Shown: one piece after another, positions 1 to 35,528 of the stretch
Layout: every line of letters begins with the position of its first letter
Numbering within the stretch: position 1 is the stretch's first letter
DNA from: Halomonas sp.
GTDB taxonomy: Bacteria > Pseudomonadota > Gammaproteobacteria > Pseudomonadales > Halomonadaceae
Assembly (NCBI GenBank): GCA_003552795.1
Contig: PUOM01000142.1
Span: 1 to 35,528, forward strand
DNA: 35,528 nt
Direction of reading: 5' to 3'
Position numbers and translations under genes: made by a program
The notes under the pieces: model-generated
Database searches by the model: none
What the model was told of the DNA's origin: nothing
Seen by the model: the letters and a program-made list of their open reading frames with translations, nothing else

Positions 1-442
1 GGGGCGTGAGCTGCTGTCGACGGCGGTTCGCGATCCCGTGCAGGAGAGTCTCCAGGGGATCGTGCGTCAGCAGCTGGAGATGCTGGTCTCGCCGGTGCTG
101 CGCTGGGAGGGCGATGTCTGGACGGGGCTCTTCATGGCGCTGGTGATGCAGCTTCCGGTGGCGGGGCGTGAGGGGGGGCAGGAAGAGGGGGAAGAGGGTG
201 AGCGCGAGGAGCGCGGCGGCTTTCGAACCTCGATGACGCTGCAGGTGGCCGACTTCGGCGAGGTCAGGGTTGCCCTCTGGCTGAGCGGTTCGCGCCTCGA
301 TATCGGTCTCTCGGCGCCGGACCCGGCGGTGCGCGAGACGCTGGAAGCTGGCATGCCGCGGCTGGAGTCGCGGCTGGAGCCCCTGGGTCTCGAGGCGATC
401 AGGGTGCGAGTTCTGGAGGCCTGGTCCGATGACGGAGCATGA
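1..442 (+). CDS. fliK: Flagellar hook-length control protein FliK-like, C-terminal part (5' end outside window)
   Basis: The reading frame is open from base 2 without a start, so the gene begins upstream and only about the last 146 residues are visible. The last ~70 residues, around MTLQVADFGEVRVALWL and LEPLGLEAIRVRV, have the look of the FliK C-terminal (Flg_hook) domain. That domain contacts the FlhB cytoplasmic domain to stop hook export and switch to filament substrates. A short acidic run of Glu/Gly/Arg (about 50 residues into the visible part) separates it from the preceding helical stretch. It overlaps the next gene by 14 nt, and that gene encodes a free FlhB-like C-terminal domain, which supports the FliK assignment. 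The domain is poorly conserved in general, so the family call is good but not certain. Confidence 0.65.
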   Translation, partial: GRELLSTAVRDPVQESLQGIVRQQLEMLVSPVLRWEGDVWTGLFMALVMQLPVAGREGGQEEGEEGEREERGGFRTSMTLQVADFGEVRVALWLSGSRLDIGLSAPDPAVRETLEAGMPRLESRLEPLGLEAIRVRVLEAWSDDGA

Positions 443-722
443 CAGCGATCAGCGGCGCCGCGCGGTGGCGCTGGCCTATCAGGAGAGCGATGAAGCGCCG
501 CGGGTGGTGGCCAAGGGGTATGGCGAGACCGCCGAGCGCATCATGGCCGAGGCGCGGCGTCACGGGATCCACGTCCACGATGCCCCCGAGCTGATCGGGC
601 TGCTGATGGGGCTGGACCTGGATGAGCATATCCCCCCGGCGCTCTATCAGGTGATCGCTGAGCTGCTGATCTGGGTGCGCGAGCTGGCAGACGAGAGCGG
701 GGAGGGGGTTACCCCCCGGTGA
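429..722 (+). CDS. Stand-alone FlhB C-terminal-like protein (FhlB / EscU-YscU switch-domain family)
   Basis: This 97-residue protein corresponds to the part of the FlhB/YscU cytoplasmic domain that follows the NPTH cleavage site. VALAYQESDEAPRVVAKGYG and IPPALYQVIAELLIWV line up with VALQYDENKMSAPKVVAKG and IPGQLYAAVAEVLAWV of E. coli FlhB. It has no transmembrane region and no NPTH, so it resembles the cleaved product of FlhB rather than a protease. Such small proteins are commonly encoded next to fliK, as here, where the start overlaps fliK by 14 nt. A role in export-specificity switching alongside full FlhB (16873-18030) is inferred from family and context; no catalytic function is expected. 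Confidence 0.8.
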   Translation: MTEHDSDQRRRAVALAYQESDEAPRVVAKGYGETAERIMAEARRHGIHVHDAPELIGLLMGLDLDEHIPPALYQVIAELLIWVRELADESGEGVTPR

Positions 723-1097
723 CCGGAGAAAGATTGGGTTGCCTTTTTGTGAGCGCGGGAAAATGGTAGGTGAAGCCGGGAAAGCATCGTTTGTTTTTGT
801 AACATTGATTTGTATTTATGTTACAAAGCAAAGTAAGATTAAGACTTTTTGCTACGTAGTATGAGTTTTCTCATCCGAAGGTTATGATTTGTCTCGTTTT
901 TTTTAATTCGTTGATTCAGGTCATGTTTTTCGCGCCATCGCGGGCGTCTTGCATCGTTCCGGTTTTCCGCCAGACTCTTGTCCCGACGGCAAGGCCCGCG
1001 GCCCTGCGGAGGCTGCCTCCGGCCTTGGCTACGCAATGACCAGAAGAATATAAGTCGCTGAAACCTCTTCGGCGACGACAGCTTGGCGTAGGGACTC
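723..1097 (+). promoter_or_regulatory. flhDC control region and leader (375 nt, no gene)
   Basis: The first ~215 nt (about 740-955) are strikingly AT-rich for this window and include a run of eight T (897-904), a small ATGAG-TTTT-CTCAT palindrome (861-874) and the inverted repeat listed separately. Weak sigma-70-like pairs can be drawn: TTGTTT (791) with TATTTA (813), 16-nt spacer, and TTGTAT (810) with TAAGAT (834), 18-nt spacer. Neither is strong. From about 985 the sequence turns GC-rich and can fold: CAAGGCC (990-996) pairs with GGCCTTG (1021-1027) around an inner GGAGG/CCTCC hairpin, and a second stem joins 1054-1060 to 1070-1076. No open frame here looks coding. Confidence 0.6.
796..827. 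promoter_or_regulatory. Perfect 10-bp inverted repeat, candidate operator upstream of flhDC
   Basis: TTTGTAACAT (796-805) and ATGTTACAAA (818-827) are exact reverse complements separated by 12 nt, so the arm centres lie about two helical turns apart, as for a dimeric regulator. It overlaps the weak promoter-like elements of the flhDC control region. The GTAACAT core resembles the E. coli OmpR recognition sequence (roughly TTTTACTTTTTGNAACAT), and OmpR is known to act on flhDC in enterics. However, OmpR sites are normally tandem rather than inverted, so the identity of the binding protein is open. Confidence 0.5.
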
Positions 1098-1430
1098 ATG
1101 CAATATTCCAACCTGATGGACGAGATCGAAGAGCTCAACCTGACCTATCTCCTGCTGGCGCAGCGCATGCTGGACGCCGATCGCGTGTCCGCCATGTTTC
1201 GCCTCAAGATCGATGAAGAGATGGCGGATCTGCTGCTGTCATTGAGCTCCAGGCAGCTGGCGCGGCTGTCTCGCACCAATCAGCTGCTCTGCCATTTTGG
1301 CCACCAGGGCGCCGAACGGCTGCGCCAGGTGGTCGATAACCCGCGTGACCAGGGGCTGGGCTGTTTCCATGCCTCGCTGCTGATGGCCTCCCACTCTGGA
1401 GCTGCCGTGGCTGGCGGCGAGGGGGGCTGA
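1098..1430 (+). CDS. flhD: Flagellar master regulator subunit FlhD
   Basis: This is a 110-residue protein; E. coli FlhD has about 116. The N-terminal stretch LNLTYLLLAQRML...RVSAMFRL.IDEEMADLL matches the E. coli family signature (INLSYLLLAQRLI, SAMFRLGINEEMA), and TNQLLCHF matches the central TNQLVCHF. FlhD forms the FlhD4C2 activator with FlhC, which recruits sigma-70 RNA polymerase to class 2 flagellar promoters. FlhC supplies most DNA contacts. The start ATG is preceded by AGGGA with short spacing; a second in-frame ATG lies 18 nt downstream. flhC follows after 0-3 nt, so the two are co-translated. The C-terminal ~20 residues diverge from enteric FlhD. Confidence 0.95.
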   Translation: MQYSNLMDEIEELNLTYLLLAQRMLDADRVSAMFRLKIDEEMADLLLSLSSRQLARLSRTNQLLCHFGHQGAERLRQVVDNPRDQGLGCFHASLLMASHSGAAVAGGEGG

Positions 1431-1433
1431 GTG

Positions 1434-1997
1434 ATGACCCGGAACAGTCTGGTTGATGAAATGCAGCAGGTGCAGCTGGCCATCGAGCTCATCGAGCTGG
1501 GTGCCCGCCTGCAGGTGCTGGAAACCGAGACCGAGATCAGCCGCGCCAAGCTGATCCGCCTCTACAAGGAGGTGCGCGGCATGTCTCCCCCCAAGGGCAT
1601 GCTGCCGTTCTCGGCCGACTGGTTCATTACCTGGCTGCCCAATATTCACTCCTCCCTGTTCTATAACATCTACCTGCGTCTGCGCCGAGGCCAGGGCTGC
1701 GAGCGAATGGAGGCCTTTGTCGGGGCCTTCCGGCTCTACCAGGATCAGGTGCGCCTGGATGGGGCCGAGACGGTGCTCGGGCTGACTCGCGCCTGGACCC
1801 TGCTGCGCTTCTTCGAGAGCGATCTGCTGCAGCTCTCCGAGTGCACGCGCTGCGGCGGCCACTTCGTGGCTCACGCCCACAGTCCGACCCACGACTATGT
1901 CTGCGGCATCTGTCAGCCCCCCTCCCGGGCCGGCAAGTCGCGCAAGCGCCAGCGCGCGGTCGCGACCCCGGCGGCCGCGGTGCAGTGCGTTTCCTGA
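1434..1997 (+). CDS. flhC: Flagellar master regulator subunit FlhC
   Basis: The DNA-binding partner of FlhD, 187 residues (E. coli 192). It has the zinc-site signature CTRCGG..FVAHAH..........YVCGICQPPSRA, with four cysteines at about residues 137, 140, 157 and 160, virtually identical to enteric FlhC. The basic tail after the zinc site (SRKRQR) is also typical. The ATG at 1434 follows the flhD stop directly and sits downstream of a GAGGGGGG ribosome site; an in-frame GTG immediately before it (1431) is an alternative start. Together with flhD it forms the class 1 operon that should control the flhB operon and fliA in this cluster. Confidence 0.96.
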   Translation: MTRNSLVDEMQQVQLAIELIELGARLQVLETETEISRAKLIRLYKEVRGMSPPKGMLPFSADWFITWLPNIHSSLFYNIYLRLRRGQGCERMEAFVGAFRLYQDQVRLDGAETVLGLTRAWTLLRFFESDLLQLSECTRCGGHFVAHAHSPTHDYVCGICQPPSRAGKSRKRQRAVATPAAAVQCVS

Positions 1998-2049
1998 AGC
2001 GCCGGGCGCCTCGGGAAGTGGCGCGGCGACTTTTCCCGTAGATTCCCCC

Positions 2050-2076
2050 TCAAGTTCTTCTTCCGGCGGCCGATAG
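2050..2076 (+). promoter_or_regulatory. Sigma-28 (FliA) promoter for motAB-che operon
   Basis: TCAAGTTC (2050-2057), an 11-nt spacer and GCCGATAG (2069-2076) match the FliA consensus TAAAGTTT-N11-GCCGATAA closely. Transcription would start near 2083, leaving a leader of about 85 nt before the motA GTG at 2167. The same architecture recurs before cheB and motC in this window. Confidence 0.85.
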
Positions 2077-2166
2077 CAGCTCTGAATGCTTTCGGCTGTC
2101 GTGACTTGCCCTGTCCAGCGGCAGCGGAGCGCGAGATACGCCGACAACGGGTTAAGGAAGCGGACT

Positions 2167-3039
2167 GTGCTGATAGCGATCGGGTATGTTGTCGTCATTC
2201 TCTGCGTGTTTGGCGGCTTTGTGATGGCGGGGGGGAGCCTGGGGCCCATCTACCAGCCTCTCGAGATCCTGATGATCGGCGGGGCGGGAGTGGGCGCCTT
2301 TCTCGCGGCCAACAATGGCAAGGCGATCAAGGCGACCTTCAGCGTGTTCTCTCGCCTCAGGCGTGCCAATCGCTACGACAAGGCCTTCTACATGGAGCTG
2401 ATGGGCCTGCAGTACAAGTTGCTCTCCAAGATTCGCCGCGAGGGCATGCTGGGTATCGAACGCGACATCGACAATCCCGATGAGAGCCCGCTGTTCAACG
2501 AGTATCCCCAGCTGCTCGACGATCCGATGATCATGAACTTCCTGACCGACTATCTGCGCATCATGGTGAGCGGCAGCCTGGAGCCCATGGAGCTCGATGA
2601 GCTGATGCTCCATGAGATAGAGGCCTTCGAGAGCGAGGCGCATATCCCGGCGGACGCCATCGCCAAGGTGGGCGATGCGATGCCGGCGTTCGGGATCGTG
2701 GCGGCGGTGCTGGGGGTGGTCAAGGCGCTGACCTATGCCGATGCGGGGCCGGATGAGATGGGCCAGATGATCGCCCACGCCCTGGTCGGCACCTTTCTCG
2801 GCATTCTGCTGGGCTACGGCTTCATCAATCCGGTGGCCAGCCGCATCGAGCGTCAGGCCAAGGAGGCCGAGAAGATGCTGCAGTGCATGCGGGTGACCCT
2901 GCTGGCCAGCCTGCACGGCTATGCCCCGCAGATGGCCGTGGAGTTCGGGCGCAAGGCCTTGCACACCGCCGAGCGTCCCTCCTTCACCGAGCTGGAAGAG
3001 CATGTGCGCGGCACGCGCCCGGGACCTGCCGGCGCATGA
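2167..3039 (+). CDS. motA: Flagellar motor stator protein MotA
   Basis: The torque-generating ion-channel subunit of the inner membrane, partner of MotB. The 290-residue product (E. coli 295) has the N-terminal IAIGYVVVILCVFGGFVMAGGSLGPIYQP, and the conserved VGDAMPAFGIVAAVLGVV and ALVGTFLGILLGYGFI membrane segments that contain the key prolines. The C-terminus YAPQMAVEFGRKALHTAERPSFTELEEHVR is strongly enteric-like. The GTG at 2167 is chosen because it is preceded by AAGGAAG (2154-2160) at 6 nt and aligns with the E. coli start. The open frame extends to an ATG at 2086, but that would add 27 unrelated residues lying just past the FliA promoter. It overlaps motB by an ATGA. Confidence 0.95.
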   Translation: MLIAIGYVVVILCVFGGFVMAGGSLGPIYQPLEILMIGGAGVGAFLAANNGKAIKATFSVFSRLRRANRYDKAFYMELMGLQYKLLSKIRREGMLGIERDIDNPDESPLFNEYPQLLDDPMIMNFLTDYLRIMVSGSLEPMELDELMLHEIEAFESEAHIPADAIAKVGDAMPAFGIVAAVLGVVKALTYADAGPDEMGQMIAHALVGTFLGILLGYGFINPVASRIERQAKEAEKMLQCMRVTLLASLHGYAPQMAVEFGRKALHTAERPSFTELEEHVRGTRPGPAGA

Positions 3040-3908
3040 GCACGGGGGGAGAGCGCCGGCCGATCATCATCCGCCGCAAGAAGGTGATTCATCGTCACCA
3101 CGGCGGCAGCTGGAAGATCGCCCTGGCCGACTTCATGACGGCGCTGATGGCGCTGTTTCTGGTCATGTGGATTCTCTCCACCGCGACCCAGGAGCAGCGC
3201 GAGGGGGTGGCGGAGTACTTCCGCACGCCGCTGGCGACGGCGATCACCGGGGGCAGCGGCTCGGCCCATACCAGCAACGTGATTCCCGGCGGGGGGCCGG
3301 ATCCCACCCACGCCGAGGGCGAGAGGGCCCGGATCGACATGCGCACCCAGACGCGGCCCGCTGATGTGCAGCGCCGATTCTTCCATGATCTGCAGCGGCG
3401 GATCGAGGCGGCGATGGAGGCAGACCCGGAGCTGCGTCAGCTGCGCAGCCAGCTGCGCTTCGACATGACCCGGGAGGGGCTGCGCATCCAGCTGCTGGAT
3501 ACCGAGCAGCGGCCCATGTTCGATATCGGCAGCGACCGGGTGGCGCCCTACATGCGCAACCTGCTGCGCACCATGGCGCCCCTGCTCAACGAGCTGGAGA
3601 ACGAGCTGAGCATCAGTGGCCATACCGACAGCACCCCCTACGCCGGCGGCTATCGCGGCTACAGCAACTGGGAGCTCTCCAACGATCGCGCCAATGCGTC
3701 GCGTCGGGAGCTGGTCGCCGGGGGCTTCGACTCCGCCAAGCTGCTGAGGGTCTCGGGGTTTGCGGATCGGGTGCCGCTGCCCGATCTCGACGCGGCGGAC
3801 CCCGCCAATCGACGCATTGAACTGCTGGTGCTTCTGCCGGAGGTCAGCGAGCAGATCCGCGACCCGGCGCTGCTCGATGTCGACCCCAGCGACACCGATA
3901 CCCAATAA
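3036..3908 (+). CDS. motB: Flagellar motor stator protein MotB
   Basis: The 290-residue peptidoglycan-anchored stator subunit. A basic, His-rich N-terminus is followed by one membrane helix, KIALADFMTALMALFLVMWIL. It holds the proton-binding aspartate at residue 32, the same number as in E. coli MotB. After a linker/plug region comes an OmpA-like peptidoglycan-binding domain (about residues 165-275) with ISGHTDSTPY, NWELSNDRANASRREL and NRRIELLVL. The ATG overlaps the motA stop (ATGA), so the pair is translationally coupled, as expected for subunits that assemble 5:2. The high similarity to proton-type MotB suggests a proton channel, but ion choice is not proven from sequence. Confidence 0.95.
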   Translation: MSTGGERRPIIIRRKKVIHRHHGGSWKIALADFMTALMALFLVMWILSTATQEQREGVAEYFRTPLATAITGGSGSAHTSNVIPGGGPDPTHAEGERARIDMRTQTRPADVQRRFFHDLQRRIEAAMEADPELRQLRSQLRFDMTREGLRIQLLDTEQRPMFDIGSDRVAPYMRNLLRTMAPLLNELENELSISGHTDSTPYAGGYRGYSNWELSNDRANASRRELVAGGFDSAKLLRVSGFADRVPLPDLDAADPANRRIELLVLLPEVSEQIRDPALLDVDPSDTDTQ

Positions 3909-3926
3909 CGAGGAGAAGGGTACGCG

Positions 3927-6068
3927 ATGGATATCACCGATTTCTATGACACCTTCTTCGAGGAGGCCGAGGAGCTTCTGGCCGACATGGAGCGCCACCT
4001 TCTCGAACTCGACGTGGCGTCGCCGGATCCGGAACAGCTCAATGCCATCTTCCGTGCCGCTCACTCCATCAAGGGGGGAGCCGGCACCTTTGGCTTTGAT
4101 GTCCTGCAGAAAACCACCCACCTCTTCGAGAACATCCTCGATAACGCCCGCAAGGGGGAGCTGACCCTGCGTCGGGATATCGTGGACACCTTCCTGGAAA
4201 CCAAGGATATGCTCAGCGATCAGCTCAATGCCTACCGCAGCGGCGAGGCTCCCGACCAGGAGGCCTTCGAGCGGATTTGCGCCACCCTCCAGACGCTGGC
4301 GCTGGAAGAGCTTGCCCAGGGGGGCGAGGGTGGCGCTGCCGAAGCGCCGGCGCCCCAGCCGCCGGCAGATGCCGCGCCGCCCGCCGCCGCTGCGCGCGAG
4401 CCCGACGCCGACGCGGACGGCGAGGGCTGTCTGCGGGTCGCCCTTTTGGGGGTCGGCGAAGCGAACCGTCGGGTGCTGGTCGAGGAGCTCGCGCAGCTGG
4501 GCGAGGTGAGGTCTCAGGGGGGCGACCAGGCGCGCTACGAGGTGCTGCTGGAGACCACTGCCAGCGCCGACGATATCGAGGCGGTGATGTGCTTCATCAT
4601 CGAGCCCGAGGAGATCGAGGTGGCGCCGGCAGCCGACGCCGCCAGCGCGGGACCCGCCGCTCCGGCCGAGACCGGCAAGCGCGAGCCCGAACCGACTCCT
4701 GCCGAGACACCCCCTCCCGCGGCGCCTCCTGCTCCTCCCGCCGGCGGGGGTGGCGGCGGCGCGGCCGACACCCCGTCGGGCAAGGCCTCGCCCAGGCCGT
4801 CCCCCAAGCCCAAGGGGGAGTCCACCTCCATTCGGGTCTCGGTGGAGAAGGTCGACCAGATCATCAATCTGGTGGGTGAGCTGATCATTACCCAGTCGAT
4901 GCTGGATCAGACCGTCAGCGAGCTGGAAGGCGCCAACGACGGGGCGCTGCTCAACGGCATGAGCCTGCTGCAGCGCAACGCCCGCGACCTCCAGGAATCG
5001 GTGATGTCGATCCGCATGATTCCCATGGATTTCGTCTTCAGCCGCTTCCCGCGGGTGGTGCGCGAGACCTCGGCCAAGCTCGGCAAGGAGATCGAGCTGG
5101 TGACGGAGGGGGCGTCAACGGAGCTCGACAAGAGCCTGACCGAACGCATCATCGACCCGCTGACCCATCTGGTGCGCAACAGCCTCGACCACGGCATCGA
5201 ACTGCCCGAGGAGCGCGAGGCGGCCGGCAAGCCGCGTGCCGGCAGGCTGACGCTCTCTGCCCGTCACCAGGGGGGCAATATCATCATCGAGGTAATCGAT
5301 GATGGCGCCGGGCTCGACCGCGAGAGGCTGCTGGCCAAGGCCCGGGAGAGCGGCCTGAGCGTCTCCGATGCCATGAGCGACGACGAGGTGTGGCAGCTGA
5401 TCTTTGCCCCGGGCTTCTCCACTGCCAAGGCGGTGACCGACGTTTCCGGCCGCGGGGTCGGCATGGATGTGGTGAAGCGCAATATCCAGGGCATGGGGGG
5501 GCATGTGCAGATCATGTCCCGGCCCGGGCAGGGCACGACCATTCGTATCGTGCTGCCGCTGACCCTGGCGATCCTCGACGGCATGTCGATCCGGGTGGGG
5601 GACGAGGTGTTCATCCTGCCGATCTCCACGGTGCTGGAGTCGCTGCAGCCGGCACGCGAGAACCTTTACGCCATGGCCGGCGATGATCGGGTACTCAAGG
5701 TCAGGGACGAGTATCTGCCCGTGGTGGCGGTCCACGAGGCGCTGGACGTCGAGGGCGCGCGCACCGAGATCACCGAGACCATCGCCGTGATCGTGCAGGG
5801 CGAGGGGCGTCGCTATGCCCTGCTGGTGGATGACCTGGTCGGCCAGCAGCAGGTGGTGGTCAAGAATCTGGAAACCAACTATCGCAAGGTGCCCGGCGTG
5901 TCGGCGGCGACCATCCTGGGGGATGGCAGCGTGGCGCTGATTCTCGATATTGCCGGCCTGCACCGACTGAGTCAGAAAAAGCGCGAGGCGCGCTATCTGC
6001 GCCGTACCGCGACCGACTCTCAGCCTCTCCACTCTCTCAAGGAGGTCATCACCGATGAGCAGCACTGA
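3927..6068 (+). CDS. cheA: Chemotaxis sensor histidine kinase CheA
   Basis: The 713-residue kinase phosphorylates CheY and CheB in the receptor array. Domains in order: Hpt (1-130) with the phosphorylated His46 in [14 protein letters not shown]; a Pro/Ala/Gly-rich linker; a divergent P2 CheY/CheB-binding domain (about 165-225); a second long Pro/Ala/Gly linker (about 230-295); dimerisation helices from [16 protein letters not shown]; the HATPase domain with N-box LVRNSLDHG (Asn418), VIDDGAGLD (458-466) and GRGVGMDVV (508-516); and a C-terminal CheW-like domain (about 570-700). All catalytic boxes are intact. The start follows a GGAGAAGG ribosome site; the 3' end overlaps cheW by 14 nt. It is somewhat longer than E. 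coli CheA (654), mainly through the linkers. Confidence 0.97.
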
Positions 6069-6552
6069 CAGCAACGCCGCCCTCTCCGCCACCGACGCGC
6101 ACAACCAGGAGTTCCTGGTGTTCTCCCTCGGCGATGAGGAGTACGCCATCGATATCCTCAAGGTCCAGGAGATTCGCGGCTACGAGAACGTGACCCGCAT
6201 CGCCAACGCCCCCGACTTCATCAAGGGGGTGACCAATCTGCGCGGCGTGATCGTGCCGATCGTGGACCTGCGCATCAAGTTTCACCTGGAGCGCGTGGAG
6301 TACGGCGGTCAGACCGTGGTGATCGTGGTCAACGTGGCCGATCGGGTCGTCGGCATCGTGGTGGATGGCGTCTCCGATGTCATGACCCTGACGCCCGAGC
6401 AGATCAAGCCGGCCCCGGAGTTCGGCGTGACGCTCTCCTCCGATTTCCTGAGCGGGCTGGGCAGCCTGGAGGATCGCATGCTGGTGCTGGTGGATATCGA
6501 CAAGCTGCTCACCAGCGATGAGATGGCGCTGGTCGAGAAGGCCGGCGCCTGA
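6055..6552 (+). CDS. cheW: Chemotaxis coupling protein CheW
   Basis: The 165-residue adaptor links receptors to CheA in the array. It shows the CheW fold from [30 protein letters not shown] through [19 protein letters not shown] to [11 protein letters not shown]-like [11 protein letters not shown]. The NLRG motif (about residues 61-64) is the typical receptor/CheA contact. The start lies inside the cheA end, downstream of a strong AAGGAGGT (6039-6046), so it may be both independently initiated and coupled to cheA. Length and sequence are ordinary for gammaproteobacteria. Confidence 0.97.
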
Positions 6553-6557
6553 GCGGC

Positions 6558-6575
6558 CCGGCCGAGAGCGGCCGG
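6558..6575 (+). other. Intercistronic hairpin between cheW and the first receptor gene
   Basis: CCGGCC (6558-6563) pairs with GGCCGG (6570-6575) around a 6-nt loop, flanked by two GGCGCC palindromes (6544-6549 and 6574-6579) that could pair instead. There is no U-tract, so it is more likely an RNA-stability or pausing element than a terminator. Confidence 0.3.
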
Positions 6576-6610
6576 CGCCAACGAAACCCAATTATTACAA
6601 CGAGGTTGCA

Positions 6611-8245
6611 ATGCGGGGACTGTCGACGAGTCGCAAGCTTTGGGGGCTGCTGGGGATCATCTGGCTGGCCATGCTGACGCTGGCCGGCTGGGGCGCCTGG
6701 GAGCATCGTCAGATCATGCTCGATGAGCGCAAGGGAGCGCTGCGCGACTATGTCGACATGGCGATGAATGCCATCGACGGCCAGGCCGAGCGCGTGGAGC
6801 GCGGCGAGATCAGCGAGCAGGAGGCGCGCGATACCGCGGCGAACATGGTGCGCCACATGGTCTACGACGAGGGGCGCGGCTATTTCTTCGTCTTCAACGA
6901 CGACTTCGAGCTGCTGGCCCACCCGCGGCTGCCCGAGGGCACCTTCGTCGGCGACTTTCAGAACGACGAGGGACGCTACCTGTTTCGCGAGTTCGTCGAG
7001 GAGATCCAGCAGGGCGACGGCTTCGTCGACTACCTCTGGGCCCACGAATCCGACGGCGAGCTGACGCCGAAGTCCTCGCTGAATGTGGCCTATGCCCCCT
7101 GGGAGTGGTATGTCGGCACCGGCGTCTATATCAACGACGTGAACGCCGCCTTTCGGGACTCCCTGATCAACAGCCTGCTGGTGCTGCTGGCCATCGGCCT
7201 GCCGGTCACCGGCCTGATGGGTCTGGTGATTCGCGATATCGGCCGCCGCCTGGGAGGCGATCCGCGCTACACCTCCGCGGAGGTGCGCCATATCGCCGAC
7301 GGCGACCTCACCCGCCGGCTGACCCTCGCCGACAACGACAGCGGCAGCCTGCTCCATGATATTGGCCGCATGCGCGATGCGCTCTCCGCCACCATCGGCG
7401 ATATCCATGGCAGCGCCGCGGCGGTGGAGCACGAGGTGGCCGAGATCGTGGCGGTGAACGACGAGCTCTCCACCCGCACCGAGCAGCAGGCGTCGTCGCT
7501 GCAGGAGACGGCTGCCAGCATGGAGCAGCTGACCCAGACGGTGCGCCAGAATGCCGAGAACGCCGACCAGGCCAGGCAGCTGGCCGGGACCACCGAGCAG
7601 AGCGCCGAGAGCGGCGGCGAGGCGATGGAGCGCGTGGTCGAGGCCATGGGCGGCATCAACGACAGCGCCAGCCAGATGGCCGGCATCGTCGATACCATCG
7701 AGTCCATCGCCTTCCAGACCAATATTCTCGCCTTGAATGCCTCGGTGGAGGCGGCGAGGGCCGGCGAGTATGGCCGCGGCTTTGCGGTGGTGGCCGAGGA
7801 GGTGCGCAATCTGGCGCAGCGCTCCGCCGCCGCGGCCCAGGAGGTCAAGGGGCTGATCGAGCAGTCCGACGGCCAAGTCGCGGAGGGCACCCGCCTGGTG
7901 CGCGACACCGGCGAGGTGATCCGCGGCATGGTCACCGATATCTCCCGGCTCAGCGGCCTGGTGGCCGAGATCTCGGCGGCCTCGGCGGAGCAGACCAGCG
8001 GCATCGAGCAGGTCAACCTGGCGGTCTCCCAGATGGACCAGATGACCCAGCAGAACGCCGGCCTGGTGCAGCGCAGCAGTCTGGGTACCCAGAATCTGCA
8101 CGAGCAGACCCGGCGTCTGCGCGGTCACGTGGCGCGCTTCCGCGTGGTGCAGCCGCCCCAGGTTGAGGTCGCCAGGCCCGCCCTCCAGCAGCCCCGGGGA
8201 AGCGAGCCCGCGGCCCGGGACCACGCCGAGGAGAGTCCGGCATGA
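6611..8245 (+). CDS. Methyl-accepting chemotaxis protein, single-Cache periplasmic domain
   Basis: A 544-residue transmembrane chemoreceptor. TM1 is about residues 10-30, a periplasmic domain of about 150 residues follows, then TM2 (about 185-208), HAMP (to ~260) and the cytoplasmic methylation/signalling coiled coil with tip [22 protein letters not shown]. The periplasmic part, with [22 protein letters not shown] and [11 protein letters not shown], resembles sCache_2 domains, which bind small organic acids in several receptors; the ligand here is unknown. The ATG at 6611 follows CGAGG at 5 nt and gives a normal signal-anchor; an upstream in-frame ATG (6518) lies inside cheW and is rejected. 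Unlike the other three receptors here, it ends in EESPA with no WExF CheR/CheB docking pentapeptide. The stop overlaps the next start (ATGA). Confidence 0.93.
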
Positions 8246-9543
8246 GACGGCAACTTCAGCGAATCATGGACAACATGACCGTGCGGCTCAGCTGGCTGCT
8301 GGTGCTGGCCGCCTTCATGGGGCTGATCCTCGTGCTCAGTGGTCTGGGCCTCTATGCCGCCGAGCACAGCGGCGATGCCCGGGTCGGCAGCCTGGTGCGC
8401 TGGAGCATCATCGCCGTGCTGCTGGCCGCGCTGCTCACCGGTGCCGTGGTGCTGTGGGGGGTCACCGTCAACGTGATCCGCCCGCTGGGACACGCCGTGG
8501 AGCACTGCGAGCGCATCGCCGCTGGCGATTTGGCGGGGGAGATCGAGCGCCGCGGCGGCAACGAGATCGGCCGCCTCTATGCGTCGCTGGCGCACATGCA
8601 GGAGGCGCTCTCCGGCACGGTGGGCCAGGTGCGACGCGGCAGCCAGGGCATCTACGCCGGCAGCCAGGAGATCGCGGTCGGCAACCAGGATCTGTCGGCC
8701 CGCACCGAGCAGCAGGCGTCGGCCCTGCAGGAGACGGCGGCCAGCATGGAGCAGCTGGCCTCCACGGTGAAGCAGAACGCCGACAACGCCCAGCACGCCA
8801 GCAAGCTCGCCGAGGAGGCGTCGCGCACCGCGGTCTCGGGGGGCGAGGTGGTCGACGAGGTGGTGGCCACCATGCACGAGATCAGCGAAAGCTCCCATCA
8901 GGTCAGCCGGATCATCAAGGTCATCGACTCGATCGCCTTCCAGACCAATATCCTCGCCCTCAACGCCTCGGTGGAGGCGGCCCGGGCCGGCGAACAGGGC
9001 CGCGGCTTTGCGGTGGTGGCAGGCGAAGTGCGCCACCTGGCGCAGCGCTCCGCCGATGCCTCCCGGCAGATTCGCGAGCTGATCGAAGCCTCCGTGACCC
9101 GGGTCGACGCCGGCAACCGACGGGCCGATCGCGCCGGCACCACCATGGGCGAGATCGTGGCGTCGGTGCAGAAGGTCAGCGACATCATGGATGAGATCGC
9201 CGCCGCCTCGACGGAGCAGAGTCACGGCATCGATCAGGTCAATCAGGCGGTGGTGCAGATGGATCAGGTGACCCAGCAGAACGCCGCGCTGGTCCAGCAG
9301 GCGGCCAAATCCGCCAGCCGGGTGGAGGCCGAGGCGCGGCGTCTGAGTGACGCCGTGGAGGCGTTTCGCGTCGCGGGCGTGCCGGCATCCGCCGGCGCGG
9401 CGCCGGTGGCGGCGGATGAGGCCGCGGCCGATGCCGACCTCTCCCGCTGGATGCCGGCGCTGATGCCGAAGGCCACGCCGGGTCGCTCCCCGGAGCGCCC
9501 GCCTGGCCGCACCGACAACGACCCGGAGTGGGAGTCCTTCTGA
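8242..9543 (+). CDS. Methyl-accepting chemotaxis protein with minimal periplasmic loop
   Basis: A 433-residue receptor, short for the family. Two membrane helices (about residues 16-38 and 55-75) are joined by only ~16 periplasmic residues, so there is no room for a ligand-binding domain. HAMP (about 76-130) and a complete signalling coiled coil follow, with tip [27 protein letters not shown]-type sequence. The C-terminus DPEWESF is a CheR/CheB docking pentapeptide of the NWETF type. The ATG overlaps the stop of the preceding receptor (ATGA), so the two are translationally coupled and should be made in fixed ratio. It may sense through the membrane or HAMP, or assist neighbouring receptors; the sequence does not say which. 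Confidence 0.92.
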
Positions 9544-9600
9544 GGCCCCCCGATTCACGATCAGAAGAGCGACCGTCGATAGTCGCCCAGGGAACAGACG

Positions 9601-11793
9601 ATGCGCGATAACCAACCCGTCACCGGACACGAATACGAGCTGAAGGATGAACACTTCCTGATCTCGCGAACCGACCTCAAGGGGCGGATCACCTATGCCA
9701 ACCCGGCCTTCGTGGAGGTCAGCGGGTTCAGCCACCAGGAGCTCATGGGCGCGCCCCACAACCTGGTGCGCCACCCCGACATGCCCCCGGCGGCCTTCGC
9801 CAACCTCTGGGAGACCCTGGCGGCGGGCGAGAGCTGGCGGGGGCTGGTCAAGAACCGGCGCAAGAACGGGGATCACTACTGGGTGGATGCCAGCGTGACC
9901 CCGATCCTCGAGGATGGCGAGGTGATGGGCTACGCCTCGGTGCGGGTCAAGGCCGATCGCGACCAGATCGACAGGGCGGAGCAGGCCTATGCCGCGATGG
10001 GCGCCGGCAAGGCGCGGCACCTGTACCTCCACAAGGGACGGCTGCGTCGGCGCGGCCTGAGCGGGGCGCTGGGCCGCCTGAATCTGGCCACCATGCGGGC
10101 GCGTATCAGCCTGATGGTGGTCGTGGCGGCGCTGATGCTGCTGGTGAGTGGCGGGCTGGGGCTCTACGGGCTCAATGAATCGGGACAGCGGCTGGCGGAG
10201 CTCAATCGCGACGGCCTCGAGGACGTGGTGCGACTGCAGCAGCTGGGACAGCTGATCAACGAGGCGCCACAGCGTGTCTCCGGCCGCGAGCGGATGTCGC
10301 TGATGAACGAGCGCGAGGAGATTGCCGCCAGCCTCGAGGAGACCACCGCGCGCGCCGAAGCGCTGTGGGCGGCGTTTACCCAGCGCGAGGTCAATCAGGC
10401 GTCGGACACCCGGCAGTTCGAAGAGCAGCTCACGGTCTTCCTGCAGGAGGGGCTGCTGCCCATGGCCGAGGCGCTCAACGGTGAGCCCTTCGACGCCATG
10501 ATGGCGCTCAACGACAAGGTGACGCCGCTGCAGGAGCAGGCCGCCGACCTGACGGCTGACGTCAACGCCCTGATCACCCGGGAGCGTCGCAGCGCCGAGG
10601 CGATGGTGGTGGCTGCCGAGACCGGTCAGCGCGCCATGCTGCTTGCCCAGGGCGGCGTGCTGGGGGCGGCCCTGCTGCTGCTGATCATCCTGGGCATGAC
10701 GACGCTGCGCGCGGTCACCCGCCCCCTCGACCGTGCCATCAGCTTCACGCTGCAGATCGCCGCCGGCAACCTGGCGGCCAATGTGCCGCCGCGCGGCCGT
10801 GACGAGGTGGGTCGCCTGCTGGGCGCCCTGGACGTGATGCGCAAGAGCCTGGGCAGCATCGTGGGGGATGTGCATGGGGGCATTCGGGTGGTGACGCCGT
10901 CGGCACGGGATATCGCCGTGGGCAATGACGACCTTTCGACCCGCACCGAGCAGCAGGCCGCTTCTCTGCAGCAGACCGCCTCCAGCATGGAGGAGATGAC
11001 CACCACGGTGCAGCAGAACACCGACAATGCTCGGCAGGCCAGCGGCCTGGCGACCGATAACGCCGAGCGGGTGCGCGCGACCGGCGAGCTGATGCACCAG
11101 GTGGTGGAGACCATGGGGCGCATCACCGAGCGCTCCCGCAAGATGTCAGAGATCATCGACGTCATCGATTCGATCGCCTTCCAGACCAATATCCTCGCCC
11201 TGAACGCCTCGGTGGAGGCGGCCCGCGCCGGGGAGCAGGGCCGGGGCTTTGCGGTGGTCGCGTCCGAGGTGCGCAACCTGGCCGGCCGCTCGGCCTCCGC
11301 GGCGAAGGAGATCCGCACCCTGATCGACGGCGCCGGCAAGGAGATCCAGGACGGGGCGGCGGTGGTTCAGCGCGCCGAGGGGGCCATCGAGGAGGTGGTC
11401 ACCGCCAGCGCTCGCGTCAACGACATCATGGGCGAGATCTCCGCCGCCTCCGAGGAGCAGAGCAGCGGCATCGGCCAGATCAACCAGGCGGTGGCCGAGA
11501 TGGACCATGTGACGCAGCAGAATGCCGAGCGGGTGCAGTCCATGGCCCGCGCGGCGATCGATCTGGAGCATCAGGCCGCGCAGCTGGTCATTGCCGTGAC
11601 CGCCTTCCGCTCGCGGGATGCCGGCATGGAGCGTGCGCCCGCCCTGGCCGAGCGGCGCGGGGTGGCGGCGCCCGCTGAGCGGCCCGCCGAGCAGCGGCCT
11701 GCCGAGCAGCGGCCTGCCGAGCAGCGGGCGCCATTGCCCTCCGCTGCCGGGGCGCGCCGAGAGTCCGACGTCGAGGAGTGGGAAGCATTTTGA
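9601..11793 (+). CDS. aer: Aer-like PAS/FAD energy-taxis receptor with added periplasmic helical domain
   Basis: A 730-residue receptor. The N-terminal PAS domain (about 20-115) closely follows E. coli Aer, with NLVRHPDMPPAAFANLW and NRRKNGDHYWVDA. The residues important for FAD binding or signalling in Aer (Asn34, Arg57, His58, Asp60, Trp70) fall at the same numbers. After a linker come TM1 (about 170-192), a helical segment of about 150 residues, TM2 (about 346-369), HAMP and the signalling coiled coil. E. coli Aer has only a membrane hairpin there, so this protein appears to join redox sensing to a four-helix-bundle-like periplasmic domain. The tail has three PAEQR repeats (695-709) and ends EWEAF, a CheR-docking motif. 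It lies 57 nt after the previous receptor and overlaps cheR. Confidence 0.9.
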   Translation: MRDNQPVTGHEYELKDEHFLISRTDLKGRITYANPAFVEVSGFSHQELMGAPHNLVRHPDMPPAAFANLWETLAAGESWRGLVKNRRKNGDHYWVDASVTPILEDGEVMGYASVRVKADRDQIDRAEQAYAAMGAGKARHLYLHKGRLRRRGLSGALGRLNLATMRARISLMVVVAALMLLVSGGLGLYGLNESGQRLAELNRDGLEDVVRLQQLGQLINEAPQRVSGRERMSLMNEREEIAASLEETTARAEALWAAFTQREVNQASDTRQFEEQLTVFLQEGLLPMAEALNGEPFDAMMALNDKVTPLQEQAADLTADVNALITRERRSAEAMVVAAETGQRAMLLAQGGVLGAALLLLIILGMTTLRAVTRPLDRAISFTLQIAAGNLAANVPPRGRDEVGRLLGALDVMRKSLGSIVGDVHGGIRVVTPSARDIAVGNDDLSTRTEQQAASLQQTASSMEEMTTTVQQNTDNARQASGLATDNAERVRATGELMHQVVETMGRITERSRKMSEIIDVIDSIAFQTNILALNASVEAARAGEQGRGFAVVASEVRNLAGRSASAAKEIRTLIDGAGKEIQDGAAVVQRAEGAIEEVVTASARVNDIMGEISAASEEQSSGIGQINQAVAEMDHVTQQNAERVQSMARAAIDLEHQAAQLVIAVTAFRSRDAGMERAPALAERRGVAAPAERPAEQRPAEQRPAEQRAPLPSAAGARRESDVEEWEAF
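11683..11727 (+). repeat. Tandem 15-bp repeat in the Aer-like receptor tail
   Basis: Three in-frame copies of a 15-bp unit (CCTGCCGAGCAGCGG, first copy with one mismatch) encode PAEQR three times, preceded by a partial PAER. They sit in the flexible linker between the signalling domain and the EWEAF pentapeptide. Copy number could change by slippage without breaking the frame. Confidence 0.85.
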
Positions 11794-12692
11794 GCGAGTA
11801 TTCTCAGAGTGAGTCCTCGACGGTGGGCGGCTGGGGGGAGGGCGGCGCCCTCGAGCGGGATCTGGTGCTGACCGAAGAGGACTTTACCCGTATCCGCCAG
11901 CTGATCTATCAGCGGGCGGGGATCGTGCTGGCCGAGCACAAGCGCGAGATGGTCTACAGCCGGCTGGCCAAGCGACTGCGCCATCATGGCATGACGCGCT
12001 TCAGCGACTATCTGGCGCGCCTGGCACGCCAGCCGGAGGCCAAGGAGTGGGAGGCCTTCACCAATGCCCTGACCACCAACCTGACGGCCTTCTTTCGCGA
12101 GTCCCATCATTTCCCGCTGCTCGCCGACCACGTCCGCTCGCGCCCGGGCCCGATACGGGTATGGAGCGCCGCGGCGTCCACCGGTGAGGAGCCCTACTCC
12201 ATCGCCATGACGCTGAGCGAGGCGCTGGGCAGCCGGGCCGCCGACGCCAGGGTGGTGGCCACGGATATCGATACCGAGGCGCTCGCCAGGGCCGAGGCCG
12301 GGGTCTATCCGCTGGAGCAGGTGCACAAGCTGGACGCCGAGCGCATGCGTCGCTTCTTCCAGCGCGGCACCGGCCGCCAGGCGGGGCTGTCGCGGGTCCG
12401 GCCGGAGCTCAGGGCGATGGTGGAGTTCCAGCCGCTCAACCTGCTGGCGCCCGGCTGGCCGATCAGCGGTCCCTTCGATGCGATCTTCTGCCGTAACGTG
12501 ATGATCTACTTTGACAAGGCGACCCAGGCCAGGATTCTCGAGCGCTTTGCTCCGCTGCTGAAGCCGGACGGGCTGCTGTTCGCCGGCCACTCCGAGAACT
12601 TCTCCTACATCACGCGAACGTTTCAGCTGCGCGGCCAGACCGTCTATACGCTGGCCCCGCCCGGGGGGCGCGGGGCGACGCCCGGGCGTTAA
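11790..12692 (+). CDS. cheR: Chemotaxis protein methyltransferase CheR
   Basis: Uses S-adenosylmethionine to methylate receptor glutamates during adaptation. The 300-residue product is strongly E. coli-like: an N-terminal helical domain with IRQLIYQRAGIVLAEHKREMVYSRL, then NALTTNLTAFFRESHHFPLLADH, the SAM-binding region WSAAASTGEEPYSIAMTL, FDAIFCRNVMIYFD and PLLKPDGLLFAGHSENF. The pentapeptide-binding beta subdomain is present, consistent with WExF tails on three of the four receptors. The chosen TTG start overlaps the aer stop as TTGA and has GGGA 6 nt upstream; an in-frame GTG at 11778 would add four residues but has poorer ribosome-site spacing. It is the last gene before an internal FliA promoter. 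Confidence 0.95.
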   Translation: MSEYSQSESSTVGGWGEGGALERDLVLTEEDFTRIRQLIYQRAGIVLAEHKREMVYSRLAKRLRHHGMTRFSDYLARLARQPEAKEWEAFTNALTTNLTAFFRESHHFPLLADHVRSRPGPIRVWSAAASTGEEPYSIAMTLSEALGSRAADARVVATDIDTEALARAEAGVYPLEQVHKLDAERMRRFFQRGTGRQAGLSRVRPELRAMVEFQPLNLLAPGWPISGPFDAIFCRNVMIYFDKATQARILERFAPLLKPDGLLFAGHSENFSYITRTFQLRGQTVYTLAPPGGRGATPGR

Positions 12693-12716
12693 AGTCTGCG
12701 CTCGGCTGGCCGATAC
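12690..12716 (+). promoter_or_regulatory. Sigma-28 (FliA) promoter for cheB-mcp-cheY-cheZ
   Basis: TAAAGTCT (12690-12697), 11 nt, then GCCGATAC (12709-12716), a near-consensus FliA promoter. The first T overlaps the cheR stop codon (TAA, 12690-12692). It is internal to the chemotaxis gene run and should reinforce expression of the cheB-cheZ half. Start of transcription is expected near 12723. Confidence 0.85.
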
Positions 12717-12780
12717 CTTCCCTTGAACTGCCCGTCGCCCGATCCGGGCGCGGCAAGCCATCTGCTACAGGAGGTCCCTA

Positions 12781-13842
12781 TTGAGTGCCGCCACGATCAA
12801 GGTGCTGTGCGTTGACGACTCAGCACTGATTCGCGATCTGCTCAGCGAGATCATCAATAGCCAGCCCGACATGGAGGTGGTGGCGGTCGCCCCCGATCCG
12901 CTGGTGGCAAGGGATCTGATCAAGCGCCACAACCCGGATGTGCTGACCCTGGATGTGGAAATGCCGCGCATGGACGGCATCGACTTCCTGGAGCGCCTGA
13001 TGCGGCTGCGGCCCATGCCGGTGCTCATGGTCTCGTCGCTGACCCAGGCGGGGTCCGAGGTCACCCTCCGGGCGCTGGAGCTCGGCGCGCTGGACTTCGT
13101 CGCCAAGCCGTCGCTGGGCATCCGCCACGGCATGCTGGAGTACGCCGAGGAGATCGCCGAGAAGATTCGCGCCGCGGCCCGTTCGCGACCGCGCCGCGCC
13201 GCGGCGCGCAACGAAGCGCCCCCCAAGCGCCTGGCGGCGCCGCTGATGTCGAGCGAGAAGCTGCTGATCATCGGGGCCTCGACGGGGGGCACCGAGGCGA
13301 TTCGTCGCGTGCTGGAGCCGCTGCCCGCCAACAGTCCGGCCATCATGATTGCCCAGCACATGCCGGGTGGCTTCACGCGCTCCTTCGCCGAGCGCCTCGA
13401 CCGGCTCTGCCAGATGCGCGTCAAGGAGGCCGAGGACGGCGAGCGCGTGCTGCCGGGGCACGCCTATATCGCCCCGGGAGACGCCCACCTCAAGCTGGCC
13501 CGCAGCGGCGCCAACTATGTGGCCCGGCTCGACCACGGAGCGCCGGTGAACCGCCACCGCCCCTCCGTGGACGTGCTGTTTCACTCGGCGGCCGCCCAGG
13601 CGGGCCGCAATGCCATCGGCGTGCTGCTGACCGGCATGGGCAAGGACGGAGCGGCGGGCCTGCTGGCGATGCGCCAGGCCGGTGCGCCGACCATCGCCCA
13701 GGACGAGGCCAGCTGCGTGGTCTACGGGATGCCGCGCGAGGCCATCGCGCTGGGCGGGGCCGCCGATATTGTCAGTCTCGAGGAGATCGCCCCGCGCCTG
13801 CTGGCGCTGGTGAGCTCCTCCGGACGCGCTCAGCGAGTGTAG
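12781..13842 (+). CDS. cheB: Protein-glutamate methylesterase/deamidase CheB
   Basis: The 353-residue response regulator removes methyl groups from receptors when phosphorylated by CheA. The receiver domain (1-125) has acidic residues Asp12/Asp13, the phosphorylated Asp58 in [12 protein letters not shown], and Lys in VAKPS. The methylesterase domain carries the catalytic triad Ser167 (GASTGGTEA), His193 (AQHMPGGF) and Asp289 ([10 protein letters not shown]). The start is TTG: it has an ideal AGGAGGT at 12769-12775, 5 nt upstream, and no ATG or GTG nearby gives a complete receiver domain. An arginine/alanine-rich linker joins the domains. It heads the segment read from the FliA promoter at 12690. 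Confidence 0.96.
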
Positions 13843-13877
13843 GACCCACGATAACGCTCTCATCGGGAGGCGCCACC

Positions 13878-15569
13878 ATGTTTCGCTTCATTCGCAACAT
13901 CAGCATCCACTCGGCCATGGTCGCCGTCCTGGCCAGCTTCGTGGTCTTTATCGCGCTGATCGCCGGGATGGGAGTCATGGCCGACCGCCATGCCGCTAGC
14001 ACCCTGCAGACGCTCAATCGGATCAGCGCCGAGCAGCTCAACGAGATCAATCGTGGCGATGCGCTGATGAACGTGGGGCGCAACCACCTCGAGGTCGCCT
14101 CCAACCTGATCATGATCGGCCGGATGAACGAGGCCAACGATCATCTCGATAGCGCGCTGGACCGCTTCGACCGAGCCGAGGAGCGACTCGCCAATTTCGC
14201 CGCTACGCCCAAGTCCTCCCAGGGAGAGGCGCTGGCTGACGGGGTGGAGTCCGGCTTCTCCACGGTGCTCGACCTGCTGCGTCAGCAGCACACCGCACTG
14301 GACCAGCTGGATACCACCACCTTCAACGAATTGCGCGAGGCGCTCGAGTCGCCGTCAGCAGCGCTGGACGATGCCATGACGGACTTCGTGGCCTACGGCT
14401 TCGATCGCTCCGCCACCATGATGCGCGACCATGACCGCCAGGCCACTCGCTTCACCTGGGTCGGCCTGGGCCTGCTGGTGCTTATCGGCGTGCTGGTGGC
14501 GGGGATCTATGCCGGCCTGCGCAGCGTCGTCATTCGCCCTCTGGATGCCGCCGTGGCCAACCTCGAGGCCATTGCCCAGGCGGACCTCTCCCGGGAGATC
14601 ACGGTGAGGGGGCGCAACGAGATCGGCCGGCTGTTCTCGGCGATGCGTGACATGCAGCAGAACCTGACGGGAATCGTCGGTGACGTGCGCGGCGGCAGCG
14701 ACTCCATCCATGCGGGGACCCGCGAGATCGCCTCGGGCAACGCCGATCTCTCCTCCCGCACCGAGCAGCAGGCCGCCTCGCTGGAAGAGACGGCCGCCAG
14801 CATGGAGGAGATCACCGCCACGGTGAAGCAGAATGCCGACAACGCCCGTCAGGCCAGCGGCCTGGCCCGGGAGGCCTCCACCACCGCCGAGCGCGGCGGG
14901 GAGGTGGTAGGGCGCGTGGTCCATACCATGCACGGCATCTCGGACAGTTCGCGCCAGATCGCCGATATCACCGGGGTCATCGACTCGATCGCCTTCCAGA
15001 CCAATATCCTGGCGCTGAATGCCTCGGTGGAGGCGGCCCGGGCCGGCGAGCAGGGGCGGGGCTTCGCGGTGGTCGCCAGCGAGGTGCGCAATCTCGCCAG
15101 CCGCAGCGCCGAGGCGGCCAAGGAGATCAAGGCGCTGATCGAGGGCTCGGTGACCCAGGTGAGGGAGGGCTCGAGCCTGGCCGAGAGCGCCGGGGAGACC
15201 ATGCAGGAGGTGGTCAGCTCCGTGCGTCGCGTCACCGATATCATGGACGAGATCTCCGCCGCCTCTCAGGAGCAGAGCGACGGCATCGAGCAGGTCAGCC
15301 TGGCGGTCGGGCAGATGGATCAGGTCACCCAGCAGAATGCGGCCCTGGTCCAGCAGGCCTCGGCCGCGGCCTCCTCCCTGGAACAGCAGGCCGCACGCCT
15401 GGAGCAGGTGGTGGCGGTGTTCCAGCTGCCGGGGGCTGACGCCCGGGCCGCGACTGCCGCCACGCAAACGCCCTCGGCACTGCCGGCCCCGGAGGCGCCG
15501 CGGGCTCAGCGTCAGCCGGCTCCCGCGCGTCGCGAGCCGGTCGCCGAGACCGACTGGGAAGAATTCTGA
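13878..15569 (+). CDS. Methyl-accepting chemotaxis protein, four-helix-bundle sensor
   Basis: A 563-residue receptor of Tar/Tsr-like layout. TM1 is about residues 12-34; a helical periplasmic domain (about 35-190) with the pattern of 4HB/TarH bundles follows; TM2 is about 192-214; then HAMP (215-268) and a signalling coiled coil with tip [22 protein letters not shown]-type sequence. The C-terminus TDWEEF is a CheR/CheB docking pentapeptide after an Ala/Pro-rich linker. GGGAGG precedes the ATG. The bundle lacks an obvious amino-acid-binding signature that I could name, so the ligand is unknown. It is inserted between cheB and cheY, which are adjacent in E. coli. Confidence 0.93.
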
Positions 15570-15573
15570 ACCC

Positions 15574-15597
15574 GCCCGGCGGCAGGGGTCGCCGGGC
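15574..15597 (+). other. Intercistronic hairpin before cheY
   Basis: GCCCGGCG (15574-15581) and CGCCGGGC (15590-15597) form a perfect 8-bp GC stem with an 8-nt loop, 4 nt after the receptor stop and upstream of the cheY ribosome site. No U-tract follows, so a role in mRNA processing or stability is more likely than termination. Confidence 0.5.
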
Positions 15598-15620
15598 AGC
15601 CGACATCGAGAGGTATCGCA

Positions 15621-16010
15621 ATGGCAGACAAGAACTTGAGCATCCTGGTCGTGGATGATTTTCCCACCATGCGGCGCATCGTGCGCAGCCTGCTCAAGGA
15701 GCTGGGCTTCACCAATGTGGAGGAGGCCGAAGACGGTCAGGACGCGCTCAACAAGCTGCGCGCCGGTGGTTTTCAGTTCGTGGTGTCCGACTGGAACATG
15801 CCCAACCTCGACGGCCTGGAAATGCTCAAGCAGATTCGCGCCGACGAGGCGCTCAAGGATCTGCCCGTGCTGATGGTGACGGCAGAGGCCAAGAAGGAAA
15901 ATATCATTGCCGCGGCTCAGGCAGGGGCGAGCGGCTATGTGGTCAAGCCTTTCACGTCGGCCACCCTGGAAGAGAAGCTCAACAAGATCTTCGAAAAGCT
16001 GGGTATGTAG
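15621..16010 (+). CDS. cheY: Chemotaxis response regulator CheY
   Basis: A 129-residue single-domain response regulator; when phosphorylated it binds FliM and reverses the motor. All key residues fall at E. coli numbers: Asp12, Asp13, phosphorylated Asp57 (VVSDWNMPN), Thr87 (LMVTAEA), Tyr106 (GYVVKPF) and Lys109. Length equals E. coli CheY. GAGAGG lies upstream of the ATG. It is bracketed by GC-rich intercistronic hairpins on both sides and directly followed by cheZ, its phosphatase. Confidence 0.98.
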
Positions 16011-16020
16011 GGTAGCGATC

Positions 16021-16041
16021 GCGTCGGCCGCGGGCCGACGC
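16021..16041 (+). other. Intercistronic hairpin between cheY and cheZ
   Basis: GCGTCGGCC (16021-16029) pairs perfectly with GGCCGACGC (16033-16041) over a 3-nt loop. The cheZ ribosome site AGGAG begins 2 nt after the stem, so the hairpin could either protect the upstream cheY message or tune ribosome access to cheZ. It has no U-tract. Confidence 0.5.
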
Positions 16042-16053
16042 CAGGAGAAAAGC

Positions 16054-16722
16054 ATGAGTACACAGGATTCGACCCCGCCGACCCAGCCCCCCGGCGATGA
16101 GCTGGTGCAGCGCATCGGCCAGCTGACCCGCATGCTGCGCGACAGCATGCGGGAGCTGGGGCTGGACAAGGAGATCGAGAAGGCCGCCGAGGCGATTCCG
16201 GACGCCCGAGATCGCCTCAACTATGTGGCCAGCATGACGGAGCAGGCGGCGGAGCGGGCGCTCAACGCCATCGATCGTGCCCAGCCCCTGCAGGATGCGC
16301 TGGGTGACGATGCCACCGCTCTGGACAAGCGCTGGGAGGCGTGGTTTGCCGAGCCCAAGAGCCTCGACGAGGCCCGCGAGCTGGTGACCGAGACGCGCGC
16401 CTATCTCGCCCGCGTGCCCGAGCAGACCAGCGCGACCAACAAGGAGCTGCTCGAGATCATGATGGCCCAGGACTTCCAGGACCTGACCGGCCAGGTGATC
16501 AAGAAGATGATGGACGTGATCCGCGAGATCGAGAGCCAGCTGGTGCAGGTGCTGATCGACAGCGTGCCCGAGGGAGCGCAGCGCGAGGACATGCAGCGGC
16601 GTGCCGACGAGTCGCGGCGCGATACCGGCCTGCTCAACGGTCCTCAGGTCTCCTCGGCGGCGGATGACGTGGTCAGCGACCAGAACCAGGTGGATGACCT
16701 GCTGGAGCAGCTCGGTTTCTGA
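16054..16722 (+). CDS. cheZ: CheY-P phosphatase CheZ
   Basis: A 222-residue protein (E. coli 214) that dephosphorylates CheY. The long helical hairpin contains [18 protein letters not shown], placing the catalytic Asp143 and Gln147 exactly as in E. coli. The C-terminal CheY-binding helix [14 protein letters not shown] is intact. The ATG at 16054 follows CCAGGAGAA; the frame is open further upstream through cheY but that part is a shadow. Presence of CheZ, rather than CheC/CheX/FliY, fits a gammaproteobacterial pathway. It ends the cheB-cheZ segment. Confidence 0.96.
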
Positions 16723-16767
16723 TACCGCTGCGTCGACCTTCTCCACCCTTGCCCGTTCTTTCCACCA

Positions 16768-16803
16768 GTAGTCGCGAATAGCTCGCGATTATCGGTCCTT
16801 TTT
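16768..16803 (+). terminator. Possible terminator after cheZ
   Basis: TCGCGA (16772-16777) and TCGCGA (16783-16788) form a stem with a 5-nt loop. It can be extended outward to about 10 bp with two G-U pairs (16768-16792). A run of five T (16799-16803) follows, but 6 nt downstream of the stem, so it is not an ideal intrinsic terminator. The remainder of the 150-nt cheZ-flhB gap should hold the class 2 promoter for flhB, which I could not place convincingly. Confidence 0.35.
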
Positions 16804-16872
16804 GGCGGATCACCCGTTGCTGCGACTGCTCACAATGGCCACGGTCAGAGAGACTGTCCTTGATGAGTGGCC

Positions 16873-18030
16873 ATGGCCGAACAGAGCAGCGATCAGGAAA
16901 AGACCGAACCGGCGACGCCACGACGCCTCGAGAAGGCCCGCGAAGAGGGCCAGGTCGCCCGTTCCCGGGAGTTGACCACCTTCCTGCTGCTGCTGGGCGG
17001 TGTGGTCGGCCTGTGGAGCATGGGGTCGGTGCTCTATGACCAGCTGGGGATAGTGATGGAGAAGGCGTTTCTCTTCGAGCGGCGCCAAGCCCTGGAGACC
17101 ACGCCCATGCTGACCATGGCCCTGGAGCTGGGTCGGCGTACGCTGCTGGCCATGCTGCCCCTCTTCCTGCTGCTGGTGCTGGTCGCCCTGGTGGCGCCCG
17201 CTCTGCTGGGCGGGTGGCTGATCTCGGCCAAGTCGCTCAAGCCCCAGGCCTCCAAGCTCAACCCGCTGAAGGGGCTCAAGCGCATGTTCGGGGTTCAGGC
17301 GCTGGTGGAGCTGGCCAAGGCGATCGCCAAGTCGGTGCTGGTGGGCGGCGTGGCGATCACCTTTCTCTGGACCAACCGCGGCACCTACATGAGCCTCATG
17401 GATCAGCCGGTGCAGCTCGCCCTTGCCAATGCCCTGCAGCTCGCCGCTCTGGCCTGCGGCCTGATCGTGCTGGCGCTGCTGGTCGTGATCCTTATCGACG
17501 TTCCCTACCAGCTGTGGAGCCATGCCAAGAAGATGCGCATGAGCAAGGAGGAGGTCAAGCGTGAACACAAGGAGTCCGATGGTGACCCCCATATCAAGGC
17601 GCGCATCCGCCAGCAGCAGCAGGCCATGGCGCGCGGCCGAATGATGAGCAAGGTGCCCGAGGCCGACGTCATCATCACCAACCCGACGCACTACGCCATT
17701 GCGCTGCGCTACGACGACGCGGGCATGTCGGCGCCGCGGGTGATCGCCAAGGGCACGGATCTGGTCGCCGAGCGGATCCGCGAGCTTGGCGATGAGCATG
17801 AGGTGCCGCGCCTGGAGGCGCCGCCGCTGGCGAGGGCGCTCTACCACCATGTGGATCTCGACGCCGAGATCCCCGAGGCCCTCTACACCGCCGTGGCCGA
17901 GGTCATGGCCTGGGCCTTCCAGCTGCGCACCGCGTCCCGCGACGGCGGCGAGGCGCCGCCAGTGCCCGAGGGGCTGCCCATTCCCGAGCCGTTCGAGGTT
18001 CCTCCCGGCGCTGAAGGAGCCGCGACATGA
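16873..18030 (+). CDS. flhB: Flagellar export gate protein FlhB
   Basis: Component of the flagellar type III export gate and the substrate-specificity switch. The 385-residue product (E. coli 382) begins with the typical KTEPATPRRLEKAREEGQVARSRELT and has four membrane segments (about 28-210). The cytoplasmic domain contains the self-cleaving NPTH (residues 270-273, in IITNPTHYAIALRY), followed by SAPRVIAKGTDLVAERIRELG and PLARALYHHVDLDAEIPEALYTAVAEVMAW. A GTG two codons upstream (16867) is an alternative start. It overlaps flhA by ATGA. It is the full-length paralogue of the stand-alone domain at 429-722. Confidence 0.96.
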   Translation: MAEQSSDQEKTEPATPRRLEKAREEGQVARSRELTTFLLLLGGVVGLWSMGSVLYDQLGIVMEKAFLFERRQALETTPMLTMALELGRRTLLAMLPLFLLLVLVALVAPALLGGWLISAKSLKPQASKLNPLKGLKRMFGVQALVELAKAIAKSVLVGGVAITFLWTNRGTYMSLMDQPVQLALANALQLAALACGLIVLALLVVILIDVPYQLWSHAKKMRMSKEEVKREHKESDGDPHIKARIRQQQQAMARGRMMSKVPEADVIITNPTHYAIALRYDDAGMSAPRVIAKGTDLVAERIRELGDEHEVPRLEAPPLARALYHHVDLDAEIPEALYTAVAEVMAWAFQLRTASRDGGEAPPVPEGLPIPEPFEVPPGAEGAAT

Positions 18031-20114
18031 AGGCTCTGAGCCAGTACCTGGGCGGGCAGTGGCTGGGCAGTTCCCAGATGAAGCTGCTGGCCGGCCCGCT
18101 GCTGATCCTCTTCGTGATGGCGATGCTGATCCTGCCGCTGCCGCCCATCGCCCTGGATCTCTTCTTCACCTTCAATATCGCCCTGGCGGTGATGGTGCTG
18201 CTGGTCAGCATGTTCACCCAGAAGCCGCTGGACTTCGCGGCCTTCCCGGCGGTGCTGCTGTTCACCACCCTGCTGCGGCTGTCGCTGAACGTTGCCTCCA
18301 CGCGGGTGATCCTGATGGAGGGGCATCAGGGCGGCGATTCCGCGGGCAAGGTGATCGAGGCCTTCGGCCAGTTTCTGGTCGGGGGCAACTTTGCCGTGGG
18401 CCTGGTGGTGTTCCTGATCCTGATCGTCATCAACTTCATGGTCATCACCAAGGGCGCCGGGCGCATCGCCGAGGTGGGCGCGCGCTTCATGCTGGATGCC
18501 ATGCCGGGCAAGCAGATGGCGATCGATGCCGATCTCAATGCGGGCCTGATCGGCGAGGAGGACGCCCGCAAGCGCCGCGCCGAGGTGGCCCAGGAGGCCG
18601 ACTTCTACGGCTCCATGGACGGTGCCAGCAAGTTCGTGCGCGGCGATGCCATGGCCGGCCTGGTGATCATGGTGGTCAACATCATCGGTGGCCTCCTGAT
18701 CGGCATGTTGCAGCACGGCATGGGCTTCGGCGATGCCGCGCGCACCTACACCCTGATGACCATCGGTGACGGCCTGGTGGCGCAGATTCCCGCGCTGGTG
18801 ATCTCAACCGCGGCGGGGGTGACGGTATCCCGGGTCAACACGGATAACGGCGAGGATGTCGGCCAGCAGATGATCAGCCAGCTCTTCACCAATCCCCAGG
18901 TGATGATCCTGGCGGCAGCGGTGATGGGCCTGCTGGGCATGGTGCCGGGGATGCCCAACTTCGTCTTCCTGCTGTTCACGGTGCTGCTCGGTTCGCTGGC
19001 CTGGTACATGATTCGCCGCACGAACCTGCTGAAGGTCGAGGAGGCGATGGCCGTCGCCGAGGCGCCACCGGCGCCGGACACCCCCGAGGCCAGCTGGGAC
19101 GATGTGCAGCTGGTGGACACCCTGGGGCTGGAGGTGGGCCACCGGCTGATTGCGCTGGTTGACCAGCGCCAGGAGGGCGAGCTGCTGGGCCGGATCAAGG
19201 GGGTGCGCAAGAAGTTTGCTCAGGAGGTGGGGTTCCTGCCCCCTGTGGTGCATATCCGTGACAACCTGGAGCTGGGCCCCTCGACCTATGTGATCACCCT
19301 CAAGGGGGCCGAGATCGGCCGCGCCGAGGCGTTCCCCGGCAAGTGGCTGGCCATCGATCCGGGGCAGGTGACCGGTGAGCTGGACGGCACGGCGACCACC
19401 GACCCCGCCTTCGGGCTGCCGGCGGTCTGGATCGAGGCGGCTCAGCGCGAGCACGCTCAGGTCTACGGCTATACGGTGGTTGACGCCAGCACCGTGGTGG
19501 CTACTCACCTCAATCACCTGATGCACCACCATGCGGCCGAGATGCTGGGTCGGGGCGAGGTGCAGAAGCTGCTCGATCGCCTGGGCGACGACCAGAAGTC
19601 GCTGGTGGATGAGGTGGTGCCCAAGGTGGTCTCCCTCACGGTGTTCCAGCGGATTCTGCAGAACCTCCTCGAGGAGGAGGTCTCGATCCGCGACCTGCGC
19701 ACGATCCTGGATACCCTGGCGGAGCATGCCGGCCAGCAGGCCGATGCCGGCGAGCTTACCGCCCAGGTGCGTATCGGTCTGGGCCGCAGCATCGTTCAGC
19801 AGTGGTTCGGGGCGGAGACGGAGATCCGGGTGATCGGCCTGGAGGCGCAGCTGGAGCAGGTGCTGATGAAGGCCATGAGCGGCAACGGTGCCCTGGAGCC
19901 CGGCCTCGCCGACACCCTGATGACCCAGGCGGAACAGGCGCTGGCGCGGCAGGAGGCGGCCGGCGAGCCGCCGGTGCTGGTGGTCCAGCACAGCCTGCGT
20001 CCCGTGCTCTCGCGCTTCCTGCGCCGCCGCCTGCGCCATATGGCGGTGATCTCCCAGGCCGAGATTCCCGATGACCGAGCGCTGCGCGTCACGCAGCTGG
20101 TGGGTGGCCGATGA
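18027..20114 (+). CDS. flhA: Flagellar export gate protein FlhA
   Basis: Forms the nonameric ring of the export apparatus; the cytoplasmic domain docks chaperone-substrate complexes and the membrane part conducts protons. The 695-residue product (E. coli 692) has about eight N-terminal membrane helices (about 20-330) including the FHIPEP-family region with NVASTRVIL, FVRGDAMAGLVIMVVNIIGGLL and MLQHGM. The cytoplasmic domain (about 350-695) includes PVVHIRDNLEL. AAGGAG precedes the ATG, which overlaps the flhB stop. The stop codon lies within ATGA, where a 14-codon mini-ORF begins. Confidence 0.97.
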   Translation: MKALSQYLGGQWLGSSQMKLLAGPLLILFVMAMLILPLPPIALDLFFTFNIALAVMVLLVSMFTQKPLDFAAFPAVLLFTTLLRLSLNVASTRVILMEGHQGGDSAGKVIEAFGQFLVGGNFAVGLVVFLILIVINFMVITKGAGRIAEVGARFMLDAMPGKQMAIDADLNAGLIGEEDARKRRAEVAQEADFYGSMDGASKFVRGDAMAGLVIMVVNIIGGLLIGMLQHGMGFGDAARTYTLMTIGDGLVAQIPALVISTAAGVTVSRVNTDNGEDVGQQMISQLFTNPQVMILAAAVMGLLGMVPGMPNFVFLLFTVLLGSLAWYMIRRTNLLKVEEAMAVAEAPPAPDTPEASWDDVQLVDTLGLEVGHRLIALVDQRQEGELLGRIKGVRKKFAQEVGFLPPVVHIRDNLELGPSTYVITLKGAEIGRAEAFPGKWLAIDPGQVTGELDGTATTDPAFGLPAVWIEAAQREHAQVYGYTVVDASTVVATHLNHLMHHHAAEMLGRGEVQKLLDRLGDDQKSLVDEVVPKVVSLTVFQRILQNLLEEEVSIRDLRTILDTLAEHAGQQADAGELTAQVRIGLGRSIVQQWFGAETEIRVIGLEAQLEQVLMKAMSGNGALEPGLADTLMTQAEQALARQEAAGEPPVLVVQHSLRPVLSRFLRRRLRHMAVISQAEIPDDRALRVTQLVGGR

Positions 20115-20155
20115 GTAGCGGGAGGCCGATGAGCAAAGGGTGGCTGACAGTATGA
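20111..20155 (+). CDS. Possible 14-codon coupling mini-ORF between flhA and flhF
   Basis: An ATG at 20111 overlaps the flhA stop (ATGA) and opens MSSGRPMSKGWLTV, whose TGA (20153-20155) overlaps the ATG of flhF at 20152, again as ATGA. A ribosome finishing flhA could therefore pass through this peptide to flhF. The segment also holds a 10-bp direct repeat (GGCCGATGAG at 20106-20115 and 20124-20133). No homologue is known to me, and chance cannot be excluded for so short a frame. Confidence 0.3.
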   Translation: MSSGRPMSKGWLTV

Positions 20156-22440
20156 GCGTAATGCGATTCACAGGAGTCAACAGTCGCGAGGCGATGCGCC
20201 AGGTGCGCGCTGCCCTCGGCGATGACGCCCTGATCCTGGCCAATCGGCGCACCGATCAGGGCATCGAGATCCTGGCCATGGCCGAGCCGGGGGCCGAGCC
20301 GGCGACGCCGGTACCCCCGGCGCGCCGCTCCGCGACCCCCGACGCTCCAGAGCGCCCGTCCACACCGCGTCGCCCCTCCGAGCGTCGCTCATCTGTGCCG
20401 CTCTCTTCCGGGCCTCCAGCCGCGGCGCCCAGTCCTGCGGCGCCCAGTCCTGCGGCGCCAGCGCCCGATCGGCCGCGGCGCCGGCCGGCCGACGCGCCGG
20501 CCGCGATCTCGGGTCCGGAGGCGGCGGGGCCCCATGACGCCTTCGAGGCGATGAGCGCCCGCCTGCTGCAGGAGATGCAGGAGATGCGCGATCTGCTGGC
20601 CGCACGGGCGCCCGCGACCGCGACGCCACCGCAGCGTGAGCGCCTGATCCGCTGGCTCGAGGAAGCGGGCTTCTCGCGGACCGTGGTCGACGAGGCGCTG
20701 TCGGCGCTGCCCGTCGACCTCGAGCAGGGCGCCGAAGCCGCCTGGCTGATCGCCCGGCTGGCCGCACGTCTGCCGGTGCAGGAAGATGAGCTGGCGCTGC
20801 TCGACCGTGGCGGCATCGTGGCGCTGGTGGGGCCCACCGGCGTCGGCAAGACCACCACGGCGGCCAAGCTGGCGGCGCGCTTCGTGATGCGCCACGGGCC
20901 CGAGCCGGTGGCGCTGGTGTCGACGGATGGCTTTCGCGTCGGCGCCCATGAGCAGCTGCGCATCTATGCGGAGCTGCTGGGCATTCCCATGCACGGCCTC
21001 GAGCTCGAGCAGTCTCTGGAGAGCCTGCTCCCTTCGCTGGCCGGGAAGCGCTTCGTGATCATCGACACCGTGGGCATGAGTCAGCGCGACCGCCGAATCA
21101 TCGATCAGATCGCCAGGCTTCAGGGGGGCGCGCCGGTACGCCCGGTGCTGCTGCTGAATGCGGCCAGTCAGCCGGAGACCCTGGAAGAGGTGGTCGTCAA
21201 TTACCGCCAGGCGGTGCAGGCGGCGGGGCTGGCGCTCGAGGACTGCGTGATCAGCAAGCAGGATGAGGCCGGCCGCCTGGGCCCGCTGCTGGATGCCCTG
21301 ATGCGCCACGGGCTGCGCCTGCTGTTCGTGGCCCACGGGCAGCGGGTGCCCGAGGATCTGGCCGTGGGCGATCCCGCGGCGCTGGTCGAGCAGGCGCTGG
21401 CGGTGCGCAGCCGGGCGCCGCGCTCGGAACCTCCGGCGGGGGCCGCGCTGCTGCTGGGTCGGGGGCGGCGTCTGGCCGCTCTGCTGGTGACCCTGCGCGA
21501 GCGCGTGCCGGGCTTCGAGGAGCTGGAGCGTGCCTGGGCGCTGGCCGGGGTGCCGCCCAGCCTCCAGCCGCAGCGTCTCGAGGCGCTGATGGAGCAGGCG
21601 CTGCCGCCGTCGGCGGGGCGTATCTGGATGTCCCGGGCGCGGGTCCGCGGTGAGGCCTGGTCGCAGCCCGATCTCTGCCTCGATCACGACGGGCAGTGGT
21701 CGGCGCTGCCGAGGCTGCAGCACCTGGCGCCGCCGGGGGAGGTCGAACGCCTGGCCTGGGCGGAGTCCACGACGCCGCTTGGCGCCCATCTGATGGTCGG
21801 ACTGCCCGGTGACGATAGCCGACGCTGGCTGGCAGAGCAGGGGCGCGACTGGGTCGCGCTGGTGCGCGGGGGGCTGCGCGTGGAGGCGGCGGGGGAGCGA
21901 CGATCGATTACCGAGCTGAAGCCGGCGATGGCCCAGCGCCAGCCGCGGAGCCTGCGCTGGCGCAGCCGTGACGCTCAGCTGCGGCTCGCCGCCTGTGCGG
22001 TGACCCTGGGGGGTGGCGAGCCGCTGCGGGCCTGGGCGGGCGAGCTGGTGGATGCCTTCAGCGGCAAGGTGCTGAAGCGGGCCTGGTGGCTGGCGCCGGA
22101 TACGCTGCGCGGACGTGCCGTTCCGCTGCTGTTGGCGCAGCTGTCGGCCGACGCTCTGCCCCTGCTGACGCGACGCGCCATTCGCCGCCTTGCCGAGGCC
22201 GACGCCGACATGTCGCCGTCGCTGCGTCTGACCCTGGGGGCGGGCCTGGCGGCGGTGGCCGTGCAGCTGGAGACGAGTGATGAGGCCTGGGCGCCGGCGC
22301 TGCGCGGCGAGCTGCTGGGGCTGCTGGCGGGCAAGCGGCGCAGCAGCGCCGAGACGCTGCTGGACGCCCTGCTGCACCTGGGGTTGGCACGTGAAGCGCT
22401 GAGGGAACTTGGCACGGTCGGGCAGGAGGGACTGCACTGA
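20152..22440 (+). CDS. flhF: FlhF-type SRP-family GTPase with long unrecognised C-terminal extension
   Basis: FlhF directs flagellar placement and number. The N-terminal B domain begins MRFTGVNSREAMRQVRAALGDDALILANRR, typical of FlhF. A Pro/Ala-rich linker follows (about 45-125), then the NG domain. P-loop GPTGVGKTTTAAKLAARF has Gly227-Lys233; STDGFRVGAHEQLRIYAELL, DTVG (305-308), SKQD (368-371, a variant of the usual TKLD) and FVAHGQRVPEDL are also present. FlhF proteins normally end soon after this point. Here about 340 more residues follow (about 420-762) that I do not recognise; they are rich in Leu, Arg and Trp and look globular. Starts at 20140 (GTG) or 20161 (ATG) are possible; 20152 is chosen for the ATGA overlap with the upstream mini-ORF. 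Confidence 0.9.
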   Translation: MSVMRFTGVNSREAMRQVRAALGDDALILANRRTDQGIEILAMAEPGAEPATPVPPARRSATPDAPERPSTPRRPSERRSSVPLSSGPPAAAPSPAAPSPAAPAPDRPRRRPADAPAAISGPEAAGPHDAFEAMSARLLQEMQEMRDLLAARAPATATPPQRERLIRWLEEAGFSRTVVDEALSALPVDLEQGAEAAWLIARLAARLPVQEDELALLDRGGIVALVGPTGVGKTTTAAKLAARFVMRHGPEPVALVSTDGFRVGAHEQLRIYAELLGIPMHGLELEQSLESLLPSLAGKRFVIIDTVGMSQRDRRIIDQIARLQGGAPVRPVLLLNAASQPETLEEVVVNYRQAVQAAGLALEDCVISKQDEAGRLGPLLDALMRHGLRLLFVAHGQRVPEDLAVGDPAALVEQALAVRSRAPRSEPPAGAALLLGRGRRLAALLVTLRERVPGFEELERAWALAGVPPSLQPQRLEALMEQALPPSAGRIWMSRARVRGEAWSQPDLCLDHDGQWSALPRLQHLAPPGEVERLAWAESTTPLGAHLMVGLPGDDSRRWLAEQGRDWVALVRGGLRVEAAGERRSITELKPAMAQRQPRSLRWRSRDAQLRLAACAVTLGGGEPLRAWAGELVDAFSGKVLKRAWWLAPDTLRGRAVPLLLAQLSADALPLLTRRAIRRLAEADADMSPSLRLTLGAGLAAVAVQLETSDEAWAPALRGELLGLLAGKRRSSAETLLDALLHLGLAREALRELGTVGQEGLH
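20422..20459 (+). repeat. Short tandem repeat in the FlhF linker
   Basis: About 2.5 copies of the 15-bp unit GCGGCGCCCAGTCCT encode an (A-A-P-S-P)-type stretch in the disordered linker between the B and NG domains of FlhF. The copies are exact, which suggests recent slippage; changes would keep the frame. Confidence 0.75.
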
Positions 22441-22441
22441 G

Positions 22442-23002
22442 ATGGCAATGGACCAGGCAGCGGGACTACGCGAGTGGGCCTCCCGGAGGGAGGCGGATGT
22501 GGGCAGCTGTCCGCAGCATGTGGTCGAGGCGCTGGTCGCCCTGGCGCGACAAGGAGGTCGGGCGCCACGGCCGGCATCCGTGCCGCCTTCCCCGGCCCTG
22601 GCGTCCGCGACTCAGGGGAGGTCGGGCGGCGAGCCCGTGCTGATGGTGCTCGGGCTGCCCGGCTGTCAGCTCGATCGGGTGAGAGAGCTGCTGACCCACT
22701 GGCATGATGGTGGGCGGCGCTGGGTCGGCAGGCCGGAGAGGTGGCGGCTGGTGCCGGTGTCGGTCGCGGATGCGCACCTGCCCTTGCTGGTGGAGCAGCA
22801 GTCGCACTGGGCGCTGTGGGTGGAGTCGGACGCCGAGGCGTTCCGGCGTGCCTGGCGGCTGCTGCTGACCCTGGCGGAGGGGCCCTGCCCGAGGCGGCTG
22901 CTGGTGGTGCATCCGCCGGGGATCACACGCCAGGGCCTGCTGGACAACCTGCGCCAGGCCGCCGCCCACTACTTCGGTATCGAGCTGGTGGTGCTGGCAT
23001 GA
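22442..23002 (+). CDS. FlhG-like protein without Walker A motif (candidate FlhF activator)
   Basis: A 186-residue protein in the position where flhG/fleN normally lies, between flhF and fliA. It begins MAMDQAAGLREW: DQAAGLR fits the N-terminal DQAxxLR motif with which FlhG/YlxH stimulates the FlhF GTPase. A Pro/Ser linker follows (about 40-65). The rest has a beta/alpha pattern; the final part, around ALWVES..AFRRAWRLLLTLAE...RRLLVVHPPGITRQGLLDNLRQAAAHYFGIELVVLA (in pieces), loosely resembles the end of the MinD-like domain of FlhG. There is no KGGxGKT P-loop, so it cannot be a normal ATPase, and it is well short of the ~270-300 residues of FlhG. It lies 1 nt after flhF and overlaps flhE by ATGA. 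A degenerate FlhG is my inference; an unrelated protein that captured the motif is the alternative. Confidence 0.6.
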   Translation: MAMDQAAGLREWASRREADVGSCPQHVVEALVALARQGGRAPRPASVPPSPALASATQGRSGGEPVLMVLGLPGCQLDRVRELLTHWHDGGRRWVGRPERWRLVPVSVADAHLPLLVEQQSHWALWVESDAEAFRRAWRLLLTLAEGPCPRRLLVVHPPGITRQGLLDNLRQAAAHYFGIELVVLA

Positions 23003-23382
23003 GCAGGCGCCTGCTGCTGCTGGCGTGGCTGCTTGCATCGCCCGCGCTGGGGGCGGGAAGCTGGGTCGGCCAGGCGGGGCCGGTAGGCGTCTTCATGGCC
23101 GATCGGCCCGCCGCGTCGTCGGACATGGCCCCGCCTGCCGCCGTCGGCGGCGGCGTCATCCGTGACGTGCGCTGGCGCTATAGCGTGCCGCCGGGCCAGG
23201 CAGTGGTGGGCTGGCTCTGCCATGCCGAGGGCTGCACCGAGCTTTCCGGCCCGAGGGGGCAGAGCCGCAGCCTGAGCGGGATGCCGGCCGGCACTCCGCT
23301 GCACTTTCGCTTTGCCCTCGCGCCGGGTCAGCGCACTGCGGCGCGCGTCAGCGAGCTTCAGGTTATCGTCAACTATCGGTAG
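22999..23382 (+). CDS. flhE: Flagellar periplasmic protein FlhE
   Basis: A 127-residue exported protein (E. coli FlhE 130). The N-terminus MSRRLLLLAWLLASPALGAG is a clear Sec signal peptide with cleavage likely after ALG-A. The mature part follows FlhE throughout: GSWVGQAGPVGVFMADR, VRWRYSVPP, two cysteines in WLCHAEGCTEL, SLSGMPAGTPLHFRF, and the C-terminus ELQVIVNYR, matching the enteric EVIVNYR ending. In enterics FlhE is made from flhBAE and has been linked to preventing proton leak through the export gate. Here it is separated from flhA by flhF and the flhG-like gene. The ATG overlaps the preceding stop. Confidence 0.88.
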   Translation: MSRRLLLLAWLLASPALGAGSWVGQAGPVGVFMADRPAASSDMAPPAAVGGGVIRDVRWRYSVPPGQAVVGWLCHAEGCTELSGPRGQSRSLSGMPAGTPLHFRFALAPGQRTAARVSELQVIVNYR

Positions 23383-23396
23383 GACAGGCGAACGGC

Positions 23397-24095
23397 ATGT
23401 ACACCGCCAAGGGAAAGATTGATCAGAATGAGCTGCTTGCCCAGTACCTGCCCCAGGTGAGGCGCCAGGCGCTGACGCTGCAGGTGCGGCTGCCCGCAAG
23501 CATCGAGCTGGATGATCTGATCCAGGCCGGCATGGTGGGGCTTCTGGAAGCCCTCGGCCGGTTCGATGCCGGGCAGGGCGCCAGCTTTGCCACCTTCGCC
23601 AGTCAGCGGATTCGCGGCGCCATGATCGATGAGCTGCGCAGCCGGGACTGGTTGCCGCGCAGCGTGCGTCGCAATGCTCGGGCCGTGGACGAGGCGATTC
23701 GCCGCCTCGAGCAGCGCCTGGGTCATCCCCCCGAGGAGCATGAGATCGCCGCCGAGCTGGAGATGGCGCTGGCGGACTACCGGCAGCTGCTCAACGATAC
23801 CAACAACGGCCAGCTGCTGCCGTTCGAGGAGCTGGTGGCGGAAGGGCAGGATCCGGGGCAGGCGGGCACGCCGTTCGGCACCCCCTTCGGCGATCTGGTG
23901 GATCAGCAGCAGCGGGGTCGACTGGTCACGGCGATCGAGGCGCTGCCCGAGCGGGAGAAACTGCTGATGGCGCTCTATTACCAGGAGGAGCTCAACCTCA
24001 AGGAGATCGGCGCAGTGCTGGGGGTCACGGAATCCCGGGTGAGTCAGCTGCACAGCCAGGCGGTGAGTCGCCTGCGCGCCTGGCTCCAGGACTAG
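23397..24095 (+). CDS. fliA: RNA polymerase sigma factor for flagellar operon, sigma-28 FliA
   Basis: A 232-residue sigma-28 factor (E. coli 239) that transcribes late flagellar, stator and chemotaxis genes. Region 2 shows LQVRLPASIELDDLIQAGMVGLLEAL and ATFASQRIRGAMIDELRSRDWLPRSVRRNAR. Region 4 shows LPEREKLLMALYYQEELNLKEIGAVLGVTESRVSQLHSQAVSRLR, nearly identical to E. coli. It lies 14 nt after flhE, so it is likely read with the flhB operon, i.e. class 2 under FlhDC. Its expected targets in this window are the three promoters at 2050, 12690 and 24104. The anti-sigma factor FlgM is not encoded here. Confidence 0.97.
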   Translation: MYTAKGKIDQNELLAQYLPQVRRQALTLQVRLPASIELDDLIQAGMVGLLEALGRFDAGQGASFATFASQRIRGAMIDELRSRDWLPRSVRRNARAVDEAIRRLEQRLGHPPEEHEIAAELEMALADYRQLLNDTNNGQLLPFEELVAEGQDPGQAGTPFGTPFGDLVDQQQRGRLVTAIEALPEREKLLMALYYQEELNLKEIGAVLGVTESRVSQLHSQAVSRLRAWLQD

Positions 24096-24103
24096 GGAGC
24101 CTC

Positions 24104-24130
24104 TCAAGAATTCCCCGCGCCGGCCGATAG
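24104..24130 (+). promoter_or_regulatory. Sigma-28 (FliA) promoter for the second stator pair
   Basis: TCAAGAAT (24104-24111), 11 nt, then GCCGATAG (24123-24130), beginning only 9 nt after the fliA stop. It is almost the same sequence as the motA promoter at 2050. Transcription should start near 24137, giving a leader of about 40 nt. Confidence 0.85.
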
Positions 24131-24173
24131 CGCCTATTGCTCTACTCTTCTCTTCCTTGGCATGGGGCCGCGC

Positions 24174-24989
24174 ATGAATCCCTCGACGCTCATCGGTATC
24201 TTTGCCAGCTGTGTGCTGCTGGCCAGCGTGCTTTTCTTCACGGCAGAGTCGCCTCAGAGCTTCATGAACCTGCCGGGTCTGGCCATCGTGCTGGCCGGTA
24301 CCATGGCGGCCACCTTCATCAGCTACCCGCTCAAGGAGGTGGTCAGGGTGGTCAGGCTGGTGGGGATCGTCTTCCGCCGCGAGAACACCTATATCCGGGA
24401 CGACATCAAGGAGCTGGTGGACATGTCCCGCCTCTGGTTCAAGGGGGATGTGAGGGCCGTCGAGCGGGCCCTGGAGGAGACCCGCAACCCCTTCCTGCGC
24501 ACCGGCATCCAGCTGGTGATTGCCAATACCAAGGAGCAGGAGATCTTCGACCTGCTGCGCTGGCGGATTGCCCGCCTCAAGGCCCGTGAACACGCCGAGG
24601 CGCAGATCTTTCGCACCATGGCGACCTATGCCCCGGCCTTCGGGATGATCGGCACCCTGGTGGGGCTGGTCAACATGCTGGAGGTGATGGATGCGGGCGA
24701 TCTGCATGTGATCGGCCCGCGCATGGCCGTGGCGCTGCTGACCACCTTCTACGGCATCCTGCTGGCCAACCTGGTCTTCAAGCCCATTGCGGTCAAGCTC
24801 GAGCGGCGCACCGAGGAGCGCCTGATCGCCATGAACATGGTGCTCGAGGGGATCTCCCTGATCACCAAGCGTCGCCTGCCGTCCTTCATCGAGGAGACGC
24901 TCAACTCCTTCGTGGCCAACTATCACGACGAGATCCGCGATCCGGTCAAGCCCCGCCCGCGGGGTGACGAGGCGCGTCAGAATGCTTGA
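24174..24989 (+). CDS. motC: Second flagellar stator channel protein, MotC/PomA type
   Basis: A 271-residue MotA-family protein of the shorter MotC/PomA branch. It has four membrane segments: LIGIFASCVLLASVLFF, LAIVLAGTMAATFISYPL, then after a cytoplasmic loop YAPAFGMIGTLVGLVNMLE and MAVALLTTFYGILLANLVFKPIAVKL. The loop has the acidic/basic pattern that contacts FliG (RDDIKELVDMSRLWFKGDV). It is distinct from motA at 2167. The ATG at 24174 has GGGG at 6 nt and gives a PomA-like N-terminus (MNPSTLIGI); ATG 24162 is an alternative adding four residues. It overlaps motD by 8 nt. Ion specificity (sodium or proton) cannot be settled from what I can see. Confidence 0.9.
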   Translation: MNPSTLIGIFASCVLLASVLFFTAESPQSFMNLPGLAIVLAGTMAATFISYPLKEVVRVVRLVGIVFRRENTYIRDDIKELVDMSRLWFKGDVRAVERALEETRNPFLRTGIQLVIANTKEQEIFDLLRWRIARLKAREHAEAQIFRTMATYAPAFGMIGTLVGLVNMLEVMDAGDLHVIGPRMAVALLTTFYGILLANLVFKPIAVKLERRTEERLIAMNMVLEGISLITKRRLPSFIEETLNSFVANYHDEIRDPVKPRPRGDEARQNA

Positions 24990-25677
24990 TCGCAACGTTC
25001 GCGAGATGCTCTCGCCGGTCAGCAGCGGCGAGAGCGACGGCGAGTCCTGGCTGGTCAGCTATCTCGACGTGCTGACGCTGCTGATCACGCTCTTCGTGCT
25101 GCTGCTCTCACTGGCGGGAAACGGCCTGGCCGTGTCCGGCAGCCAGCACGGCGGCGAGTCCAGCCGCCATATCACCACGCCGGCGCAGCTCTCCGCGAAC
25201 GCGGTGGGGGGCGGTCCGGGGCCGCTCTCGGTGGGCCTCAAACCGCGCCATGACGGCCTTCAGCCGCGCTTTCAGGGGCTCGAGATCGACGGCGTCAGCG
25301 TGGACGAGGGCGCCCAGGGGGTGACGCTGCGCATCGATGACAACCTGCTGTTCACCAGCGGCCAGGCCGAGCTGATCGCCGGCGGCGAGGCGGTACTGGC
25401 CCGGCTGGTCGAGCTGATCGAGAGCTTCGACGGTGACGTCTCGGTGGAGGGGCACACCGACAGCATTCCCATCGCCACGGCGCGCTTCCCCTCCAACTGG
25501 GAGCTCTCCACCGCGCGGGCGATCTCGGTGCTGCGCTACCTGGCCGATGAGGGGATCGACCAGGAGCGGTTGCGCGCCGTTGGCTATGCCGATACCCGCC
25601 CGATGGAGAGCAATCGGGACGCCGAAGGCCGCGCGGCCAATCGGCGCGTGGAGCTGCTGCTGCACGAGTCGCGGTGA
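24982..25677 (+). CDS. motD: Second flagellar stator anchor protein, MotD/MotB family
   Basis: A 231-residue partner of the preceding channel protein. One membrane helix, SYLDVLTLLITLFVLLLSLAG, carries the ion-binding aspartate at residue 29. A Gly/Ser-rich linker leads to an OmpA-like peptidoglycan-binding domain (about 105-230) with VEGHTDSIPIATARFPSNWELSTARAISVLRYL and NRRVELLLHE. The ATG at 24982 overlaps the end of motC; a GTG at 24964 is also in frame. GAGG lies 9 nt upstream. The protein is shorter than MotB (290). Its end converges on mfd, with a GC hairpin between. Confidence 0.9.
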   Translation: MLDRNVREMLSPVSSGESDGESWLVSYLDVLTLLITLFVLLLSLAGNGLAVSGSQHGGESSRHITTPAQLSANAVGGGPGPLSVGLKPRHDGLQPRFQGLEIDGVSVDEGAQGVTLRIDDNLLFTSGQAELIAGGEAVLARLVELIESFDGDVSVEGHTDSIPIATARFPSNWELSTARAISVLRYLADEGIDQERLRAVGYADTRPMESNRDAEGRAANRRVELLLHESR

Positions 25678-25708
25678 CGGCGCCTCGCCCCGGCGGGGGC
25701 GCCGTCAC
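25674..25708. terminator. GC-rich hairpin between convergent motD and mfd
   Basis: GTGACGGCGCC (25674-25684) and GGCGCCGTCAC (25698-25708) form a perfect 11-bp stem. It includes the motD stop codon and ends 2 nt before the mfd stop. No T-run follows on either strand, so it may act as a 3'-end stabiliser or barrier for both convergent transcripts rather than as a classical intrinsic terminator. Confidence 0.45.
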
Positions 25709-25710
25709 GG

Positions 25711-28700
25711 CTATGCCGCCTCGGCCTTGCGGTTGAGGGTCTCGAGCAGCTGCTCCACGGCCCGGAAGCGGGCCTCCTCGTTCTCCATGCGCGCCTCGAA
25801 GCGCAGGGTGTCGGCCCCGTCGAGCCGGTAGCGGTCGGGTTCGCGCTGAATCAGCCCCACCAGGATCAGCGGGTCGACCCGGGTGTGGCCGCCGAAGATC
25901 ACGCGGCCACGCTCGGGGCCCGCCTCCAGCCGGGTGATGCCCAGCGCCTCGGCGCGCTGGCGCAGCTTGGTCTGGCGCAGCAGGGTCTTGACCGGCCCCG
26001 GCAGCAGGCCGAAGCGGTCGATCATCTCCACCTGCAGCTCCTTGAGGGCCGCCTCGTCGGCGGCACTGGCGATGCGCTTGTACATCACCAGGCGCTGCTG
26101 GACATCGGGCAGGTAGTCGTTCGGGATCAGCGCCGGCAGGTTGAGGCTGACCTCGACGCCCTCGTCCAGCGGCGCCTCGATGTTGGGCGTCTTGCCGGCG
26201 CGGATCGCCGCCACGGCGCGGTCGAGCATCTGCATGTAGAGACCGTAGCCGATCGCCTCCATCTGCCCGCTCTGCTCCTCGCCGAGCAGCTCGCCGGCGC
26301 CGCGGATCTCCATGTCGTGGCTGGCCAGGGTGAAGCCGGCGCCCAGGGCCTCGGCCCCGGAGATGGCCTCCAGGCGCTTGATGGCGTCCTGGGTCATGGC
26401 CTTCGGCGGTGGCGTCAGCAGGTAGGCGTAGGCCTGGTGGTGGCTGCGCCCGACCCGGCCGCGCAGCTGGTGCAGCTGGGCCAGGCCGAACTTGTCGGCG
26501 CGTTCGATCAGGATGGTGTTGGCGCTGGGCACGTCGATGCCGGTCTCGATGATGGTGGAGCAGACCAGCACGTTGAAGCGCTTGTGGTAGAAGTCCGACA
26601 TGATCCGCTCCAGCGCTCGCTCGGGGAGCTGGCCGTGGGCGACGCCGACGCGCGCCTCGGGCACCAGTTCGCGCACCGTCTCGGCGCTGGTTTCGATGGT
26701 CTTGACCTCGTTGTGGAGGAAGTAGACCTGGCCGCCGCGCAGGATCTCGCGCAGGATCGCCTCCTTGATGACCGGCTCCTCGCGGCGCTGCACGAAGGTC
26801 TTCACCGACAGCCGTCGCGCCGGCGGCGTGGCGATGATGGAGAGGTCGCGGATGCCGCTCATCGCCATGTTGAGGGTGCGCGGGATCGGCGTGGCGGTCA
26901 TGGTCAGGATATCCACCTCGGCGCGCAGGCTCTTCAGGCGCTCCTTCTGGGCCACGCCGAAGCGATGCTCCTCGTCGATGATCAGCAGGCCCATCCTGGG
27001 CAGCTTCGTGGACTTCGAGAGCAGCTTGTGGGTGCCGATGACGATGTCCGCCTGGCCCTCCTCGATGCGCTTCATGGCGGCTGCCTGGCCCTTGCCGGCG
27101 GTGAAGCGCGAGACCAGCTCGATGTTCACCGCGGTATCCGCGAAGCGGTCGCGGAAGTTCTCGTAGTGCTGGCGGGCGAGCAGGGTGGTGGGCACCAGTA
27201 CCACCACCTGACGCCCGGAGTGCACCGCCAGGAAGGCGGCGCGCATGGCCACCTCGGTCTTGCCGAAGCCCACGTCGCCGCATACCACTCGGTCCATGGG
27301 GCGCGGGGCGGTCATGTCCTCGATCACCGCATGGATGGCGGCACGCTGATCCGGGGTCTCCTCGAAGGGGAAGCCGGCGGCGAAGCGGGCATACTCGGCG
27401 TCGGGGGCGGCGCAGGCGAAGCCAACCCGGGCCTCGCGGCGGGCGTAGATGTCGAGCAGCTCGGCGGCGGTGTCGCGGATCTTCTCGGCGGCCCGGCGGC
27501 GGGCCTTCTCCCACTGGTCCGAGCCCAGCCGGTGCAGGGGGGCAAGCTCGTCGTCGGCGCCGGCGTAGCGCGATATCAGATGCAGGCTCTCCACCGGGAC
27601 ATAGAGCCTGGCCCCATCGGCGTACTCCAGGGTGACGAACTCGGCGGCCTGGCCGCCGGCCTCCAGCGTCTCGAGGCCGGTATAGCGGCCCACGCCGTGG
27701 GTCTGATGGACCACCGGGGCGCCGGGGCGCAGCTCCGACAGGTGGCGGATGGCCAGCTCGTCGGCGTCGGTGGCCTTCTCCCGGCGCCGGGTCTGGCGCA
27801 CCACCTCGCCGTAGAGCTCCGACTCGCTGATCACGGCGAGGTCGGGGTCGGTGAGCCAGAGGCCGGCCTCGAGCTCCCCTTCGGTGATCGCCATGGCGCT
27901 GCCGGCCGAGAGGAAGTCGGCGAAATCTTCCACGTGGGGCAGGTCGAGGCGCAGCGGCGTCAGGACCTCCTCGAGCGCCTCGCGGCGGCCGCGCGACTCC
28001 GCCACGAACAGCACCCGGGCGTCGGCGTGGTCGGTGAGAAAGGTCGACAGAGCCGCCAGGGGGGCCTTGCCCCGCGCGTTGATGCCGACCTCGGGGGGCG
28101 TCTTGCTGGCGGGGGCCAGGGCGTGGCGATGCTCGCTCTCCTCGGTGAGTGCTACCCGGGGATGGCGCTTGATGGCCCCGAACACCTCGGACACCGGCAC
28201 GAAGGCGCGGTGGGGCGGCAGCAGCGGTCGCGAGGGGTCGACGCCCAGGTTCTCGAAGCGGCCCTCGATGGCCGCCCAGTGGTGTTCGGCGGCCTCGAAG
28301 ACGCGGGGCAGCTGGGCCACCCGGGTGCCCTCGGCGAGGTGCTCGAAGAGCGTCGCGGTCTGCTCGAAGAACAGCGGCAGGTACTGCTCCAGACCCGGGG
28401 AGGGGATGCCCTTGAGGGCGTCGACATAGAGCGGGCACTGGCGTGGATCGACGTCGAACAGGGTCTCGAAACCCTCGCGGAAGCAGGCGATGGCGCTGCG
28501 CGAGAGCGAGTATTCATGGGCCGGCAGCAGGTCGACGCGCTCGACCTTGTCCCGGCTGCGCTGGGTGTCCGGGTCGAAGTGGCGCAGGGTGTCGATCTCG
28601 TCATCGAACAGATCGATGCGCAGCGGCGCCTCCGTGCCCATGGGGAAGAGGTCGATGATGGCGCCGCGCAGGGCGTACTCGCCGGGCTCGTAAACGGTTT

Positions 28701-29160
28701 CCACCGCCCGGTAGCCGGCCCGGGAGAGCGCTTCCCGGAAGCGTTCGCGATCGAGGGTCTGCCCCACTTCGAGGGTGAGCACGCGGCCGGCGATGTACTC
28801 CACCGGCGGCAGCCGCTGCATCAGGGTATTGATGGGCACCAGCACGATGCCGTGCTCGCCGTCCTGCAGCCGGCGCAGGGTGCGCAGCCGCGCCGAGACG
28901 ATGTCCTGGTGGGGCGAGAAGCTGTCGTAGGGCAGGGTTTCCCAGTCGGGGAAGGGCAGCACCGGCACCCGGCTGTAGAAGGCCAGCTCGCTCTCCAGGC
29001 GCAGCGCCTGGGCGGTGTCGGCGGTGATCACCAGCAGCGGGGCATCTTCGGCCAGGCGCGCCAGGGCCAGGGCGGTAGCGCTTCCCTGGGGGGCCTGCCA
29101 GTAGAGGGTGTCGCGCACGCCTTCGGGGCGCGGTGGATCCAGCGGCGAGAAGTTGGGCAT
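25711..29160 (-). CDS. mfd: Transcription-repair coupling factor Mfd
   Basis: A 1149-residue DNA translocase (E. coli 1148) that displaces RNA polymerase stalled at lesions and recruits UvrA. The N-terminal UvrB-like region (1-350) includes YDSFSPHQDIVSARLRTL. The RNA-polymerase-interacting domain (about 470-550) has HGVGRYTGLETL. The translocase has Walker A GDVGFGKTEVAMRAAF with Lys634 (the same number as in E. coli), DEEHRFG (729-735), TATPIPRTLNMAMSGIRDLS and VLVCSTIIETGIDVPSANT, and the C-terminal TRCF domain (about 1000-1149) follows. Start ATG 29160 is chosen over GTG 29166 because the numbering then coincides with E. coli and neither has a good ribosome site. It is transcribed opposite to all other genes here. 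Confidence 0.97.
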   Translation of the reverse strand: MPNFSPLDPPRPEGVRDTLYWQAPQGSATALALARLAEDAPLLVITADTAQALRLESELAFYSRVPVLPFPDWETLPYDSFSPHQDIVSARLRTLRRLQDGEHGIVLVPINTLMQRLPPVEYIAGRVLTLEVGQTLDRERFREALSRAGYRAVETVYEPGEYALRGAIIDLFPMGTEAPLRIDLFDDEIDTLRHFDPDTQRSRDKVERVDLLPAHEYSLSRSAIACFREGFETLFDVDPRQCPLYVDALKGIPSPGLEQYLPLFFEQTATLFEHLAEGTRVAQLPRVFEAAEHHWAAIEGRFENLGVDPSRPLLPPHRAFVPVSEVFGAIKRHPRVALTEESEHRHALAPASKTPPEVGINARGKAPLAALSTFLTDHADARVLFVAESRGRREALEEVLTPLRLDLPHVEDFADFLSAGSAMAITEGELEAGLWLTDPDLAVISESELYGEVVRQTRRREKATDADELAIRHLSELRPGAPVVHQTHGVGRYTGLETLEAGGQAAEFVTLEYADGARLYVPVESLHLISRYAGADDELAPLHRLGSDQWEKARRRAAEKIRDTAAELLDIYARREARVGFACAAPDAEYARFAAGFPFEETPDQRAAIHAVIEDMTAPRPMDRVVCGDVGFGKTEVAMRAAFLAVHSGRQVVVLVPTTLLARQHYENFRDRFADTAVNIELVSRFTAGKGQAAAMKRIEEGQADIVIGTHKLLSKSTKLPRMGLLIIDEEHRFGVAQKERLKSLRAEVDILTMTATPIPRTLNMAMSGIRDLSIIATPPARRLSVKTFVQRREEPVIKEAILREILRGGQVYFLHNEVKTIETSAETVRELVPEARVGVAHGQLPERALERIMSDFYHKRFNVLVCSTIIETGIDVPSANTILIERADKFGLAQLHQLRGRVGRSHHQAYAYLLTPPPKAMTQDAIKRLEAISGAEALGAGFTLASHDMEIRGAGELLGEEQSGQMEAIGYGLYMQMLDRAVAAIRAGKTPNIEAPLDEGVEVSLNLPALIPNDYLPDVQQRLVMYKRIASAADEAALKELQVEMIDRFGLLPGPVKTLLRQTKLRQRAEALGITRLEAGPERGRVIFGGHTRVDPLILVGLIQREPDRYRLDGADTLRFEARMENEEARFRAVEQLLETLNRKAEAA

Positions 29161-29225
29161 GGTCACGTCGGTCGGCTGTCGACGGGGCAGGGCCCGCCAG
29201 TGTCCTGGATGGAGTGGATGGACGC

Positions 29226-29234
29226 ATGATACCA
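29226..29234 (-). promoter_or_regulatory. Probable extended -10 promoter for mfd
   Basis: On the minus strand TGGTATCAT forms an extended -10 element (TGn followed by TATCAT), without a convincing -35 box. Transcription would begin near 29219, about 60 nt upstream of the mfd start. Confidence 0.4.
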
Positions 29235-29312
29235 GATCCGTTCCGGTCGCCGACCTGTAGTCGGCCGGGGCCTTCCTGTAATGCGGCTACAGCGGCTGCG
29301 ACCATCCTGCGA

Positions 29313-29340
29313 TTGACCCCGGCGGCGGGCTCCGGATAAT
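29313..29340 (+). promoter_or_regulatory. Sigma-70 promoter for the GAPDH gene
   Basis: TTGACC (29313-29318), 16 nt, then GATAAT (29335-29340), each matching five of six consensus positions. Transcription should start near 29347. This places the in-frame ATG at 29339 inside the -10 box and rules it out as the translation start. Confidence 0.7.
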
Positions 29341-29374
29341 GGCGGCACCCTTCAACCCCAGAGTGAGGCCGCAC

Positions 29375-30838
29375 GTGAGTCAGCAACCCTCCGATATTGT
29401 CTTCCAGGAATGGCACGACAACCAGGCGCTTGCCGAGCAGATGATCCCGATGATCGGTAGGCTCTACCGTCATAACAACGTGGTCACCACCCTCTACGGT
29501 CGGTCGCTCTTCAATCGCAGCGTCATCCGCATCCTGAAGGACCACCGCTACGTGCGCAAGGTCGAGGGGACCGAGCTCTCCGTGCAGGATACCTTCCCGC
29601 TGGTCCAGGCGATGATCGAGCTCGACCTGGCTCCGGCCCACGTGGATGTCGGCAAGCTGGGCGTCGCCTTCAAGAAGCAGGGCGGCGGTGACGCCGCGGC
29701 GTTCCTGCGCCGCGAGCTGGCCGAGATCGTCGACAAGCGCGATACCAGCGGCAGCAATGGCGAGCCCAAGGACGTGGTGCTCTACGGCTTCGGCCGCATC
29801 GGCCGTATCCTGGCCCGAGTACTGGTCGAGAAGGCCGGCGGCGGCAACCTGCTGCGCCTGCGCGCCATTGTGGTGCGCGGCCGCGGCGACATCGCCAAGG
29901 ACCTCGAGAAGCGCGCCAGCCTGCTGCGTCGCGACTCCGTGCACGGTCCCTTCAACGGCACCATCAGCGTCGACGTGGAAGCGCGGACCCTCACCGCCAA
30001 CGGCAACGTCATCCAGGTGATCTACGCCGACTCGCCCGCCGAGGTCGACTACACCGCCTACGGCATCGATAACGCCGTGGTGGTCGACAACACCGGCATC
30101 TGGCGCGACGAGGCCGGCCTCGGCCAGCATCTCGAGTGCAAGGGCGCCTCCAAGGCCCTGCTCACCGCGCCGGGCAAGGGCGACATCAAGAACATCGTCT
30201 TCGGCATCAATGACGCCGACCTGACCGCTGATGACCGCATCATCTCCGCGGCGTCGTGCACCACCAATGCCATCGTGCCGGTGCTCAAGGTGCTCAACGA
30301 CGAGTTCGGCGTCGAGCACGGTCACGTCGAGACGGTGCACGCCTACACCAACGACCAGAACCTGATCGACAACTACCACAAGGGCGACCGGCGCGGCCGC
30401 AGCGCGCCGCTCAACATGGTGCTCACCGAGACCGGTGCCGCCAAGGCGGTGGCCAAGGCGCTGCCGGAGTTCGCCGGCAAGCTGACCGGCAACGCCATCC
30501 GCGTGCCGACGCCCAACGTCTCCATGGCGATCCTCAACCTGCGCCTGGAGAAGGAGACCGACGCCGAGGCCCTCAACGACTTCCTGCGTCGCATGTCCCT
30601 GGACTCCCCCTTCCAGAAGCAGATCGACTTCGTCGACTCCCCGGAAGTGGTCTCCACCGACTTCGTCGGCAACCGCCACGCGGGCATCGTCGATGCCAAG
30701 GCGACCATCGCCAACGGCAAGAACGCGGTGCTCTACGTCTGGTACGACAACGAGTTCGGCTATAGCTGTCAGGTAGTACGCATCCTGCAGCAGATGTCCA
30801 ACGTGCATTTCCTCAAGCTGCCCCGCGCCGGCGCCTGA
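29375..30838 (+). CDS. Glyceraldehyde-3-phosphate dehydrogenase with N-terminal extension
   Basis: A 487-residue protein: about 130 N-terminal residues precede a GAPDH core. The core has the NAD-binding YGFGRIGR (Gly138-Gly143), the catalytic Cys295 in SAASCTTNAIVPVLKVL, His322 in ETVHAYTNDQNLIDNYHKGDRRGRSA-type sequence, and the C-terminal YVWYDNEFGYS. Extended GAPDHs of about 460-490 residues are known in Pseudomonas and halomonads; the extension here is mostly helical, with MIGRLYRHNNVVTTLYGRSL near its start. The GTG start has GAGG 6 nt upstream and lies downstream of the mapped promoter. It could act in gluconeogenesis or glycolysis; cofactor preference is not clear. A strong terminator follows. 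Confidence 0.92.
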   Translation: MSQQPSDIVFQEWHDNQALAEQMIPMIGRLYRHNNVVTTLYGRSLFNRSVIRILKDHRYVRKVEGTELSVQDTFPLVQAMIELDLAPAHVDVGKLGVAFKKQGGGDAAAFLRRELAEIVDKRDTSGSNGEPKDVVLYGFGRIGRILARVLVEKAGGGNLLRLRAIVVRGRGDIAKDLEKRASLLRRDSVHGPFNGTISVDVEARTLTANGNVIQVIYADSPAEVDYTAYGIDNAVVVDNTGIWRDEAGLGQHLECKGASKALLTAPGKGDIKNIVFGINDADLTADDRIISAASCTTNAIVPVLKVLNDEFGVEHGHVETVHAYTNDQNLIDNYHKGDRRGRSAPLNMVLTETGAAKAVAKALPEFAGKLTGNAIRVPTPNVSMAILNLRLEKETDAEALNDFLRRMSLDSPFQKQIDFVDSPEVVSTDFVGNRHAGIVDAKATIANGKNAVLYVWYDNEFGYSCQVVRILQQMSNVHFLKLPRAGA

Positions 30839-30878
30839 AGCATGCCTCGGGCCGAACCGGGCCCGGCGTAAGACCCGA

Positions 30879-30911
30879 CCCCCTGCCGGAGCCGCTCCGG
30901 CAGGGGGTTTT
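30879..30911 (+). terminator. Intrinsic terminator after the GAPDH gene
   Basis: A perfect 13-bp GC-rich stem (30879-30891 with 30895-30907) and a 3-nt loop are followed by TTTT (30908-30911). It begins 40 nt after the GAPDH stop and separates this gene from the nqr operon. Confidence 0.9.
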
Positions 30912-30990
30912 GCGTTGTGCGGAGGGCGGTCTGTCCGGCTGCGACAATTCCTCACTTGCCATGGATCGCACCTTGCGACCTTCGCTCAGG

Positions 30991-31019
30991 TGGTCATTGT
31001 CCGGCCTTGTCTTTATAAT
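30991..31019 (+). promoter_or_regulatory. Sigma-70 promoter for the nqr operon
   Basis: TGGTCA (30991-30996), 17 nt, then a perfect TATAAT (31014-31019). Transcription should start near 31026, giving a leader of about 120 nt before nqrA. The whole 308-nt gap between the GAPDH gene and nqrA holds only the terminator, this promoter and the leader elements. Confidence 0.7.
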
Positions 31020-31038
31020 ACGGGGGATTTTTCGGGGT

Positions 31039-31107
31039 GGTCCGGGCCTGGCTCGGACCCGACTGGCAACGTACTGACACTACAAGAATTCGAACCCATT
31101 CGAACCC
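31039..31107 (+). other. nqr leader: hairpin and tandem 10-bp repeat
   Basis: A 9-bp stem (31039-31047 with 31051-31059, one G-U pair, 3-nt loop) lies just after the expected transcription start. Downstream, ATTCGAACCC occurs twice in direct tandem (31088-31097 and 31098-31107). There is no U-tract after the hairpin. I recognise no riboswitch class; function is unknown. Confidence 0.4.
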
Positions 31108-31146
31108 CTTTCCTTCATCTATCCGATCCATCAACTGGGCGAGACT

Positions 31147-32496
31147 ATGATCGAAGTCAAGAAAGGCCTGGATCTCCCCATCGCGGGGGTGCCCGAGCAG
31201 CGCATCGAGGATGCGCGGCCGGTGCGCCACGTGGCGGTCCTGGGTACCGACTATGTCGGCATGAAGCCGACCATGGAGGTCAAGGAGGGAGACAAGGTCA
31301 AGCTGGGCCAGCTGCTCTTCACCGACAAGAAGATTGACGGCGTGCGCTTCACCGCGCCCGCCGCCGGTGAAGTGGTGGCGATCAACCGCGGCGAGAAGCG
31401 TCGTCTGCTCTCGGTGGTCATCAAGGTCGACGAGACCGAGGAAGCCGTCGAGTTCAAGGCTCACGGCCGTGACAAGCTCGAGGGCCTGGAGCGTCAGACA
31501 GTGGTCGACCAGCTGGTCGAGTCCGGCCTCTGGACCGCGCTGCGCACCCGTCCCTACTCGCGGACGCCGGCCCTGGATGCCACCCCGGCCGACATCTTTG
31601 TCACCGCGGTGGATACCCATCCGCTGAGTCCGGATCCCGCCGAGATCATCAGCGCGCAGTCCGCGGCCTTCGAAGACGGCCTCAAGGTGCTGGCGCGGCT
31701 CACCGAGGGCAGCGTGTACCTCTGTACGGCGCCGGACGCGCAAGTCCCCGGCGGAGACGTCAAGGGCGTGCAGGTCGAGCAGTTCGGCGGCCCGCATCCG
31801 GCCGGTCTGGTGGGCACCCACATCCACTACCTCTCGCCCGTGGCGCTGCACAAGAGCGTGTGGCACATCGGCTATCAGGACGTCATCGCTTTCGGCAAGC
31901 TGTTCGCCGAGGGCAAGCTGGACGTGAGCCGCGTTGTCGCCGTGGGCGGCCCCCGCGCCGAGAAGCCGCGCCTGCTGCGCACCCGGGTCGGTGCCAGCAC
32001 GGAGGAACTGCTGGCCGGCGAAGTGGTCGACACTGAGGGCACCCGCGTGATCTCCGGCTCGGTCTTCTCCGGTTTCGCCTGTGAGGGCAGCCTGCGCTAC
32101 CTGGGCCGCTTTCACCACCAGTTCAGCCTGCTCGAAGAGGGCAACAAGCGGGTCTGGATGGGCTGGCTGTCTCCGGGCAAGGATCGCCACTCGGTGATGG
32201 GCATCTACCTGTCCAAGATCACCGGCCTGAAGGACTACGCGCCGACCACCTCCACCAACGGCTCCGAGCGTGCCATGGTGCCGGTGGGCGCCTACGAAAC
32301 CGTCATGCCGCTGGATATCCTCCCGACGCAGCTGCTGCGCTCGCTGATCGTCGGTGATATCGAGACCGCCATGGATCTGGGCTGTCTGGAGCTGGATGAG
32401 GAAGACCTGGCCCTGTGCACCTATGTGTGTCCGGGGAAGTACGAATACGGTCCTATCCTGCGTGACAACCTGACCACGATCGAGAAAGAGGCCTGA
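31147..32496 (+). CDS. nqrA: Na+-translocating NADH:quinone oxidoreductase subunit A
   Basis: A 449-residue peripheral subunit of the Na+-NQR complex, which oxidises NADH, reduces ubiquinone and pumps sodium outward. The start [18 protein letters not shown] and the motifs [58 protein letters not shown] and [16 protein letters not shown] are typical NqrA. It is the first gene of nqrABCDE(F), with gaps of 2 nt or less to the following genes. The ribosome site before the ATG is weak (GCGAGA). Length matches the family (about 446). Confidence 0.97.
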
Positions 32497-32498
32497 TC

Positions 32499-33722
32499 AT
32501 GGCGATTCGACAGACACTCGATAATCTCGAGCCGCACTTCCACAAGGGTGGTAAGTACGAGAAGTTCTACCCCCTCTACGAGGCGGTCGACACTATCTTC
32601 TACTCGCCGCCCAGCGTGGCCAAGACCACTGCCCACGTGCGTGACGGCGTGGACCTCAAGCGGATCATGATCACCGTCTGGATGTGTACCTTCCCGGCGA
32701 TGTTCTTCGGCATGTGGGCCGCCGGCTGGCAGGCCAACACCGCCATCGCCGACGGCTACGCCTCCATGGCGGGCTGGCGCGAGGCGATCATGATGACCCT
32801 GGCCTCCGGCCACGATCCGGGCAGCCTGTGGTCCAACTTCGTGCTCGGCGCCACCTACTTCCTGCCCATCTACCTGGTGACCTTTGCGGTCGGTGGTTTC
32901 TGGGAAGTGCTGTTTGCCGTCAAGCGCGGCCACGAGGTCAACGAGGGCTTCTTCGTCACCTCCGTGCTCTACGCGCTGATCCTGCCGGCGACCATTCCGC
33001 TGTGGCAGGTGGCCCTGGGTATCACCTTCGGCATCGTGATCGGCAAGGAGATCTTCGGCGGTACCGGCAAGAACTTCCTCAACCCGGCGCTGACCGGCCG
33101 TGCCTTCCTGTACTTCGCCTATCCGGCGCAGATCTCCGGTGACGCGGTCTGGGTGGCAGCCGATGGCTATACCGGCGCGACCGCGCTGTCGCTGGCCTTC
33201 CAGGACGGCATGGCGGCTCTGACCAGCACCTACAGCTGGTGGGACGCCTTCCTGGGCTTCATCCCCGGCTCCATGGGTGAGGTGTCGACGCTGGCCATCT
33301 TCATCGGTGCGGCGGTACTGCTGTGGACGAAGATCGCCTCGTGGCGAATCATGCTCGGGGTCTTCCTCGGCATGGTGCTGACCAGCACGCTGTTCAACCT
33401 GATCGGCTCCGACTCCAACCCGATGTTCGCCATGCCCTGGTACTGGCACCTGGTGATCGGCGGCTTCGCCTTCGGCATGGTGTTCATGGCCACCGATCCG
33501 GTGTCCGCCGCCATGACCAACAACGGTCGCCTGCTGTTCGGCGCCCTGATCGGCGTGATGACCGTGCTGATTCGCGTGGTGAACCCGGCCTTCCCCGAGG
33601 GCATCATGCTGGCGATCCTCTTTGCGAACCTGTTCGCGCCGCTCATCGATCATTTCTTTGTTCAGGCCAACATCAAGCGCCGTAAGCAGCGCACCGGTGC
33701 AATGGCCGAGGAGACTGCCTGA
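32499..33722 (+). CDS. nqrB: Na+-NQR subunit B
   Basis: A 407-residue membrane subunit with about ten helices. It binds riboflavin and a covalent FMN; the FMN-threonine motif is present as YTGAT with the attached Thr at about residue 228 (Thr236 in Vibrio). The start [31 protein letters not shown] (in part) and [21 protein letters not shown]-type sequences are characteristic. It is 2 nt after nqrA and overlaps nqrC by one base (TGATG). Confidence 0.97.
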
Positions 33723-34537
33723 TGGCACAGAGCAACAACTCCATCAAGAAGATCCTGACGGTGGCGTTCGCACTCTGTATCGTGTGTTCTGTCGTCGTCT
33801 CCACCGCCGCGGTGGCGCTGCGCCCCATGCAGCAGCTCAACCAGGAGCTGGACCGCAAGGCCAACGTGCTGCGCGTGGCCAACCTTTATGAGAGCGGCAT
33901 GGACATCGAGGCGGCCTTCGGCGAGATCACGCCCCGCGTGGTCAACCTGGAGACCGGCGAGTACTCCGACAGCCACGATGCGGATACCTTCGACGGCTTC
34001 GCCGTGCGCCGCGATCCCGCGCAGTCTCGCTCGCTCTCCGGCGAGCCCGACCCGGCGGGTCTCTCCCGCGTCGAGCAGTACGCTACCGTCTATCTGGTCG
34101 GCGACTCCGAAGATCCCGAGCAGATCATCCTGCCCATCCGTGGCCAGGGGCTGTGGGGTCTGATGCGCGGCTTCCTCGCCGTGGAAGGCGACGGCAACAC
34201 CATCGTCGGCATCACCTACTTCGAGCACAGCGAGACCCCCGGTCTCGGCGCCGAGGTCAACAACCCGCGCTGGCAGTCCCAGTGGGAGGGCAAGCGGATC
34301 TTCGATTCCGAAGGCGCTCTCAACCCTGCCATCCGCGTGGCCCGCGGCAGCGGCAGCGGCGACCATGAGGTCGATGGCCTTTCCGGTGCCACCCTGACCG
34401 CCAACGGCGTCACCAACATGCTGCAGTTCTGGCTTAGCCCGGAAGGTTTCGGCGAATACCTCGCCGGCTTCCGCAGCAGCGTCGACCCGGAAGACGCTCA
34501 GGACGCCGACGTCGAACTCGAAGCGGAAGGAGCCTGA
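33722..34537 (+). CDS. nqrC: Na+-NQR subunit C
   Basis: A 271-residue subunit with one N-terminal membrane helix ([26 protein letters not shown]) and a periplasmic FMN domain. The flavinylation motif SGAT lies in [17 protein letters not shown], with the modified Thr at about residue 224 (Thr225 in Vibrio). [22 protein letters not shown] is also typical. Flavinylation requires ApbE, not encoded in this window. It is slightly longer than Vibrio NqrC because of an acidic C-terminal tail. Confidence 0.97.
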
Positions 34538-34539
34538 TC

Positions 34540-35208
34540 ATGGCAGATGCATCCACCAAGGGCGTCCTGACGACGCCTCTGTTCAAGAACAACCCCATTG
34601 CGCTGCAGGTGCTCGGCATCTGCTCCGCGCTGGCGGTAACGACCAGCATGAGCGTATCGCTGGTCATGACCCTGGCGGTCATCTTTGTCTGTGCCTTCTC
34701 CAACCTGTTCGTGTCGCTGATCCGGCACCACATCCCCTCGTCCATCCGCATCATCGTGCAGATGACCATCATCGCCTCCCTGGTGATCGTGGTGGACCAG
34801 GTGCTGCGTGCCTTCGCCTACGAGATGTCTCAGCAGCTCTCGGTTTTCGTGGGCCTGATCATCACCAACTGCATCATCATGGGCCGCGCCGAAGGCTTCG
34901 CCATGCAGAACGGTCCCAAGATGTCGTTCATCGACGGTATCGGCAACGGTATCGGCTATGGCTTCATCCTGATGGCCGTCGGCTTCTTCCGCGAGCTGTT
35001 CGGCTCCGGCAGCGTCTTCGGCGTCACCATTCTGCAGCCCGTGCAGGATGGGGGCTGGTACGTCCCCAACGGCCTGATGCTGCTGCCGCCGTCGGCGTTC
35101 TTCATCATCGGTCTGATCATCTGGGTGATCCGCAGCTTCTACCCGGAGCAGATCGAGGAGAACGAGTTCCAGATGAAGCACAACACCGAACCGAAGGAGG
35201 CCGTGTAA
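34540..35208 (+). CDS. nqrD: Na+-NQR subunit D
   Basis: A 222-residue integral membrane subunit with six helices that, with NqrE, binds a 2Fe-2S cluster in the membrane and forms part of the electron path. It has the family features [46 protein letters not shown] and [17 protein letters not shown], the last containing the conserved cysteine in TNC. It is 2 nt after nqrC and 1 nt before nqrE; GGAGG lies near its end and serves nqrE. Confidence 0.97.
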
Positions 35209-35209
35209 C

Positions 35210-35528
35210 ATGGAACACTATCTGAGCCTGTTTGTGGCCTCGGTTTTCGTCGAGAACCTGGCCCTGGCATTCTTCCTGGGGATGTGCACCTTCCTGGCCG
35301 TGTCCAAGAAGGTCTCCGCGGCCTTCGGCCTGGGCATCGCCGTCATCGTGGTGCTGACCATTGCGGTGCCGGTCAACCAGGTGATCTACAACGTGCTGCT
35401 CTCCGAGGGCGCGCTCTCCTGGACCGGCATCAGCGGTGCCGAGAACATCGATCTCTCCTTCCTGGGCCTGCTCAGCTACATCGGCGTTATCGCCGCGCTG
35501 GTGCAGATCCTCGAGATGTTCCTCGACA
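35210..35528 (+). CDS. nqrE: Na+-NQR subunit E (3' end outside window)
   Basis: The first 106 residues of an NqrE that should be about 202 long. It begins [40 protein letters not shown] (in part), with the cluster-ligand cysteine in GMCTF, then [14 protein letters not shown] and the [26 protein letters not shown] segment. AAGGAGG lies upstream inside nqrD. The open frame runs off the right edge; nqrF should follow. Confidence 0.96.

Follow-up and report, generated by a model that had tools for sequence, protein, structure and literature searches.

FlhF and FlhG, found together in about 30% of bacterial genomes, form a coupled GTPase/ATPase switch according to a 2025 review (PMC12826062). In the canonical system described there, the glutamine of the FlhG motif DQAxxLR completes the active site of the FlhF homodimer and triggers GTP hydrolysis, turning the dimer into monomers, while FlhG shuttles by ATP-driven dimerization and a C-terminal membrane anchor. 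Enteric bacteria are described in the same source as lacking flhF and flhG altogether, and a text search of it gave neither Halomonas nor FlhDC. According to Leon and Espin (PMC2885672), the flagella of Azotobacter vinelandii are FlhDC-controlled and peritrichous, fleQ and fleN are unlinked to flagellar genes, and most flagellar genes are closest to those of Chromohalobacter and Cupriavidus. Among the matches listed in a search of open-licence papers, given as titles and the beginnings of abstracts, neither a P-loop-less FlhG nor a transposase-fold FlhF was described.

The DNA analyzed here, referred to as the window, is a stretch of 35,528 nucleotides from Halomonas sp., taken from an assembly of 2.87 Mb in 336 contigs that is 86.7% complete. 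Directly after flhF it encodes a 186-residue protein, here termed mini-FlhG, which by analogy with canonical FlhG is most likely an ATP-independent activator of the FlhF GTPase. The gene accompanies an FlhDC-type flagellar cluster with the following features:

1098 to 1430, plus strand: flhD, master regulator (PF05247, 107.5 bits)
1431 to 1997, plus strand: flhC, master regulator (PF05280, 275.1 bits)
18027 to 20114, plus strand: flhA (TIGR01398, 883.8 bits)
20140 to 22440, plus strand: flhF, 766 aa, the partner SRP-type GTPase (TIGR03499, 237.9 bits; PF00448, 95.1 bits; GTPase motifs kept in homologues)
21430 to 22437, plus strand: C-terminal extension of FlhF, predicted Tn5-transposase-like fold without a conserved acidic residue (AlphaFold2 model, VIA match to 1b7e, conservation)
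22442 to 23002, plus strand: mini-FlhG, putative P-loop-less FlhG remnant between flhF and flhE (homologue searches and alignment)
22451 to 22471, plus strand: DQAAGLR, FlhF enhancer-helix motif, residues 4 to 10 (six invariant positions among 50 sequences; modelled helix; motif role as given in PMC12826062)
22628 to 22999, plus strand: alpha/beta domain, residues 63 to 186, probable degenerate second half of a MinD-like fold (AlphaFold2 model, hhalign to FlhG, VIA match to FlhG 4rz2 tied with unrelated folds)
22999 to 23382, plus strand: flhE (PF06366, 66.7 bits)
23397 to 24095, plus strand: fliA, sigma 28 (sigma-70 regions 2, 3 and 4; gene order)

The window also holds motA, chemotaxis genes and flhB, and motA and motB follow fliA. 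Two separate motA-type genes are present (2086 to 3039 and 24162 to 25677, the second with motB), and a plus-strand frame of 1114 aa (25885 to 29229) lies antisense to mfd (25711 to 29166, minus strand). The gene flhE is also present in enterics such as E. coli and Salmonella.

The stop of flhF lies at 22440, and the mini-FlhG frame (N-terminus MAMDQAAGLREW) begins one base downstream; among homologues the flhF stop and the mini-FlhG start often overlap by 4 bases. Wherever a contig reached flhF, mini-FlhG was directly 3' of it, mostly before flhE, at the place that flhG occupies in other genera. No Pfam or NCBIfam model matched the window protein, and a Pfam scan of 50 members gave scattered matches in one to three members each, the best of them to a low-complexity family. 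No homologue was found in plasmid records. The protein belongs to a conserved family with a median length of 185 aa, and this conservation ruled out a chance or antisense frame as its explanation.

A sequence-only reading of this DNA had noted that a protein in the FlhG position starts with the FlhF-activator motif DQAxxLR and has no Walker A in its 186 residues, and both observations extended to the family. Among homologous frames detected by their C-terminal domain, at loci retrieved by similarity or by flhF and not by the motif, 91 of 92 carried DQAxxLR (82 of 83 genomes); recognition of the divergent g4 and g16 copies (both are genera) had initially relied in part on the motif. The single exception (G137, locus L184) has a broken frame with the motif in the adjacent frame, and its flhF is broken too. 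A further 80 of 80 loci with DQAxxLR had been retrieved by that motif and were therefore not counted as evidence. In the 50-sequence alignment, D4, Q5, A6, G8, L9 and R10 were invariant, and the linker was unconserved. The variants among 85 distinct sequences, a set gathered using the motif and hence describing variants only, were DQAAGLR (76), DQASGLR (6), DQAQGLR (2) and DQATGLR (1). A census of six-frame ORFs totalling 2,208,180 residues found the motif 206 times: 171 times in mini-FlhG ORFs, 25 times in canonical FlhG and 10 times elsewhere, one of these ten being the broken G137 copy. Walker A (GxxxxGK[ST]) occurred in none of 94 mini-FlhG sequences, and the deviant P-loop GKGGxGK[ST] was absent too.

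A search of 151 Halomonadaceae genomes, 147 of them with completeness of 90% or more and contamination of 5% or less, yielded 86 matches to mini-FlhG at E 0.01 or better. We took 79 as credible and left out seven weak ones (G007, G024, G095, G097, G107, G109 and G145). Six more genomes (G015, G095, G101, G109, G120 and G137), two of them among the seven left out, came from examining flhF loci, and by both routes mini-FlhG was present in 85 of 151 genomes, one a broken copy. Beyond the Halomonadaceae, it was found in f43, another family of the order (G228 and G326), where the FlhG query gave MinD-level matches only, and in some Pseudomonadaceae, including the flagellar cluster of A. vinelandii. 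At five loci of genera g4 and g16 (L178 to L180, L182 and L050), flhF and mini-FlhG form a pair, and no flhA, flhE or fliA was found in the stretch examined.

Because the source assembly is incomplete, its relatives carry the argument that no other FlhG is present. A gamma FlhG query, which in the class recovered FlhG from 56 of 114 genomes (E 1e-30 or better), reached a maximum of 77.6 bits in the 151 Halomonadaceae genomes (150 with a match, one without); the ten best loci were all MinD, and the others were judged by score. In eight single-contig genomes with mini-FlhG, CbiA gave 51 matches; 30 of these loci were examined, of which 24 were ParA, MinD or Mrp, none was FlhG, and six matched none of four queries. 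A full FlhG hidden elsewhere in Halomonadaceae was ruled out as far as tested, as nothing scored above MinD level in the 151 genomes. Matches to PF06490 (FleQ), which bear on loss of FleQ as an explanation, were marginal, at most 40.2 bits in a search that had no positive control genome.

Elsewhere in the order, canonical FlhG scored 303 to 552 bits in 26 of 29 flhF loci (L141 to L170 without L157), and it lay between flhF and fliA in five order loci that were followed further. Three loci of family f27 (L159, L160 and L163) have an flhF of normal size, and no FlhG ORF was called within a flank of about 1.5 kb. DQAxxLR preceded the P-loop in 25 of 35 canonical FlhGs (the 30 best loci of the class search and five others), and the canonical FlhG of the nearest relatives in the order lacks the motif. 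Three Pseudomonadaceae, namely A. vinelandii, Stutzerimonas stutzeri K1 and Pseudomonas linyingensis, carry both mini-FlhG and a canonical FlhG; neither flhF nor fliA lies within 1.5 kb of the latter. The search for a separate full-length flhG, proposed alongside the first observation of the protein, therefore came out empty for the 151 Halomonadaceae genomes but not for these three Pseudomonadaceae.

Profile comparison connected the C-terminal part of mini-FlhG to FlhG. Using hhalign, the family aligned with the beta FlhG of four Burkholderiaceae at a score of 37.4 (P 7.4e-5, 84 columns), with gamma FlhG at 29.7 (P 1.6e-3), and with both combined at 39.9 (P 4.1e-5, 86 columns, probability 70%). 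Among the controls, MinD reached 24.6 over a similar stretch, reversed FlhG 18.2 and CheY 11.6, and none of ten other families exceeded 17.3; the maximum of 100 column shuffles was 20.8, and none of the 100 reached the gamma FlhG score. An earlier, smaller comparison had given P values of 0.024 for FlhG, 0.47 for MinD and 0.45 for ParA. The match spans the last approximately 85 residues of mini-FlhG and the second half of FlhG, which bore out the original impression that the C-terminal third of the protein loosely follows a MinD-like domain. An hmmsearch of the PDB with the family profile found no FlhG. Motif, position and profile taken together, FlhG ancestry is the best reading, with the C-terminal domain as a probable remnant of the second half of FlhG.

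An AlphaFold2 model of mini-FlhG from 50 sequences (mean pLDDT 82.8, pTM 0.66) placed the motif in a helix of residues 5 to 19 at a moderate pLDDT of 67 to 69, followed by another helix, a linker of low confidence and a five-strand alpha/beta domain at residues 63 to 186, whose ten-residue blocks reached pLDDT 85 to 96. In the model the last strand covers residues 181 to 184 and the protein ends two residues later, and the window protein has no C-terminal membrane-targeting sequence. In VIA, the best matches were FlhG structures (4rz2, Z 7.9, and 4rz3, Z 7.6; 120 aligned residues, rmsd 3.4 to 3.5). CheY-like or receiver domains came close behind at 7.3, 7.2 and 7.1, within 1 of FlhG, and Foldseek ranked unrelated Rossmann folds above FlhG: a plant reductase came first (E 5.7e-4), a ParA-family ATPase seventh and FlhG 4rz3 fourteenth (E 3.1e-3). 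By itself the fold search on this model leaves FlhG and receiver-like proteins undecided. These fold matches would suit a domain that is an unrelated alpha/beta module, for instance receiver-like, which replaced the MinD domain behind the enhancer helix and would still trigger FlhF in response to another signal. We regard such a replacement as quite unlikely, as the profile scores for FlhG far exceeded that for CheY and full-length FlhGs without a P-loop occur in Burkholderiaceae.

Among the 151 Halomonadaceae genomes, flhF was above the cut-off in 123, comprising 108 with a long frame (719 to 874 aa, open frames) and 15 with a short one (424 to 477 aa). All 108 long-flhF genomes carry flhC, as compared with one of the 15 short ones (at 56 bits). 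Where the alignment covered the FlhF P-loop, its GKT was kept in every sequence (144 of 144, with 28 uncovered). The short FlhF of four genera, inspected in five genomes (L171 to L175; g3, g5, g22 and g24), is gamma-type by tree and directly followed by fliA; neither FlhG nor mini-FlhG was found at these loci, and no match to FlhG exceeded MinD level in these genomes.

Of the 108 long-FlhF genomes, 84 showed mini-FlhG, two proved on inspection to be without it, and the other 22 lay outside the inspection. It was seen in none of the 15 with short FlhF, which gave no credible match and included the five inspected loci. Such pairing with the extended FlhF would also be expected if the motif had been kept for binding FlhF and not for stimulating its GTPase, with mini-FlhG serving as a stabilizer or chaperone of long FlhF. 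This explanation appears unlikely, as the catalytic glutamine itself is invariant and binding alone need not demand that.

Two inspected genomes of genus g8 (L181 and L183) keep a long FlhF and have no room for mini-FlhG between flhF and flhE. The same is true of G192 (L185), whose FlhF is very divergent, and mini-FlhG is therefore dispensable in these genomes. Moreover, flhC occurs without flhF above the cut-off in 13 of 151 genomes, not counting G137 with its broken flhF. The missing g8 copies and these 13 genomes raise the idea that mini-FlhG is a functionless relic decaying toward loss, as in enteric bacteria. We consider that very unlikely for a protein whose motif and domain are strongly conserved across Halomonadaceae and also in Pseudomonadaceae, and whose reading frame is unbroken in 82 of the 83 genomes.

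The residues of FlhF beyond the NG domain number 324 to 407 (median 358) at mini-FlhG loci compared with a median of 23 at canonical loci, a set in which the window locus L157 was wrongly counted and accounts for the maximum of 341. This extension is common to long FlhF in both Halomonadaceae and the Azotobacter-type Pseudomonadaceae. In the window it comprises 336 aa, predicted at pLDDT 94.6. VIA matched it to the Tn5 transposase 1b7e at Z 15.0 (283 aligned residues, rmsd 4.6) and to five more Tn5 entries at Z 12.0 to 12.8, with the next unrelated structure at 6.7, and the same entries were the top six in Foldseek (E 5.9e-7 to 3.6e-6). Sequence comparison was fainter: hhalign against the Tn5 family gave 23.4 (26.8 with Cupriavidus added), compared with 27.2 for the best of 60 shuffles and at most 20.7 for FlhG and ten flagellar and ATPase families. 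No transposase family was matched in Pfam by 50 members, and no Tn5 was found when the extension profile was searched against solved structures in the PDB. No aspartate or glutamate reached 90% conservation among 50 sequences, and the DDE triad is therefore not kept. We consider it quite likely that the extension is a domesticated transposase fold. The Cupriavidus extension is homologous (P 1e-6, 327 columns), and Burkholderia glumae has only 28 residues there.

The full-length FlhG (approximately 270 aa) of three Cupriavidus and of B. glumae (WP_012734297.1) contains DQAExLR, and both P-loop lysines are replaced in all four (L327, 7092 to 7904; L328; L330; L331, 5369 to 6181). On sequence grounds, these proteins, including the B. 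glumae protein annotated as FlhG, are apparently pseudo-ATPases. The Cupriavidus locus also has a long FlhF and flhE, and the window FlhA matches that of Cupriavidus better (64%) than those of gamma relatives (46 to 54%). In an unrooted FlhF tree, X-type and beta FlhF fell on one side and gamma FlhF on the other (branch support 100/99); the tree does not place an origin of X-type within beta FlhF. Mini-FlhG probably entered together with an FlhDC flagellar cluster of betaproteobacterial type or was reduced within it.

The dead P-loop in the four Burkholderiaceae FlhGs of full length suggests a stepwise decay from ATPase to pseudo-ATPase to mini-FlhG to nothing. In the presumed order, its stages would be FlhF with an ATPase FlhG; FlhF with a full-length dead FlhG, as in Burkholderiaceae; FlhF with mini-FlhG, as in Halomonadaceae and some Pseudomonadaceae; FlhF alone, as in the two inspected g8 genomes and G192; and flhC without flhF, as in the 13 of 151 genomes and, with its broken flhF, G137, resembling enterics.

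The explanation that we consider likely overall is that mini-FlhG is a reduced FlhG in an FlhDC-type cluster that kept the enhancer helix and triggers GTP hydrolysis by FlhF independently of ATP. It draws on the motif, the loss of the P-loop, FlhG ancestry, the finding of no other FlhG in Halomonadaceae and the kept GTPase motifs of FlhF. Mini-FlhG would have retained the N-terminal helix with its co-catalytic glutamine but given up the P-loop and, in the case of the window protein, the membrane anchor too; what is left behind a variable linker would be an alpha/beta remnant of about 125 aa. The helix would bind the GTP-loaded FlhF homodimer, and the invariant glutamine would complete the active site; GTP would be hydrolyzed and the dimer would fall apart, as with canonical FlhG. 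As mini-FlhG should neither bind ATP nor shuttle to the membrane, no ATP cycle would govern its activity, which would depend instead on dose, through the direct coupling of its gene to flhF, and on partners that bind the remnant domain. Of the canonical FlhG functions only the triggering of FlhF would be retained, now independent of ATP.

By losing the ATP engine while keeping the helix that triggers FlhF, Halomonas-type bacteria probably place their flagella with an ATP-free version of the known switch. Mini-FlhG may in this way control flagellar number or placement. A. vinelandii and Chromohalobacter (PMC2885672) suggest a link to non-polar flagella, and the system may yield lateral or peritrichous ones. 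More tentatively, the switch in Halomonadaceae, Azotobacter and relatives could have been rewired further: an FlhF GTPase joined to a transposase-fold domain that has been domesticated and is catalytically dead would be switched off by ATP-free mini-FlhG; that domain, perhaps by contacting the nucleoid or the membrane, would supply the spatial information in place of the FlhG ATP cycle, with the P-loop-less FlhG of Burkholderiaceae as a half-way state. We see this as possible but doubtful. A lineage-wide natural split of the activator helix from the ATPase would allow a direct test of what the ATPase contributes, be it number, position, transcription control or nothing, and these genomes may hold intermediates for how peritrichous FlhDC systems lost the need for FlhG and, in enterics, for FlhF.

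Among known systems, BcsE, a regulator of cellulose secretion, resembles mini-FlhG in having a degenerate NTPase-type domain, and we know of no link between BcsE and FlhF. The enteric FlhDC system of E. coli and Salmonella has the flhDC master genes in common with the window and differs in its lack of flhF and flhG. The Burkholderiaceae FlhG is alike in its DQAxxLR motif and in the loss of the P-loop lysines, and was the best profile match for mini-FlhG, but is still full length. FlhG, also known as FleN or YlxH, is the MinD-type ATPase partner of FlhF. Mini-FlhG is like it in its place after flhF, its N-terminal DQAxxLR and a recognizable C-terminal half of the domain, and differs from it in having no P-loop, a shorter chain, an unconserved linker and, in the window protein, no membrane-targeting tail.
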